This document shows, piece by piece, positions 1 to 64,000 of a stretch of DNA of 64,000 bases. This stretch comes from Methylolobus aquaticus. Its GTDB lineage: Bacteria; Pseudomonadota; Gammaproteobacteria; Methylococcales; Methylococcaceae. A program made the translations under genes and the position numbers. The stretch's first letter is position 1. Every line of letters starts with the position of its first letter. The notes under the pieces were generated by a model, which saw only the letters and a program-made list of their open reading frames with translations, did no database searches and had not been told where the DNA came from. The stretch is taken from contig SEYW01000001.1 in NCBI GenBank assembly GCA_004168015.1, positions 310,001 to 374,000 on the forward strand. The letters run 5' to 3'.

Positions 1-1724
1 TCCGCTTCCTCGGCACCGATGCTGCGACTGATGATCTGGAACGGTTCTTCGTGCAAGTGGATTGGATGAGCCATGGACATCATCATCCCCATGCCTCCCA
101 TGCCTCCCATGCCTCCCATGCCTCCCATGCCTCCCATGCCACCCCCGCCTGATTTTCCCTCGCCGCCATGTTGCATTCCGCCCATTCCGCCCATTCCGCC
201 CATTCCGTGCTGCATTCCGCCGCCGGGCATCTGATCCGGCTTACTTTCGCCCGCATGGCCACCGGGTTTCGCCTCGCCGCCCGACGCACCGCCCCCGTGA
301 CCGCCCTCGCCACCGTGAGCGTGGAAGATCTGAACCAGTTGCAGCGTGTTGAACGGGATACGCTCGCTGGGCAGGAAGTCGTTGGGGGCGTAAGGCCGTC
401 CGTTCAGCAGCATTGCACCCGGTGCCTCGGAAATTCCGAGTGGGACGGGGTTGTTTGGATTTGCGGTGTCCTCGATGCGGAGATGGGTGAATTTGCTGAG
501 TTGCGTTGGCAGGCTCGGGCTCTCGCTGACTTTGCGGGTTACCCGCACGGTGAAAATCGGGTAATCGCTGCCGACCGGAAGCTGGCTCCCCATCATGCCC
601 ATGCCACCCATGCCCATTCCGCCACCCATACCGTGGCCGCCACCGTCCATGGATTTTCCGTCACCGCCGTGGCGCATGCCGCCCATCATGCCCATACCCA
701 TGCCACCGCCCATCATGCCCATGCCCATCTTAGGCAGCACCCCGGTGAAGGGCCGGCTCCGCATCACGAGTTGTGAGCCCACCGGGCGTCCGCTGAAATC
801 GGCCCAGATGTCGAGCCGTTCGCCGGGGCCGAGCATCAGATAAGGCTTGGTCTCCGGCGTCTCGAGCAGACCTCCATCCACACCGATCACGGTCAACGGT
901 GATCCGTCGTCCCAGGCGAGCTTGTAAATGCGGGCATTGGATCCATTGAGGACGCGAAGCCGGTAGGCTCGGGTGGCGACGTCGACACTGAAATCCGGCC
1001 TTCCGTTGACCAGGATCCGATTGCCGTGGAAGCCCATCATGCGGTCATGCATGCTGCGCGCGTAAACCAACTGGTTCTGATCGTCAAACAGCCGGTCCTG
1101 AATCACGATTGGGATCTCGTATTCACCTGCCGGCAGTCCCAGCTTCTGCTCCTCGGGATCGCTCACCAGCATCGCGCCGGCCAGTCCCTGATAGACCTGT
1201 CGCCCAGTGATGCCATGGGTATGCGGGTGATACAGAATCATGCTCGCCCGGTTGCGCATTTCAAACTCGTAGACGAAGGTCTGTCCCTTGTCCAGTGCGT
1301 AAACCGGGTGACCGTCCATCAAGGCCGGCACATTCAAGCCATGCCAGTGCGTGATCGTTGGTTCGTCGAGTTCGTTGCGCAGATGGATCCGGATCTTCTG
1401 CCCGTTCTGGAAGCGCATCAGCGGTCCGAGGTATGAACCCGGCAGCACGGCCAGCGAATTCTCGGGGCCGTTCACCAGCCGACCGATGTATTGCTGTACG
1501 CGGGTTGCCTGCCCGGGCAGGATCGATACCGTACCGGGCCGGCAGAGCAATTCCAGCTCCACATCCGGCTTGAAGTCGGGCGAAGCCCGGTTGGGTGCCA
1601 TTCTGGGCATGTCGCCCATGCCCTCCATGGCGCGGAGCCACGTTGGCAGGCCGGCATAAGCCATCAGGCTGAGACCGCTTTGGTACAGGAAACGGCGGCG
1701 GGAAACACTGTTGGGATTGCGCAT
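1..1724 (-). CDS. Multicopper oxidase with Tat signal and Met/His-rich insert (3' end beyond window)
   Basis: Copper-dependent oxidase, probably periplasmic, of the CueO/CopA/laccase type. It starts at 1724 behind a perfect AGGAGG, 5 nt before ATG, and reads open to the window edge, so roughly the last few dozen residues are missing. The N-terminus has SRRRFL, a twin-arginine export motif. Copper ligand motifs are HWHG (126-129), HPHTH (166-170) and, near the left edge, HPIHLH. Two Met/Gly/His-rich stretches lie in the second half; the last is built of tandem GGM units just before the C-terminal copper site. Met-rich loops in CueO bind Cu(I), so copper tolerance is a reasonable inference, though manganese or other metal oxidation is possible. 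The final HCH copper site lies outside the window. Confidence 0.88.
   Translation of the reverse strand, partial: MRNPNSVSRRRFLYQSGLSLMAYAGLPTWLRAMEGMGDMPRMAPNRASPDFKPDVELELLCRPGTVSILPGQATRVQQYIGRLVNGPENSLAVLPGSYLGPLMRFQNGQKIRIHLRNELDEPTITHWHGLNVPALMDGHPVYALDKGQTFVYEFEMRNRASMILYHPHTHGITGRQVYQGLAGAMLVSDPEEQKLGLPAGEYEIPIVIQDRLFDDQNQLVYARSMHDRMMGFHGNRILVNGRPDFSVDVATRAYRLRVLNGSNARIYKLAWDDGSPLTVIGVDGGLLETPETKPYLMLGPGERLDIWADFSGRPVGSQLVMRSRPFTGVLPKMGMGMMGGGMGMGMMGGMRHGGDGKSMDGGGHGMGGGMGMGGMGMMGSQLPVGSDYPIFTVRVTRKVSESPSLPTQLSKFTHLRIEDTANPNNPVPLGISEAPGAMLLNGRPYAPNDFLPSERIPFNTLQLVQIFHAHGGEGGHGGGASGGEAKPGGHAGESKPDQMPGGGMQHGMGGMGGMGGMQHGGEGKSGGGGMGGMGGMGGMGGMGGMGMMMSMAHPIHLHEEPFQIISRSIGAEEA
91..207 (-). 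repeat. Tandem 9-nt repeats coding Gly-Gly-Met and related units
   Basis: Positions 91-140 hold about 5.5 copies of the 9-nt unit ATGCCTCCC, and 174-207 hold nearly four copies of CATTCCGCC. On the coding (minus) strand both give in-frame Gly-Gly-Met units inside the multicopper oxidase. The DNA copies are almost identical, so copy number could vary by slippage without breaking the frame, because the unit is a multiple of three. Confidence 0.85.
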
Positions 1725-1764
1725 ATAACCTCCTCGGACGTCATCGTCTCTTTTCGGTGGCCGC

Positions 1765-1912
1765 ACCCCATGGATGGGGTCCGGTGTCTGAAGTCCTTCT
1801 CGGCCGCGATCGCCGCCGGAGAGAACGACTGTTGGAACCTGACGGCGCAAGTATTAGCCTGAACTTATGCCGTGTCCATACCCGCCGTATCGGCGGTCAC
1901 GCGTGTCACGCG
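1765..1912. promoter_or_regulatory. Palindrome-rich region upstream of the multicopper oxidase
   Basis: The 319-nt gap between the oxidase start (1724) and the kinase stop (2044) has no convincing gene. It holds three perfect inverted repeats: 1765-1780 (ACCCCAT, 2-nt centre), 1882-1896 (CCGCCG, centre TAT) and 1900-1912 (CGCGTG, 1-nt centre). They are candidate operator or leader structures for the oxidase. I saw no clear CueR or CopR box and no strong -35/-10 pair. Confidence 0.3.
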
Positions 1913-2043
1913 CGAGCACTTTACGCTGACCGGTACACCCGTTCGAAGCGAGCGGAGAACCCAGATCTCGTGGAACCCGAGACCTATCCAGCAGGCCCGG
2001 CTCGACGCAGACCGTCGGCCGACGAGCGGACAACCTGATGGCA

Positions 2044-4407
2044 TCATCGGAACATCGCGTCGTCGCCACCACCACAACCTCTAGGCCCAAGCCAGCGCGA
2101 CAGAGCCAAGCGCAACTGCTCTCCGCGCACCGGCTTCGTCAGGTAATCATCCATGCCGGAGGCGAGACACCGCTCGCGGTCGCCCGGCAAGGCATGCGCC
2201 GTCAGCGCAATCACCGGCACTGCGTGGTCGAGTACTCGGGACCCGGGATCGCGAATGATTTCCGTCGTCTGGTAACCGTCGAGCTCGGGCATCTGGCAGT
2301 CCATCAGGATCACGTCGTAGCGGCGCTGCGCGAGTGCCTCGAGGCACTCGCGGCCATTGATGACGGCGTCGACGCGATGGCCCAGACGACCCAGTAGGGC
2401 CAGCAACACGGTCCGATTGACCGGATTGTCTTCGACGAGCAGGACCCTGGCAGATGGGAGCGCGCCGTCTCCGTCCGGCTTCTGCCGATCGCCGAGCAAG
2501 GTGGCTGCGGCCGCCGCCCTGCTCTTGCCGAAGATCGCAGTGAACCAAAACGTCGAGCCGTGCCCCAAATCGCTGACAACGCCGGATTCGCCCTGCATCA
2601 GGGTGACCAGTCGACGACTGATCGCCAAGCCCAGACCGGTCCCGCCGAACCGGCGGGTCGTCGAGCTGTCGACCTGCACGAACGGGCTGAAGAGGGTCGC
2701 CAGCCGGTCGCTCGGTATGCCTATACCCGTGTTCGAAACCGTAAAACGGAGTTTCACCGAATCATCTGCTGAGGACTCCAGGCTAACGCGCAACACGATA
2801 TCGCCCTGCTCGGTAAACTTGATCGCATTGCCGATGAGATTCATTAGAATCTGCCGGAGACGGACCGGATCGCCGACCAGTTGATCGGGCAAATCCGGCT
2901 CCAGGTCGCAACGCACCTGCAACGGCTTGGTGGCTATCTCGACGCTGAACAGGCGAAGCACGGCAAGAGCCTGCTCGCGTGGCGAGAAAGCGACATGCTC
3001 GAGTTCGAGTTTGCCGGCCTCGACCTTCGAAAAATCCAGGACATCGTTGACCACGGCCAGCAGCGCCTCACCGCTGGTCTGGATGATGTCGAGATACTCC
3101 CGCTGCGACGGCAGGATATCGCCCGCCGACAGCAGCTCAGTCGCACTCAGGATGCCGTTCAGCGGCGTCCGAATCTCATGGCTCATGTTCGCCAGAAATT
3201 CGGACTTGGCAACGCTGGCTTTTTCTGCGGCTTCCTTGGCCCGATGTAGGGCTTCCTGGGTCCGCAGCCGCTCGGAAACGTCGACGATGGAACTCAGCAC
3301 CATCGGGCCTGCATCAGTCTCGATCGGGTTCAGGCCGATCTCCACAGGAAACGTCGATCCATCCTTGCGCTGCGCGAACAATTCGCGACCGCCGGCATTC
3401 ATGGGCCGAACGGCAGGCCGAGCCAGATAGGCCGCGCGGTTCCGTGCATGCTGCACCCGCTGCATCGTCGGCACCAGCATGTCCACGCCCTGCCCGACGA
3501 GTTCCTCACGCGAGTAACCGAACCAGGACTCTGCCTGCGCGTTCGCCAGCTGGATAACACCCCGCGCATCCACCAACAGCAAGGCATTCGCCGACGACTC
3601 CACGACCAGCCGAAGGCGCTGTTCCGCACGTTTGCGCTCGGTAATGTCGCGGCCCTCGGGCAGCAGATACGCGATTCGACCATCCAGGTCGGCGATGGGA
3701 GTGAGAGAAAACTCGATATGACGGATCGCACCATCAGCCGCCGGGTGTGTGGTCTCGAAGCGGGCGGCAACGCCGGACCTAGCGCGCTCGATCGCATCGT
3801 CCAGCTTTGCCTGCTCGTCGGTCGAATGATCCCACCAAGGCGTGTTTCGGAACGGTATGCCCAGCACCTGTGTGGCCTCGACGCCGGCAAAGCGCAATGC
3901 CGTCCGGTTGACATCAACCAGACAACCATCCAGATCGAGCAGCCCGATGAAGTGGGAACTGTTGTCAAGGATGGCGCGGTAACGCATCCGGGCCTCCCGG
4001 CGCTCCGCTTCGGCCTGCTTACGCGCGGAGACGTCGTGCAGCGAACCGACCACCCCGCCTGAGTCGAGGCGAGAGGCAACCGCTTCGAACACGAGCGCCC
4101 CACCTAGGGCATTCGAGACGCGGATCTCCGCATGTCCCGCCCCAGGACATAAGCAGGACGGTAGCGCATCCCACAGACTCCTGTCCTGGTCGACAACGAA
4201 CTCCGCGAGGGCGCGGCCGAGACAGCTATCCCGAGGGTATTTGAGGATCCGCTCCCAGGCTGCGTTCAGAAAGACGATCCGCCCCTGGGCATCGGTCTCG
4301 AAAACGATTTCCCGCAATTGGTCCAGACGCGAGCGGGCAGCGTCCTCCGCCGCCGCGAGTGCTTCGATGAGCCGGTGTCGGGCCTGGATCCCCAGTTCAT
4401 CCTGCAT
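2044..4407 (-). CDS. Hybrid sensor histidine kinase with three PAS domains and a receiver
   Basis: Predicted cytosolic hybrid kinase of 787 residues with no membrane segment. Order: short helical N-terminus (1-30), PAS 1 (about 31-130), PAS 2 (145-258), PAS 3 (262-380), HisKA with the phospho-acceptor His410 in SHEIRTPLNG, HATPase with a GTGLGL box near 590, then a receiver whose phospho-acceptor is Asp703 in ILMDCQMPELDG. There is no Hpt domain, so the receiver may act within the protein or pass phosphate to a separate Hpt. It starts 18 nt after the isochorismatase-like gene, suggesting co-transcription. The NarL-type regulator at 5386 is the nearest candidate partner, but it is divergent. 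The signal is unknown; PAS domains often sense redox state, oxygen or small ligands. Confidence 0.9.
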   Translation of the reverse strand: MQDELGIQARHRLIEALAAAEDAARSRLDQLREIVFETDAQGRIVFLNAAWERILKYPRDSCLGRALAEFVVDQDRSLWDALPSCLCPGAGHAEIRVSNALGGALVFEAVASRLDSGGVVGSLHDVSARKQAEAERREARMRYRAILDNSSHFIGLLDLDGCLVDVNRTALRFAGVEATQVLGIPFRNTPWWDHSTDEQAKLDDAIERARSGVAARFETTHPAADGAIRHIEFSLTPIADLDGRIAYLLPEGRDITERKRAEQRLRLVVESSANALLLVDARGVIQLANAQAESWFGYSREELVGQGVDMLVPTMQRVQHARNRAAYLARPAVRPMNAGGRELFAQRKDGSTFPVEIGLNPIETDAGPMVLSSIVDVSERLRTQEALHRAKEAAEKASVAKSEFLANMSHEIRTPLNGILSATELLSAGDILPSQREYLDIIQTSGEALLAVVNDVLDFSKVEAGKLELEHVAFSPREQALAVLRLFSVEIATKPLQVRCDLEPDLPDQLVGDPVRLRQILMNLIGNAIKFTEQGDIVLRVSLESSADDSVKLRFTVSNTGIGIPSDRLATLFSPFVQVDSSTTRRFGGTGLGLAISRRLVTLMQGESGVVSDLGHGSTFWFTAIFGKSRAAAAATLLGDRQKPDGDGALPSARVLLVEDNPVNRTVLLALLGRLGHRVDAVINGRECLEALAQRRYDVILMDCQMPELDGYQTTEIIRDPGSRVLDHAVPVIALTAHALPGDRERCLASGMDDYLTKPVRGEQLRLALSRWLGPRGCGGGDDAMFR

Positions 4408-4425
4408 GGCAATTCCCGGGCAGCG

Positions 4426-5034
4426 CTAACGGCCGTGCAGCAGTTCGCCGACCAGTTCGCGGCTGGTCATCACGCGCGCGTAAAGAGGGTAAATCTGGGT
4501 GACGTAAAAATCCTGCTCGACCAGGGTACGTCCGGACACGCAGTCGGACAGCACGGTTACACGATAACCCCTTTCGAAAGCGGCGCGGCCGGTGGAATCG
4601 ATGCAGATTGAGGCCACGACCCCGCACAACACGACATCGGTGATCCCTCTTGCGGCGAGTACCTCGTCGAGTTCGGTGTTGGAGAAAGCGTTCAGACCTC
4701 GCTTTCCGGGCACCTCGAGCAGCCGGTCACCATAATGGAGCAATTCCGGGATGGTGGCACCGCCGGTCGAGCCAGCCCGAAAGGCGCCCGCATCCCGGAT
4801 GGTGCGGAGGATACCGACGGGCTCGATCAGTTCCTCATAGTCCGGAGTAAACAGTATAGGCGTCGTGATCATCAGCGCCCGCGTAGCGGCCAGGGCATCG
4901 ATCACGAACAGCGTATTGTCGAGGGTATGTATCACCTGCGCCGGCTTCTCGATGACCGCATGCAGCGCACCATCCGGCGAAAAGTAGTCATTCTGGTAAC
5001 CGACCAACAGGATGGCGGTCGTATTGGCATCCAT
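4426..5034 (-). CDS. Isochorismatase-like cysteine hydrolase
   Basis: Cytosolic cysteine hydrolase of 202 residues. The family triad is visible: Asp16 in YQNDYF, Lys111 in PGKRG and the nucleophile Cys144 in VASICID. Family members hydrolyse amides or vinyl ethers (nicotinamidase, isochorismatase, N-carbamoyl compounds); the substrate here cannot be read from sequence. An upstream in-frame start exists at 5307, but residues before Met at 5034 do not look like the family, and a promoter at 5125-5153 would lie inside the longer version, so 5034 is preferred. It leads the hybrid kinase gene by 18 nt. Confidence 0.82.
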   Translation of the reverse strand: MDANTTAILLVGYQNDYFSPDGALHAVIEKPAQVIHTLDNTLFVIDALAATRALMITTPILFTPDYEELIEPVGILRTIRDAGAFRAGSTGGATIPELLHYGDRLLEVPGKRGLNAFSNTELDEVLAARGITDVVLCGVVASICIDSTGRAAFERGYRVTVLSDCVSGRTLVEQDFYVTQIYPLYARVMTSRELVGELLHGR

Positions 5035-5124
5035 GGCAGTACCCCGTTCGGCTGTTATGGCGTGGGTGCGGCTTGCGCGATGCAGAACCCAGGCCCTGTT
5101 GTACCGCGGGGCGCAAACGTCGCG

Positions 5125-5153
5125 ATTATGGGTCGCGCTCCCGGAGCGGTCAA
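5125..5153 (-). promoter_or_regulatory. Sigma-70-type promoter for the isochorismatase-like gene and kinase
   Basis: On the minus strand TTGACC (5148-5153) and CATAAT (5125-5130) are separated by exactly 17 nt. Transcription would start near 5118, giving a leader of about 84 nt before the ATG at 5034. The rest of the 351-nt divergent gap (5035-5385) shows no gene and no clear promoter for the plus-strand regulator. Confidence 0.45.
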
Positions 5154-5385
5154 CGGTCCCTTTCGGCGCCCCCTTGACCTGTCCCATACCCGCCAACGGC
5201 AGCAGAACCGCAGGAGCTTCCGGTGCCGAGTGGCACGGACCGTTGGACCTGCAAGCGAGATGAGGGAGAACGAGAGGGGTCGATCCCGGGCACCTGCCGC
5301 GGTGCAAAGGGGGTACCTCGGTAGCAATGAAAGTGGATTGCGGTTAGGGTAGGTTAGGCGTCTCCCTGGCCGCTCCGAGTCACTC

Positions 5386-6108
5386 ATGCGCATTCTTATT
5401 ATCGATGACCATCCGGTTTTTCGGGCAGGCCTGGAAACGCTGCTGCACCAGTTGGATCCATCGGTCGAGGTCATTCATGCCGGGAACTGCAGCGACGGAC
5501 TCCGGGCCAGCCGGAACGGCGCGCTGAACCTGGCGTTCCTCGACCTGAACTTACCCGACGGCCGGGATCTCGGCTGCCTGCGGGCCCTGAAGGCTGCGCG
5601 CCCAACACTGCCGGTGGTGCTGATCTCGGGAGACCGAACCGGCCGCGAGGTAATCGAACAGGCCCTCGAATTGGGGGCCATGGGCTTCGTCCCGAAATCC
5701 GAGGATGCCGATGCGATCATCGCCGCGCTGCAATCAGCCCTGGCCGGCGGGGTATTCCTGCCAGCGCAGTTCGCCTCCGGACGGACTGAACACCCGCCGC
5801 GTCGCTGCATCAGCCCCGGCCCGATGCCGAGCCACGGTTCCATCACCGCTGCGGTCGACCCGGTCCACTTCGGCATCACCAAACGTCAGGCAGAAGTGCT
5901 GCGTTATGTCGTGCAGGGCTGGCCCAACAAGCATATCGCCAACAAACTGGGCATTTCCGTACCCGTCGTCAAGAAGCACGTCAGCGATCTGCTGGCGCAT
6001 TTCCGGGTGGTCAGCCGCACCCAGTTGGTCGCGCTGATTGCTGCACAGGGCGTAACGTTCGGCCCGCCAGAACCAAGCGATGCCCGGGATGAGGCAGCGG
6101 CCCGCTGA
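5386..6108 (+). CDS. NarL/FixJ-type response regulator
   Basis: Response regulator of 240 residues. The N-terminal receiver has the acidic pair in IIDDHP, phospho-acceptor Asp53 in FLDLNLPDG, and the conserved Lys in FVPKS. A linker of about 25 residues leads to a LuxR-type helix-turn-helix (about 165-225, with TKRQAEVLR and NKHIANKLGIS). It is transcribed away from the isochorismatase/kinase pair. It may be the output partner of the hybrid kinase, but no target can be named. The Shine-Dalgarno upstream is weak. Confidence 0.9.
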   Translation: MRILIIDDHPVFRAGLETLLHQLDPSVEVIHAGNCSDGLRASRNGALNLAFLDLNLPDGRDLGCLRALKAARPTLPVVLISGDRTGREVIEQALELGAMGFVPKSEDADAIIAALQSALAGGVFLPAQFASGRTEHPPRRCISPGPMPSHGSITAAVDPVHFGITKRQAEVLRYVVQGWPNKHIANKLGISVPVVKKHVSDLLAHFRVVSRTQLVALIAAQGVTFGPPEPSDARDEAAAR

Positions 6109-6197
6109 GTGTCCCGGGTCCACTTCTTGGGACGCGATTCGGGTCCGGCAGCGACCGCGGCAACCCGATCCCGGACGCAACAGACTCTCAGGCGACG

Positions 6198-6785
6198 CTA
6201 AACCGCCTTTTTGTCGGTCGCCGGAGCTGAGGCCTCAACTCCGGCATGCTCTGGCGGGTGTAGCTTGACGAACACGTCGAACGCAAACCATAGGAAAAGC
6301 CAGCCCGGGACGGCCTCCACCATCAGGCCCTTTCGAGCGGTCGACCACAATCCAGCCGCGAGAAAGAGCAGCGGCAGTAACAGCTTGATGTCCAGTGACA
6401 AACCGGTCCAACGGCGAATGCGGCGGTTCAGATCCTCGGCGGCGCCGATGAAACCGGCCTCCGATATCCCCGAGCCGTTCACTGACGGAAGGTGGCCGAT
6501 GGACTCGACCATCACGTCCAGATCTTCCAGCAAACCGAGCACACCCGCCGTCCCGTGGCGTCCGTGGTCGTAATGCAAGGTCAGACTACCACTGACCGGA
6601 TTGACCTTGACCCGATGCACGCCGTCGCGCCCTTCCAAACGGCTCTTCAACCGCTCCAGCAAGCCAGCCAATTCATCACCGCGACGGAGCTTGATCCGCA
6701 GACGTCCTGGTACCAGGCTGGCAATGCGAGCGGAATGACGGCGATCGGGCGGTGTTGAGGTCATCTGGCTTCTTACCTTCGACAT
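6198..6785 (-). CDS. HMA-like domain protein with C-terminal membrane segments
   Basis: A 195-residue protein. The first about 100 residues (with LVPGRLRIKL and YDHGRHGTAGV) fit the HMA_2-type ferredoxin-like fold related to heavy-metal-associated domains, but there is no CxxC motif, so metal binding is doubtful. After about residue 130 come hydrophobic segments (LLLPLLFLAAGLW; GWLFLWFAFDVF), probably one hairpin in the inner membrane. Related domains occur in P-type ATPase neighbourhoods, but none is nearby. It is convergent with the response regulator and stands alone. Confidence 0.65.
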   Translation of the reverse strand: MSKVRSQMTSTPPDRRHSARIASLVPGRLRIKLRRGDELAGLLERLKSRLEGRDGVHRVKVNPVSGSLTLHYDHGRHGTAGVLGLLEDLDVMVESIGHLPSVNGSGISEAGFIGAAEDLNRRIRRWTGLSLDIKLLLPLLFLAAGLWSTARKGLMVEAVPGWLFLWFAFDVFVKLHPPEHAGVEASAPATDKKAV

Positions 6786-6883
6786 GTTTCAGCCGCGACC
6801 AACCCGGCTAGCGAACGCGCTCACTTCGGCCAAAGCGCATTGCGCGCGGAACGCCCCGACAGCGGGATCCCGCAACTGCGCGA

Positions 6884-7552
6884 TCAGATCCAGTCGGAGT
6901 CACTGGCACCGTCGTCCGTGTAGGGGTCGTCGGTGTCGTTGGCAAAAAAAGGACTTGCCTCAGGCTCCGACTGCTGCGAATCAGCAAATTCGGAGCTGTC
7001 TGTACCGTAGTAGTTGTTTATGATTGTCTGTTCCGTCAACTGCTCGCCCGTCGGATCCAGCCATGAGGACCCCATCCCGTGATGGTGTCCGAGCAGGCCT
7101 TCGAGCCCCTGGAACAAAAACGACCCGGCGACGACACCGGCTGCCGTCGTGGCCACATTGCCGAGGAAGCTGCCGCCACCCGCCATCGGCGCCGCGGTGA
7201 CGCCCGCGGGGCCCGACGAAGGAACGCGATAATGGCTGGCACCCGGGACCGCCACGCGGTCAGATGCCGGCTCGGATTGAGGCGCCCAGGGATTGCGCCC
7301 ACCCAGGAAGCTGTCCTCGCTGGCAACGGGGCCCACGCGTCGCGCCTGCTCCAGTTCGGCGATTCTCGCCTTGGCTGCATCCAATGCCTGCTCGACCAGC
7401 ATCGCCCGCTGCACCAGCAGATAGGCCGCGTCGGGCTGTCGGGCGGTCGCCTCCCGGATCAGGGAGTCGGCGTCGCGATCCTTGTCCGTCAGGCGCACTT
7501 CCGTCAACTGCTCCAGAAAACGGGACAAAGCTTGGCGTTCTTGGGAATTCAT
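6884..7552 (-). CDS. DUF2076-family protein
   Basis: A 222-residue protein with the family opening MNSQERQALSRFLEQL, a helical region to about residue 85 that includes LEQALDAAKARIAELE, a low-complexity linker, a small-residue hydrophobic stretch (GNVATTAAGVVAGSFLFQGLEGLLG) and an Asp/Ser-rich acidic tail ending in SDSDWI. The start at 7552 has GGAGA a few nt upstream; the longer frame to 7672 is not supported. The function of the family is unknown. The hydrophobic segment suggests membrane or envelope association. Confidence 0.7.
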   Translation of the reverse strand: MNSQERQALSRFLEQLTEVRLTDKDRDADSLIREATARQPDAAYLLVQRAMLVEQALDAAKARIAELEQARRVGPVASEDSFLGGRNPWAPQSEPASDRVAVPGASHYRVPSSGPAGVTAAPMAGGGSFLGNVATTAAGVVAGSFLFQGLEGLLGHHHGMGSSWLDPTGEQLTEQTIINNYYGTDSSEFADSQQSEPEASPFFANDTDDPYTDDGASDSDWI

Positions 7553-7690
7553 ACGGTCTCCGATTGACACGGTCTGCTGGTACTGGCTTGCATCGTTGGG
7601 GCGCCAGGCAGAAAAATCAAGCTCACGGAGACTGAGGCGCCCGATCCATGGTCCCGTTGAACACCCGAACACGGAGTGCCGCCCGGCGTT

Positions 7691-8020
7691 TCATATGCAG
7701 GAAGGCGGCTTAGGGAGACCGCCGATCCGGCACGCCAGCTTTAGCGGCCCGTCCGGAAACAATCGGTGAAGATAACGACTGTTGCCCTTATCGTCGCCGA
7801 GGGTCTTCTGGATTGCCTTGACGAACATCCGCATATTCGGCAGGTGGCGGTAACGCCGGTAATAATCCTGCATGAACCGGATGATCTCCCAATGGGCGTC
7901 GGTCAATTCGATCGCCACGTCGGCGGCGAGCACTGCGGCGACGCCGGCATCCCAGTCGGACGCATCGCGCAGAAAGCCGTCGTCTGTGGTCGCGATCTCC
8001 CGCACACCGACCGTCAGCAT
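7691..8020 (-). CDS. dsrC: DsrC/TusE-family sulfur carrier protein
   Basis: Small sulfur-carrier protein of 109 residues, the last gene of a four-gene operon. The C-terminal arm carries two cysteines, Cys97 and the penultimate Cys108, separated by ten residues (CRIGGLPKPPSC). DsrC proteins of sulfur metabolism use both cysteines to form a persulfide or trisulfide, whereas E. coli TusE relies on the penultimate one. The two-cysteine arm therefore favours a DsrC role, though tRNA 2-thiolation is not excluded. It starts 3 nt after the dsrH stop. No dsrAB lies in the window. Confidence 0.85.
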   Translation of the reverse strand: MLTVGVREIATTDDGFLRDASDWDAGVAAVLAADVAIELTDAHWEIIRFMQDYYRRYRHLPNMRMFVKAIQKTLGDDKGNSRYLHRLFPDGPLKLACRIGGLPKPPSCI

Positions 8021-8023
8021 CGT

Positions 8024-8332
8024 TCAACACCAGGTAACCGAGGTATCGCAAACGACCGTCAAATCGACGAAGCCCGCGAAATCAACCAACGTGGCGCGGG
8101 GGATCAGTTCCGATCCGGTCTGCCCCGCCGCGCTGGCGGACCCCACCAACACGCAGACCGCAACGTCCGCGGGCAGCGCTTCGAGCCGCGCCGCGTCGGC
8201 ATGTCCGCGCCGTGCCACGTCTGCAGCGCCGTCAATCAGCAGCAGCGCGTCGCCGCAGTTCAGGCTGGCCAGACACCGAGCAAGCGGCGGATCCACCTGG
8301 CTCGCCTGCGCCACGATATGCAGCACCCGCAT
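8024..8332 (-). CDS. dsrH: DsrH/TusB-family sulfur relay protein
   Basis: A 102-residue subunit of the DsrEFH/TusBCD heterohexamer that passes persulfide sulfur between carriers. It has the family opening MRVLHIV and a cysteine at position 20, matching the conserved Cys20 of DsrH. Its ATG overlaps the dsrF stop by one base (TGATG), implying translational coupling. Confidence 0.82.
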   Translation of the reverse strand: MRVLHIVAQASQVDPPLARCLASLNCGDALLLIDGAADVARRGHADAARLEALPADVAVCVLVGSASAAGQTGSELIPRATLVDFAGFVDLTVVCDTSVTWC

Positions 8333-8694
8333 CAGGCCACCTGTATCCGCTCGTGTTGCGTCATCAGATCAGGAATCCGGTCCTCGGCCAACATCGTCGC
8401 CGCAATCCGGCAATCGCGCTCCGACAAGCCACGAGCCTGCAACGACTCCACCCCCACGAAGACCTCCCGCACATCGTACAGATCGAGCGCACCCAGCATC
8501 GCCCAGGCCCGCTCATCACACGCGGACGCCGGCGTCGACAGCAGGTGCCGCACGCCCTCGTCAAGGAAAAGGACGCGGACTGGCTGATCGAAGGCCGCGA
8601 AGGTGAATACCATGTCGAGCGTCTCCGCCAGAGTGGAGCGGTCGCCCGGTCCAGTCCGAATCACGAACAGGAACTGGGGTACCGCTGGCATCAT
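8332..8694 (-). CDS. dsrF: DsrF/TusC-family sulfur relay protein
   Basis: A 120-residue subunit of the DsrEFH/TusBCD complex, recognised by the FLFVIRTGP opening, a central VRVLFLDEGV strand and its place between dsrE and dsrH. The start at 8694 overlaps the dsrE stop as ATGA. A much longer in-frame reading upstream runs through dsrE and is not credible. A second ATG follows immediately. Confidence 0.82.
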   Translation of the reverse strand: MMPAVPQFLFVIRTGPGDRSTLAETLDMVFTFAAFDQPVRVLFLDEGVRHLLSTPASACDERAWAMLGALDLYDVREVFVGVESLQARGLSERDCRIAATMLAEDRIPDLMTQHERIQVA

Positions 8695-9059
8695 GCGTTG
8701 AACACGACGCAGCGATCCGCACGAACACACGCATCGACCCACTGCCCGAGTCCGCCGGTGACGAACCCGGGCGCCAGCGCGACGTCTCCGGACCCTGACG
8801 GGTCGAGACCGCGGCGTTCCGCGGCCGATACGCACAAAATCAGTCGGAGCCCGCGCCGAGCCGCCAGTTCCGCCCACTCGCGCGCTGTCGGTCCAGCCGG
8901 CGAGTGAGCCGCCACCAGACCGGCGCAGACTCCGTCGTAGTAGAAAAAGACCAGCGAGATCTCGTGGCCTTTCGCCAGGGCGGCTCTGATAAACTGTAGA
9001 GCGTGCACCGCGGCTAAGGAAGTCCCAGGGGCACCGTTGACTTGAATCGCATACCGCAT
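8691..9059 (-). CDS. dsrE: DsrE/TusD-family sulfurtransferase
   Basis: First gene of the operon, 122 residues. The active-site cysteine of this family corresponds to Cys76 in LILCVSAAERRG, close to Cys78 of TusD and DsrE; a second cysteine lies in YDGVCAGL. The protein would receive sulfur as a persulfide and hand it to DsrC/TusE. It is divergent from the bepA-like gene, about 130 nt away, and no clear promoter was identified. Confidence 0.85.
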   Translation of the reverse strand: MRYAIQVNGAPGTSLAAVHALQFIRAALAKGHEISLVFFYYDGVCAGLVAAHSPAGPTAREWAELAARRGLRLILCVSAAERRGLDPSGSGDVALAPGFVTGGLGQWVDACVRADRCVVFNA

Positions 9060-9188
9060 GGCCCAATTTTAAGGCATACCACCGACGCGGCACAGGTCTC
9101 CAGACTGCCTGCCCCCTTCACCATGGCAGCCGTACCGCGACAGCCGCTTCAGCAGCGAAAGATCCAGGCCCCGAAGGCCCAGGTGCCG

Positions 9189-10652
9189 ATGATCAAATCC
9201 CGACCCTTCATCCTGTCCGCCCTGCTCGCAGCCCAGCTCTGTTGCAGTCCGCAGGCGCGGGCCGATGAACCACTGAATCTGCAGTTGCCGGATATCGGCG
9301 ATCCGACCGGCACGAGCTTCACGCCGCTGCAGGAGCAGCAACTCGGCGAGGCCTTCTATCGCAATCTCCACGCTCAGCTCGAAATCAGCCAGGACCCGGA
9401 GGCCACGGACTACATCCAGAACCTCGGCCAGCGCCTGACCACCAACAGCGACAAGCCGGAGCAGCCCTTTCACTTCTTTATCGTCAACAGCGCCCAGATC
9501 AACGCCTTCGCCGGGCCCGGCGGATTCATCGGGGTGAATTCCGGCCTGATACTGGCATCCGAAACGGAAAGCGAACTGGCATCGGTCATGGCGCACGAAA
9601 TCGCGCACGTGACGCAGCGCCATTTATTCCAGGCCTTCCAGGACTCGTCGCGACTGTCGCTGCCGATGGCCGCGGCCATGCTGGCGGCGATGCTGGTCGG
9701 CTCGCAGTCCGCGCAGGGCGGACAGGCCGCGCTGCTGGCCACGCAGGCTGCGATGGCACAGCATCAGATCAACTTCACCCGCGACAACGAAGCGGAAGCC
9801 GACCGGGTCGGCATGCAGATCCTGTCGAAATCGGCCTTCGATCCCCGCGGAATGCCGACGTTCTTCGAGCGATTGCAGCAATCCACGCGTTTCTCCGGTC
9901 ACTCCGCGCCGGAATTCCTGCTGACCCACCCGGTCACGACCTCACGCATCTCCGATACACGTGGCCGTGCCGACAGCTTCCCCTATCGCCAATATCCCGA
10001 TTCGATCGTTTACCAGTTGATCAGGGCCAAGCTACGGGTCGCCTCGACGCGCGACGCGAAGAATGCCGTAAGCTACTTCAAGCTCATCGAGGGCCAGGGA
10101 ACGACCGAGCAACAGGATGTCGCCCGCTACGGGCTAGCGCTCGCGCTGATTCGCAACTTCCAGACCCGGGAAGGGCAAGACCTGTTGCGCCAGCTAATCC
10201 GGAAATACCCCGACCAGCCGTACTTCGTCAGCGCACTGGGCGAATCGCAGATGGAGGCGAAGGACTATGCTGCGGCCGAGCAAACCTTCGAAGCCGGCCT
10301 CAAGCGCTTTCCGGACTACCGTTCCATGATGCTTAATTACGTGCGTACTTCGTTGACCGCGCGCAAACCGGAGCAGGCCCGAAAGCTGCTCCAGCAGTAC
10401 ACGCTGCGCAACAAACCGGGGCCGGGCATTTACGAGTTGATGGCCGAGATCTACGGGCAGCTCGGGCAGGAGGCCGAATCCCACCGTTTCGTCGCGGAGT
10501 ATTACTACGCCTCGGGTCAGACCCGCGCCGCCATGCAGCAGCTGGTTCTCGCGCGACGCGCGGCCGGCGACAACCATTACGTGGCGGCGGTGATCGACGA
10601 ACGCCTGAAGGAACTGCGCGAAGAAGAAATGGACCGGCGCAAGGAAGATTGA
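9189..10652 (+). CDS. bepA: BepA-type periplasmic M48 zinc protease/chaperone with TPR repeats
   Basis: Periplasmic metalloprotease-chaperone for outer-membrane protein (LptD) assembly. The product is 487 residues, as in E. coli BepA. A signal peptide ends near ARA-DEP (residue 26). The zinc site is HEIAH (136-140), with the third ligand in EAEAD (about 201), the same numbering as the E. coli enzyme. HPVTTSRI follows, then TPR-like helices from about 300 to the end. The reading frame extends upstream to 9042, but Met at 9189 precedes the signal peptide directly. Its stop is 5 nt from the convergent acyl-CoA ligase. Confidence 0.9.
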   Translation: MIKSRPFILSALLAAQLCCSPQARADEPLNLQLPDIGDPTGTSFTPLQEQQLGEAFYRNLHAQLEISQDPEATDYIQNLGQRLTTNSDKPEQPFHFFIVNSAQINAFAGPGGFIGVNSGLILASETESELASVMAHEIAHVTQRHLFQAFQDSSRLSLPMAAAMLAAMLVGSQSAQGGQAALLATQAAMAQHQINFTRDNEAEADRVGMQILSKSAFDPRGMPTFFERLQQSTRFSGHSAPEFLLTHPVTTSRISDTRGRADSFPYRQYPDSIVYQLIRAKLRVASTRDAKNAVSYFKLIEGQGTTEQQDVARYGLALALIRNFQTREGQDLLRQLIRKYPDQPYFVSALGESQMEAKDYAAAEQTFEAGLKRFPDYRSMMLNYVRTSLTARKPEQARKLLQQYTLRNKPGPGIYELMAEIYGQLGQEAESHRFVAEYYYASGQTRAAMQQLVLARRAAGDNHYVAAVIDERLKELREEEMDRRKED

Positions 10653-10657
10653 GCGAC

Positions 10658-12205
10658 TCAGTCCGGTCGTTCGAACCCGCGTTCGACCTCGCCGTCACGC
10701 CGCAACTCCCGTTTCAGAATCTTGCCGGCGGCGTTCCGCGGCAGCGCTGCGACGATTTCGATTTCGCGCGGCACCTGATGCCGGCCGAGATGCTGGCGAC
10801 ACCAGTCACGAATCGCCGCCTCCGTCAGCGAGCCGGGCTCGTGCAGTGCCACGAAGGCCGCGGGAGTTTCCCCATGCAGACGGTGTGGCTGGCCGACCAC
10901 GGCCACTTCCCGGACCTGCGGCAGTCGATGCACGACTTCCTCGATCATGCGCGGATAGACGTTCATGCCGTTAACGATGATCAGATCCTTCTTCCGGTCG
11001 ACGATGCTGAAGTAGCCGTCTTCGTCGCGCATGCCGAGGTCGCCGGTCAGGAACCATGAGCCGGAAAACGAGGCCGCGGTTTCGTCCGGCAGATTCCAGT
11101 AGCCCTTGAACACATTCGCCCCGCGCACGGCGATCTCGCCGACCTCCCCGTCCGGCAATTCGTGGCCATCCTCATCCAGGATCCGCATCTCGACGCCGGG
11201 CACCGGTAACCCGACGGTGCCCGGTTTGGCCTTGCCGCCAATCGGATTCACGCAAGTCACCGGGGAACATTCGGTCGGGCCGTCGCCTTCGTAAACGGGT
11301 ATCCCGAACATCCCCTCGAACTGGGCCAGCACAGCCACCGGCAGGGCCGCACCACCCGAGACGCAAAAGCGCAGCGACCGCAAGCCGCTGCGACGACCCT
11401 CCTTCAACTTGAGAAACATCGTGAACATGCTCGGCACGCCCAGGAAAATGGTCGCCCCCGTCGCCTCAATGACCCTCGCAACCTGATCGGGGTCGAACTT
11501 TGGCACCGGCACCAGCGCGCAACCGCAGGTGAGCGGCGTCAGCAGGCCGACAGTCGCCGCGAACGCATGAAACATGGGCAAGACGACCAGCACGACGTCA
11601 TCGCCCGGGCGCCAGTGCATGGCCGAGTGGACGCTGCGCGTGTTGGCCAACAGGTTGCCGTGACTCAGCATGGCCCCCTTCGGCCGGCCCGTAGTCCCCG
11701 AGGTGTAGAGAATCGCGGCAAGGTCCTCGGAAGTCAGCGGCGGCAGCGCGATCGGAACCTGCCTGCTGGCCAGCACATCGCTCCAGGCGAGCGCACCGTC
11801 TTCTGCGTTACCCGTACTGATGCATAGACGCAGACTGGCAACCGACGCCATCAACTGACGACCCGCAGCGGCCAGCTGCGGATGGACGATAAGCGCCGTG
11901 GCAGCGGAGTCGTTCAGTATGTACGCGAGTTCCTCGTGCGAAAGCAGCAAGTTGCAGGGAACGACGACGGCACCGGCTGTCACGATGCCCAGGTAGGCGA
12001 CCGCGAACTCGGGGCAGTTGGGACAGTACAGGGCGACACGGTCGCCCTTGCCGACCCCGCGTGTTGCGAGCGTCGCGGCCAGAGCCCCGCAGCCGTCGCT
12101 CAAGGTCGCGTAGCTGAGCGGGTCCCGGTCGGGTAGGATGATGGCCGGCGCGTCACCGTGACGCTCGACCACGCTCTGAAAGGCTTCTCGCAGGGACTCA
12201 GACAT
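10658..12205 (-). CDS. AMP-forming acyl-CoA synthetase (fatty-acid-CoA ligase type)
   Basis: A 515-residue member of the ANL superfamily that would activate a carboxylic acid with ATP and CoA. Visible: the phosphate loop YTSGTTGRPKGAM (near 170), the VYEGDGPTECSP motif, WFLTGDLGMRDEDGYF, DRKKDLIIVNGMNVYP and the C-terminal catalytic lysine in PRNAAGKILKREL. Length and motifs resemble medium/long-chain acyl-CoA ligases. Chain length cannot be set from sequence. It is followed closely by the convergent bepA stop; upstream is the ubiquinone-type hydroxylase on the same strand. Confidence 0.88.
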   Translation of the reverse strand: MSESLREAFQSVVERHGDAPAIILPDRDPLSYATLSDGCGALAATLATRGVGKGDRVALYCPNCPEFAVAYLGIVTAGAVVVPCNLLLSHEELAYILNDSAATALIVHPQLAAAGRQLMASVASLRLCISTGNAEDGALAWSDVLASRQVPIALPPLTSEDLAAILYTSGTTGRPKGAMLSHGNLLANTRSVHSAMHWRPGDDVVLVVLPMFHAFAATVGLLTPLTCGCALVPVPKFDPDQVARVIEATGATIFLGVPSMFTMFLKLKEGRRSGLRSLRFCVSGGAALPVAVLAQFEGMFGIPVYEGDGPTECSPVTCVNPIGGKAKPGTVGLPVPGVEMRILDEDGHELPDGEVGEIAVRGANVFKGYWNLPDETAASFSGSWFLTGDLGMRDEDGYFSIVDRKKDLIIVNGMNVYPRMIEEVVHRLPQVREVAVVGQPHRLHGETPAAFVALHEPGSLTEAAIRDWCRQHLGRHQVPREIEIVAALPRNAAGKILKRELRRDGEVERGFERPD

Positions 12206-12243
12206 AGCGCACCAGCGTGATTGGGACCTGTGAAGCCCGAAAA

Positions 12244-13461
12244 CTAGACCGGCAGGGCCTGGCCGCGCGCCAGCTTCGGAAGCTTGCCCTCCAGCCCCAT
12301 CGCGTAGCGCATGAAGTAAGTCTTCGCGGGTCCGAAGCGCTCCGCGAATCCAAGCCCCAGGTTTCGCACCACCTTCAGCGGTGCATTCTCATTGCCGAAG
12401 GCTCGGTAGAACAAATCCATTGCCGTCATCATCATCAAATTGCCGCTACGGCGCAGGCGCTCGTACTCGCGCAGCACCTCCATCGACGCAATGTCGCGAC
12501 GCTGGCTTGCCGCTCGGACCAGCACTTCGGCCAGCGCAGCGGCATCCAGCAAGCCGATGTTGACGCCCTGCCCCGCCAGCGGATGAATCATGTGCGCCGC
12601 ATCGCCGATCAGCGCGATCCCCGGCTTGACATAGCTGAGTGCATGCTGGCGTCGCAGCGGAAAACTGCCTCGCGCGACGATGCTCCGGATTTCGCCGAGA
12701 CAGTCAGGGAACGCGGCGTGTACGGCCGCGAGCAGTTCGGCATCGGGCAAGGCCTTGAGTCGCTTGACCTCGTCGGGCGTGTGGTACCAGACCAGCGAAG
12801 CGTAAGACCCGGTCAAAGGGAGGAAGGCGCGAGGCCCGGTCGGGGTGAAATGCTGCCAGGTGATGTCCTGCTGCCCGTAACCCGTCTCGACGGTGAGCAC
12901 CAGCGCCTGCTGCTCGTAGTCCCAGTGGCTGACCCCCATCCCGGCAACCTGACGCACCCGTGAGAAACCGCCGTCGGCGGCAATCATCAAACGGGAGGAT
13001 AGCGTCCGCCCGTCGTCGAGCGCCACGGTCGAACCATGCGGGTCGTAGTCGATTGCGCGGGTGCTCGCCGGGCAGAACAGTTCGACATTCGAGAAGGCCG
13101 GAATGCGGTCGAGCAAAGCGAGCTGGATTACCCGGTTTTCGACGATGTAGCCGAGCACGGATTCATTGATGTCCTCACTGCGAAACTCCACATCACCCCG
13201 CTCTTCCCAGACCCGCATGCGCCGAAAAGGACAGGCGCGGCGTTCGGTGATGCCACGCCAGGCACCGACCGTGCTGAAGATGCTGGCGGAGGCAATGCTG
13301 ACGGCCGACACGCGCACGTCGCGCGGTTGCTCGGCCGAAAAAGCCGGCGGCCGCTCACCCTCGACCACGGCGACGCGCAACGAACTTCCGCCCAGCGCAC
13401 AGGCCAGCGTCGCGCCGACCATACCGCCGCCGACGATCACCACATCATATTCTTGAGTCAT
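12244..13461 (-). CDS. UbiH/UbiF/VisC-family FAD monooxygenase (ubiquinone biosynthesis)
   Basis: A 405-residue FAD-dependent ring hydroxylase. It has the dinucleotide fold VVIVGGGMVGATLA, and the family signature GDAAHMIHPLAGQGVN for FAD and substrate binding. The RVSAVSIAS and LGYIVENRVIQ stretches match UbiF and UbiI (VisC) better than UbiH, but which ring position is hydroxylated cannot be settled here. The start at 13461 is preferred because GGGGA stands 5-9 nt upstream; another in-frame start lies at 13473. Confidence 0.85.
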   Translation of the reverse strand: MTQEYDVVIVGGGMVGATLACALGGSSLRVAVVEGERPPAFSAEQPRDVRVSAVSIASASIFSTVGAWRGITERRACPFRRMRVWEERGDVEFRSEDINESVLGYIVENRVIQLALLDRIPAFSNVELFCPASTRAIDYDPHGSTVALDDGRTLSSRLMIAADGGFSRVRQVAGMGVSHWDYEQQALVLTVETGYGQQDITWQHFTPTGPRAFLPLTGSYASLVWYHTPDEVKRLKALPDAELLAAVHAAFPDCLGEIRSIVARGSFPLRRQHALSYVKPGIALIGDAAHMIHPLAGQGVNIGLLDAAALAEVLVRAASQRRDIASMEVLREYERLRRSGNLMMMTAMDLFYRAFGNENAPLKVVRNLGLGFAERFGPAKTYFMRYAMGLEGKLPKLARGQALPV

Positions 13462-13559
13462 CTTGTTCCCCATCGGCGGCGCTCCACACAGGAACGCGCT
13501 TCGCCCATCGCTTTCATTTTGTCGAATTCAAATTTTACCCCAGGAACACAGTCCCCGGC

Positions 13560-13588
13560 TTGAAAACGCGACAGCCAGCGCATATGCT
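13560..13588 (+). promoter_or_regulatory. Candidate sigma-70 promoter for gltB
   Basis: TTGAAA (13560-13565) and TATGCT (13583-13588) are separated by 17 nt on the plus strand, giving a leader of about 150 nt before gltB. This is the best match in the 284-nt gap between the hydroxylase and gltB; nothing else in the gap looks like a gene. Confidence 0.4.
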
Positions 13589-13745
13589 TTCTAGCCATTT
13601 TTGTCTTTGGCGACAGCCTCATCCGCCGCCCTCCTGCAACGCCTGACGCGGTGGAACGCTGCCGGACTGCGGCAGCGGGTGAGGGCCACTCGGCAACAGC
13701 CGGGGGCTTGAGATGCATGCTGCAGCGGCCAACTCGAGGAAATCC

Positions 13746-16700
13746 ATGAGTCATTTTGCGCTACCGACGAAGCAAGGGCTTTACGACCCCCGTCACGAAC
13801 ACGATGCCTGCGGTGTAGGATTCATCGCACACATCAAGGGGAAGAAGAGTCATCACATTATCCAGCAGGGCCTGGAGTTACTGCGCAATCTGACCCACCG
13901 GGGCGCGGTCGGTGCCGACCCGCTCGCCGGCGACGGCGCCGGTATTCTATTGCAGATCCCGGACGCTTTCCTCCGCGCCGAGTGTGCCAAGCTCAAGATC
14001 GAACTGCCGCCCGCAGGCCACTACGGCATCGGGATGGTGTGCCTGCCGCAGGATGCTGCCAACCGCAAGACCTGTGAGCAGATCACCGAGGAAATCATCC
14101 GGCGGGAAGGTCAGATCGTGCTCGGATGGCGTGACGTTCCGGTCGACAACAGTCCGCTGGGCAAGAGCGTGCTGCCGGTAGAACCCGTCAACCGCCAGGT
14201 CCTGATCGGTCGGGGCACGAACTGCGCCGACCAGAACGTTTTCGAGCGCAAGCTGTTCGTGATCCGGAAACAGATCGAGAACACCGTCCGGCAGTTGAAC
14301 CTCAGCGACGGCTCAATGTTCTATTTCCCGTCGTTTTCATCCCGGACACTGGTCTACAAGGGCATGCTGCTGGCGGATCAGGTCGGCGTGTATTACCGGG
14401 ATCTGCAAAATGCAACGATGGTCTCGGGCCTCGCGCTGGTGCACCAGCGCTTCTCGACGAATACCTTCCCGACCTGGGACCTCGCTCATCCCTTTCGGAT
14501 GATCGCCCATAACGGCGAGATCAATACCATCCGAGGTAACATCAACTGGATGGCGGCGCGCCGTCAGTCGATGTCGTCGGAGTTGCTGGGCGAGGATCTG
14601 GAGAAAATCTGGCCGCTGATCGCCGAAGGCCAGTCCGACTCGGCCTGCTTCGACAACGCACTGGAACTGCTGGTCGCCGGGGGCTATAGCCTGGTGCATG
14701 CGATGATGCTGCTGATCCCCGAGGCCTGGGCGGGGAACCCGTTGATGGATCAGAAGCGGCGCGCTTTCTACGAATACTACTCCGCGCTGATGGAGCCGTG
14801 GGATGGCCCCGCGGCAGTCGCCTTCACCGATGGCCGACAGATCGGTGCCACGCTGGATCGGAACGGACTGCGCCCGGCCCGTTACCTGATTACCGATGAC
14901 GATTACGTGATCATGGCGTCGGAGATGGGGGTCCTGACGGTCCCCGAGCACAAGATCATCAAAAAGTGGCGTCTGCAGCCCGGCAAGATGTTCCTGATCG
15001 ACACCGAGGAAGGCCGCATCATCGACGACGCGGAGATCAAGGCGTCGCTCGCCGAGCGCGCACCCTATCAGCGCTGGCTCGATCAAACCCAGATCCATCT
15101 CGAGGACCTTCCGCCCGAGGTCGCAGCCATGCCTCCCGACCCGAAGACCCTGCTGGATCGCCAGCAAGCCTTCGGTTACACCCAGGAGGACATCAAGGTC
15201 TTTTTCCGGCCGATGGCACTCAGCGGGCAGGAACCCGTCGGTTCGATGGGCACCGACGCGACCCTGGCCGTGCTGTCGAACCGCCCGCGATTGCTCTACG
15301 ACTACTTCAAGCAGGGTTTCGCGCAGGTCACCAACCCGGCCATCGACCCGATTCGTGAAGAACTGGTCATGTCACTGGTCTCGCATATCGGACCCCGACC
15401 GAATTTGCTGGCGCTTGGCGCCGGCGGCAACAACATGCGGCTCGAGGTGCACCAACCCATCCTCAGCAACCGCGACCTCGAGAAGGTGCGGCGCATCGAG
15501 GCGCGGACCGGCGGCGCGTTCAAGACCAAGACGCTCAGCATCTGTTTTCTCGCCGAAACGGGTGCCTCCGGCATGGAGCCGGCGCTGCGGGCCTTGTGCG
15601 AGGGCGCGCAGCGCGCGGTCGAGGACGGCAACAACATCCTGATCCTGTCGGATCGGCAGATGGATGCCGAGCATGTCGCGATTCCGGCGCTACTCGCCAC
15701 CTCGGCGGTCCATCATCACTTGATCCGCGCCGGGCTTCGTACCGTGGCCGGACTGGTCGTCGAAACCGGCGAGGCACGCGAGGTGCATCATTTCGCGTTA
15801 TTGGCCGGCTACGGGGCCGAGGCCTTGAATCCTTATCTCGCATTCGACACGCTATCGGATCTGCGCCGTCAATTGCCCGAGTCCATGTCCGACGAGGAGG
15901 TCCACAAGCGCTACACGAAAGCGATTGGCAAAGGTCTGTTGAAGATCATGTCGAAGATGGGCATCTCCACCTATCAGTCCTATTGCGGCGCGCAGATCTT
16001 CAACGCGATCGGCCTGAGCGATGGACTGCTGGCGGCGTATTTCACCGGCACCGACTGCACGACCGATGGTGCGGGTCTGATCGAGATCGCGGAAGAAACC
16101 GTGCGCCGACACCGCCTCGCCTTCAGCGATGCCCCACTTTACCGCGGCGCGCTCGACGTCGGCGGAGAATTCGCCTATCGGGTGCGTGGCGAGGACCACG
16201 CCTGGACGCCCGACACGATCTCCAAACTGCAGCATGCGACGCGCAAGAATGACTGGAGCCAGTACGTCGAGTACACGAAAAGCATCAACGAGCAGAACGA
16301 ACGCCTGCTGACGCTGCGCGGCTTGCTCGATTTCAAGCTGGCGAAGGAGCCGATCCCGCTGGACGAAGTCGAATCGGCCAAAGATATCGTCAAGCGTTTC
16401 GCGACCGGTGCGATGTCGTTCGGGTCGATCTCTTATGAAGCGCATACGACCCTCGCCATTGCCATGAACCGGATCGGCGGCAAGTCGAACACCGGTGAAG
16501 GCGGCGAACTGCCCGAGCGGTTCATACCGCTGCCGAACGGCGATTCCATGCGCTCGGCGATCAAGCAGGTGGCATCGGGACGATTTGGCGTCACCGCCGA
16601 ATATCTGGTGAACGCCGACGATATTCAAATCAAGGTCTCCCAGGGGGCGAAGCCTGGCGAAGGTGGGCAGTTGCCCGGTCACAAGGTCGACGCCGTCATT

Positions 16701-18374
16701 GCCAAGGTACGTCATTCAACACCGGGCGTGGGCCTGATTTCGCCGCCACCCCATCACGACATCTATTCGATCGAGGATTTGGCGCAGTTGATCCACGACC
16801 TGAAGAACGTGAATCCGGCTGCTCGCATCAGCGTCAAACTGGTATCCGAAGTTGGTGTCGGTACGGTCGCCGCCGGTGTGGCCAAGGCCCATGCGGATCA
16901 TGTCACCATCGCCGGCTACGACGGAGGTACCGGGGCCAGCCCGATCACCTCGATCAAACACGCCGGTCTGCCATGGGAAATCGGCTTGGCCGAAACACAT
17001 CAGACGCTGGTACTGAATCGCCTCCGCGGGCGTATTTCGGTTCAGGCCGACGGTGGCATGCGGACCGGCCGCGACGTCGTGATTGCGGCACTGCTCGGTG
17101 CCGACGAGTTCGGTTTTGCGACGGCACCCCTGATCGTCACCGGCTGCATCATGATGCGCAAGTGCCATCTGAATACCTGCCCGGTTGGCGTCGCCACGCA
17201 GGATCCCGAACTGCGCAAACGGTTCTCCGGACAGCCGGAACATGTCGTCAACTTCTTCTTCTTCATTGCCGAGGAAGTGCGGCAGTGGATGGCCAAGCTC
17301 GGCTTCCGCCGCGTTGACGAGATGATCGGTCGTTCGGACCGCCTCGATATGCGGAAAGCGATCACGCAATGGAAGGCATCGAAGATCGACCTGTCGCGGA
17401 TGCTCTACACTCCGCCGGCTGGGCCGGATGTCGCGATTTACAATTGCGAGCACCAGGACCACGGACTGGAACAGGCGCTGGATCACCAGTTGATTGCGCA
17501 GGCGAAGCCAGCCCTGGAGCAGCGTCAGGCCGTGCAGATCGGCACCGAGATCCGCAATTTCAACCGCACAGTGGGCGCCATGTTGTCCGGAGAGGTCGCG
17601 AAGCGCTACGGCCATGCCGGCCTGCCCGACGACACGATCTACATCAAGGCGAAAGGCATTGCAGGACAAAGTTTCGGCGCCTTCCTGGCGGCTGGCGTAA
17701 CCATCGAACTCGAGGGCGAAGCCAACGACTACGTCGGCAAGGGCCTATCGGGCGGACGACTGGTCGTCTATCCGCCAAAGGAGTGCCCCATCGTTCCACA
17801 CGAGAACATCATCGTGGGTAACACCGTGCTGTACGGCGCGATCAGCGGCGAATGCTACTTTCGCGGCGTTGCCGGAGAGCGCTTTGCGGTGCGCAATTCC
17901 GGGGCGATCGCCGTCGTGGAGGGTGTCGGCGACCATGGCTGCGAGTACATGACCGGTGGCGTCGTCATCGTCCTCGGCGAAACTGGGCGCAACTTCGCGG
18001 CCGGGATGTCCGGCGGCGTGGCCTACGTTCTGGATGGGAATGGCGACTTCGCCGCCCGTTGCAATCTGGCGATGGTGGAACTCGAGCCGATCCTGGCCGA
18101 GGATAGCGCCCTCGAGAAGGCCGAGCACCAGGGCGGCGATCTCGAAATGCACGGCCTGGTGGACCTGTTGCGCGACATGACCCGCAATGACTTGCAGCGC
18201 ATTCGCACCCTGGTCGAGAAACATCTCCACTACACCGGTAGCCATCGGGCACGTGAGATTCTCGACAATTGGTCCGTCTACTCTGGCAAGTTCATCAAAG
18301 TCATGCCGGTGGATTATCGCCGTGCACTGGAAACCATGCAGGCGTCCAGCGCGCGCTCCGAAGCGCACCACTAG
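13746..18374 (+). CDS. gltB: Glutamate synthase (NADPH) large subunit
   Basis: Large subunit of glutamate synthase, 1542 residues, converting glutamine plus 2-oxoglutarate to two glutamates. The class II amidotransferase nucleophile is Cys22 in HDACGVGF, exposed by removal of a 21-residue propeptide. The central region leads to the FMN-binding synthase domain ([20 protein letters not shown]) and the 3Fe-4S cysteines in [15 protein letters not shown]. The C-terminal GXG repeat domain includes [14 protein letters not shown]. The start at 13746 has GAGGA just upstream, whereas the longer frame to 13713 lacks this. The small subunit gltD follows after 115 nt. Confidence 0.96.
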
Positions 18375-18489
18375 CCGCCGCCAAATCGCGCAGCGATGCC
18401 GACCCCTCGGGCGGGTGGAAACTCGCCCCTGCGGACCACCATGACAACAATGCCCGACCCCAGCGCCGGGCCAAGAGGTAAGCAAGCAG

Positions 18490-19929
18490 ATGGGTAAGCC
18501 CACCGGTTTTATGGAGATCATGCGGCAGGACCGCCGCTACACGCTGGTCGCGGATCGCGTCAACAACTACCGCGAGTTCACGGTCCCACTGACCGACGAG
18601 GAGATCTCCCGCCAGGGCGCACGCTGCATGGACTGCGGCATCCCCTACTGTCACCAGGGCTGTCCCATCAACAACATCATTCCGGACTGGAACGATCTCG
18701 TTTACCAGGGCAATTGGCAGGAAGCCATCGAGGTATTGCACAGCACCAACAATTTCCCGGAATTCACCGGCCGGATCTGCCCCGCCCCGTGCGAAGCGTC
18801 CTGCACGCTGAACCTGACCGATGAGCCGGTCACGATCAAGACGATCGAATGTTCGATCATCGATAAGGCCTGGGAGAATGGCTGGGTGCAGCCACAAATC
18901 CCGCAGCACCGGAGCGGCAAGCGAGTGGCCGTGGTCGGCTCGGGCCCGTCCGGACTCGCCTGCGCGCAACAACTCGCGCGCGCCGGCCATAACGTCGTCG
19001 TGTTCGAGAAATCCGACCGGATCGGCGGCTTGTTGCGCTACGGCATCCCGGACTTCAAGATGGAAAAGCACCTGATCGATCGCCGCATCGCCCAGATGCA
19101 GGCCGAAGGCGTGATCTTCCGACCCAACACCACAGTCGGCCAAGACATCCCGGCCCAGAACATTGTCAATCACTTCGATGCAGTGGTCCTCGCTGGCGGG
19201 TCGGAGAAGCCGCGCGACCTTCCCGTTCCCGGCCGTGAACTCGGGGGCGTGTTCTTTGCCATGCAGTTTCTGACACAGCAAAACCGCCGCGTCGCCGGCG
19301 ACACCGTAGCGGACGACATCGGCATTCTCGCCACCGGCAAACATGTCGTCGTCATCGGCGGGGGCGATACCGGCTCCGACTGTATCGGCACGTCCATCCG
19401 TCACGGTGCGGCAAAGGTCACGCAGATCGAGATCCTGCCCAAGCCCCCGGAGAAGGAAGACAAGAGCGTCACTTGGCCCAATTGGCCGAACAAGCTAAGG
19501 ACCTCGTCCTCTCAGGAGGAAGGCTGCGAGCGCATGTGGTGCATCGCTACCAAGCGCTTCGAAGGCGAGGACGGCCGACTGACCCACATGGTGTGCGCCA
19601 AGGTGGAATGGGTTCAGGACAACGGGCGTTGGGTCATGAACGAGATTCCAGGGAGCGAGTTCACCCTGAAGGCCGATCTCGTCCTGTTGGCCATGGGCTT
19701 TCTTCACCCCGTACATGAGGGCTTGGTTCAGGAACTGGCGGTCGCGACCGATGAGCGCGGCAACGTCAAGGCCGACACGCACAGCTACCGGACGACTCTG
19801 GACAAAGTTTTTGTCGCCGGCGACATGCGCCGCGGGCAATCGCTGGTGGTCTGGGCAATCCGCGAGGGGCGTCAAGCCGCACGGGCCGTCGACGAGTATC
19901 TGATGGGCCGTTCGGAACTGCCGCGTTGA
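18490..19929 (+). CDS. gltD: Glutamate synthase (NADPH) small subunit
   Basis: The 479-residue electron-input subunit of glutamate synthase. N-terminal cysteine clusters for two 4Fe-4S centres are seen ([23 protein letters not shown]), then an FAD-binding fold ([19 protein letters not shown]), an NADPH-binding fold ([14 protein letters not shown]), and the C-terminal FAD contact [12 protein letters not shown]. It passes electrons from NADPH to the FMN and 3Fe-4S of GltB. AGAGG lies about 12 nt before the start. Confidence 0.95.
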
Positions 19930-20166
19930 ACCGTTGCTGAACTGCTTCCGGAGGTAAAGCGGGTGCCCGATTGGCAGTGTCGGACCCGCCCCGCAGCCAC
20001 ATCTGAAGCAGACCTCACTTGAGTCACCGGCGCTCCGACGATGATGGCGGCGCGCCGGAGCCGCCCTCCCCGGGCGAAGCCGCTCCGCGATGAGCCGTAA
20101 TCGGAAGCTGATGAATCCCCCGCGCAAGTACCTCCGCAGCCTTTCCCAACTGGCGGTCCCAAAGGC

Positions 20167-21624
20167 GTGACCCGCACACTGACACTGATCCGTGTATTCG
20201 GGGCGATGTTGCTGGTCTACAGCCTCGCCGACCTGCCGCCGATCCTCGTGTCGCTGGCCTATCGGGATGGCATGACCTCCCACTTCGTGCAGGACATGAC
20301 GGTCACTGCAACCGCAGGGCTGATCTTCTATCTCATCGGACGGCCGTTCGAACGCGAACTCAAGGCCAAGGACGGCTTCCTGCTGGTCGTCATGGCGTGG
20401 ACCGGAGTCGCGGCATTCTCCACTTACCCGTTGATGTCTGCCATCCCGGGACTTTCCTTTACGGACGCGTATTTCGAGGCGATGTCCGGCCTATCGACCA
20501 CCGGCGCAACGGTATTGACCGGCCTTGATCAATTGCCAGCCTCGGTCAACTTCTGGCGTCACGAGCTCAACTGGCTGGGCGGAATGGGCATCATCGTCCT
20601 TGCGGTTGCCATCCTGCCGGTCCTGGGCGTGGGTGGTCGCCAGATGTTCATGGCCGAGACGCCCGGACCAATGAAGGATAGCAAGCTGACCCCGCGCATC
20701 ACCGAGACCGCGAAGAATCTCTGGCTGATCTATGCAGGGATCACCTTGGCCTGTTTGCTCTCTCTGAAGCTGGCGGGAATGAACTGGCTGGATGCGGTCT
20801 GCCACGCCTTCTCGGTGATGGGACTCGGCGGCTTCTCGACTCACGATGCCGGCATCGGTTTTTTCGATTCGCCAGCCATCGAGTTCGTTCTGATCTTCTT
20901 CATGCTGATCGCGGGCATGAACTTCGCCACCCACTTTCTGGCCTTCAATGCCCGCAACCTGAATCCCTACCGCCATGACATCGAAGTCACACCGTTCCTG
21001 GTCCTGGTCTTGGGCAGTTGCGCCGGCATCGCGATCTACCTGTGGCAGCAAGGGACCTATGCCAGCGTCTGGACCGCGCTGAGGTACGCCAGCTTCAACC
21101 TTGTGTCCATGGCGACGGATTGCGGCCTAGTGAGTACCGACTTCAACCAGTGGCCCATCTTCGCGCCGCTCTGGATGCTGTTCCTGAGTTGCATCAGCGT
21201 CAGCACCGGCTCCACCGGAGGCGGAATCAAGATGATGCGGACTTTGATTCTGCTGAAGCAGAGTCAGTTGCAGATGTTCCTGCTGACGCACCCGTCCTCG
21301 GTAAATCCGTTGAAGCTGGGGCACATGGTGATTTCCGAGAACATCATCCTGTCCGTTCTCGGCTTCATTTTCGTCTATTTCATGAGCATCGTGATCTTGA
21401 CGCTGCTCCTGATCGTCAGCGGCCTGGACCTGGAGTCGGCCTTTTCCGCCATCCTGGCCTGCATCAACAACGCAGGTCCTGGGCTCAACAAGGTTGGCCC
21501 TGCGACGAACTATGCGATCCTGACGGACTTCCAGACCTGGATCTGTGCCCTCAGCATGTTCCTCGGACGCATCGAGGTGTTCACCGCCCTCATTATCTTC
21601 ACGCCGACTTTCTGGCGAAAGTGA
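20167..21624 (+). CDS. trkH: TrkH-family potassium uptake protein
   Basis: Inner-membrane potassium channel subunit of the Trk system, 485 residues, close to the E. coli length of 483. Pore-loop regions are visible in each repeat: STTGATVLTG, GLGGFSTHD, STGSTGGGIKMMR and NNAGPGLNKVGPA. Many hydrophobic helices fit the four M1-P-M2 units. It starts with GTG. The partner TrkA, which binds NAD(H), is not in the window. The 237-nt gap after gltD shows no other gene. Confidence 0.93.
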   Translation: MTRTLTLIRVFGAMLLVYSLADLPPILVSLAYRDGMTSHFVQDMTVTATAGLIFYLIGRPFERELKAKDGFLLVVMAWTGVAAFSTYPLMSAIPGLSFTDAYFEAMSGLSTTGATVLTGLDQLPASVNFWRHELNWLGGMGIIVLAVAILPVLGVGGRQMFMAETPGPMKDSKLTPRITETAKNLWLIYAGITLACLLSLKLAGMNWLDAVCHAFSVMGLGGFSTHDAGIGFFDSPAIEFVLIFFMLIAGMNFATHFLAFNARNLNPYRHDIEVTPFLVLVLGSCAGIAIYLWQQGTYASVWTALRYASFNLVSMATDCGLVSTDFNQWPIFAPLWMLFLSCISVSTGSTGGGIKMMRTLILLKQSQLQMFLLTHPSSVNPLKLGHMVISENIILSVLGFIFVYFMSIVILTLLLIVSGLDLESAFSAILACINNAGPGLNKVGPATNYAILTDFQTWICALSMFLGRIEVFTALIIFTPTFWRK

Positions 21625-21711
21625 CGTCGTAGCGAGGACTGTGCCGCCCTGGCGCAGCGTCTCCTTGACCGGAGGACACCGCACCGGGGGGGGTAAAAGG
21701 GTCTGTCGGAT

Positions 21712-22104
21712 TTACCGCTTCAGACCCGCAGCGATCTGCTCGTGGATGTGAGCCAGATACACGTGACGATCGGCAGCTTCCTGATAGCTACGGGAGGCCG
21801 CATCAGCATGTTCGATCAAGTCGAGCAGGTTCGGATCACGGCCGTAGACGTCGTGCTTGTGCTCCTTATAGGCCAGCGCCTGGTTGCGCAGTTGCTGCGC
21901 CTTCGCGCTCTCGGCCTTGGCCTCATCCGAGTACATCGCGGCAATCTTCAGGTGATCAGCCTTGGTCTTGGCCGTCGCGATCAACACGTCGATCTGCACG
22001 TCCTCTGCACTCTCCCGACGGACAGGTTCTGCGTCGGCCGCAAACAGGATATTACCAGCGCCAAGCGACGCCAGGGCCAGCGCTACGATGGACCATTTTT
22101 TCAT
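21712..22104 (-). CDS. Small secreted helical protein of unknown function
   Basis: A 130-residue protein with a clear signal peptide (MKKWSIVALALASLGAGNILFAADA, cleavage near residue 23). The mature part is charged and looks helical, with many Ala, Lys, Glu and His residues (KIAAMYSDEAKAESAKAQQLRNQALAYKEHKH; HADAASRSYQEAADRH). No family was recognised. GAGGAG stands 6 nt upstream of the ATG. A periplasmic location is likely. It is convergent with trkH. Confidence 0.7.
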   Translation of the reverse strand: MKKWSIVALALASLGAGNILFAADAEPVRRESAEDVQIDVLIATAKTKADHLKIAAMYSDEAKAESAKAQQLRNQALAYKEHKHDVYGRDPNLLDLIEHADAASRSYQEAADRHVYLAHIHEQIAAGLKR

Positions 22105-22387
22105 TAGTGCTCCTCAAAAATGTGATCGGTACTGAAAACCGCAGGACACGCCACGTAGCTGGAACAACCCGCACTACCCGTTGCGATGTCAACCCGCATT
22201 GTTGCAGCACTTACCCTCTTTTTCCATAGAGGTTACAGCCTTATTAACGATTGGAAACAGTATTTGAAACGCCTTGCGGCGGACCGGGAAGCCTACCGGA
22301 CAAACATCTGGCCCGCGGCCTGGGCGAGTTAACAACCCGCGAGAGCCGCGGTTCCGCTCGAAGGAGAACCCATGATCGCGAACCGTA

Positions 22388-22831
22388 TCACCGGTCCTTC
22401 AACCGCACCGCCAATACATCGCAGCGGGCGTGGTGAATAACGCTCGTCGCAGTGGATCCCAGGAGGAGTTTAACCCCATGCCGGCCGTGCGAGCCGACCA
22501 CGATGAGATCGATACCGCGCTCCTGTGCGATTCGGACGATCTCCGTCTTGGGGCTCCCCAGTTCGATCAGCCGACGGTCTTCCGGCACGCCGAAAGCCTG
22601 TCCAGCCTGATCCATGCGCGAGCGGGCCGCCTCCAACATCTGGTCCGTCAAATCGATTTCGAACGGCATGACGGGACCATAAGTTGAATCAACGACCGGG
22701 AGGCTCTCGACCACGTGCACCAACGTTAGATCGGCCCCATAGCGATCGGCCAGATCTTTTCCATGCTCACACACAAACGTCGCCGACTCGGAGAAGTCAA
22801 GGGCAACAAGAATATGACGGTAGGTCTGCAT
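22388..22831 (-). CDS. Universal stress protein (UspA family)
   Basis: A 147-residue single-domain Usp. It opens with YRHILVALDFSESA, and the ATP-binding G-x2-G-x9-G-S/T motif is intact as GSHGRHGVKLLLGST, which suggests an ATP-binding subclass. AGGAGA precedes the start. Usp proteins act in the cytosol during starvation or stress; the specific role is unknown. The gap of about 280 nt to the next gene downstream shows nothing convincing. Confidence 0.9.
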   Translation of the reverse strand: MQTYRHILVALDFSESATFVCEHGKDLADRYGADLTLVHVVESLPVVDSTYGPVMPFEIDLTDQMLEAARSRMDQAGQAFGVPEDRRLIELGSPKTEIVRIAQERGIDLIVVGSHGRHGVKLLLGSTATSVIHHARCDVLAVRLKDR

Positions 22832-22913
22832 GATACGTCTCCTGTTTTCGGCGAACTACGCACCAACCACTCTGCCGCGATGATACACCCTGTCGCCTGC
22901 AGTCGGCGGACGT

Positions 22914-23414
22914 TCAGGCCGGCAGACCAAATAGCATCGTCATGAGCGTATAGGTGACACCGACATAGGTGAGGGCGAGTACAACGCCGAAGGCGAGCGG
23001 CCGTGACACCGCCAGCCGCAGCACCTGCGAGATCACGGCCAGGTGCCACACGGTCAGCGCCACCAGACCGAACTGTAATCCGGGGGCATCCGGCCGCGAC
23101 AGCCACCATGACAGCAACAGTGCGCCCGGCAGACTGATCAGCGCATCCGTCGCCAGCAGGGCTGTGGCCGTCTGCAACAACCGCGACAGCCTGTTTGTGA
23201 CCCATAGCAGCACCCAACAGAACGCGAGCAGCAACAGTGACTCGGTGACTGCTTGGCCTACGGCTTCCAGCCAGTCGCTCTGCAGACTCAACAGCGCAAT
23301 CCCGACAATCCAGTAGGCAAGCAGCGCCAGCCCAAACAGCAGCCGCGAAGCCGGCACATCCTGTGGCCCTCTCTTGAACAGACAGATGTCCACGAAGAGC
23401 ACGATCAGTTCCAT
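22914..23414 (-). CDS. Small inner-membrane protein of unknown function, coupled to yheS
   Basis: A 166-residue protein with about four to five hydrophobic segments (LLFGLALLAYWIVGIALLSL; LLLLAFCWVLLWV; LISLPGALLLSWWL; ALTVWHLAVISQVLRLAV; FGVVLALTYVGVTYTLMTML). The family was not recognised. Its ATG at 23414 overlaps the yheS stop by one base (TGATG), so it is very probably translated after YheS. An upstream in-frame start at 23489 lies inside yheS and is less likely. Confidence 0.65.
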   Translation of the reverse strand: MELIVLFVDICLFKRGPQDVPASRLLFGLALLAYWIVGIALLSLQSDWLEAVGQAVTESLLLLAFCWVLLWVTNRLSRLLQTATALLATDALISLPGALLLSWWLSRPDAPGLQFGLVALTVWHLAVISQVLRLAVSRPLAFGVVLALTYVGVTYTLMTMLFGLPA

Positions 23415-25327
23415 CACCTGTCTCCCATGGGCTCGGGTAGCTCCTCCTCCAACTCTGCCAGTTCCAGAGCCTCGCTGTGCGACAGCCATTCCGTCTCCGC
23501 CGCCACCAGCGAGCGAGCGATGCGGTCACGCTCGCTCGACAGCGCACCGAGCCGGGCTGGCCCGTCCGGGTCCTGATACAAGCCCGGATCCGCCAGACCC
23601 TGTTCGATTTCCAGCATGCGAGCATGCAGGCTTTCGATCTCCAGTTCAGCCTTTCGGACCGCGTTCTGCAGCGGCCTCAAGCGGGTCCGGCGCTCAGCTG
23701 CGGCACGACGCTGGTGGCGCGCTGAACCTACGGCATTCGTCTCGCCGCCCTCACCGCCCGGCCGTTCCCGGGACCGTTGCCGGTAATCGTCCAGATCGCC
23801 CGGAAAAGGCGTCACGCATTGATCCTCGACCAGCAGGAGTTCATCCGAGACCGCGCGCAGCAGGTAACGATCATGGGAAACCAGCACCAGTGCGCCGGTG
23901 TAGTCCTGCAACGCACGTGCAAGTGCGAAACGCATATCGAGATCGAGATGGTTGGTCGGTTCGTCGAGCAACAGCAGATTGGGTCTCTGGTAGATCAGCA
24001 TCGCCAGGACCAAGCGCGCCTTTTCCCCACCCGAAAAGGAATCTATCGGCTCGAACACGCGGTCGCCCGAAAAACCGAAGCCCCCCAGAAAGGATCGGAG
24101 GTCGCGCTCTGTCGCGCCGGGATCCAGCGCCGAAATGTGCGCGAGCGCCGAATCACCCGCATGCAGTTGCTCCAGCGCATGTTGGGCAAAGTATCCGATC
24201 GACAGATCGGGTGCGGGCCGCCAGTGCCCCGTGTCCGGTGCATACTGACCCGAAAGCAGCTTCATCAGGGTCGACTTGCCGGCTCCATTGCGCCCGACCA
24301 GGGCGAAACGATCGCCGGGCATCAGGCTCAGGTTCACCTGATTGAGGATGACCTTATGTCCCAGTACGACGCGCGCCTCTTCGACCTGCAATAGTGGCGC
24401 AGGCAGCTTGGCCGGGGCCGCGAAGCGGAAGTCGAGCGGCGAATCCACATGAGCCTGGGCAATCACCGTCATCCTGGCCAGCGTCTTCATCCGACTCTGT
24501 GCCTGCTTGGCCTTGGTTGCCTTCGCCTTGAAACGGTCGATGAACGACTGGACGCGGGCGATTTCGCGCTGCTGCTTCGCTGCTTCGGCGTTACGCTGAG
24601 CGAGCATCTCGGCGCGCTTCGCCTCGAAGTCTGAATAGTCGCCCGTATACAGCGTGACAGCCGAATTCTCGATGTGGAGGATACGATCCACGACGGCATC
24701 CAGAAAGTCGCGGTCGTGGGAAATCAGCAACAAGGTGCCTTCATAACCGGCAAGCCACTCCTGCAGCCAGATGACGGCGTCGAGGTCGAGGTGATTGGTC
24801 GGCTCATCGAGCAGCAGCAGGTCGGAGCGGCACATAAGGGCGCGTGCAAGATTCAGGCGCATCCGCCAGCCGCCCGAGAATTCGTTCAGCGGCCGCTCTG
24901 CATCCCCTGCAACGAACCCCAGGCCACTCATCAAGCGCGCCGCGCGTGCGCGCGTCGCATAGCCTCCTATGGCTTCGAACCGAGCCTGCGCCTCGTCCAA
25001 ACGTCTACCGCCGGCGGCGGCGAGCCCCCGATGCAAGACTTGTTCAAGTTGACGAAACTCTGCATCGCCGTCCATCACGTAGTCGATAGCCGCCCTTCCG
25101 CCCGCAGGGGTCTCCTGGGCGACATGAGCAACGACAGCATTCGGGATCAGGGAGAACTCGCCTGAGTCCGTTTCCAGTTCGCCAAGAATCAGCCGCAACA
25201 GGCTTGACTTGCCGACGCCGTTGGCACCGATCAGGCCGATCTTGAAACCCCGGTGGACGGTGAAGCAGGCATCCGAAAACAACAACCTGCCGCCGCAACG
25301 GAGAGCCACGGCGTCGAAGATCAGCAT
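23414..25327 (-). CDS. yheS: ABC-F family ATPase YheS
   Basis: Cytosolic ABC-F protein of 637 residues, matching E. coli YheS in length and motifs. Two ABC domains are visible: Walker A GANGVGKSS and GRNGAGKST, signatures FSGGWRMRLNLA and FSGGEKARLVLA, Walker B LLLLDEPTNHLDLD in both. The inter-domain linker includes FIDRFKAKATKAKQAQSR, and the C-terminal extension is charged and coiled-coil-like. ABC-F proteins act on ribosomes, often to relieve stalling. It is coupled to the downstream small membrane protein gene. Confidence 0.93.
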   Translation of the reverse strand: MLIFDAVALRCGGRLLFSDACFTVHRGFKIGLIGANGVGKSSLLRLILGELETDSGEFSLIPNAVVAHVAQETPAGGRAAIDYVMDGDAEFRQLEQVLHRGLAAAGGRRLDEAQARFEAIGGYATRARAARLMSGLGFVAGDAERPLNEFSGGWRMRLNLARALMCRSDLLLLDEPTNHLDLDAVIWLQEWLAGYEGTLLLISHDRDFLDAVVDRILHIENSAVTLYTGDYSDFEAKRAEMLAQRNAEAAKQQREIARVQSFIDRFKAKATKAKQAQSRMKTLARMTVIAQAHVDSPLDFRFAAPAKLPAPLLQVEEARVVLGHKVILNQVNLSLMPGDRFALVGRNGAGKSTLMKLLSGQYAPDTGHWRPAPDLSIGYFAQHALEQLHAGDSALAHISALDPGATERDLRSFLGGFGFSGDRVFEPIDSFSGGEKARLVLAMLIYQRPNLLLLDEPTNHLDLDMRFALARALQDYTGALVLVSHDRYLLRAVSDELLLVEDQCVTPFPGDLDDYRQRSRERPGGEGGETNAVGSARHQRRAAAERRTRLRPLQNAVRKAELEIESLHARMLEIEQGLADPGLYQDPDGPARLGALSSERDRIARSLVAAETEWLSHSEALELAELEEELPEPMGDR

Positions 25328-25372
25328 AAACGAGCGCGAAATGGTAGCGTTAAGTCCAGCTGCCGCCCGACG

Positions 25373-25906
25373 TCAAGCCGAAACGGAATCGGCCTGTGAG
25401 ATGCGCTCGTCTGCTGCCTTGATGAACTCATGCAGGTTACCCTTGGAAATCGTCGCCCTGGGAACGATCAGGGCGGCGCGAGGGCCGACGAAGACGAAGG
25501 CGTACTTTTTCGTTACCTCGATGCGCAGGACATCCTGCCACGGAGTGAAGGACTCACCGGTTGCATTGACCTCGACGAGATTCGCGGGGTCGACCCGCAG
25601 CGAAAACTTGCCCAGTATCGAGGCTCTGTCATCGGAGGAGTAGAGGCCACGTATCTGCCGACGCAGGCTCCACTTCATGTAGGCAGGCACTCCGAAGCCC
25701 CAGGCCAGCGCGATAACGGCCACGTAGATCGCGGAGAGCGAATCCTTATAGTAGAACCACAGGAGCAGCGATACCAGAACCATGAAACCCGGGACCTGGG
25801 CCTGGTGTCTTCGGAATTGCTTGCGCAAATCCTCGGATTGCTGGGCGAGATGCTCATTGAAGGCGATCAGGTCGCGTTCCCGGACCTCATAGGAAATTTC
25901 TGTCAT
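25373..25906 (-). CDS. YcxB-like membrane protein
   Basis: A 177-residue protein with two central hydrophobic segments (VPGFMVLVSLLLWFYY; IYVAVIALAWGFGVPAYM) followed by a beta-rich domain (FSLRVDPANLVEVNATGESFTPWQDVLRIEVTKKYAFVF...VPRATI) typical of YcxB-like proteins. Function unknown. It ends 45 nt from yheS on the same strand and is divergent from bacterioferritin. Confidence 0.68.
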   Translation of the reverse strand: MTEISYEVRERDLIAFNEHLAQQSEDLRKQFRRHQAQVPGFMVLVSLLLWFYYKDSLSAIYVAVIALAWGFGVPAYMKWSLRRQIRGLYSSDDRASILGKFSLRVDPANLVEVNATGESFTPWQDVLRIEVTKKYAFVFVGPRAALIVPRATISKGNLHEFIKAADERISQADSVSA

Positions 25907-25939
25907 GACGTTAGCAAGATTTAGTCAGCGGATCCGGCG

Positions 25940-26003
25940 CGATGCGAAGCGCAACCAGCAAAGCGCATCGTTCGCGAAATGGCGTAGTATACGCAATATT
26001 GCG
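25940..26003. promoter_or_regulatory. Palindrome cluster between the YcxB-like gene and bacterioferritin
   Basis: The divergent intergenic region contains a spaced inverted repeat (CGATGCG at 25940-25946, CGCATCG at 25964-25970), TTCGCGAA at 25971-25978, and a perfect 12-nt palindrome CGCAATATTGCG at 25992-26003. These could be operator sites for the bacterioferritin promoter. No known consensus was matched with confidence. Confidence 0.3.
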
Positions 26004-26065
26004 GGAGGCTAGTCTGTAGGCTGCCGCCACCCCGCCCGCTCACGACTGACGGCAGGAGAATAACG

Positions 26066-26533
26066 ATGAAAGGCGATTCCGGGATACTGCAAAAGCTCAA
26101 TGCGCTACTCACCGGCGAGCTGACGGCTGCGGACCAGTATCGCGCCCACTCTAGGATGTACCGGGACTGGGGCTACACGAAGCTATTCGAACGTATCGAC
26201 CACGAGATGCAGGAAGAACTGGCCCATGCCGATGCCTTGATCGAACGGATCCTGTTCCTGGAGGGCGTTCCAGACCTCGGATCGCGATTGCCCCTCAATA
26301 TTGGCCAGACCGTGCCGGATATGTTTCGGAACGATCTGCAGGTCGAATACCGCGTCGTTCACGAACTGCGTGAAGTGATCAAGGCCTGCGAGAGCGCTGG
26401 TGACTACCGGACCCGCGAGGTCCTTTTGGGGCTGCTGCGTGATACCGAAGAGGATCACACCCATTGGCTCGAAACCCAACTGGGGCTGATCGACCGGATC
26501 GGTTTACGGAACTACCTGCAGTCCCAGTGCTGA
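26066..26533 (+). CDS. bfr: Bacterioferritin, ferroxidase site intact, haem ligand absent
   Basis: Iron-storage protein of 155 residues forming a 24-subunit shell. All ferroxidase ligands are at their E. coli Bfr positions: Glu18, Glu51, His54, Glu94, Glu127 and His130. Residue 52, which in E. coli is the haem-binding methionine, is leucine (EELAHAD). This pattern fits the non-haem type of subunit seen in bacteria with two bacterioferritins. AGGAGA stands upstream. It is followed by bfd, so storage and release of iron are paired. Confidence 0.92.
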   Translation: MKGDSGILQKLNALLTGELTAADQYRAHSRMYRDWGYTKLFERIDHEMQEELAHADALIERILFLEGVPDLGSRLPLNIGQTVPDMFRNDLQVEYRVVHELREVIKACESAGDYRTREVLLGLLRDTEEDHTHWLETQLGLIDRIGLRNYLQSQC

Positions 26534-26579
26534 CTTGGGAACCGCACAGAGCCGGCCGCCGCAAAACTACGACTGCCTA

Positions 26580-26608
26580 TTGATAATTATTCTCACCCAC
26601 CCTAAGAT
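26580..26608 (+). promoter_or_regulatory. bfd promoter overlapped by a Fur-box-like site
   Basis: TTGATA (26580-26585) and TAAGAT (26603-26608) are spaced by 17 nt. The -35 region overlaps GATAATTATTCTC (26582-26594), which fits the Fur 6-1-6 pattern GATAAT-N-ATTATC with one mismatch. Binding of Fur with iron would block the promoter. That fits low-iron expression of Bfd, which is needed to release iron from bacterioferritin. Confidence 0.6.
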
Positions 26609-26638
26609 ACGGGCGTAGTCAACAAAGCGTCCCGTGTC

Positions 26639-26845
26639 ATGTACGTTTGCATCTGCAAGAAGGTTACTGATAGCCAGATCCGCCGAGCGGTTGCCGAAGG
26701 CGGCGTGTACAACATGCGCAGCCTGCGCCGAGAGGTCGGGGGTTGCGACCAGTGCGGCAAGTGCGCCGCCGAGGCCAAGCGGATCCTGCGCTCGAGTCTG
26801 GAAGAGAACGCAAGCTTCGAAAACTGCGCAACCGCGTCGTCCTGA
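26639..26845 (+). CDS. bfd: Bacterioferritin-associated ferredoxin
   Basis: A 68-residue 2Fe-2S protein. Cluster cysteines are Cys4 and Cys6 (MYVCICK) and the pair in CDQCGKC, the Bfd pattern. Bfd donates electrons to bacterioferritin to release stored iron. It has its own promoter with a Fur-like box about 30 nt upstream, so it is likely regulated apart from bfr. The 290-nt gap downstream holds a terminator for the convergent porin gene and nothing else I could identify. Confidence 0.92.
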   Translation: MYVCICKKVTDSQIRRAVAEGGVYNMRSLRREVGGCDQCGKCAAEAKRILRSSLEENASFENCATASS

Positions 26846-27038
26846 CGCCTTCCGAAGGCCCTCGGGGTAATGGCCCTCACGCCGCACCCCTGACGAGTGA
26901 CGGTCGGATCCCCCTCCGCGCTCCTCCTGCCTTACTCACCAAGACCGACATCCACGCTCAGTTAGACGTGGAGTGACGAGGCGAGGGCCCGGAAGCTGTT
27001 CGCATTTCTTTCGACCACAAATCTTTTGTAAGTCATCA

Positions 27039-27064
27039 AGAAAAAGAGGGCCCTTAGGCCCTCT
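27039..27064 (-). terminator. Rho-independent terminator of the porin gene
   Basis: On the minus strand an 8-bp perfect stem (AGAGGGCC / GGCCCTCT, 27045-27064, 4-nt loop) is followed by TTTTTCTT. It lies about 75 nt past the porin stop codon. Confidence 0.8.
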
Positions 27065-27136
27065 GTAAATGCGACATCCTTGTCGTTCTCGCCAATCGAC
27101 CGATAATCAATGCGCGTGCGCTAGGGCACGCCCAGA

Positions 27137-28441
27137 TCAGAACGTCACGACGACGTCCGTGGAGAACAGGAGTTGATCTTTACGGTTGCCCTGGTAGCCA
27201 ACGTCGGCGCCGCCATTGTTGAATGCGTTGACGCTATCCGACCAGTCGTAGCGGATGTTCGGACGCACCATGACCCACTGCAGCGGCTTCCAGTTCAAGC
27301 CGAGAGTCACTTCGTAATAGCTTGCTGGCTTGTTGAATCCATAGGCGTTTGGCTGGATCGGGCCGAGCGTACGACCGGGTGAGAACACGCGGGTTCCGTC
27401 GTCATCGCGGAACCACTCACCACGGATACCCACACCCAAGGTGTCGGTCATGTCGTAGAAGAGATACGAGTTGATGCCGTACCAAGTGGCGTTTTGGACC
27501 TTCCCGGATGCGTCGATCGCCGCCTGATCGGCAAAGCCATGGTCATGCTGGAGGACAAAGTGCAGGTCCTCGGTGATATCCTGCTGCGCGACGAGGCTGT
27601 AGATGCTCACGTTGTTCGGGTTCTTGCCGTTCGCGTCACCGGCGGTACCGGTGGCGGCCAGGGTCGTGCCCCAATCGGTGTTTTTATAAGTCAGACCGCC
27701 GAGGAAGGCCCAGTTGTTCATGGCCTGGTCGAAACCGCCATCCCAGCCACCGAATTGGCTACCTGTTACACCACCACCAGAGAAGGAGAACTGGTCGTTG
27801 ATGTTGTAGCTGAACAGCACGCCGGTATGCGTGAATGGTTCGCCGTACTGCATGGTATAGGCATGCGAGTAGAAGAAGTTATCCGGCGCGGTCACGACTT
27901 CGTAACCGATGATCGTGTAGAAGTGACCGATCTTGGCTGTGACGCCGTTGCCGAACGGAGCGTAGACTTCCAAATAGGCCTGCGGTATCGCCGTGCCGAG
28001 GAAGCGCTCGTTCCATAGGTTCAAGTCCCAGTGTCCCTGCGGCGCGCCGTAGGCCTGAGTGAAGATGGCATCGGTACCGAACATGAAATCGCCGCGGAAA
28101 CCGACATCCCAGTCGTCACCCTCGCCGGCGACCTCACGCTGGATGTAGAAGTAGGTCTGGTTCAGCTGCAATTCGCCGGTACGGTCGCCGAACGTCACCG
28201 GACCGTTGAAGTTACCCGGAGAGTTGTTGAAGTTGGTGCTGACACCCACGTTGATCCAGGCGCCGATCTTCAACCCCAGATTCTTCATGAAGTCGCTCTC
28301 GTTCGGATCCCCGAACGCCCAGTCGGCGAAGCCGGTCGTCTCGCCGATATCTTTCGCCAGCCCGGGGACCGCGATCGCGGCGGACAGCAGCCCGCAAATG
28401 ATTGGGGCCAAGCCTGAGACAGCGTTTCTGTTTTTTGTCAT
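27137..28441 (-). CDS. Outer-membrane porin of the bbp2 (OmpL/FmdC-like) type
   Basis: A 434-residue outer-membrane beta-barrel protein. The N-terminal signal (MTKNRNAVSGLAPIICGLLSA, cleavage near GLAKD) is followed by alternating strands rich in aromatic residues and Gly, with IGHFYTIIGYEVVTAPDNFFYSHAY characteristic of putative beta-barrel porin 2. The chain ends in Phe (TDVVVTF), as usual for outer-membrane barrels. The start at 28441 has AAGGAG 6-7 nt upstream; the longer frame to 28696 is not supported. FmdC-type members import small amides or urea under nitrogen control, which fits the sigma-54-like promoter here, but the substrate is unproven. Confidence 0.85.
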   Translation of the reverse strand: MTKNRNAVSGLAPIICGLLSAAIAVPGLAKDIGETTGFADWAFGDPNESDFMKNLGLKIGAWINVGVSTNFNNSPGNFNGPVTFGDRTGELQLNQTYFYIQREVAGEGDDWDVGFRGDFMFGTDAIFTQAYGAPQGHWDLNLWNERFLGTAIPQAYLEVYAPFGNGVTAKIGHFYTIIGYEVVTAPDNFFYSHAYTMQYGEPFTHTGVLFSYNINDQFSFSGGGVTGSQFGGWDGGFDQAMNNWAFLGGLTYKNTDWGTTLAATGTAGDANGKNPNNVSIYSLVAQQDITEDLHFVLQHDHGFADQAAIDASGKVQNATWYGINSYLFYDMTDTLGVGIRGEWFRDDDGTRVFSPGRTLGPIQPNAYGFNKPASYYEVTLGLNWKPLQWVMVRPNIRYDWSDSVNAFNNGGADVGYQGNRKDQLLFSTDVVVTF

Positions 28442-28474
28442 CGAAAACTCCTTACTTTCCACGCTGTTGTACTT

Positions 28475-28490
28475 TGCACGCCTTATGCCA
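28475..28490 (-). promoter_or_regulatory. Sigma-54 (-24/-12) promoter of the porin gene
   Basis: On the minus strand TGGCATAAGGCGTGCA has the invariant GG and GC separated by 10 nt and matches the sigma-54 consensus except for one base in the -12 half (GTGC for TTGC). Transcription would start near 28464, leaving a leader of about 24 nt that contains the AAGGAG ribosome site. Upstream, TGGTGCG occurs at 28574-28580 and 28543-28549, 31 nt apart, and GGTGCA at 28602-28607. These resemble NtrC half-sites. The rest of the 397-nt gap (28442-28838) shows no gene. Confidence 0.55.
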
Positions 28491-28838
28491 AAAGCCAGTC
28501 GACTGTTTTGTATAGCGATCCATGACAAGCAGAAGACAGAGACGCACCATTCTAGGGCGGTTTGTCCTATTTTCGCACCAGTACAACAACTTTTGCAAAA
28601 ATGCACCGCGGGAGTAAGGGCTATCGGTCTGGAGCATGCTCGCCGAAGGCTCGCACGGTTGGTCGAAGCTGGGAACACATCCCCTGGATGCGACACACCA
28701 AGCGAGACGCCAAGCGTATCTCAGGCCAGCGTGACCACTCGTGGGAGTCGGCGGGAGCCGCCATCGAAACAAACTGGGCGATGCAGGCCGCGGCGCCTGC
28801 GAGACCTGCGCAACGCGCGACGCAGACGGAGGTAAAAG

Positions 28839-30017
28839 TCAGGCCGGACCGCACCGATTCAGGGCGTCAACACAGGCGTCGAGATCGACATGGCACCGGT
28901 GCACCCATTCTTCGCCCCAATAGAAGTTGCAACTCGTCTCGGCGCGCAGCAGGCGCCACCAGGCTTCGTCGAGGGCGCATCGATCAAGCTCCGCTGCTGG
29001 TGTCTCCTTGCTCGCGGCACGCTCCAAGGCTGTGTTTACCAGCAGACTTACCGCGTTGACACGTGCAAGCGCATCACGCTGCGATTGGGAACCGGTCCAC
29101 TGCGTGAAGTCCCGACCGTGGTGCCAACCGGTATTCCAGGCTCCCGTCTTCACGTGCACTTCGCCATACGCACCAAAACGGTTCAGATAGTCCGTGATGA
29201 ATGTCGGGCGGATCAGCCCGACGGACTTTGTGTGTTCGAGCAACTCGGCGTAAAAGGCACCCCAGAAGTTGGCGGCCATGTTCGTGTTGCGAAACCAGCC
29301 ACCGTTTTCGCCATCCGTGCAGGTCGTGACCAGCGGCGGGAAGTCGCACCAACGGGTGCGCTCTTCCACTTCCCGCAGAAACCACGAGTACTCCATGCCC
29401 GACTCCTGGGCATCGGACAGTTCCCGATCGCGCACGATGACCACGATTGAATCGTCGCCATAGGTCGCGATATGGGGTCGATAGCGCACTTCCTCCCAAC
29501 GCATGTCCGTCAGCGGTTCGACATGCTCGCTATCGACGATCACATAGCGGTAGCCATAGCGCTTGAGGAGCGGAATCAGTTCCATCGAGAACGCCATCTC
29601 AGGCGGCCAAAAGCCGTCGAAGCGCTCCCGCCAGAACAGGTGGCGGGCCGTTGCAAGCCAACGTGACAAATGTTCGCCCCGGTCCTGCTCCGGGATCAGC
29701 GGCAACACGGGGTGGTAGTATCCGGTCCCAAGAATTTCGAACAGTTCGCGATTCTGTAGGTGCCAAAGCACCGAACCGCAATCGACGATACCGTAGGTCC
29801 GGGACTGGAAGTCCGGGTTTGCAAGGTCTTCGAGCAGGGTTCCGGAGAGCGACAGATGAACTCGCGCGAGCCCTTCGTAGTCCCACAGGGCGCGTGCCAT
29901 CCGATCGTAGGCGAACAAGATTTCCTTGGCCTCCCAAGGCGCCTCGGACAACAAGTAGTCGAGATTACCGGGGGGTTGATGGAGATTCAGAACGAGTGCG
30001 TGGTGTATCGTCGACAT
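28839..30017 (-). CDS. Glycoside hydrolase family 57 protein
   Basis: A 392-residue GH57 enzyme, a family of retaining alpha-glucanases and amylase- or branching-type enzymes. It begins with the family strand HHALVLNLHQPPG. The nucleophile region is GFWPPEMAFS and the acid/base region is CTDGENGGWF. Being cytosolic (no signal peptide), it may act on glycogen or maltodextrin, fitting the malQ-glgCBA genes 11 kb away. The reading frame extends upstream to 30107, but the family N-terminus supports 30017; the ribosome site is weak. Confidence 0.85.
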   Translation of the reverse strand: MSTIHHALVLNLHQPPGNLDYLLSEAPWEAKEILFAYDRMARALWDYEGLARVHLSLSGTLLEDLANPDFQSRTYGIVDCGSVLWHLQNRELFEILGTGYYHPVLPLIPEQDRGEHLSRWLATARHLFWRERFDGFWPPEMAFSMELIPLLKRYGYRYVIVDSEHVEPLTDMRWEEVRYRPHIATYGDDSIVVIVRDRELSDAQESGMEYSWFLREVEERTRWCDFPPLVTTCTDGENGGWFRNTNMAANFWGAFYAELLEHTKSVGLIRPTFITDYLNRFGAYGEVHVKTGAWNTGWHHGRDFTQWTGSQSQRDALARVNAVSLLVNTALERAASKETPAAELDRCALDEAWWRLLRAETSCNFYWGEEWVHRCHVDLDACVDALNRCGPA

Positions 30018-30136
30018 GGCGGCAATGACGGCTGGTAAAGCGAACGCAACGATCGAACCGCACCGGCAGAGCACAACCGGTCCGGGGTTTCGGTCCGGGG
30101 GCCACACGCCTTGGAGTGCCGCCCCCTCCCCGAAAG

Positions 30137-30913
30137 TTAATGTCGGGGTTTGAACAAATCGTAATAATTTGCGGCCGACTCCTCGGCAACCCGGGCCACG
30201 GTCACTCCCTGAAGTCCGGCAATGAAATCGGCCACATGGGCGACATAAGCGGGGTAGTTCGGCTTGCCACGCATCGGGACCGGAGCGAGGTAGGGCGCAT
30301 CCGTCTCGATCAGATAGCGATCGCGCGGCACGCGTCGCGCCACCTCCTGCAGTACCCGGGCATTCTTGAACGTTACGATGCCTGAAAACGAGATCAGGAA
30401 GTTCTGATCCAGTGCCTGACGGGCTTCAGCCCAATCGCCGGTGAAGCAATGGAAAACACCGCCGACCGAGCCGGCGTTCTCTTCGCGCAGAATCCTCAGG
30501 GTATCTTCGGCCGCGTCACGGCAATGCACGATCAGCGGCTTCTGGAGCGCCTGCGCCGCCCGAATGTGGGCGCGGAAGCGCTCCTGCTGAACGGCCACCG
30601 GGCAGTCCTGCCAATGGTAGTCGAGCCCGGTCTCGCCGATGGCGACAACCCGCGGATCGGCGCCGAGCGCCAGGAGTTCCGCCTCAGTGGCGGCGGCCGT
30701 CTCGCCTTCGTTCGGATGGACGCCGACCGACACGTCGATCTCCATCCAAGCCGCGACGAGTTGCCGCATCGCCACGTAGTCGGCGAGATTGATCGAGACA
30801 CACAACATACGGCTCAGGCCGGCCGCGTGAGCGTGCTCGATGACACCCGAAAAGTCTCCGCTGTAGGGCGTCAGGTCCAGACGATCGAGATGGCAATGGG
30901 AGTCAACGAGCAT
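30137..30913 (-). CDS. TatD-family metal-dependent hydrolase (YcfH-like)
   Basis: A 258-residue TIM-barrel DNase-type hydrolase. Metal ligands appear as DSHCHLD at the start, GETGLDYHW, IVHCRDA, HCFTGD and ETDAPYLAP. This is the last gene of the conserved fab-mltG-tmk-holB block, the position of ycfH in E. coli. TatD proteins act on DNA 3' ends or D-aminoacyl-tRNA; the exact substrate of this one is unknown. Confidence 0.92.
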   Translation of the reverse strand: MLVDSHCHLDRLDLTPYSGDFSGVIEHAHAAGLSRMLCVSINLADYVAMRQLVAAWMEIDVSVGVHPNEGETAAATEAELLALGADPRVVAIGETGLDYHWQDCPVAVQQERFRAHIRAAQALQKPLIVHCRDAAEDTLRILREENAGSVGGVFHCFTGDWAEARQALDQNFLISFSGIVTFKNARVLQEVARRVPRDRYLIETDAPYLAPVPMRGKPNYPAYVAHVADFIAGLQGVTVARVAEESAANYYDLFKPRH

Positions 30914-30963
30914 CGGCGGTACTCATACAGCGTTGGCAGCGCAGGCTTGGATGCCCTGCCGCA

Positions 30964-31320
30964 CTACATCGTAAAGGTCGGACGGTCAGCCTCGACGATA
31001 CCGGCCAGGTAATTCTCGATGCGGCTGCGGGTCGCGCCACCGTCGTTGTCGCCGAATTGTACTCCGACACCAGGCGTGCGATAGCCTTCGGCCGCTTTCG
31101 GCGTGACCCAAACGACCTTCCCGGCCACCGTAACGCGTTCGCTCTCGTCCATCAGCGACAGGATCAGAATCACCTCGTCGCCGACCTGATAACTCCGGTG
31201 GGTTGCCACGAACAAGCCACCATTCCGCACGTACGGCATGTAGGCCGCGTAAAGCGCACTCTTGTCGCGGATCGTGACCGAGAGAATACCGACGCGGGCG
31301 TTGTCGTTCTCGTCGCTCAT
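30964..31320 (-). CDS. pilZ: PilZ-domain protein of the type IV pilus PilZ type
   Basis: A 118-residue single-domain protein (ILSVTIRDKSALYAAYMPY; GGLFVATHRSYQVGDEVILIL; VTVAGKVVWVTP). The RxxxR c-di-GMP motif of canonical PilZ domains is not evident, as in Pseudomonas PilZ, which controls pilus assembly without binding c-di-GMP strongly. Its location between holB and tatD is the same as in Pseudomonas. No pilus genes lie in the window. Confidence 0.85.
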   Translation of the reverse strand: MSDENDNARVGILSVTIRDKSALYAAYMPYVRNGGLFVATHRSYQVGDEVILILSLMDESERVTVAGKVVWVTPKAAEGYRTPGVGVQFGDNDGGATRSRIENYLAGIVEADRPTFTM

Positions 31321-31339
31321 CGAACGCAGCGCGCTCCAC

Positions 31340-32338
31340 TCACCGGTCGCCGCGCGCAGTCCGGCAACAGGCTATTGCGAGTTCTTCGAGCATCAGTGTG
31401 CGGTTTGCCTGACCGGACAGCGCGCGCTTCGCGCCGAAGGCGAGATCGAGCACGCGATACAGTGCACGTAGTTTCAGTCTGGCCGCGAGCGTGCTCAGAC
31501 TCGAGCCAAGGTCCGGATTGTGCACTGCACGGGGACCCGGCGCGATCTTCAGGCGAATGAGATCTTCCAGCCAGGAAATCAAGCACGATACCAACTCCTC
31601 AGAGCCGAACTTTTCCCAACGGCCCGCGACCTGTATGGGGTCCGCGGCACCGGTAGCCAGCGCTTCGAACGATGTCAGGATATCGCGCCGCGCGACCAGA
31701 CGGGAGGAATCCAGGCTGCGTGCGAGCAGCGGAGCACCTCGCGCGACGATGACGCGCAGTTGCGCCTCTTCCGCCGGCACGTGGTTCCGCAACCACGCCT
31801 CGGTCGCCGCACGCGGCGGCAAGGTCACCGCCACCCGCTGACAGCGACTCCGAATCGTTGGCGGCACGGCGCCGGGCTGTTCCGCCAACAGCACAAAACA
31901 GGTTTGCAGATCCGGCTCCTCCAAGGTTTTCAGCAAGCTGTTGGCGGCGTAGCGATTCAACCGGTCGACCCTTGGCAGTAACACCATTCGATTATGGGCG
32001 TACTGTGGCCGAAGCGACAGCGATGCAATGATGTCGCGGACGAGATCCGTCTTCACCGCCTTGCCCGGTTCCGGCGACTCGACGATCACGAAGTCCGGAT
32101 GCGTCTCCGCCTCCAGCAGGCGACAGGATCCGCATTCGCCACAGGCAAACTCGCCCCTTTCCGAGGGACACAGCCGGCGCGCGGCGAAAGCTCGCGCCAG
32201 TTCCATCTTGCCCGTCCCTGCGGGGCCATGCACCAGCAGCGCGTGCGGCACACGTCCGTCGGCAATGTAGGTGCGCAGCGCAGACCAGGGGCCTTCCAGC
32301 CATGGCAAGGCGGTCAGTAAATCAGAACCAGGAAGCAC
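31340..32338 (-). CDS. holB: DNA polymerase III delta' subunit
   Basis: Clamp-loader subunit of 332 residues. It has HALLVHGPAGTGKMELARAFA, a zinc module (CGECGSC), and SLLKTLEEPDLQTCFVLLAEQP with the SRC motif in TIRSRCQR. The GTG at 32338 has GGAG 7 nt upstream and overlaps the tmk stop by 17 nt. A longer frame to 32401 would run deep into tmk and is less likely. Confidence 0.9.
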   Translation of the reverse strand: MLPGSDLLTALPWLEGPWSALRTYIADGRVPHALLVHGPAGTGKMELARAFAARRLCPSERGEFACGECGSCRLLEAETHPDFVIVESPEPGKAVKTDLVRDIIASLSLRPQYAHNRMVLLPRVDRLNRYAANSLLKTLEEPDLQTCFVLLAEQPGAVPPTIRSRCQRVAVTLPPRAATEAWLRNHVPAEEAQLRVIVARGAPLLARSLDSSRLVARRDILTSFEALATGAADPIQVAGRWEKFGSEELVSCLISWLEDLIRLKIAPGPRAVHNPDLGSSLSTLAARLKLRALYRVLDLAFGAKRALSGQANRTLMLEELAIACCRTARGDR

Positions 32339-32951
32339 AGCGTTGCTCCAGTGCTGCGAGGAGGTGGGATCGCACTGCGTCGGCCGGACCCGAGGCACCA
32401 ATCACGACGATGCGCTCCGGGAATGCCGCAGCCCGCTCCAGATAAGCATCACGCACCCGCTCCTGAAAAGCGAGCGCCTCAGACTCGAAACGGTCCGTGC
32501 CGCCGCGGGCGAGCACACGTGCCCTTCCAACCTCGACCGGCGCATCCAGCAACAGTGTGAGGTCCGGCTGCAGCGCGCCCGGCAAGAGCCGCTCCAGAAA
32601 CCGCAGAGTCGCTGCAGGAACCCCGCGACCTCCGCCCTGATAGGCATAACTGGAATCCGTGAAGCGGTCGGAGACGACCCAGCAACCCCGCGCGAGCGCA
32701 GGCCAGATGAGTTCCTGAACGTGCTGCACACGCGCGGCGAACATCATCAGCAACTCCGCCTCGACGGTAACGTGTTCGCTGTGCAACAACAGCGCCCTCA
32801 GTCCCTCCCCCAGTTGCGTGCCGCCAGGCTCGCGTGTCACGACAACCTCGCGGCCCCAGGCCCGGATCCGTTCGGCAACGGCCTCGATGCAGGTCGTCTT
32901 GCCAACACCCTCCCCGCCTTCCAGCGTGATGAAGCGCCCGCTATTCATCAT
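32322..32951 (-). CDS. tmk: Thymidylate kinase
   Basis: A 209-residue dTMP kinase making dTDP for DNA synthesis. Walker A is LEGGEGVGKTT, then VTREPGGTQLGEGLR, DRFTDSSYAYQGGGRG and a lid region. Two ATGs (32951 and 32948) are possible; both overlap the mltG stop, implying translational coupling. Confidence 0.95.
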   Translation of the reverse strand: MMNSGRFITLEGGEGVGKTTCIEAVAERIRAWGREVVVTREPGGTQLGEGLRALLLHSEHVTVEAELLMMFAARVQHVQELIWPALARGCWVVSDRFTDSSYAYQGGGRGVPAATLRFLERLLPGALQPDLTLLLDAPVEVGRARVLARGGTDRFESEALAFQERVRDAYLERAAAFPERIVVIGASGPADAVRSHLLAALEQRCASWF

Positions 32952-33945
32952 GCCGTTGTTTCTTTAGGAATGCCGCTACCGCGCGCTGATGCTCGGCCAG
33001 CGTGCTGGAAAACACGTGAGACCCGTTACCCGCGGCAACGAAATACAGGCTGTCGCCCGCATCCGGGTGCAGCGCCGCCTGCAGTGACGCCAGCCCCGGC
33101 ATCGCGATTGGCGTCGGCGGCAGACCGGCCCGGGTGTACGTGTTGTAGGGAGTATCAGAAAGCAAGGCCTGCCGTGTGATGTCACCGCGGTAAGCGGCCC
33201 CCATACCGTAGATCACGGTTGGGTCCGCCTGCAATCGCATGCCGCGGCGCAAGCGCCGTACGAACACGCCGGCGACACGGGGCCGCTCGGCATCGATCGA
33301 TGTTTCCTTTTCGACGATCGATGCCAGCGTCAAGGCTTCCGTCGGCGTCGCGTAGGGCAGCCCGTCCTGTCGCTGGCGCCATTCCGTTTCGAGCACCGAG
33401 GCCATCTTCTCGTTGGCCCTTCGCAGCAATTCGGTATCCCGATAGCCCTTGGCGAACAGATAGGTATCCGGGAAAAAACGTCCCTCGGGATGTTCTCCGG
33501 CCAAACCGATGGCGGCGAGCAGTTCGTCGCGGCCACGACCCGCCAAGGCGTGCTCAAGGGCCGGATGGGCCTGCACCGCATTCAGGATCTGATCGAAGGT
33601 CCAGCCCTCGACAAAGGTGATCGAGTGGCGACGGGTTTTCCCCGATGCCAGCAAGGCGAGCAACTGTTCGATCGAGACATGGGGCGGGATCACGTACTCA
33701 CCGTACTTCAGATTGCGCGCCACGCCTTTCCAGTAGGCCTGGAAAACCAGCCATTTCGGCCATTCGGAGATCCCCTCGGCGCGAAGGCGGCGCGCGACCC
33801 CGCGCACGCTCTCGCCCTTGCGGATCTCAAAAATGGTCTCGCTGGAAGTTGCCGAAACGGCCCTCACTGCGCCGAGAAACTCTGCCGCAAGGAACAGGAG
33901 GCCAACCAGAAGGATGGCGACACCCGCCCAGCGCCAGCGACTCAC
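32941..33945 (-). CDS. mltG: Endolytic murein transglycosylase MltG (YceG-like)
   Basis: A 334-residue single-pass inner-membrane enzyme cutting nascent peptidoglycan strands. An N-terminal membrane helix (AGVAILLVGLLFLAAEFLG) precedes a LysM-like module (IFEIRKGESVRGVARRLRAEGIS) and the catalytic domain with ASIVEKET, whose Glu is the active residue. It starts with GTG, overlapping the pabC stop (GTGA). Confidence 0.94.
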   Translation of the reverse strand: MSRWRWAGVAILLVGLLFLAAEFLGAVRAVSATSSETIFEIRKGESVRGVARRLRAEGISEWPKWLVFQAYWKGVARNLKYGEYVIPPHVSIEQLLALLASGKTRRHSITFVEGWTFDQILNAVQAHPALEHALAGRGRDELLAAIGLAGEHPEGRFFPDTYLFAKGYRDTELLRRANEKMASVLETEWRQRQDGLPYATPTEALTLASIVEKETSIDAERPRVAGVFVRRLRRGMRLQADPTVIYGMGAAYRGDITRQALLSDTPYNTYTRAGLPPTPIAMPGLASLQAALHPDAGDSLYFVAAGNGSHVFSSTLAEHQRAVAAFLKKQRHDE

Positions 33946-34784
33946 ACCGTGCCCCCGGTCTCGGCCCGAATGCGGGCCACGAGCTGCCGGTGAAGGCGCT
34001 GCGTCACCGGACCTACTGTCCAGGCCAGGTTGTCCAACGCCACGACAGGCCAGATCCGGATCAGGCTGTTGGTCAGGAATACCTCACTGGCCGCACCCAA
34101 TTCATCGACGGCCACCCGCCGAACTTCGGTTCCAATCCCCTCAGCCTCTGCGAGCGCCAGTACGACCGAACGCATGACACCTGCCACACCGCATTCAGAT
34201 ACGTCGGGTGTCACCAAGCGCCCTCCGACAACCAGGAAAACGTTGGACATCGTCCCCTCGATCAGGGCCCCTGCATTGTCCAGCATCAGACCCTCGCGAA
34301 TGAGCACATCGTCCCACTCGCTGCGGGCCAGGATTTGCTCGAGCCGGTTCATGTGCTTGATTCCCGCGAGCGCGGGATTGACGCCGAGGCGGGACCGACA
34401 GAGCTTCACACGAACCCCCTGTTCCGAAGCCTGGCATGAGTGGCTGACGTGCTCCTGCAGACTCAGCACCCGCGTCGGCTGTGTGTCGGCGATCGGCCGG
34501 TAGCCGCGCGGACCGGCCCCGCGCGTGATCTGGATCTTCAGCACGCCATGGCTCTTAACACGACACAATTGCCGGACCTCGGGCTCCAGCACGGAATCCC
34601 CGGGAAACGGGATACCGAGCCGGCCACAGTCCCCAGCCAGACGCATCAGATGAAGCGGGAGGAAAATCGGGTGTCCGGCCAAGACCGGCAAGGTCGTGAA
34701 GACGCCGTCGCCGTACTGGAAGCCGCGGTCTGCTGCCTCGATGCAGTGACCGTAACGGCCGTTGATCAACAGCATGGCACTCAT
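33942..34784 (-). CDS. pabC: Aminodeoxychorismate lyase
   Basis: A 280-residue class IV PLP enzyme releasing 4-aminobenzoate for folate. Seen are DRGFQYGDGVFTT, KIQITRGAGPRGY, the PLP lysine in AGIKHMNRLEQ and EGTMSNVFLV. The start at 34784 (MSAMLLINGR) fits the family; the frame reaching 35024 runs into fabF. Order fabF-pabC-mltG is as in E. coli. Confidence 0.9.
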   Translation of the reverse strand: MSAMLLINGRYGHCIEAADRGFQYGDGVFTTLPVLAGHPIFLPLHLMRLAGDCGRLGIPFPGDSVLEPEVRQLCRVKSHGVLKIQITRGAGPRGYRPIADTQPTRVLSLQEHVSHSCQASEQGVRVKLCRSRLGVNPALAGIKHMNRLEQILARSEWDDVLIREGLMLDNAGALIEGTMSNVFLVVGGRLVTPDVSECGVAGVMRSVVLALAEAEGIGTEVRRVAVDELGAASEVFLTNSLIRIWPVVALDNLAWTVGPVTQRLHRQLVARIRAETGGTV

Positions 34785-34906
34785 CTGTCTTGCGAATCGG
34801 GCACCACGCGAGACACGTCTTCGCAGCGGCTCATGCATTCCTGCCGGGATAAACCGGGCTGCACGCCGCGCCGACACCATGGTCGGCTTCAAGCTGTCTG
34901 GCAGGC

Positions 34907-36148
34907 TCAGCGCCAGCGCTTGAAAATCAGCGTGCCGTTCGTGCCGCCGAATCCGAACGAGTTGGACATTGCAACCTCGAGCGGGACTTCGCGGGCCACA
35001 TGCGGCACGTAGTCCAGATCGCACTCCGGGTCAGGGTTATCGAGATTGATAGTCGGCGGGATTACCTGATCCTGCAGCGCAAGAACGGAAAATATCGCCT
35101 CCACTCCGCCTGCAGCACCCAACATGTGTCCGGTCATTGACTTCGTCGAACTGATTGGGACCCGGTAGGCATGTTCGCCCAAGGCCGACTTGATCGCTTG
35201 CGTTTCGGCAAGATCACCGGCCGGTGTCGAGGTCCCGTGCGCATTGACGTAGTCGATCGCGTCGGCGTTAAGGGCAGCATCACGCAACGCCAGCCGCATA
35301 CATCGGGCAGCACCCTCGCCATCCTGCAATGGCTGCGTCATATGGTAGGCGTCCGAACTCGTGCCATAGCCGATGAGTTCGGCGTAGATCCGCGCTCCGC
35401 GCCGCCGGGCATGTTCCAGTTCCTCGAGCACGACTACGCCGGCACCATCGCTGAGTACGAAGCCGTCACGGTCCCTATCCCAGGGTCGACTGGCCTTCGC
35501 CGGATCGTCGTTGCGACGGGATAGCGCGCGCGCTGAAGCGAACCCGCCCAGCGATGTCGGAGACGTTGCCATCTCGGCCCCGCCGGCCACCATCGCGTCC
35601 GCATCGCCATACTGGATGATCCGCGCGGCCTCGCCGATGTTGTGGGTACCGGTCGCGCAGGCGGTCACGATCGCGATGTTCGGGCCCTTCAGTCCGTATT
35701 TGATGGACAGATTTCCCGAGATCATGTTGATGATGTTGCTCGGCACGAAGAAAGGCGAGATCTTTCGCGCGCCCCCTTTCAGGAAAGCGTTGTGACCTTC
35801 TTCGATCCCGGTGATGCCACCGATGCCCGCGCCGATCGCGACGCCGATCCGTTCCGCATCGTCCCGTTCGGCCGTCAGCCCGGAATCCTCCATTGCCTGA
35901 CACCCGGCAGCCAGCCCGTAATGGATGAAGACATCCATTTTCCGTGCTTCCTTCTCGGGGATGTAGCGGGCAATATCGAAGCCCTTGACGCTGCCTCCGA
36001 TGCGGGTCGCGAAACCCGAAACGTCGAAGCATTCGATGGGGCCGATACCGCCGCGTCCCTCCCGGACGTTGGTCCACGACTCGGCAACGGTGAGGCCGAC
36101 AGGCGACACCATGCCGAGCCCCGTGACGACGACACGTCGTTTGGTCAA
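34907..36148 (-). CDS. fabF: 3-oxoacyl-ACP synthase II
   Basis: A 413-residue condensing enzyme for fatty acid elongation. The active-site Cys is in [10 protein letters not shown], and the two His in [11 protein letters not shown] and [13 protein letters not shown]. The family N-terminus ([18 protein letters not shown]) begins at a TTG codon, with AGG about 8 nt upstream. acpP lies 79 nt upstream on the same strand. Confidence 0.95.
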
Positions 36149-36227
36149 GGGTCTACCTGCTTGGTCGAAAAGATGGAACGCCCCGGGGCTGCCCCGGCTG
36201 CGGAAATGGCAGGAGGGTCGTGAAGAC

Positions 36228-36458
36228 TCAGGAGTGGCTTTCGATGTAATCGATGGCCTGCTGGACGGTGGTGATTTTCTCGGCGTCCTCGTCCGGAATT
36301 TCGCATTCGAATTCCTCTTCGAGCGCCATGACCAATTCCACGGTATCCAGAGAGTCAGCGCCGAGGTCGTCCACGAAGGAGGCTTCGTTGGAAATCTCGT
36401 CCTTCACCCCAAGCTGCTCGGCAACGATCTTCTTGACACGTTCTGCAACGTCGCTCAT
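36228..36458 (-). CDS. acpP: Acyl carrier protein
   Basis: A 76-residue acidic carrier of fatty acyl chains. The phosphopantetheine Ser is in [15 protein letters not shown] stands 6-8 nt before the ATG at 36458, which shows that the longer frame up to 36554 is not used. It lies between fabG and fabF as in E. coli. Confidence 0.96.
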
Positions 36459-36497
36459 TTCAAATCCTCGATTGTTCTCATTGTCTGTGAGGCGCAC

Positions 36498-36526
36498 ATA
36501 GTAAAAGGGAACATTCATCAATACAA
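36498..36526 (-). promoter_or_regulatory. Candidate acpP promoter
   Basis: On the minus strand TTGTAT (36521-36526) and TACTAT (36498-36503) are spaced 17 nt, giving a leader of about 33 nt before acpP. A separate promoter would let ACP, which is needed in excess, be made at higher levels than the rest of the cluster. Confidence 0.45.
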
Positions 36527-36689
36527 GACGACGGATGTACCCCTCTACCTCCACTGAAAACTCGCCCGCCGCGGCGCAAACGGCGTTCGATGAACGTTAG
36601 CCCAGTCCGCACTTCGAACCACGGCAAGCTCCACCCGTCCGGTGTACCGACGGCTCCCGCCGCGGGACAGACCGAACACGCAGCCCACG

Positions 36690-37427
36690 CTAGGGCATCA
36701 GCATCCCACCATTGACATGCAGGGTCTCACCGGTGATGTATGCCGCCTGATCGGAAACGAGGAAGGCGACAGCCGCCGCGATCTCGTCGCACTGCCCGAG
36801 CCGACCCAGCGCAATGCTGCCAAGCAGCGCAGCCTTGTGTTCCTCGGGCAGCGCATCGGTCATATCAGTCGCGATGAATCCGGGCGCGACCGCGTTGACC
36901 GTGATGCCACGGGACCCGACTTCCCGGGCCAATGATTTCGTGAATCCGATCATGCCCGCCTTGGACGCCGCATAGTTTGTCTGTCCGGCGTTACCCATCG
37001 CGCCAACGACGGAGCCGATATTGACGATGCGCCCGGTCTTGGCCTTCATCATCCCGCGGATACAGCCCTTGCACAGGTGGTACACCGAGCTCAGGTTGGT
37101 CTGGATGACCCCGTCCCACTCTTCATCCTTCATCCGCATCAGCAGATTGTCCCGCGTGATGCCGGCGTTGTTCACCAGTACGGTCGGTGCGCCGAATTCC
37201 TCGGCGACCGACTTCAGAAAGGGCTCGATCGAAGCCACATCGGAGACATCGAGCACACGACCGACGCCGGACAAGCCCGCGTCGGCGAACATCGCGCCGA
37301 TACCGTCAGCCCCGGAGGACGTCGTTGCGGTAGCAATTACCATCAAACCGTCGGCGGCCAATCGCATCGAAATCGCGCGCCCGATGCCGCGGCTGCCTCC
37401 GGTCACTATTGCGATCGTCTGGCTCAT
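36690..37427 (-). CDS. fabG: 3-oxoacyl-ACP reductase
   Basis: A 245-residue short-chain dehydrogenase reducing 3-oxoacyl-ACP with NADPH. The cofactor motif is TGGSRGIGRAI, then NNAGITRD; the catalytic Ser is in NIGSVVG and Tyr/Lys in NYAASKAG. The ATG overlaps the fabD stop (ATGA). The frame to 37592 lies inside fabD and is not used. Confidence 0.95.
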   Translation of the reverse strand: MSQTIAIVTGGSRGIGRAISMRLAADGLMVIATATTSSGADGIGAMFADAGLSGVGRVLDVSDVASIEPFLKSVAEEFGAPTVLVNNAGITRDNLLMRMKDEEWDGVIQTNLSSVYHLCKGCIRGMMKAKTGRIVNIGSVVGAMGNAGQTNYAASKAGMIGFTKSLAREVGSRGITVNAVAPGFIATDMTDALPEEHKAALLGSIALGRLGQCDEIAAAVAFLVSDQAAYITGETLHVNGGMLMP

Positions 37428-38374
37428 ACCAACAACTCCCGTGCCACAGCGAAGCTCTCCAGATCGTGAATCGGCATCGACCGGCAGTCGGATGCGATTC
37501 GCTTGTTCAGTCCGGCCAACACTTTCCCGGGCCCACACTCGACGATATGTGTCACACCCTGATCGACCAGATGGCGAACCGTCTCGGTCCACCGCACCGA
37601 CTCGTGCAACTGCGCGGCCAATACGTCACGGAGGTCGTCGGCCTCAGGGTGCTCGCCCACATCGACGTTGTGAACGACGCGCACGACCGACGGAGCGATC
37701 GATACGGACGACAGCAAGGCGCGCAGTTTGCCGGCCGCATCAATCATCAGCGGACAGTGGGAAGGCACGCTGACCGGCAACATCATGGCCCGTTTCGCCC
37801 CGGCCTGTTTCGCCTGCTCCACGGCGGTCGCAACCGCTGCCGCATGCCCGGCAATGACGACCTGACCTGGCGCATTGAAGTTGGCGGCCGCGACCAGCGC
37901 ATCGGGGGTCGACAGTTCCCGACACAGGTGCCCGACCTGCTCGTCGGTCAGGCCCAGCAAGGCCGCCATCGCACCGACACCTTCAGGCACGGCTTCCTGC
38001 ATCAGCCTGCCGCGCATCCGGACCAGTTGCACTGCGTCAGCGAAAGCGATGCGTCCAGCACACACCAAAGCGGTGTACTCGCCCAGGCTGTGTCCGGCCA
38101 TCCAGGCCGGACGCGCATCCGACTCGGCCTGCCAGAGCCGCCAGACCGCGACGCCAGCCGCGAGCATGGCCGGCTGTGTGTTCTCGGTCCGATTCAGTTC
38201 CTCGGCCGGACCTTCGCTGACGAGCCGCCACAGATCGAAGCCCAAGACCTGCGAGGCCTCTGCGAAAGTGCTGTCGACCTCGGGCCGGACCTCGGACAGG
38301 CTGCGCAGCATCCCGATGGACTGGGAGCCCTGACCGGGAAACACGAAGGCCAACTGCTCGGACGCGACTGTCAT
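37424..38374 (-). CDS. fabD: Malonyl-CoA:ACP transacylase
   Basis: A 316-residue enzyme loading malonate onto ACP. It opens with LAFVFPGQGSQ, has the nucleophile Ser in AGHSLGEYTAL, and the partner His in VPSHCPLM. Met at 38374 fits the family; an in-frame TTG at 38398 overlapping the fabH stop is an alternative. Confidence 0.94.
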   Translation of the reverse strand: MTVASEQLAFVFPGQGSQSIGMLRSLSEVRPEVDSTFAEASQVLGFDLWRLVSEGPAEELNRTENTQPAMLAAGVAVWRLWQAESDARPAWMAGHSLGEYTALVCAGRIAFADAVQLVRMRGRLMQEAVPEGVGAMAALLGLTDEQVGHLCRELSTPDALVAAANFNAPGQVVIAGHAAAVATAVEQAKQAGAKRAMMLPVSVPSHCPLMIDAAGKLRALLSSVSIAPSVVRVVHNVDVGEHPEADDLRDVLAAQLHESVRWTETVRHLVDQGVTHIVECGPGKVLAGLNKRIASDCRSMPIHDLESFAVARELLV

Positions 38375-38394
38375 GTCTGCTCTGTCTCCGTCGT

Positions 38395-39360
38395 TCAATA
38401 CCGAACCAGCGCGGAACCCCAGGCGAACCCACCGCCGAAGGCCTCCATCAGGATATTCTGCCCCGGTCGGATGCGTCCGTCGCGAACCGCGGCATCCAGC
38501 GCCAGCGGAACCGAGGCCGAAGAGGTATTGCCCTGCTTCTCGATGGTCACAACCACGCGATCCATCGACATCCGAAGCTTCTTCGCCGTCGCCGTGATGA
38601 TCCGGATATTGGCCTGATGCGGCACCAGCCAGTCGATATCCGACTTTTTCATGTGGTTCTGGGCCAACGTCTCGTCGACGATCCGACCCAAGGTGTTGAC
38701 GGCGACCTTGAACACCTCGTTGCCCTGCATCTGCAGAAAGCCGGACTCATCCCCGTTCGTGCCGGGCCCCGAGCGACTGGGCAGGAAGAGCAGATCCTGA
38801 TACTGACCGTCCGAGTGTATATGCGTGCTGAGGATCCCCGGCGTGTCCGAAGCCTCGAGCAAAACCGCGCCGGCCCCGTCACCGAACAGAATGCAGGTGC
38901 TCCGGTCGCTCCAGTCGACGATGCGCGAGTTGATCTCACTGCCGATCACCAGCACGCGCTTGGCGTGTCCCGACCGGACATACTGATCGGCGACGCTGAG
39001 TGCGAAGATGAACCCGGAGCACGCCGCCTGCACGTCGAAGGCTGCACAGCGCCGTATGCCGAGTCGCTGCTGCACCAGACAGGCAGTACTCGGAAAGACG
39101 CGGTCGGGACAACTGGTCGCAACGATGATCAGGTTGATGCTGTCGGGATCGATATGCGCCATCTCGATCGCGGCGCGGGCCGCGTTCTCGGCCATGCTCG
39201 AGGCAGTTTCCCATTCCTCGGCCACGCGTCGCTCGCGAATCCCGGTCCGCTCGACGATCCATTCATCCGAGGTATCTACACTCTTGGCAATGTCGTCGTT
39301 GGTGACGACCTTCGCCGGCACGTAGCCGCCGGTGCCGACGATGCGGGCGAACCGGGTCAA
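38395..39360 (-). CDS. fabH: 3-oxoacyl-ACP synthase III
   Basis: A 321-residue initiating condensing enzyme (acetyl-CoA plus malonyl-ACP). The active-site Cys is in [11 protein letters not shown], His in VPHQANIRI and Asn in [11 protein letters not shown]. It starts with TTG, in a TTGA overlap with the plsX stop, and has GAGGA 7 nt upstream, so the unusual start is well supported. Confidence 0.95.
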
Positions 39361-40391
39361 GCGGATTTCCTCTCCGCGAAGATACTGGCGATCCGTTCCT
39401 CGATACGCATCGGTACCGCCTTCTCGACCTCCTTCGCAGCGATCATGATGGCATTCGCGAAAGCGAGGCGATCGGCGTTACCGTGACTCTTCACGACGAT
39501 GCCGCGCAGCCCGATCAACGTGGCCCCGTTGTATTTGCGGGGATCGATCCGGTCCTTGAACGATTTGAGCACGGGCACCGACGCCAGCCCGACCAGCTTC
39601 GTGAGCCAGTTTCGTCCGAATTCCTGCCGCATCAGCTGGCTGATCATCTTGGCCAGACCTTCGCTGGTCTTCAGCGCAACGTTGCCAACAAAGCCATCGG
39701 TTACAACGACATCGATAGACCCGGAATACAGGTCGTTACCCTCGACATACCCGGCAAAGTTGATATGCGAATCGGCGATCAGGCGCGCGGCCTGCTTCAC
39801 CTGCTCGTTACCCTTGATCTCCTCCTCGCCGATATTCAACAGCCCGACGCGAGGATTGTCCTTGTCTTCAACGGCGCGGACGAGTTCATAGCCCATGACG
39901 GCGAACTGCAGCAAGTGCTCGGCCGAGCAATCGACATTCGCGCCGAGATCCAGCACATGGGTATGTCCGGCCACCGACGGAACGGCCGAGATGATCGCCG
40001 GGCGATCAATACCCGGCAGGGTCTTTAGCACGAACTTGGCGATTGCCATCAGCGCGCCGGTGTTGCCGGCACTGACGCACGCGTGTGCGGTCCCGTCCTT
40101 GACCAAGTTGATTGCCACGCGCATCGACGAGTCCTTCTTGTTCCGCAACGCCTTCGACGGCAGCTCGTGCATTTCGACGCGCTCCGAAGCGTGATGCACG
40201 CGCAGCCGCGCGCCGAGACGCTGCTCAGCGTCCGCCACGAGGGGGGCCACCTGAGCCTCATCGCCGACGAGAATCAGGCTCAGCGCCGGGTTGGCCGCCA
40301 GACACTCCAGCGCGGCCGGAACCACGACCGAGGGACCGAAGTCACCCCCCATCGCATCGAGAGCTATTGTTGTGGGCGAGATCACGCGCAC
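39357..40391 (-). CDS. plsX: Phosphate acyltransferase PlsX
   Basis: A 344-residue enzyme making acyl-phosphate from acyl-ACP for phospholipid synthesis. It opens with [14 protein letters not shown] and has [10 protein letters not shown] and [15 protein letters not shown] codons at 40391 or 40385 could start it; the ribosome site does not decide between them. It is followed by fabH with a 4-nt overlap. Confidence 0.94.
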
Positions 40392-40442
40392 CTACCTGCA
40401 GCGTGTGGACGAGAATGCGGGGAGGGCGTCGACGCGGCGAGC

Positions 40443-40634
40443 CTACTCGGCCTCGACCTCACTCTTCGGCGTAAAGATGCGACGACCGCGATAATAGCCA
40501 TCCGGGCTGACGTGGTGGCGCAAATGCGTTTCGCCGGTCGTGGCTTCCAGCGACAGAGCCGCAGGACGCAGCGCGTCGTGCGCACGACGCATGCCGCGCT
40601 TCGATCGAGTTTTCCGGTTCTGTTGTACGGCCAT
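40443..40634 (-). CDS. rpmF: Ribosomal protein L32
   Basis: A 63-residue basic ribosomal protein with the family opening [17 protein letters not shown] and [15 protein letters not shown]. It lacks the zinc cysteine motif. It sits between yceD and plsX as in E. coli. Confidence 0.96.
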
Positions 40635-40654
40635 ACCTTGTACCTAGCTCCTAC

Positions 40655-41176
40655 CTAATTCTGCTTCGTATTGGATGGAAACAACCCTGCCAAATCGGCA
40701 AACGGCCGCCGCCTTACGTTCCCGTCGGCTCCGGCTGCGACCGCCTCTTGCCCGACAGTTTCGCAGACCTCATGCCGCGGCACCTGAGGAATCGACAGCA
40801 GGATCTCGTCTTCGACGATTTCGGCGACACGTAACACGCGCGGCTCGTCGAGAATCACGGGTTCGAAGGGTTCGGGCAGCCGGTCCGCTTGCTCGATTGA
40901 GCCGACGAAGCCCAGGGCCACTTCCCGATCGATGGCGTAAGCCAGATCGCCGAGACAGGATTGACATTGCAAGACCACTTCGGCCTCGACGCGTCCACGC
41001 GCCCCTACCACGACGCCCTCTTTCCCAAACTCCAAACGGAAGCGAACCTCCCCTGAGGTCGCAACCATTTGATCGCGCAAGCGCTCCATCGCACCGAGTG
41101 GGATCGCTCCGGAGACGACCCGGCCCTTCTCAGCAAAGTCGACAGGATCGATGATGTCCGGCAGCCCCTTCGACAT
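40655..41176 (-). CDS. yceD: YceD/DUF177 family protein (23S rRNA accumulation)
   Basis: A 173-residue protein, the same length as E. coli YceD, with the CQSC motif in VVLQCQSCLGDL and the C-terminal FADLAGL segment. It is implicated in 23S rRNA accumulation in bacteria and plants. The start at 41176 gives the family length; the frame to 41278 has no support. It heads the conserved rpmF-plsX-fab block. Confidence 0.9.
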   Translation of the reverse strand: MSKGLPDIIDPVDFAEKGRVVSGAIPLGAMERLRDQMVATSGEVRFRLEFGKEGVVVGARGRVEAEVVLQCQSCLGDLAYAIDREVALGFVGSIEQADRLPEPFEPVILDEPRVLRVAEIVEDEILLSIPQVPRHEVCETVGQEAVAAGADGNVRRRPFADLAGLFPSNTKQN

Positions 41177-41258
41177 AAGCGCGGGATGATAGCGCGAAGC
41201 GGAAGCGGATGTCAAAAACAGATGCCCCCCAGGAACCCCGCCCAAGCGCTCCACAGAC

Positions 41259-42836
41259 TCAGAGGCACGGGCGCGCAACGGGCTTCAAATCAAGGCGCTG
41301 TTCCTGCTGCGAAGCGAGTGGTTCTTCCTCTGATTCGCCAGCCCGCCCGTAGAGACGGATCCAGTCTGCCACGATGGCCGACGAGCGAGGGGAAAGTTGC
41401 GGCCATGCGAAGCGCCAGCGCCAGTTGGCGTCACTGAGCGTGCCGGGCGTATTCATGCGATGCCCCGCGCCCAGACCCAGCAGATCCTGCATCGGAATCA
41501 TGGCTAGGCGCGCGTCCGACGCCAGCGCGCTGCGAATCAAGGCCTCGGGCATTGGAATCTCAGGAAACCCGAGATACGCGTAAACGTGTTGCTGCTCTTC
41601 CGGCTTGAGCCCGGCGAACCACGACACCGTCGTATCGTTGTCGTGCGTACCGGTGTAGACGACGCAATTCGGCGGATGATTATGCGGCAGGTAAGGATTT
41701 TCCGGTCCGCCATCGAACGCGAATTGCAGAATCTTCATGCCCGGCAGCGCGAAACGGTCGCGCAGCGCATCAACCTCCGGGGTGATCACACCGAGGTCTT
41801 CCGCAATCAATGGCAACGCTGCGCCGTCCCGGGCAAAGGCCCGCAGTGCTGTCTCCAGCAGACGCTCTCCCGGCGCCTTGACCCAGCGCCCCTCAATCGC
41901 GGTTGCGGCATCCGCAGGTATCTCCCAGTAGGCTTCGAATCCGCGAAAGTGGTCGATGCGCACCCAGTCGTACAGCGCGAACTGGCTGCGCAGCCGACCG
42001 AGCCACCATTGGAAACCATCCGCCTCCATGACCGCCCAGTCGTAGTGCGGGTTACCCCAGCGCTGACCGGTCGCCGAAAAATAGTCCGGCGGCACACCGG
42101 CCACGACGCGCGGGTGGCCCTCGGGGGTCAGATCGAAGTATTCGCGGGAGGCCCACACGTCGGCACTGTCGCCGGCGACAAAGATCGGCATGTCCCCGAA
42201 CAGCAGCACGCCTTTCTGTCGCGCGTAGTCCCGCACGACGTTCCATTGCGTATGGAACACGAACTGCTCGAATTCAAAACGCGACACGTCCGCGGCCAGA
42301 CGGCGCCGCGCCACGGCGAGAGCGGCCGGCCACCGATCACGCAGCGAGGCCGGCCACTGCTGCCAGGGGTCCTGACCGCACTCTTCGCGCACCGCCATGA
42401 ACAACGCGTAATCGTCGAGCCACCATTGATGTTCGGCCACGAATTCCCGGAATGCCACGCGCTCGGGCGTGCTCTCTGGCAGGCCCTGAAAAGTCTTGAA
42501 GGCATCGGAGATGGCCTGCCGCCGGGCCCGCTCGGTCTCGATCGGCGTAGAACCCGGATCGAATCGGGCCAGCCATCCCTTCTCGACGAACCAGCGCGGA
42601 TCAATCAGCAGCGGACTGCCGGCGTGCACCGACAAACATTGGTAGGGAGAACCGTCGGGATGGGTTGGGTTGATCGGCAAGGTCTGCCAGATCGAAAGCC
42701 CCAAATCGGATAACCAGTCGACGAACCGAAGGGCATCGGCACCGAGGTCGCCATTGCCGGCCCCGCCGGGGAGAGAAGTGATGTGCAGAAGAACCCCGGC
42801 ACGGCGGCGATCGAGAATACTGTTTGCCTGTGTCAC
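41259..42836 (-). CDS. malQ: 4-alpha-glucanotransferase (GH77, amylomaltase)
   Basis: A 525-residue GH77 enzyme moving glucan segments. It opens with RRAGVLLHITSLPG, has PYQCLSVHAGSPLLID, the nucleophile region RIDHFRGFE, the acid/base in AEDLGVI and the third acid in TGTHDNDTT. A GTG at 42836 is preferred (MTQANSILDRRRAG); another GTG lies at 42878. It is next to glgC on the same strand and works with glgA and glgB in glycogen/maltodextrin turnover. Confidence 0.92.
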   Translation of the reverse strand: MTQANSILDRRRAGVLLHITSLPGGAGNGDLGADALRFVDWLSDLGLSIWQTLPINPTHPDGSPYQCLSVHAGSPLLIDPRWFVEKGWLARFDPGSTPIETERARRQAISDAFKTFQGLPESTPERVAFREFVAEHQWWLDDYALFMAVREECGQDPWQQWPASLRDRWPAALAVARRRLAADVSRFEFEQFVFHTQWNVVRDYARQKGVLLFGDMPIFVAGDSADVWASREYFDLTPEGHPRVVAGVPPDYFSATGQRWGNPHYDWAVMEADGFQWWLGRLRSQFALYDWVRIDHFRGFEAYWEIPADAATAIEGRWVKAPGERLLETALRAFARDGAALPLIAEDLGVITPEVDALRDRFALPGMKILQFAFDGGPENPYLPHNHPPNCVVYTGTHDNDTTVSWFAGLKPEEQQHVYAYLGFPEIPMPEALIRSALASDARLAMIPMQDLLGLGAGHRMNTPGTLSDANWRWRFAWPQLSPRSSAIVADWIRLYGRAGESEEEPLASQQEQRLDLKPVARPCL

Positions 42837-43007
42837 GCTGGACTGATATCCCCCTTGCGGATCAAATGGCGCGAGCACGGAAACCCGTGCTCGCGGTTAA
42901 GACCTCGGAGGCAGGACCGCCCCGCCCCCTGAGTCGGCCGACTGCCCCCAACCGAAAAGCGCACCGCAACGCGTATCCGGAATACTTAAGACGTCGCGGC
43001 AGCGGTC

Positions 43008-44282
43008 TCACCTGGCGTAATGCAATTTCTGGCCCAGGTCATCGGGGGTTACCAGCACCACTCCACCCGGACTGACATGGAAGCGCTTCGCATCCTCCGC
43101 CGGATCCTCACCAATCACGGTGTTCGGCGGAATATTGCAGCCCTTGTCGATGACCGCCTTGGTAATACGGCAGTGCCGGCCTATGTTGACGTCCGGCAGG
43201 ATCACGGAATCCTTCACAACGCAGAAGCTGTTGACGCGAACATTCGAAAACAGCAAGGAGTGACGGACTTCCGAGCCCGAAATGATGCAGCCCCCGGAAA
43301 CCATGGAATCGACCGCCATACCTCTCCGGTCGGGATCGTCGAAGACGAACTTCGCCGGCGGTGTCTGCGCCTGATAGGTCCAGATTGGCCATTCATTATC
43401 GTACAGGTTCAGTTCAGGGTCGACATCGATCAGTTCGATGTTGGCCGACCAGTACGCGTCGAGGGTCCCGACGTCCCGCCAATAGGCCTGGACGCCGCTC
43501 TGCACGTTACGGAACGGATACGCAAAAACGCGGTAGTTCTTGAGCACCGCCGGAATGATGTCGTGACCGAAATCGTGGCTTGACCCAACGGTATCGGCAT
43601 CCTTGATCAACTGCTCGAACAGGAAGGCGGTATTGAAGATGTAGATTCCCATTGAGGCCAGCGTGTAATCCGGCCGACCCGGCATCGGCGGCGGATTCAG
43701 CGGTTTCTCGATGAACTCCCGGATGCGGGAATCCTCGCCCACATCCATGACACCGAAGGCACCGCTGGCCTCTTCGAGCGTTACTTCCATGCAGCCGATC
43801 GTCAGATCGGCCTGATTCTCGACATGGGCGGCCAGCATCAGACCGTAGTCCATCTTGTAGATGTGATCACCGGCCAGCACGACGATATACTCGGGCGCCC
43901 GCTGCCGCAGGATGTCGAGGTTCTGATACACGGCATCGGCGGTACCCGAGTACCAAGTATCCACTAGGCGCTGCTGGGCCGGCATGATGTCGATGAACTC
44001 GCCGAACTCGGCCCGGAGGAAACCCCAGCCTTGCTGGATATGACGGATCAGCGAGTCGGCCTTGTACTGGGTCAGCACCCCGACGCGGCGAATACCCGAG
44101 TTGAGGCAGTTCGACAGCGCGAAATCGATGATACGGAACTTGCCGCCGAAGGGCACCGCGGGCTTGGCCCGCCATTCCGTGAGTTTGTGAAGTCGGGAGC
44201 CGCGTCCTCCGGCAAGGATCAAGGCCATGCTCTGCCGGGTGAGGCGACTGACGAAACGCGATGAATGGCTTGATCCTGGCAT
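43008..44282 (-). CDS. glgC: Glucose-1-phosphate adenylyltransferase
   Basis: A 424-residue ADP-glucose pyrophosphorylase, the committed step of glycogen synthesis. It has [42 protein letters not shown], the glucose-phosphate lysine in FIEKPLNPP, and a C-terminal left-handed helix region. The ATG at 44282 has GGGAG 6 nt upstream; the GTG at 44309 is less likely. It is divergent from glgB, with 139 nt between them containing a TTGAGC/GCTCAA dyad at 44316-44340. Confidence 0.95.
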
Positions 44283-44421
44283 GTGCAACTCCCGATGCAA
44301 GTGGTTCACGGCCCCTTGAGCGCGGGCAATAAGGGCTCAAATTTGTTACCATCGCCGGTCAACTGGTAGACCTGTTGTCGGCTGCTGGGCGGACGAATTG
44401 TACTATTAGAGGATCGATCAA

Positions 44422-46641
44422 GTGAACCTGAGCGAAGGGCAAGCCCACCTCCATATCCGCTCCGACCTTCCCGAAGACCTCGTCAGACTGATCGAAGCCC
44501 GGCACCATGACCCGTTTTCGGCGCTCGGCCGTCACCGCCGCGAAGGCGCCGACCTGATCCGGCTGATTCTTCCGCAAGCCGAGCATGTCGCACTCGGCGA
44601 CGACGGACCCGAGGTCCCGCGGATCCCCGGGACCGACCTTTTCGAACTGGACATCAGCGGCCTCGAAATTCCCTACCACTACCGGCTGCACTGGCTCGAC
44701 AAGCAAGGCCAGCGACAGAATCACATCGACCCCTACACGTTTCCGCCGCAACTGTCCGACTTCGACCTGTACCTGTTCGGCGAAGGGCGTCATTGGCACA
44801 TCTACCGGATTCTCGGCGCGCACCCGCACACGATCGACGGCATCCCCGGTACCTTGTTCGCGACCTGGGCTCCGAACGCCGAGCGCGTCAGCGTCGTCGG
44901 CGATTTCAACGAATGGGACGGACGCCGGCACCCGATGCGGATCCACGGAAGCAGCGGAGTCTGGGAGCTTTTCATTCCTGAGTTGCCGAGCGGCACGCTC
45001 TACAAGTTCGAGATCCGCAACCGCCAATACGGCAGCATCCTGCTGAAGACGGACCCCTACGGACAGGAATTCGAGCTGCGTCCCAACACGGCATCGATCG
45101 TCCGCAGCGGCGAACCCTACCCGTGGTCCGACGCCGCGTGGGTCGAAGCCCGTCAGGGCTGGGACTGGCTGCATGAGCCGCTGTCGATCTACGAGGTCCA
45201 CCTGGGCTCCTGGCGCCGCACGGCGGACGGTGAGTTCATCGGCTATCGGGAACTGGCGGCCCAACTGGTTCCGTACGTCAAGGCACAGGGCTTCACGCAC
45301 ATCGAGCTGCTGCCGATTACCGAACACCCTCTGGACGCCTCCTGGGGCTATCAGACCACCGGTTATTTCGCACCGACCCGCCGCTTCGGCGATCCGGACG
45401 ATTTCCGCTACTTCGTAGACTACTGCCACCAGCACGGCGTGGGCGTGATGCTGGACTGGGTGCCGGCGCATTTCCCGAAGGATGCACACGGGCTGGCGAA
45501 CTTCGACGGCACCGCATTGTACGAGCACGCCGATCCCCGGCTGGGCGAGCACCGCGACTGGGGCACGCTAATCTATAACTACGGCCGCAACGAGATCCGG
45601 AACTTCCTGATCGGCAGCGCCCTTTTCTGGCTGGAAGAGTTCCATCTCGACGGCCTGCGTGTCGATGCCGTGGCGTCCATGCTCTACCTCGACTATTCCC
45701 GCCAACCGGGCGACTGGATTCCGAACAAGTATGGCGGCAACGAGAATCTCGAGGCGATCGCCTTCCTGCGCGACCTCAATACCGTGACCCACCAGCAGCA
45801 TCCGGGCGTGCTCATCATGGCCGAGGAATCCACGGCCTGGCCCCAGGTCACGCGCCCCACCTGGACCGGTGGTCTCGGCTTCTCGATGAAGTGGAACATG
45901 GGCTGGATGCACGACTCGCTGGTCTACATGGGCAAGGACCCGGTCCACCGTCACTACCATCACGACATGCTGAGCTTCGGCCTGTTGTACGCGTTCACCG
46001 AGAATTTCATCCTGCCTTTCTCGCATGACGAGGTCGTGCACGGCAAACGCTCACTGCTGCACCGGATGCCCGGCGACGAGTGGCAGCGCTTCGCCAACCT
46101 GCGCGCCCTGTATACCTACATGTTCACCTACCCGGGGAAGAAGCTGCTCTTCATGGGCTGTGAGTTCGGCCAGGGCGAAGAATGGAACTTCGACCGCGAA
46201 CTGGACTGGTACGTGGTCGATTATCCACTGCACAAAGGCGTACAGCGACTCATCGCAGACCTGAACGCTCTTTATCGCGAGGATTCCGCACTGCACTATC
46301 ACGATTTCGAGGGCCGGGGCTTCGAATGGATCGACTGCCACGACGCAACGCAGTCGGTGCTGAGCTACCTGCGCCGCAATGGTGAAGAGTTCACGGTGAC
46401 TGTTCTGAACCTGACCCCGGTGCCGCGCTACGATTACCGCATCGGCGTCCCGCTGGACGGCCGCTACCGTGAGGTCCTGAACTCCGACGCCACCGTGTAT
46501 GGCGGCAGCGGCACGGCCAATGGCGAACTCGAGGCCGAAACTCGGGAATGGATGGGCAGACCTTACTCCTTACGTCTGACCTTACCGCCGCTGGCGGGCA
46601 TCGTAATCCGGCCGGTGACGGCGGAAGGCTCGGAACCGTGA
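44422..46641 (+). CDS. glgB: 1,4-alpha-glucan branching enzyme (GH13)
   Basis: A 739-residue branching enzyme with N-terminal CBM48 domains and a GH13 barrel. Catalytic residues are the nucleophile Asp in [12 protein letters not shown], Glu in [10 protein letters not shown] and Asp in [10 protein letters not shown]. It starts with GTG behind AGAGGA. glgA follows with a 4-nt overlap (GTGA), so the two are co-translated. Confidence 0.95.
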
Positions 46642-48122
46642 AGAAAATCCTGTTCGTCTCCAGCGAGGTCTTCCCTCTGATGAAGACCGGCGGGCTGGGG
46701 GACATCTCCAGCAGCCTGCCGGGCGCATTGCACGCACTGGGGCAGGATGTCCGCGTGCTGACGCCGGCTTATGGCGACACGCTCACGGCCTTGGCACACA
46801 CCCGCGAAATCACCATCGTTCAGGCCGGGACGGAACTCCGCCTCGTCGAGGGGACGATCCCTGAGACTTCGGTACCGATCTGGCTGCTCGTTCATCCCGA
46901 TTTCTCCGAACGCCCCGGCAACCCGTACCTGGCGCCGGACGGCTCGCCGTGGCTCGACAACGCGGAGCGCTTCACGTTTCTGTGCCGGGCCGCCGTCGAC
47001 ATCGCGATGGACCGTGTGGGCCTGGGCTGGAAGCCCGAACTGGTGCACTGCAACGACTGGCAAACCGGGCTGATTCCGCCCTTGCTGGCCGATGAGCCGG
47101 CGCGCCCGGCAACCGTCTTCACGGTTCACAACATGGCCTATCAGGGGCTGTTCCCACACGACGTCTTCCTCCGGCTGGGCCTGCCGCGCTGGCTCTGGTC
47201 GCCGGACGCCCTGGAGTTCTACGAGCAGATGTCGTTCATCAAGGGCGGGCTGGTGTTCTCGGACCGGATCAACACCGTCAGCCCGACCTATGCCGAAGAG
47301 ATTCAAACCGACGAGTTCGGATGCGGTCTGCAAGGCCTGCTGAGAAAGCGCCGCAACGACTTGCGCGGGATCCTGAACGGCATCGACGACGGACACTGGA
47401 ACCCGGCCAGCGACGCGTTGATCGAGGCCCGCTTCGACGTGACATCACTGGATCAGAAAGCCCTCAACAAAACGGCGTTGCGGCGCGAATTCGCGTTGCA
47501 TGACGCACCGGACCGCGCCCTGGCGGTGCTCGTCGGGCGTCTCGTGCAGCAGAAAGGCATTGATCTCGTCGTTGAGGCGATCCCGGACCTGATCGAAGCC
47601 GGGGTGCAACTGGCGGTGCTCGGAACGGGCGATCCGGTCTACGAACAGCGGCTGCTGCAGGCCGTAAGACGCTATCCGGGCCAGGTCGGCGTACGGATTG
47701 GCTATGACGAGGCGCTCGCTCACCGGGTCGAGGCCGGCGCCGATCTGTTCCTGATGCCGTCGCGCTTCGAGCCTTGCGGGCTGAACCAGATGTACAGCCA
47801 GCGCTACGGTACCGTGCCTGTGGTCCGGCGCGTCGGCGGCCTGGCCGACACGGTCGAGGATGCCAACCCGACCAATCTGACGCTGGGCCGGGCCAGCGGC
47901 ATTTTGTTCCACGAACCAACACCGGCGGCCCTGGTCAAGGCCGTGCAGCGGGCACTGGTGATTTATCGTCAGCCGGCAGTCTGGCGGAAACTGCAGTGTA
48001 CCGGCATGTGCAAGGACTTCTCGTGGCGGCAAAGCGCCCGGCAGTACCTGGAGTTGTATCGCGCTGCGGTGCTTTCCTGCCAGCAGGCGAAGGAATCGGC
48101 CGGAGCGCATTTCCGCAATTGA
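46638..48122 (+). CDS. glgA: Glycogen synthase (ADP-glucose)
   Basis: A 494-residue GT5 glycogen synthase adding glucose from ADP-glucose. The KTGGLGD motif is near the start, HCNDWQTG and [10 protein letters not shown] follow, and the C-terminal donor site includes [19 protein letters not shown]. It begins with GTG overlapping the glgB stop, with GGAAGG upstream. Together with glgB and divergent glgC it completes the classic glycogen pathway. Confidence 0.95.
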
Positions 48123-48162
48123 GTCAGGCGCGGCGCAACGCTGTCACGCCAGTCACCGGAGT

Positions 48163-48780
48163 TCAGAGCCCGGGATCGTTCAGCGCGCCGTAACGCGTTC
48201 GGAGTTGGTCCCGGTTCAGCGCGAGCCATTGCAGGGCCACGATGGGGATCGCCGAATCGATTTTGCCCTGCGCAAGCAGATCGATCGCGTCCCGGTAATC
48301 GACGACCCGGACCCAGATGTCCTCCTGTTCCTCCGCCAGTCCGTAATGGCCGCCGATCTGACTCGCATCGACGATCCCACAGAACAGCGTCAGCTTTTCG
48401 GAACACCCTCCCGGCGTCGTGAAGAACTCATAGACCGGAATCAGCTCTTCGAGCGTGCAGCCGGCTTCTTCCAGGGCCTCACGGTGCGCGACTTCCGGCG
48501 GCTCCTCGCCCTCTTCGATCGCCCCGGCGACGATCTCCAGCAACCACGGATCCTGCTCGGTCTTCATCGCGCCCACGCGGAACTGCTCGATCAACACCAC
48601 TCGATCCAGTTTCGGATCGTAGGGGATCACCGCGACGCAGCGCCCGCGATGAAACAGCTCGCGCTCCAGGACTTCGGACCACCCTCCGCGATACAGCGTG
48701 TGGCGGAACCGGTAGCGAATCAGGCTGAAGAACCCCTGGTAGACGGTTTCTTCCGCCACGACCGAGAACGCTTTGTCCAT
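48163..48780 (-). CDS. nudF: ADP-ribose pyrophosphatase (NUDIX)
   Basis: A 205-residue NUDIX hydrolase with the box spanning GAIEEGEEPPEVAHREALEE and AGC, and the downstream FFTTPGGCSEKLTLF typical of ADP-ribose pyrophosphatases. ADP-sugars such as ADP-glucose are also hydrolysed by some members, a possible link to the glycogen genes next door. The start at 48780 gives a length close to E. coli NudF; an upstream start at 48834 would overlap sppA. Confidence 0.85.
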   Translation of the reverse strand: MDKAFSVVAEETVYQGFFSLIRYRFRHTLYRGGWSEVLERELFHRGRCVAVIPYDPKLDRVVLIEQFRVGAMKTEQDPWLLEIVAGAIEEGEEPPEVAHREALEEAGCTLEELIPVYEFFTTPGGCSEKLTLFCGIVDASQIGGHYGLAEEQEDIWVRVVDYRDAIDLLAQGKIDSAIPIVALQWLALNRDQLRTRYGALNDPGL

Positions 48781-48797
48781 CGCAACAGCGCCCTTGC

Positions 48798-49784
48798 TCA
48801 GCGCAGGGTTGCCGTCAGCAACTGGTTTTTCCACAGCAACCCGGCAAACGTCGTGCCGACACGCTGCGACAAGCGCTCGAACCAGTCCTCTGTCTCGGTG
48901 AAATCGGCAAGCTCGGCGGCTCCAATCTCCTTCTCCGCGACCGACCGTACGTCACCGTAGCCATCGACCAGCCCCAGTGCGACAGCCTCGGGCCCGCTCC
49001 AGATCAAGCCCGAGAACAGATCGGGGTTGTCCTTCAGGCGCGGACCCCGCCCTTCCTTGACCGCTGCGATGAACTGCTGATGGATGCCGTTCAGAACGGT
49101 TTGCACGTGCGCCTGCTCGGTTGGCTGTATGGCCCGAAACGGATCGAGCAGCGCCTTGTGGTCGCCCGCCGTCAATGCACGCCGTTCGATGCCGAGCTTA
49201 TCCATCGCGCCGACGAAACCGAAGCCGTTCATTATCACGCCGATGGAACCGACGATGCTGGAAGGATTCACGAAGATCTTGTCCGCCGCCGCGGCGATGT
49301 AATAACCACCGGATGCACATAAATCGGTCACCACGGCATGGACCGGCAATTTCGGATGATCCTTCTTGAGAGTCCGAATCGCCTCAAACACGTAGGCCGC
49401 CTGAACCGGTGTGCCGCCGGGCGTGTTCATCTTCAGGATGATGCCCTTGGTACCCGTGTTTTCGGCCGCCCCCTTCAGCGCCCGGATGATCGCGTCGGCA
49501 TTGGCGCGACTGCCGTCCGCAATCAGCCCCTCGATCTTGATAACCGCGGTGTGAGCCTTGCCGACCCCTGGACGCGCAGACGAAAGCGGCTTGAACGCGG
49601 CCCATAGCGCGATCCCGAGATAAGCCAGGAACGCGAGCTTGAAACCGATATTCCAACGCCGCGCGATCCGCTGCTCGCGGATGGATTCCAGCAGCACTTT
49701 CTCAAGCACACCGCGCTCCCAGGCGCTTGACTCCGTTCCGCTGGAGGTCTTGTGAGTATGGGTCGGGGCGATTTCCTCGTTCAT
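48798..49784 (-). CDS. sppA: Signal peptide peptidase SppA, short (36K) form
   Basis: A 328-residue S49 membrane serine protease with one membrane helix near residues 46-64 (IGFKLAFLAYLGIALWAAF). The nucleophile Ser is in DLCASGGYYIA. SIVGSIGVIM follows, and a candidate catalytic lysine lies in DHKALLDPF. It is half the size of E. coli SppA, as in Pseudomonas and Bacillus. It follows the HAD gene on the same strand. Confidence 0.92.
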   Translation of the reverse strand: MNEEIAPTHTHKTSSGTESSAWERGVLEKVLLESIREQRIARRWNIGFKLAFLAYLGIALWAAFKPLSSARPGVGKAHTAVIKIEGLIADGSRANADAIIRALKGAAENTGTKGIILKMNTPGGTPVQAAYVFEAIRTLKKDHPKLPVHAVVTDLCASGGYYIAAAADKIFVNPSSIVGSIGVIMNGFGFVGAMDKLGIERRALTAGDHKALLDPFRAIQPTEQAHVQTVLNGIHQQFIAAVKEGRGPRLKDNPDLFSGLIWSGPEAVALGLVDGYGDVRSVAEKEIGAAELADFTETEDWFERLSQRVGTTFAGLLWKNQLLTATLR

Positions 49785-49827
49785 CGTATTCCGTGTCGGG
49801 GTTTGCGAAGTGGACCGGGCGTAGGGC

Positions 49828-50487
49828 TCAGCCCGCGTGGAGAATTGCCGGCAGATCGACCACCCGGTTCAGACAGCTTAACGGGTTCATTTCGGTCAGC
49901 TCGGCGCGATTGTTGGCGCCGCTGGTAACGGCAATCCCGGCGATCCCGGCGTTGGCTGCCATGCGGAGGTCGTGGATCGAATCGCCGATCATGACGGCCC
50001 GATGCGGCGCAATGCCGGTGACTGCGAGAATTTCGTGCAGCATCGCGGGATCCGGTTTGGACGCGGTCTCATCGGCGCAGCGCGTCGTCTCGAACAACGG
50101 GCCCACCCCGGTCTGCTCCAGGGCGTGATCCAGCCCCCGCCGAGCCTTGCCGGTCGCGATTGCGAGCCGGAAGCCCGCGTCCCGCAATTCTCCCAGCATA
50201 TCGGATACCCCATCGAACAGGTCCGCTGCTGTCAACTGACGGGTGAAGAAATGTCGGCGGTAGGCCTCCATCAACGGACCGATGCGCTCGCCGTCGATTC
50301 CCGGGAAGGCCGCCTTCAGCGCTTCGTCCAGACTCAAGCCGATGACCGACCGGGCCACGGCATCGGTCGGCACCGGGAGACCGGACTCGAAGGCCGCATT
50401 CTGCAGGCACTCGACGATCCAATCGACCGAGTCGAGCAATGTACCATCCCAGTCGAAGACCAGCAGATCAAACCGTCTCACCATCAT
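49828..50487 (-). CDS. HAD-superfamily phosphatase (Gph-like)
   Basis: A 219-residue hydrolase. HAD motif I is LLVFDWDGTLLDSVDW, motif II lies in LAIATGKARRG, motif III is KPDPAMLHEI and motif IV is VMIGDSIHDLRMA. Phosphoglycolate or sugar phosphates are possible substrates. It overlaps the rluC stop by ATGA and precedes sppA; the order rluC-HAD-sppA is found in Pseudomonas. Confidence 0.88.
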   Translation of the reverse strand: MMVRRFDLLVFDWDGTLLDSVDWIVECLQNAAFESGLPVPTDAVARSVIGLSLDEALKAAFPGIDGERIGPLMEAYRRHFFTRQLTAADLFDGVSDMLGELRDAGFRLAIATGKARRGLDHALEQTGVGPLFETTRCADETASKPDPAMLHEILAVTGIAPHRAVMIGDSIHDLRMAANAGIAGIAVTSGANNRAELTEMNPLSCLNRVVDLPAILHAG

Positions 50488-51440
50488 GGACACCGTTCCA
50501 GGAAGCCCTGCAGCTCGGCATCGAGCGGGGCCTCCACCGTCAGCGGCCGGCCCGACCCCGGATGCACGAATGTGAGCCGTGAAGCATGCAGGAAAAGCCG
50601 GCGCAGACCCTGTTGCCGAAACGCGCGATTCCGCTCTGACAAACCGTAACGCTCATCGCCGGCAATCGGATGCCCCATGAACTGGGCATGCACGCGGATC
50701 TGGTGGGTACGACCCGTGTGCGGCTCCGCCGCAACCAGCGTCGCCGTCTGGAATGCCCGCAGTCGGCGGAATGTCGTCGTGGCCGCTTTGCCGGCGGCGG
50801 AGGCCTTGACCATCCGCTCGCCTCCCTGCAGCACATTTTTGTCGAGAGCCGCGTCCACCGTTCGAATTTTCTGATTCCAGGCGCCGGTCAGTAACGCGGT
50901 ATAAACCTTTTTGACGGCATTCTCGCGGAATTGTTCGTGCAGACCGCGCAGCGCACTGCGTTTCTTGGCGATCACGAGACAGCCGGAGGTATCGCGATCC
51001 AGCCGGTGGACGAGTTCCAGAAAACGCGCCTCGGGCCGCAACTTTCGCACGCCTTCGATAATCCCGAGGACCAGACCGCTGCCACCGTGCACGGCGATGC
51101 CCGCCGGCTTGTTGATGACCAGCAGTTCGGAATCATCGATCAGGATCCGCGGCGCCAGCCGCTCTGCGAATGCGTCGACCGCACCGGAGGGTGGCTCATC
51201 GGGACTGGCCGCCACCTGCAGCGGCGGGATACGGACCAGATCGCCACTGGCGATGCGCCGCGCGGCATCGATCCGTCCGCCGTTCAGGCGCACCTGCCCG
51301 GTGCGCAGTATCCGGTAGATGTGGCTTTTAGGAACGCCCTTGAGCTGTGTCAGAAGGAAATTGTCAATGCGCTGTCCGGCGTGTTCCTCGCCGATACGAA
51401 CAAGCCTGACCGACGCAGGAGGCCGGAGTGTTTCAGTCAT
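50484..51440 (-). CDS. rluC: 23S rRNA pseudouridine synthase RluC
   Basis: A 318-residue pseudouridine synthase (E. coli RluC has 319). An S4 domain at the N-terminus (RIDNFLLTQLKGVPKSHIYRILRTGQVRLNGGR) precedes the catalytic HRLDRDTSGC, whose second Asp is the nucleophile, and GRTHQIRVH. Its divergent placement opposite rne is conserved in gammaproteobacteria. The frame to 51512 has no supporting ribosome site. Confidence 0.94.
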   Translation of the reverse strand: MTETLRPPASVRLVRIGEEHAGQRIDNFLLTQLKGVPKSHIYRILRTGQVRLNGGRIDAARRIASGDLVRIPPLQVAASPDEPPSGAVDAFAERLAPRILIDDSELLVINKPAGIAVHGGSGLVLGIIEGVRKLRPEARFLELVHRLDRDTSGCLVIAKKRSALRGLHEQFRENAVKKVYTALLTGAWNQKIRTVDAALDKNVLQGGERMVKASAAGKAATTTFRRLRAFQTATLVAAEPHTGRTHQIRVHAQFMGHPIAGDERYGLSERNRAFRQQGLRRLFLHASRLTFVHPGSGRPLTVEAPLDAELQGFLERCP

Positions 51441-51470
51441 TGTCGAATAATAACAAGTTCGTTCGCGAAA

Positions 51471-51499
51471 TTGATGCTGAATGACAAGCTTGTTATAGT
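51471..51499 (+). promoter_or_regulatory. rne promoter
   Basis: TTGATG (51471-51476) and TATAGT (51494-51499) are spaced by 17 nt. The -10 lies in one arm of an inverted repeat (ATAACAAG at 51450-51457 and CTTGTTAT at 51489-51496) that spans the divergent rluC/rne promoter zone. Confidence 0.6.
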
Positions 51500-51505
51500 G
51501 ATGAC

Positions 51506-52038
51506 AGTTCAATGCAGAGTTTTCGGGGCGACCTGAGAGACCTCCAGACCGGACGATGGGAACAACTCCGGGTGCAATCGAGATCGGGTAGCGGGCTGGG
51601 TCGTGACCGAGCGACAGTGGTCGCGGGGTTCCCGCCGCCGCATTCCGCGAGTGGCTACCGAGCGCCGGCTTCCCTCATTGCGACCGGCCGCAGCTCGACG
51701 CGACTGATCGATATCCCAGAACGAACCGCGCGCCGGACCGATCTCCCCGGTTTCCCCCAAGCTTGAGCTCGCATTCGAACTGCCTCGTGCCGCATAACGA
51801 ACAGGGTTTTCTCGCTCGACCCCAGATGAGCGAGTCGTCTTCCGTCGCATCGTTTTCCCGGAGCGTAGAGCCCCGTGGGATGCGGACTGATGTCGAATGG
51901 CAGCGCCGGCCTCAGAACGGCGTGGTGCCATATCGATACAGGCCGATCACCCAAGAAAGAGGCCCATCCTCATGAACGAAAAAGCAGGCGCGTTCCGCGC
52001 CGGGAAATGGTCGGCGGCGACACCGAAGGACCTAATAA
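51506..52038 (+). other. Long 5' leader of rne
   Basis: About 530 nt separate the predicted rne transcription start from its ATG, with no convincing gene on either strand. In E. coli the rne mRNA has a 361-nt leader whose hairpins let RNase E cleave its own message; a similar autoregulatory role is inferred here from position and length only. A 47-codon frame (51972-52115) with GAGG upstream overlaps the rne start and could be an upstream ORF. Confidence 0.45.
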
Positions 52039-54726
52039 ATGAGAAGAATGCTGATCAACGCGACGCAGCCGGAAGAGCTGCGCGTAGCGCTCGTCGATGG
52101 ACAGAAACTCTATGATTTCGACATAGAGGTCCCCTCCAAGGAACAGAAGAAGGCCAATATCTATAAAGGCACCATCACCCGGGTAGAGCCGAGCCTCGAA
52201 GCCGCGTTCGTCAACTATGGCGCCGATCGCCATGGCTTCCTGCCGTTCAAGGAAATCACGCCGGAGAACATCGCGCGGAACGGTGAGGAGGAGTATACCC
52301 GGCGCGACATCAAGGACCTGATCAAGGAAGGTCAGCAGATCATCGTCCAGATCGAAAAGGAGGAACGCGGCAACAAAGGCGCCGCGCTGACCACCTACAT
52401 CAGTCTGGCCGGCAGCTACCTGGTGCTGATGCCGAACAACCCCAAGGCGGGCGGCATCTCCCGGCGAATCGAGGGCGACATTCGCTCCGACATGCGCGAA
52501 GTGATGGCGCAGCTGACGATTCCCGAGGGTATGGGACTGATCGTCCGGACTGCCGGTGGCGGTAAGTCGCCCGAAGAATTGCAGTGGGATCTGAACTACC
52601 TGCTGCAGCTGTGGGAGGCGATCGAGCGCTCCGCGACCGAAAAGCCCGCACCGTTCCTGATCTTTCAGGAAAGCAACGTCATCATCCGGGCGTTGCGCGA
52701 CCATCTGCGCGGCGACATCGACGAAATCCTGATCGACAACCCGGCGACGCACAAGCTGGTGCAGAGCTTCCTGCAGCAGGTCATGCCGCAGTTCATCGAG
52801 CGCGCGAAGATCTATGAGGACACGGTCCCGCTGTTCAGCCGCTACCAGATCGAAAGCCAGATCGAGCGCGCTTATGCCCGGGACGTGCCGCTGCCATCGG
52901 GCGGCGCCATCGTCATCGACCACACCGAGGCGCTGACGACCATCGACATCAACTCGGCGCGCGCGACCAAGGGCGGCGATATCGAAGAAACAGCGCTGAA
53001 CACCAACCTGGAGGCGGCCGACGAGATTGCCCGGCAATTGCGACTGCGCGATCTGGGCGGCCTGTTCGTGATCGACTTCATCGACATGATGGCCTCGCGC
53101 AACCAGCGCGCGGTGGAGACGCGTCTGCGCGATGCGGTCAAGAGCGACCGTGCACGCATCCAGGTCGGCCGCATCTCGCGCTTCGGCCTGATGGAGATGT
53201 CGCGCCAGCGGATCCGACCGTCATTGGGAGAGTCCACGCTGCTGACCTGCCCTCGCTGCAAGGGACAGGGCTCGATCCGCAGCGTCGAGTCGCTGTCGCT
53301 GTCGATTCTGCGCATCCTCGAAGAGGACGCGATGAAGCGGAACACCGACAAGATCATCGCGCACGTACCGATCGAGGTCGCAACCTTCCTGCTCAACGAA
53401 AAGCGCTCGACGCTGGAGCAGATCGAACAGCGGCACGATGTCGGCATCGTCGTGATCCCCAGCAAACACCACGAAACGCCATCTTACGACATCCAGCGCG
53501 TGCGTTCGGCCACCGGCAGCGCCGATGACGAGGCGACGACCCGACCGAGCTACGGGATGATCAAGGATCCCGAGACCGCCCCGGCTGCGGCGAAGCCCTC
53601 CCGCGAACAGTCGCAGGCGACCCAGGAACCCGCGATACGGAACTTCCTGCCGGCCCAGCCGGCACCCGCCGGCGTTCCCGACAAGGCTCCGGCAGCGCCA
53701 GCCCCCAGCGGCGGTTTCATCAAACGCTTTCTGAATATCCTGACCGGTGGTCGGCCGGAGGACGAGGAGGAAAATGCCGAGCCCACTACCGAACGCAAGG
53801 AGCCGCCTCGATCGGGCAGCCCCTACGGTTCGGTTCCCAGGCCGACCGAACGCGCCGCGGAGCCCCGCCGCTCGGAAAGCAATAACCGCTCGTCGTCCGC
53901 GACCCGTGACGAGAGCGACTCGCACGGGGAGCCGAAGCGCGAGCCCTCGAAGCGGAGCAGCCGCCGCCGGCGCTCCCGCCGCAGCGACGGCGACTCTCGT
54001 TCACCTTCGAACGGCTCGAGCCCGACTTCGAATGCCCCGCGCGACGCGACCGAGCCGCGCGAAGAGCGCCGTAGCCAGGAGCGCGCTCCGGAGCACGTTG
54101 TGCGCGAGGAGAGCGCTCCAAGCAATGACATCAGGTCACCAAGCGAAGAAGCTTTCGTAACCTTCGACACGGAAGAAAGCGCAGCGCGGGCAATGGCCGT
54201 GGTCTCGTCCCATCCGAAGAGCCGGAACTACCGTGAGCCACGGGAGCCGCGCGAGCGGTCAGCACCCGTGCGCGATGACAGCCCAGTTGAGCGCAGCGAT
54301 GACGAACCGGTCCTGACTGTCGATGGCGTCGAAGGCACCACGGAATCGGCCGAGACGCCGCCGCCGCGTTCCAGCCGACGTTCGTCGCGTCGTCGCGGGC
54401 GCGGCCGCCGTGGTAGCGGCGGCGGTGACCGCTCGGCGTCCACTGGCAGCGCCTCACCCGACCAACAGGAAGGCGGTGGCGACTTCTCGCCGGCTGAAGG
54501 GAATGACTACGACAACACCGACAGCACTCCGTCGCAACAGGCGGAGCCGACCGGCGCCCCGCCGTTCAGCCAAGGCTTTACGCCCCGTGCCGAACCCTCG
54601 GCGCCCGAGCCCGCGCCTCTTCACGTCGACCATCAGCCTGCACCCCCCGTGTTCGAGGAGCCGCGTCCCACGCCCTACCCGAACGGCAACGGCACCAACG
54701 AGACATCGGCACCGACGTCGGACTGA
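52039..54726 (+). CDS. rne: Ribonuclease E
   Basis: An 895-residue endoribonuclease and degradosome scaffold. The N-terminal catalytic half has the S1 domain ([24 protein letters not shown]), the 5' sensor and the DNase I-like site with the metal aspartates in TTIDINSA and FVIDFIDMM. The zinc-link CPRCKGQG pairs subunits into a tetramer. After about residue 500 the chain becomes disordered and Arg/Ser/Pro/Glu-rich, with Arg blocks likely to bind RNA. AAGGA precedes the ATG. The tail sequence is not expected to be conserved, and partner sites were not recognised. Confidence 0.95.
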
Positions 54727-54732
54727 CTGCGC

Positions 54733-54765
54733 GCCATTGGGGTCGCCCGCAGCGACCCCAATGGC
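54733..54765 (+). terminator. Strong hairpin after rne
   Basis: A perfect 13-bp stem (54733-54745 with 54753-54765, 7-nt loop CCCGCAG) begins 6 nt after the rne stop. No T-run follows, so it may be a 3'-end stabilising structure or a Rho-aided terminator. A second, 7-bp GC-rich hairpin lies at 54790-54809. Confidence 0.5.
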
Positions 54766-54896
54766 CGAAAACTGGTACGCCGACCGCTTCGCCCGCTAAC
54801 CGGCGGGCGCGGCCGAAGGCGATTTTCCGATGGTGCCCTAAGGCTGACCGCATGCAGGCTTCGAGCAAGCCATGTACGCCCACTCGCCGCTCGTCT

Positions 54897-54914
54897 TTCC
54901 CGCAAAAGCGGGAA
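54897..54914. repeat. REP/dRS3-like inverted repeat
   Basis: TTCCCGC-AAAA-GCGGGAA followed by TCC closely resembles the short dispersed palindromes with TTCCCGC/GCGGGAATCC ends common in beta- and gammaproteobacterial intergenic DNA. The gap 54727-55097 holds this repeat, the hairpins after rne and the res terminator; nothing in it looks like a gene. Confidence 0.55.
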
Positions 54915-54973
54915 TCCAATGCCCTGACTGTGGGCGACCGATCATCGCGACGACTCGCTTCAGGGGCCGCTCC

Positions 54974-54996
54974 AAAAAATAGGGGGCAGTTCCCCC
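54974..54996 (-). terminator. Rho-independent terminator of the res operon
   Basis: On the minus strand GGGGG-AACTG-CCCCC is followed by TATTTTTT. It lies about 100 nt past the res stop and is the likely end of the defence-island transcript. Confidence 0.6.
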
Positions 54997-55097
54997 ACGT
55001 CGAAGCGAGCCTCGGGCTTTATGAATGAATACCGGATTTCCGGTGCAACACCCCGCCCATGCATGTCTTGCAAGCCGTCGACCTAGGCATCTGTGCG

Positions 55098-57860
55098 TCA
55101 GGCACCATGATCATTCCCTGAGCCGGCTCGCACCTCGTAACGGAGAAAATCGGACAGCCGCCTTGACTCCTTGACCTCATCGTGGGGAACGAGCAGGTAG
55201 GTCCAAGGCTTCGTACCAACCGTCCCCGCATAGTCAGACGCGTGCTTGCACCACTGCACGGCTGCGGATGCCTTGGCCTGAACCTCGTGAGTATTGATCT
55301 CGTCGCGCGCTTTCGTCTCGACCATCAGGATCGTCGCGTCGGTTTCGGCAACAAAGTCGGGCAGGTACTCCGGCTGCTCGGGGCCGAGCTTGTAGTAGAT
55401 CTGGAACTGCCCTTTAGCGGGCTTGAACCATTTCGAGGCATCCCGTTCCAAGATGATCGCGAAGCGCCTTTCGGTGTCTGAATCAAACTTCTGCAACGGA
55501 TATAGACAACGCGCAAAGCCGCCGAAAAGCATCTGTTTGATGCGGTTCGTCTCGATCAGCGTCTCACGGAAATGGTGGGCCGCTCGACCCGCCGTGGCCG
55601 TGTAGTTACAGGGTTTGAGTCCAGTGAAGCCGCGACTGACTTGCACCTCGTACTCGGTTGCCTCCTCCCAGAAGTGAGCCATCATCTCGGCATGGATTAG
55701 CCGCGCCAGCTCGGAACCATAAGTGTCCAGGATCTCGTGTAGCTCGCTGTCCGAATAGCCCCGATTCCGGTAGTACGCGACGGCTTGTCCGGCCAGGTCA
55801 TACAACAGTTCGGACTGCGTAAAGTAGTCGATGTCGTCGAAATCGATCAACTTCCTGACGATGTAGTCTTCCAGGCGGAGTTCGCGGACTCCGGACTCGC
55901 GGCTCAGAATGAACTGATGATTGGTCCGCAACTCCTGCCCCAGGATCTCTCGTTGCCCGGGCTGGAAATTGGGCAACATACCAAGCCTAAAGGCATGAAA
56001 ACCCGTGGTGACCTCGCCGGCTGGAACTACAGCGATGCGGGGGATATCGATGGTCTGCTGCACCACGATCTCAGTAGTCTTCGCGACCACGGCCGACAAG
56101 TCGATCGCGGGCGCTGACGCATCCTCGTACCCCAGCAGGTCCCCTTGCAGCGGCTTCAGGCGCTCGGCGACTTCCGCCAGGATTTCCTTCTGCACCTCAG
56201 GTTTCAGCAGCGCGCCGCTGGTAGGCACGAGATCGCGCTTGACCTCGTAATTGCCAATGACGTCCATCACCATGCGCGCGGCCTGCTTTTCCGCCTCGGT
56301 CGTGAAGATCGGTGCCGGCGACGTGGAAAGTCCCGGGGCTTGAATGGCGGCAGATGTTCCGTCAGCCACGACCGATACATCCGTCAAACCGAGCCGCGCT
56401 GCAGCTCCCGATTCGACCTGCACGCTGACCTTCCTGTCGTCAGCGCTCGGCGCTTCAAGGATGATCTGCTTCAAGCGGATCGGCGAGTCGCCGCGGTTGG
56501 CCTCGTCGATGATGTCCTGAAACTTGTCGTGGGCAACGATGTTCAAGCGATCCACCGCCGCCACTCCGGTGCGCTTGCCGTAGGGCAGGCGCAAGCCACG
56601 GCCGATGGACTGCTCGATCAGCGTGCGCGCATTGGCGGCGCGCAGCGGCACGATCGTGTAGAGGTTGGTCACGTCCCAGCCTTCCTTCAGCATGTTGACG
56701 TGAATCACGATCTCGGTCGGCTCGTCCACGCTCTCGACCGCCAGCAGGCGGGTGATCATCTGCTCCTCTTCCGCGCCGGTGCGACTGGAATCGACCTGAA
56801 TGACCTTCCCCCGGTAACGTGCCTCATAGAAGGCTTCGGATTCGATCAGCGCCAAAAGCTGCGCGGCATGTGTCGTATCGCGGGCAATCACGAGCATGAA
56901 GGGTTTGACCGGCGCGACACCATTCTCCCGGGCATAGGTCAGCAGTTCGACCTTGGTCGTCTCGTGCAGGCGGATGCCGTCTTCCAGTTTGGTCTTCTCG
57001 ACCTCGTCGGCGGTGTGGGCTCTGGCGTCGAAGTTTCGCTGTGTGACCACGGCGGGTTCCTTGACGAACCCGTCCTCCATCGCACGCGCCAAGGGGTAGT
57101 CCATCACGACATTCCGGAACGGCACCGGCCCGCGGCCCGACTCCACGAAGGGCGTCGCCGTCAACTCCAGACCGAACAAGGGCTTTAGCTCATTGATCGC
57201 ACGCACTCCGGCACTGGCCCGGTAGCGGTGCGACTCGTCCATCAGCAGGACGAGATCGGGCAGGTTGGCCAGGTGATTGAAGTAGCTGTCGCCCAGCACC
57301 TCACGCATGCGCTTGATGCGCGGTTCCTTGCCGCCGCGCACTTCGGAGTTGATCTTGGAGATGTTGAAAATATTGATGCGCACGTCGTGGGCAAAACCCA
57401 GGGCGCGATCGTCCACCGCCGCGCCGGTCTGGTCGTAATTGTCGCCGGTGATGATCAAGGGCGATTGCTGCGCGAACTCGGCAATGCCCTTGAAGACGTA
57501 CTTCGGTATGTTGCGCGTGAAATCGGCAATGAGCTTGTTGTAGATCGTCAGGTTGGGCGCCAGCACGAAAAAATTACTGACGCCGTGCGCCAGGTGCAGG
57601 TAGGCGATGAAAGCCCCCATCAGGCGCGTCTTGCCCACGCCGGTAGCCAGCGCGAAGCACAGCGACGGGAACTCGCGCTCGAAGTCTTCCAGCGTGCTGA
57701 ACTCGGCTTTCAGTGCGGAGAGAATGTCCGCTGCGTCCCGCTGCTGCCGCAACAGTTCCGGTGCCGCATCGAGCGCGCGCACCAGCCGGGCGAGCGACTC
57801 CGCCTGCGGAGGGCGCAGCGACAAGCGCCCGGTGACGTGGTGAAGCACGCGAGCCTGCAT
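55098..57860 (-). CDS. Type III restriction-like helicase-nuclease (Res)
   Basis: A 920-residue SF2 helicase-nuclease. Walker A is ATGVGKT (72-78), the DEAD-type box is MDESH (near 208) and motif VI is IEQSIGRGLRLP. The C-terminal part has PDF...MVETKARD, a PD-(D/E)xK nuclease pattern. Its N-terminus (VTGRLSLRPPQAESLA) is the normal family opening, so the gene is intact. Its ATG overlaps the stop of the 64-residue gene (TGATG). It would cut DNA lacking the partner Mod methylation. Mod lies about 1.7 kb upstream, with four small genes or remnants in between. Confidence 0.88.
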   Translation of the reverse strand: MQARVLHHVTGRLSLRPPQAESLARLVRALDAAPELLRQQRDAADILSALKAEFSTLEDFEREFPSLCFALATGVGKTRLMGAFIAYLHLAHGVSNFFVLAPNLTIYNKLIADFTRNIPKYVFKGIAEFAQQSPLIITGDNYDQTGAAVDDRALGFAHDVRINIFNISKINSEVRGGKEPRIKRMREVLGDSYFNHLANLPDLVLLMDESHRYRASAGVRAINELKPLFGLELTATPFVESGRGPVPFRNVVMDYPLARAMEDGFVKEPAVVTQRNFDARAHTADEVEKTKLEDGIRLHETTKVELLTYARENGVAPVKPFMLVIARDTTHAAQLLALIESEAFYEARYRGKVIQVDSSRTGAEEEQMITRLLAVESVDEPTEIVIHVNMLKEGWDVTNLYTIVPLRAANARTLIEQSIGRGLRLPYGKRTGVAAVDRLNIVAHDKFQDIIDEANRGDSPIRLKQIILEAPSADDRKVSVQVESGAAARLGLTDVSVVADGTSAAIQAPGLSTSPAPIFTTEAEKQAARMVMDVIGNYEVKRDLVPTSGALLKPEVQKEILAEVAERLKPLQGDLLGYEDASAPAIDLSAVVAKTTEIVVQQTIDIPRIAVVPAGEVTTGFHAFRLGMLPNFQPGQREILGQELRTNHQFILSRESGVRELRLEDYIVRKLIDFDDIDYFTQSELLYDLAGQAVAYYRNRGYSDSELHEILDTYGSELARLIHAEMMAHFWEEATEYEVQVSRGFTGLKPCNYTATAGRAAHHFRETLIETNRIKQMLFGGFARCLYPLQKFDSDTERRFAIILERDASKWFKPAKGQFQIYYKLGPEQPEYLPDFVAETDATILMVETKARDEINTHEVQAKASAAVQWCKHASDYAGTVGTKPWTYLLVPHDEVKESRRLSDFLRYEVRAGSGNDHGA
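57785..57842 (-). repeat. Direct repeat copy 1 (inside res 5' end)
   Basis: A 58-nt stretch identical to 58801-58858, 1016 nt apart in the same orientation. It codes the start of Res (HHVTGRLSLRPPQAESLAR). Weaker similarity continues a little on both sides. Confidence 0.95.
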
Positions 57861-58054
57861 CAGCTGGCTCCGCGGTTCAATTGCTGCGCCAACTCGTCGG
57901 CAGCCACGCGAACGATTCGGCCATTGCGCATGATGACTATCGCCGTCCGCGTCTGAATCGCGATTTCGCGAGCGGATTGGGCCGCCCTCAGCAGGGCGGA
58001 AAGAGATGCGCGCAAATCTGAATTGCGCGCCTTCGAGAGCTCGTCTGGTGTCAT
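57860..58054 (-). CDS. Small protein next to the zeta-like kinase, possible antitoxin
   Basis: A 64-residue protein (MTPDELSKARNSDLRASLSAL; IVIMRNGRIVRVAADEL). The ATG at 58054 has GAGAG 5 nt upstream and overlaps the kinase stop (ATGA); it ends overlapping the res start. The helical first half and short beta stretch would suit a partner-binding protein. An antitoxin role is inferred only from pairing with the zeta-like gene. Confidence 0.6.
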   Translation of the reverse strand: MTPDELSKARNSDLRASLSALLRAAQSAREIAIQTRTAIVIMRNGRIVRVAADELAQQLNRGAS

Positions 58055-58566
58055 TGGTTCTCTCCCCATGCGATCAGCTCCGGTACTACTCCGGCATTGT
58101 CGTAAAGCGCCCAGTCATCGACCTCGCTGCGATAATGACGCTCGAAGTTGCGGCGCCCGGCATCGAAACGCCGCCGTATCACATGCTCAGGCACATCATG
58201 GCCACCTTGCCGCACCCGCTCGGCGACACGCGCAATGGCCAGTTCCACCGTCGGCAGCGAAAGAAAAAAGAGACTCACACTATAGCCGCGCGCCCGCCAC
58301 AAACGGATGTGCCGAAGGTAACCGAAACCGGACAAAGTGGTTTCAAACGCAAAGCTTTCGCGCTTCTCGAAGCGCTCACCGATCTCGTGCAACATCAGGC
58401 GTCCTGCTTTCACGGCCGCAAGCTCCGGCGCAAATGGCGACAGGCCGGCTGCAATCAGATCGGCGTTGATGAAATGAGGGCACTGCGCCTCGGCGGGCAG
58501 GAATGCCCTGGCGAAGGTTGTCTTGCCAGCACCATTGGGGCCAGCGATGACGATGACCTTCTTCAC
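58051..58566 (-). CDS. Zeta-toxin-like P-loop kinase
   Basis: A 171-residue AAA/zeta-type kinase. Walker A is AGPNGAGKTT (8-17). NADLIAAGLSP contains the likely catalytic Asp, FAFETTLSG follows, and RRRFDAGRRNF holds lid arginines. Zeta toxins phosphorylate UDP-sugars and stop cell wall synthesis; some relatives are not toxins. It begins with GTG in a GTGA overlap with the stop of a helicase-tail remnant, and it is bracketed by the two 58-nt res repeats. Confidence 0.8.
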   Translation of the reverse strand: MKKVIVIAGPNGAGKTTFARAFLPAEAQCPHFINADLIAAGLSPFAPELAAVKAGRLMLHEIGERFEKRESFAFETTLSGFGYLRHIRLWRARGYSVSLFFLSLPTVELAIARVAERVRQGGHDVPEHVIRRRFDAGRRNFERHYRSEVDDWALYDNAGVVPELIAWGENQ

Positions 58567-58709
58567 AGCTCAACCCCAAGCATCAGATCACCCGCCCAAG
58601 CATCGAGCTCTTGGACTTCCTGCTCGCAACAACCAGAATCGAGCTGGGGAAGATCCCGCAGCAGCGAGGTAATCCGTGCTTCGAGATCGAGCGATAAGCT
58701 GGGACCGGC
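58563..58709 (-). pseudogene. 3' tail remnant of a helicase-type gene
   Basis: A 48-codon open stretch after a stop (TAA at 58710-58712). It codes EQEVQELDAWAGDLMLG, closely matching EQEVQKLDAWADDMKLG in the partial gene at 63579-64000, then ends at a stop overlapping the zeta start. DNA similarity to 63845-63905 is clear by eye. It appears to be the end of a paralogous gene that was joined here together with the zeta cassette. Confidence 0.7.
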
Positions 58710-59119
58710 TTACCATCCAGCCACGAACTCTCAGGACGAGTTGGGTCACCATACCGCCCTTGGCTCAGGACCTTTCGCAAACCATTGAGACCGCGCACCC
58801 GCCGGGCGAGCGACTCCGCCTGCGGAGGGCGCAGCGACAAGCGCCCGGTGACGTGGTGCAGGACGCGTTGCTTCGTGCGGAAACATCCCGTTGGAAGGCT
58901 TCGATCTCCCCTCGCCTTGCGGTGGGCCTGGAACTGAAAATCCAGCACATCGACGGGATGGGGGCGCTTGCTCAGGTGCAAGATTTCCAGGCCCACGATT
59001 TCGCCGCTCGCGTCATAATCGACGATGATGCCCGGCGCCGCCTCTTCCGACTCGATGACATCGGTATCCACCCGTTGCAGATGCAAGGCATCGGCGGCTT
59101 CATCAACGCTCAGCCTCAT
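58583..59119 (-). CDS. DUF2283 protein fused to a copy of the res 5' end
   Basis: A 178-residue reading frame. Residues 1 to about 65 are a DUF2283 domain (DEAADALHLQRV; GIIVDYDASGEIVGLEILHLSKR). From about residue 85 it reads RVLHHVTGRLSLRPPQAESLAR in frame, identical to the start of Res, then degenerates into unrelated sequence. DUF2283 proteins are small, so the second half is probably debris of a rearrangement. The ATG overlaps the DUF559 stop (ATGA). Function of DUF2283 is unknown; these genes often sit near toxin-antitoxin or restriction genes. Confidence 0.6.
   Translation of the reverse strand: MRLSVDEAADALHLQRVDTDVIESEEAAPGIIVDYDASGEIVGLEILHLSKRPHPVDVLDFQFQAHRKARGDRSLPTGCFRTKQRVLHHVTGRLSLRPPQAESLARRVRGLNGLRKVLSQGRYGDPTRPESSWLDGKPVPAYRSISKHGLPRCCGIFPSSILVVASRKSKSSMLGRVI
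58801..58858 (-). repeat. Direct repeat copy 2 (res 5' fragment)
   Basis: The second copy of the 58-nt res sequence (other copy 57785-57842). Both are in the same frame. Recombination between them would remove the zeta pair and leave DUF2283 fused in frame to full-length Res. Confidence 0.95.
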
Positions 59120-59478
59120 AGCTTGTCCCTAAATGCTGTCCGAAATTCGGTTACCGCTTGGCGAATACGTTCCAAAACGGCTTCCGTTTGCCCCAGAATC
59201 TCGTGATTCCAGAAGCGCAAGACCGTATATCCATGCGCATGAAACCAAGCATCTCGTTCTGCATCCGCGTCGCCACCACGCTGCCCGCCGTTCGCCTCGA
59301 TAAGCAAGCGGAGTTCGATGCACACAAAATCCGCGATGTAGGGACCAATCGGCTTTTGCCGCTTGAATTTCAGACCCATGAAGCGCTGGGCGCGCAAGTG
59401 ATACCAAAGCCGCTGTTCCTCCTCGGTTTGGTTGGATCGGAGATATTTGGCATACCGAAGTTGGAGATTACCCTCTCC
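59116..59478 (-). pseudogene. DUF559 (Vsr-like) endonuclease gene with lost start
   Basis: The frame is open from 59478 and codes a nearly complete DUF559 protein: LRYAKYLRSNQTEEEQRLW, KFKRQKPIGPYIADFVC, LLIEANGGQ, ERDAWFHAHGYTVLRFWN. These small proteins resemble very-short-patch repair endonucleases. No ATG or GTG precedes the family N-terminus; just upstream is a stop and a REP-type palindrome (59480-59505). An ATG overlapping the mod stop (59531) would be the natural coupled start but is out of frame. A TTG at 59397 could give a 93-residue shortened product. Probably inactivated or truncated. Confidence 0.65.
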
Positions 59479-59479
59479 T

Positions 59480-59505
59480 CACTCCCTCTCCCGCAAGAGG
59501 GAGTG
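59480..59505. repeat. REP-type palindrome 1
   Basis: A 10-bp stem (CACTCCCTCT / AGAGGGAGTG) with a 6-nt loop, of the CCCTCTCCC/GGGAGAGGG kind. It lies at the broken 5' end of the DUF559 gene. Confidence 0.7.
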
Positions 59506-59527
59506 GGGCGCATATGCCACTTCGCGC

Positions 59528-61327
59528 TCATCGATCCTCCTCGAACAGATCCATCGTCGCGTTGGCCCTAGCGCGGGGCCTCTGACCCCCCTCTCCCGTG
59601 GGCGGGAGAGGGGCGGGGGGAGAGGGTGGCTCGGGCGTTGCCATCGGCAGATTGGCGACGTTCAGGCTGTAGTCGTCATGGCCCCACTCGCAACGGGCCA
59701 GTACCATTTTCGGGATCTTCTTCAGCGTCAGGTTCGGCCAGCGCTCCGCCGCCCGGTCGGCGCCGACGCCCCGAAAAGCCGAGCAGCAGACCAGCAGGCT
59801 CCGGGCGGAACCGACCTCGTCGGACAGCGCCTGCAGTTGCTCGGCCGAAAGATTCTGCGTGGTCACGTAGATGAAGTCGCGCTCGCTGGAGTGACCCTGC
59901 TGCCAGAAGCAAGACTCCGACGGCGCGTAGGTGAAACCTTCCAGCTTGCACAGCGCCTCGGCCAGCATCGCCGCGTTGTATTCGGGGTTGATGACCGGGT
60001 TACCCCAGCGGTCGTCGATGATCAGCGTGGGCGCCAGCCGGTAGTAGCGAAAACCGCCGCCGCCTTTCCAGTTCATCGCTGCTGTGACACCTGCCGAGTC
60101 GGCGCCATCAATCACTCGCTTCATTCGTGGAATGATCTGGGAGTGGCAGTGATCACCCAACTCGACCATGATCCAGCGACGCCCCATTTTCTGTGCAACA
60201 GCGCCGGTGGTCCCGGAGCCAGCAAATGAATCAAGTACGATGTCGCCTGCTGTCGTGGAAAGCTCAAGGCACCTCTTAATTAACGCTTCGGGCTTCTTTC
60301 CATTCGGAAAGGAGACTCCCCCTTCGTTATGTAAGTTGTTCGATAGCAAGTCGTCCCAAAGATTCGTTAGCGGTGACGCGGTCGTTGGCTTACCGTCAAT
60401 CACGCGCGTCTTGGCCCTGTAAAAAATTAGCTGCTCACCCCCGAAGAAGTAGTAGTCATCCCTGTCTTCCCGCACAGACCGATAAACCATTGCGCGATCA
60501 GCAATGGATTGAGTAAGGGCATCCCTCGCTGCTTCATTGACATCTCTTGGTGCAACACGTGCGGTGCGAACAACCCGGTGAGCATTGGTCACAACAAAGT
60601 CGGCCAACTTGGCTTCGAGCTTATCAGCGAATTTCGCCTTCGCGTCGTCCCACGATTGCAGTCTGTTGTTACGCAGGAATGCCTCGCGAAGCCCGATAAG
60701 GTTCCACTCCTGAAATTCGTCCTCGTAGTTTTCTATGTACTTGGAGTACCTATCATCGCGAGGCCCTGGCACAAAGACGCGGTTTGGTAGCCATACATCT
60801 TTATTTTTCGCGTAATAGAGGATGTAGTTATTAGTCGTTACAAGGCCAGGATTTATGGCCTTCGGCCCTGAGGCGGAACTCTGTTTGAAAGTTATTACCC
60901 CAATGCGGTTACGTCGACCAAACACTTCGTCAAGCAATACTATTAGGTAACCAAGTTCATTATCGTCGATATGAACAAACAGCGTTCCGTCATCGGACAG
61001 CAATCGCCGAAGTGATTCGGCACGATCTCGAATAAGTCCAAGCCAGATGGAGTGCTCGTACCCATCGTCGTAGTGCTCAAATGCCTGCTGCGTATTGAAA
61101 GGCGGATCGATATAGACGCACTTAACCTTGCCGCTGAACTCCTGCTCCAGGGCCTTCAACGCCAGCAGGTTGTCACCGAAGATCAGCCGGTTGTCGAAGA
61201 TGTCATCGTCCGTCACACGATGCTTGGCATGATAGGACCTCGCGGGATCTTCCAGCAGAATCCGCGGCTCCAGTTTGGGGCGTTTTTCTTTTCCAATCCA
61301 GGTAAGCTCCAGCTTTTGCTTCGTCAT
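59528..61327 (-). CDS. Type III-like adenine methyltransferase (Mod)
   Basis: A 599-residue DNA methyltransferase of the beta class: motif IV DPPF (74-77) comes before motif I (DSFAGSGTTGAVA, near 390), predicting N6-adenine methylation. Type III Mod also recognises the target site. The start at 61327 has GGGAGGGATC upstream. The last about 35 residues include PPSPPAPLPPTGEGG, coded by a REP-type palindrome (59588-59613). The product would pair with Res at 55098. The stop overlaps an ATG for the next gene. Confidence 0.9.
   Translation of the reverse strand: MTKQKLELTWIGKEKRPKLEPRILLEDPARSYHAKHRVTDDDIFDNRLIFGDNLLALKALEQEFSGKVKCVYIDPPFNTQQAFEHYDDGYEHSIWLGLIRDRAESLRRLLSDDGTLFVHIDDNELGYLIVLLDEVFGRRNRIGVITFKQSSASGPKAINPGLVTTNNYILYYAKNKDVWLPNRVFVPGPRDDRYSKYIENYEDEFQEWNLIGLREAFLRNNRLQSWDDAKAKFADKLEAKLADFVVTNAHRVVRTARVAPRDVNEAARDALTQSIADRAMVYRSVREDRDDYYFFGGEQLIFYRAKTRVIDGKPTTASPLTNLWDDLLSNNLHNEGGVSFPNGKKPEALIKRCLELSTTAGDIVLDSFAGSGTTGAVAQKMGRRWIMVELGDHCHSQIIPRMKRVIDGADSAGVTAAMNWKGGGGFRYYRLAPTLIIDDRWGNPVINPEYNAAMLAEALCKLEGFTYAPSESCFWQQGHSSERDFIYVTTQNLSAEQLQALSDEVGSARSLLVCCSAFRGVGADRAAERWPNLTLKKIPKMVLARCEWGHDDYSLNVANLPMATPEPPSPPAPLPPTGEGGQRPRARANATMDLFEEDR
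59588..59613. repeat. REP-type palindrome 2, inside the mod 3' end
   Basis: A 10-bp stem (CCCCTCTCCC / GGGAGAGGGG) with a 6-nt loop. Same stem and loop size as the copy at 59480-59505, about 80 nt away. It stays in frame with mod and adds a Pro-rich peptide. Confidence 0.7.
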
Positions 61328-61356
61328 GACCGATCCCTCCCTGGAGCGACGCCCAG

Positions 61357-61376
61357 CCGCACCATCCAAGGTGCGG
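61357..61376 (-). promoter_or_regulatory. Hairpin just upstream of the mod ribosome site
   Basis: CCGCACC and GGTGCGG form a perfect 7-bp stem with a 6-nt loop, about 15 nt from the GGGAGG ribosome site of mod. It may affect translation or be an operator. Confidence 0.3.
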
Positions 61377-61386
61377 CGTTCGCGCC

Positions 61387-61411
61387 TGAAAAAGCCATGT
61401 TAAATGGCTTT
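61387..61411. terminator. Bidirectional-type terminator between HNH and mod
   Basis: AAAAAGCCAT and ATGGCTTTTT form a 10-bp stem with a 5-nt loop; each strand ends in a T-run. It would end transcription of the ATPase/HNH unit before mod, so mod probably has its own promoter in the short space after it, although none is obvious. Confidence 0.6.
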
Positions 61412-61499
61412 TTCTCGCCGGTCGGCGACCGGCACTCACCCTTCCCGATCCAGGTGATTTCGAGTCTTTGCGTGCGAGTCATGGTTCAGTCTGGTCCCT

Positions 61500-62227
61500 T
61501 CATTGTACCGACGCAGTCCAGGCGTCCCACGCATCCGGCGCCCTGCGGCGCAACTCCGCAAAGGGTTCGAGGCGGGCGCCCACGGGACCCAGACACCAGC
61601 CCAAAAGACCGTGGTCATCGGCCCGTTGCAGGTCTTGCGCAAGCTTCTGCAGTTCGATGGCGTCTTCCGTCAGGGCCTTGCGCACGCAGGCCTCCATCCG
61701 CAAATACGTTCGCCGATAACCCGCCGCCATCCCTTCGCGGCGGTCCAACTTCAGGGTCTTCACTGTGTGTTCACCCTTGGGCGATGGCGCCCCACAGTTC
61801 GCCAGATAACGGGCGGTGAGGTTGCCCGTGTCCGGGTCGAAATCCAGGTGTTCCCACGGATCCTCGGCACTCGGATCTACCAGCATCGGCTGACCGGCGT
61901 TCGATAGCGGAAACCGGTTGCCCTTGAATCGTCCGCACTCCGTGCAGCACAGCAGCATGTTCGACCACACAAATGCGCGATCCGGATAGGTTGCCTTCGG
62001 CCAGAAATGATCGATGTCGCTGCCGTGGGAGTCCACACAGTACATACAGCGCTGGCGAGAGGCCCCATCATCGACCGCAAAGTTTCGACGACGGTGGCCA
62101 GCGTCCGCGTCTGACGCGCGGCCTTCCATGCGCGTTCGACGCTTGGCGTGCCGGCGGTCGCCGCTGCCCTCCTGTATAGGTACGCCTGCACGCGCCCGGG
62201 TAGCGCCGGACGATGGACTTTGCGCAT
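61500..62227 (-). pseudogene. Septu-type HNH nuclease (PtuB-like) with a frameshift
   Basis: An HNH nuclease gene split between two frames. Codons 1-55 from ATG 62227 read MRKVHRPALPGRVQAYLYRR...TLRSMMG; the rest, in the other frame, reads ASRQRCMYCVDSHGSDIDHFWPKATYP...LLCCTECGRFKGNRFP, with the HNH core and zinc cysteines. One extra base in the GGGG run at 62063-62066 would restore a 242-residue protein. The ATG lies 3 nt after the ATPase stop. It is a true mutation, a sequencing error, or a rare frameshift. Confidence 0.75.
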
Positions 62228-62230
62228 GAA

Positions 62231-63529
62231 TCAGAGCTCCTCGTCCGTCCGAGCAAACAAGTCTAACTGCTGCATCTCCCTCTGATCATCCTGGCTCAGT
62301 TTCACGCCGGAGCGTTCCTTGGCTTTCAACCTCGCGTATTGCGCACGCGCTTCGACGGCCTTCGGCGAGCGGGTATTCTGCAGCCCGAAAGCCGATGTAA
62401 GCAGGATAGTGTCGGGACGGGAGGCAATGACCTTTTTGTACTCGTCGTCACTCAGTGGGTGCGGCCTGTCGTCGCTGCCCGGCTCGGGTAATACAAATAA
62501 TCCATTGGGATCGGCCGCCTGACAGATGATCGGGCTGTGCGTAGTCACGAGGAACTGGATGTTCGGGAAGTGGCGCTTGAGCCAGAAGCCGATTTCGCGC
62601 TGCCATTCCGGATGCAGGTGCGCATCGATCTCGTCGATGAGAACGACGCCGCTGCGCTTGAAGAACAGCCTGCCTTCATCGTCGCGAGCCGTGAGGTGTG
62701 CGAGTCCATACAGGTTGATCAGATGACGGAGTATGTCGGCCAGCAAGGCAAGCGCCGCTCGGTAGCCGTCGCTCATTTCGCTCCAGGACAACTCGAGCCC
62801 ATTGCGGTCCTTGAGCCATAGCCCATCTGAATCGATGCGATCGACGGTGATCTGATTAGGCATGAGTTCATCGCGCAGCACCTCAAGAATGAGCGCCAGT
62901 TGCTCCTTTGCCTCCGATTTGTCCTCCAGGGCCTTGTGACTCAAGGTGCGGAGCCACTGGTCCACTTCGGCGAGCGATGCGGCTTCCTGGAACATCGTGA
63001 CGAATCGTTCGGTTGTGGGCGCCACCATCTGACGCGTGGCCTCTGGCGAGGCCCCGAAGACACGGCGAAAGGGTCCATAACCGCAGGAAAACCAGCCCTT
63101 AGCATCCTGTGACCAAATGCTTCGTTGTGGCGTTGCGTAGTTCTTTCGGGTGATTCCCGTCGGTAAAGCCGCCTCAATCTGTGGCTCTTTCTGGCCGTTT
63201 CTCAATGCGATACGGGCAAGAAACATCTTCTCAGTTACTCGTCCGCCCTCTGAAAAGCTATCGTCGTCGGCGATCGGCGCTATGCCAAGCTCAACCGCGG
63301 CCTCATGTCGTCCCGCCCGAATCCAGCGATGAAAAGTGGGCTGCAAGGCGCGCGCTGTATCCCTGCCGGTCAACGCAATAGCAATCGCTTTGAGCAGGGT
63401 GCTCTTTCCAGAGCCGTTGTCGCCGGTAAATACCGTCCACCCTGCGTAATCGCCATTCGGACGCTTGAGATCGAATTCAAGATCCGCGAATCCCCGAACA
63501 TCCTTTAGTGTGATTTTGCTTATGTACAT
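62231..63529 (-). CDS. AAA/ABC-type ATPase, Septu-like (PtuA-like)
   Basis: A 432-residue ATPase of the SMC/OLD-like AAA_21 type. It opens with MYISKITLKDVRGFADLEFDL, has Walker A TGDNGSGKSTL (near 35-45), a signature-like LSWSEMSDGYRAAL, Walker B VVLIDEIDAHLHPEW and the H-loop VTTHSPIIC. The pairing with an HNH nuclease gene 3 nt downstream matches the Septu (PtuA-PtuB) and retron-linked PtuAB layout; no reverse transcriptase is seen. The frame runs on to 63733, but Met at 63529 is the family start. Confidence 0.8.
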   Translation of the reverse strand: MYISKITLKDVRGFADLEFDLKRPNGDYAGWTVFTGDNGSGKSTLLKAIAIALTGRDTARALQPTFHRWIRAGRHEAAVELGIAPIADDDSFSEGGRVTEKMFLARIALRNGQKEPQIEAALPTGITRKNYATPQRSIWSQDAKGWFSCGYGPFRRVFGASPEATRQMVAPTTERFVTMFQEAASLAEVDQWLRTLSHKALEDKSEAKEQLALILEVLRDELMPNQITVDRIDSDGLWLKDRNGLELSWSEMSDGYRAALALLADILRHLINLYGLAHLTARDDEGRLFFKRSGVVLIDEIDAHLHPEWQREIGFWLKRHFPNIQFLVTTHSPIICQAADPNGLFVLPEPGSDDRPHPLSDDEYKKVIASRPDTILLTSAFGLQNTRSPKAVEARAQYARLKAKERSGVKLSQDDQREMQQLDLFARTDEEL

Positions 63530-63578
63530 AGCTGAGATTCCGGGATTTCGCATCGACTGAGAGGGAAGCTTCCCGCCG

Positions 63579-64000
63579 TCATGCGAGCTCCCATGCAATG
63601 GTGAACAGCATTCGCTCCTCCACCTGCTGCTGGAGTTGCGCTTCCAACTGACTGATGAGTTCGTTGCGCTGCGCCTCGACTTCATCCTGCCGGGCGAATA
63701 GCTCGCGGCGCAGTTTGCCGCGCCTGGTCTCAAGTTCGCGCTGTCGCTTCTGCCAAGACAGCTTCTCTTCCAGGGTCGGCGCGATGGCCGCGGTACGGCG
63801 CACCTCCTTGATCTCGCGGTCGATCGCCTTGATTTCCTGTTCCAGCCCCAACTTCATATCATCCGCCCACGCATCGAGCTTCTGCACTTCCTGCTCGAAG
63901 TAGCCCAGGTTACGTTGATTGATCTCGCGCAGGAGCGCCGTCTTTCTGGACTCCATATCGTTTGCCAGTATCTCGGGCACGCTGTTGTCGTCCTCTGCCC
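63579..64000 (-). CDS. C-terminal part of a large helicase-type protein (5' end beyond window)
   Basis: The frame is open to the window edge; about 140 residues are visible. The sequence is a charged coiled coil (FEQEVQKLDAWADDMKLGLEQ; DREIKEVRRTA) ending in ERMLFTIAWELA. This resembles the C-terminal end of SNF2/DEAD-type helicases in defence islands (DISARM- or HsdR-related proteins), but the motor domains are outside the window. A GTG at 63980 is only an internal codon. The ATPase gene follows after 49 nt. Confidence 0.6.
   Translation of the reverse strand, partial: AEDDNSVPEILANDMESRKTALLREINQRNLGYFEQEVQKLDAWADDMKLGLEQEIKAIDREIKEVRRTAAIAPTLEEKLSWQKRQRELETRRGKLRRELFARQDEVEAQRNELISQLEAQLQQQVEERMLFTIAWELA

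Follow-up and report, generated by a model that had tools for sequence, protein, structure and literature searches.

A probable frameshift separating the N-terminal part of PtuB from its HNH core in a Septu-like gene pair

The stretch of DNA analysed (the window, 64,000 nt) corresponds to C19:310001-374000 of a draft genome of 3.39 Mb in 42 contigs, estimated as 89.5% complete. At its right end the minus strand carries, in order, genes for an SNF2 helicase, PtuA, a split PtuB, a type III methyltransferase (mod), a DUF559 protein (59397-59116), a DUF2283 ORF (59119-58583), a zeta-toxin-like kinase (58566-58051) and a type III res protein (57860-55098). The helicase is a DrmD-like neighbour outside the PtuA/PtuB pair; its C-terminal end occupies 63579..64000 and runs past the window edge (PADLOC PDLC02619, E 5.7e-201), the whole protein having 997 aa in a frame that is open throughout 63579-66572, in coordinates extended past the window. 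The ptuA gene (62231..63529) encodes an intact ATPase of 432 aa that matches PADLOC PtuA PDLC00269 over residues 1-429 (E 1.4e-167). On the other side of ptuB (62227-61500), which occupies two overlapping frames, mod (59528..61327) is also intact (PADLOC PDLC03636, E 1.6e-193, profile positions 2-558 of 575). A scan of 61300-63700 found no promoters or terminators.

The initial annotation described ptuB as the HNH gene of a Septu-like pair, broken so that two overlapping minus-strand frames together encode one protein, and both homology and codon-position G+C bear this out. Frame A is an ORF of 116 aa from ATG 62227 (61877..62227), whose first 54 residues (62066..62227) are the 5' piece of ptuB and match PtuB N-termini, the remaining 62 being outside the PtuB frame. 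Frame B is an ORF of 209 aa from ATG 62129 (61500..62129); the PtuB-like part begins after its first 24 residues, and the HNH core and C-terminus (61500..62057, with RQRCMYC, DIDHFWPK and CCTEC) match PADLOC PtuB PDLC00317 with E 2.8e-36 and NCBIfam PtuB NF041761 with E 9.4e-12 and 45 bits, which does not reach the cut-off of 150. CMYC, DIDHFWPK and CCTEC all lie downstream of the break, in frame B, as had been proposed. PtuB is not encoded in one open frame here, being split between 62058 and 62066; from the distance between a conserved Trp and the first Cys of CMYC, the frameshift interval was placed at 62058..62065, flanked by the last conserved residue of frame A and the first of frame B, and it reads GGG followed by CCTCT. 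The GGG is the remainder of a GGGG run that stands at 62063-62066, where the annotation had put it.

Taken whole, the 116-aa frame A ORF has no match at E <= 0.1 in Pfam, PADLOC or NCBIfam. Its first 55 residues nevertheless match the PtuB N-terminus in 12 of 18 loci (E 9e-10 to 7e-4), each time just upstream of the same PtuB core, and the signal of a split PtuB is thus beyond chance; among the other six loci, L006 and L008 gave only chance-level matches elsewhere, and L004, L009, L018 and L024 gave none. The third codon position has the highest G+C both in frame A before the break (0.77) and in frame B after it (0.74), a shift of phase in codon-position G+C where the gene is broken.

Profile matches to both proteins uphold the assignment of the pair as PtuA/PtuB of the anti-phage system Septu. 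The window PtuA matches PDLC00269 nearly end to end, and the HNH gene adjoining it is of the PtuB family (frame B, PDLC00317); as in Septu, the ATPase gene comes first and the HNH gene follows, the ptuA stop codon standing 3 nt from the ptuB start, but the window differs from Septu in that its ptuB is split by a frameshift. In a published Septu (PMC13096335), H75 and N91 are spaced 16 residues apart, as are H41 and N57 of frame B, and the two sets may correspond, judging from this spacing and not from an alignment. Against the NCBIfam PtuA model, built for retron Ec78, the window PtuA scores E 6.5e-39 and 134 bits, under the cut-off of 500. Matches of the window proteins to solved structures are distant (best E 2.4e-22 for PtuA and 5.5e-5 for PtuB chains), the best solved relatives of the pair by sequence being retron PtuA/PtuB chains (9kjx, 9vh1). 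The PtuAB of retron-Eco7 (Ec78) belongs to the same two protein families, but the window pair is flanked by an SNF2 helicase and a type III methyltransferase. Reverse transcriptase PF00078 has no match in the 89.5% complete assembly, with a positive control in 3 of 14 genomes, and no Rfam family matches at gathering score in the 78-kb region formed by the window and the next 14 kb (L052). A retron of type I-A (Eco7 type) was therefore ruled out, having neither the reverse transcriptase nor an msr/msd RNA match, and these two results identify the pair as a stand-alone Septu and not a retron.

Structural context was taken from an AlphaFold2 model of the intact PtuB of locus L002, built with 7 sequences (mean pLDDT 77.1). 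In this model the N-terminal piece is predicted to form three helices (11-29, 35-42 and 46-60), the junction falling where the third one ends, and the HNH blocks at 61-110 are poorly modelled (pLDDT 47-59). When the model was searched by fold against the PDB, the top four matches were chains in retron PtuAB complexes, the particular chains being unspecified, with E-values of 0.094, 0.29, 0.53 and 4.4 and none at or below 0.001.

Comparison with intact homologs was made over 17 close homologous loci (L002-L009, L011-L017, L023 and L024), of which L011 and L012 are near-identical, so that the 17 are not 17 independent cases. L018 was searched with the N piece and stands outside this set, since its PtuA is 34% identical and just 50 PtuB residues matched. 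None of the 17 ptuB genes is split at the window's break site: the N-terminal part and the core share one frame in 17 of 17, and a stop is reached in 16, L015 running off its contig. The C-terminus of ptuB is altered in L006, and ptuB of L024 is short. One of the nearer relatives is the ptuA-ptuB pair of Rubrivivax benzoatilyticus (L002), with a PtuA 62.5% identical and a PtuB core 60% identical to those of the window; its ptuB is uninterrupted (246 aa) and reads MGPRQRCMYC across the junction, whereas that of the window is split. L006, from an Omnitrophota genome, also has its ptuA in two frames, and the low coverage given in its record name (1.2) suggests that this is a sequencing error. Most of the weaker PtuB-like matches fall outside the examined set; two of them, G352 and G350, have stops inside the match. 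Relatives of the pair were absent from the viral contigs searched, and in a class-wide sample of 369 genomes the only close PtuA at E <= 1e-90 was that of the window itself. On plasmids, PtuA has matches in 95 records and PtuB in 9, with identity of at most 42% among the matches listed.

The initial annotation attributed the break to a single base missing from the GGGG run. A frameshift beside the run is well supported, but the loss of one base is less so than a net gain of two. Counted from the conserved Trp codon up to the first CMYC cysteine, the window has 80 nt; in the homologs this distance is 78 nt in 13, 81 nt in three (L002, L023 and L024, the last with Tyr in place of the Trp) and 75 nt in one (L009). 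The alignment is free of gaps at the junction for all 17, since the 81-nt homologs have their additional residue upstream of it, and together with the 80 against 78 nt this probably means a junction two bases too long and not one base short. Most simply, then, the lesion would be a net gain of 2 nt at CCTCT (62062-62058), directly after the run. The one-base reading gives a total of 81 nt, equal to the distance in the three longer homologs, and adds one residue to the junction compared with the aligned 17 relatives.

The break looks recent, because all 28 of the PtuB columns invariant in 14 full-length homologs are kept in the window; this count leaves out L006 (altered end), L015 (contig end) and L024 (short). 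For PtuA, 70 of 72 invariant columns are kept. Regression of PtuB identity on PtuA identity over 91 homolog pairs gives the window PtuB a mean residual of -0.042 over the 14 loci, the second lowest of 15, the other loci ranging from -0.049 to +0.044. Relative to the loci with the closest PtuA (L013, L011 and L012), the window PtuB is less identical by 0.10-0.12 than PtuA predicts, or about 2 sd, and this shortfall makes some faster divergence of the window PtuB, or an older break, possible.

Together these findings favour, with a probability of about 0.72, an ordinary and recent loss-of-function frameshift in ptuB that leaves PtuA intact without its nuclease partner and the pair non-working. 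A two-gene Septu cassette, ptuA-ptuB, lies between the SNF2 helicase and type III methyltransferase genes, and a recent frameshift, most simply of +2 bases at CCTCT beside GGGG, would have separated the PtuB N-terminal part from the HNH core. Translation from the normal ptuB start should yield 54 correct residues followed by 62 wrong ones, with the HNH core absent. The pair should then fail as a defence, since PtuA is left without a nuclease partner; presumably no other route of expression rescues PtuB, and defence at this locus would be lost. The earlier suggestion that loss of the nuclease disarms the ATPase partner is the likely outcome by analogy with Septu and retron-Eco7, for which a requirement for both proteins has been published. 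For an E. coli Septu, substitutions in the Walker motifs of PtuA or in the H-N-H motif of PtuB are reported to abolish immunity (PMC13096335), and for retron-Eco7 neither PtuA nor PtuB alone is reported to cause growth arrest (PMC11555353). By the same analogy the lone PtuA of the window should be harmless and inactive. The PADLOC web server paper (PMC9252829) remarks that pseudogene annotations are common among putative defence genes. For annotation, PtuA alone is insufficient ground to count this genome as carrying a working Septu.

The frameshift was read from a draft consensus sequence, a second copy from the same species having turned up in none of the searches; it is probably real rather than an assembly error, and the mutation would then be present in the living population. 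The opposite case, in which native ptuB is intact and the frameshift is an assembly or sequencing artefact of the consensus, is unlikely but carries real weight. The genome is a draft of 42 contigs, the 28 of 28 invariant residues kept with no further lesion seen are what an error in a healthy gene with an untouched core would leave, and the two-frame ptuA of L006, another draft, resembles such an error. Against this, all 22 assessable window genes are free of frameshifts, though the set was drawn from long open frames, and homopolymers in ptuAB are no longer than 5 bases. A net change of +2 is not the usual homopolymer error. The 22 genes come from a scan of 30 long window ORFs, 23 with an NCBIfam model at E <= 1e-30 and 7 without, a hybrid kinase among the 23 being set aside; choice of ORFs by length could hide broken genes. 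These 22 ORFs (10,288 aa) each match a model over roughly 90% or more of its length in a single frame, and with the nearly full PADLOC profile coverage of ptuA, mod and res they give an assembly that does not appear rich in frameshifts.

Much less probable is that the two frames are joined at G GGG, by slippage or by programmed -1 frameshifting, to provide some full-length PtuB. Judging from the bases, a GGG codon in the P site could pair again once it had slipped by -1 on G GGG, and the product would differ from the relatives by one extra residue. The run, however, has only four G, no X XXY YYZ slippery heptamer was seen on inspection by eye, and the split frame occurs in none of the 17 relatives; the RNA fold of the 101-nt region is no better than that of shuffled sequences (z -0.06, with 89 of 200 shuffles folding as well or better). 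A conserved programmed frameshift was ruled out on the absence of the split frame from the relatives and the ordinary fold, and with the short run these observations speak against the on/off switch by slippage that had been raised as an alternative. Frame B translated by itself from ATG 62129, giving a short but functional HNH protein that lacks the native N-terminus, is also hardly to be expected: it is open for 209 aa with the core residues intact, but the N-terminal part it would lack is conserved (M1, R2, R6, W39 and L56 are invariant in 7 of 7 aligned homologs) and predicted as three helices ahead of the core, and no Shine-Dalgarno-like stretch was seen by eye before that ATG.

A second possible case of a damaged ptuB beside an intact ptuA comes from G036, a genome of the same family as the window host. 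Its ptuA is open (L015), and its ptuB extends across two contig ends, L066 and L057 (G036:C343 and C597), which have an exact 141-nt overlap and appear to belong together. In the continuation an in-frame TAA stands at a conserved acidic position that is Glu or Asp in the relatives (KEEPW in the nearest), and this ptuB thus also seems to be broken. Among eight close copies from the family and order (the window, G017, G008, G059, G033, G036, G012 and G020, with PtuA 56-71% identical), ptuB is apparently broken in two, the window and G036, and ptuA in none. That PtuB is lost repeatedly by small mutations in the host's bacterial family while PtuA is kept is doubtful as a general rule; if true, it would suggest that the nuclease is costly, that PtuA has a role by itself or that short repeats slip reversibly. 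The G036 copy raises the modest question of whether Septu loses its nuclease half more often than its ATPase half.

The wider surroundings, 55098-63529, form a mosaic defence island in which mod and res are separated by the DUF559, DUF2283 and zeta-kinase-like genes, with ptuAB located between mod and the SNF2 helicase. A conserved larger operon including the window SNF2, mod and res genes was ruled out, the homologous loci mostly having ptuA and ptuB alone: when 13 window proteins were tried by tblastn (E 1e-5), 15 of 16 homologous loci had ptuA and ptuB only, and L055 had besides these two weak mod pieces of 26-38% identity, in flanks of 0 to about 9 kb, some ended by contig ends, so that the comparison covers near neighbours only. 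Between ptuB and mod, at 61340-61483, a short reading frame, MTRTQRLEITWIGKG, is similar to the mod N-terminus, and a palindromic stretch comes after it; by DNA search this 171-bp region occurs once in the genome, and it may be what is left of another mod allele. Part of the res 5' end, 85 nt long (57767-57851), is repeated at 58783-58867 with 93% identity, inside the DUF2283 ORF (58583-59119), and the second copy looks like a res remnant. A direct repeat of 57 nt with 81% identity lies at 58570-58626 and 63841-63897, one copy being in the C-terminal end of the SNF2 gene.
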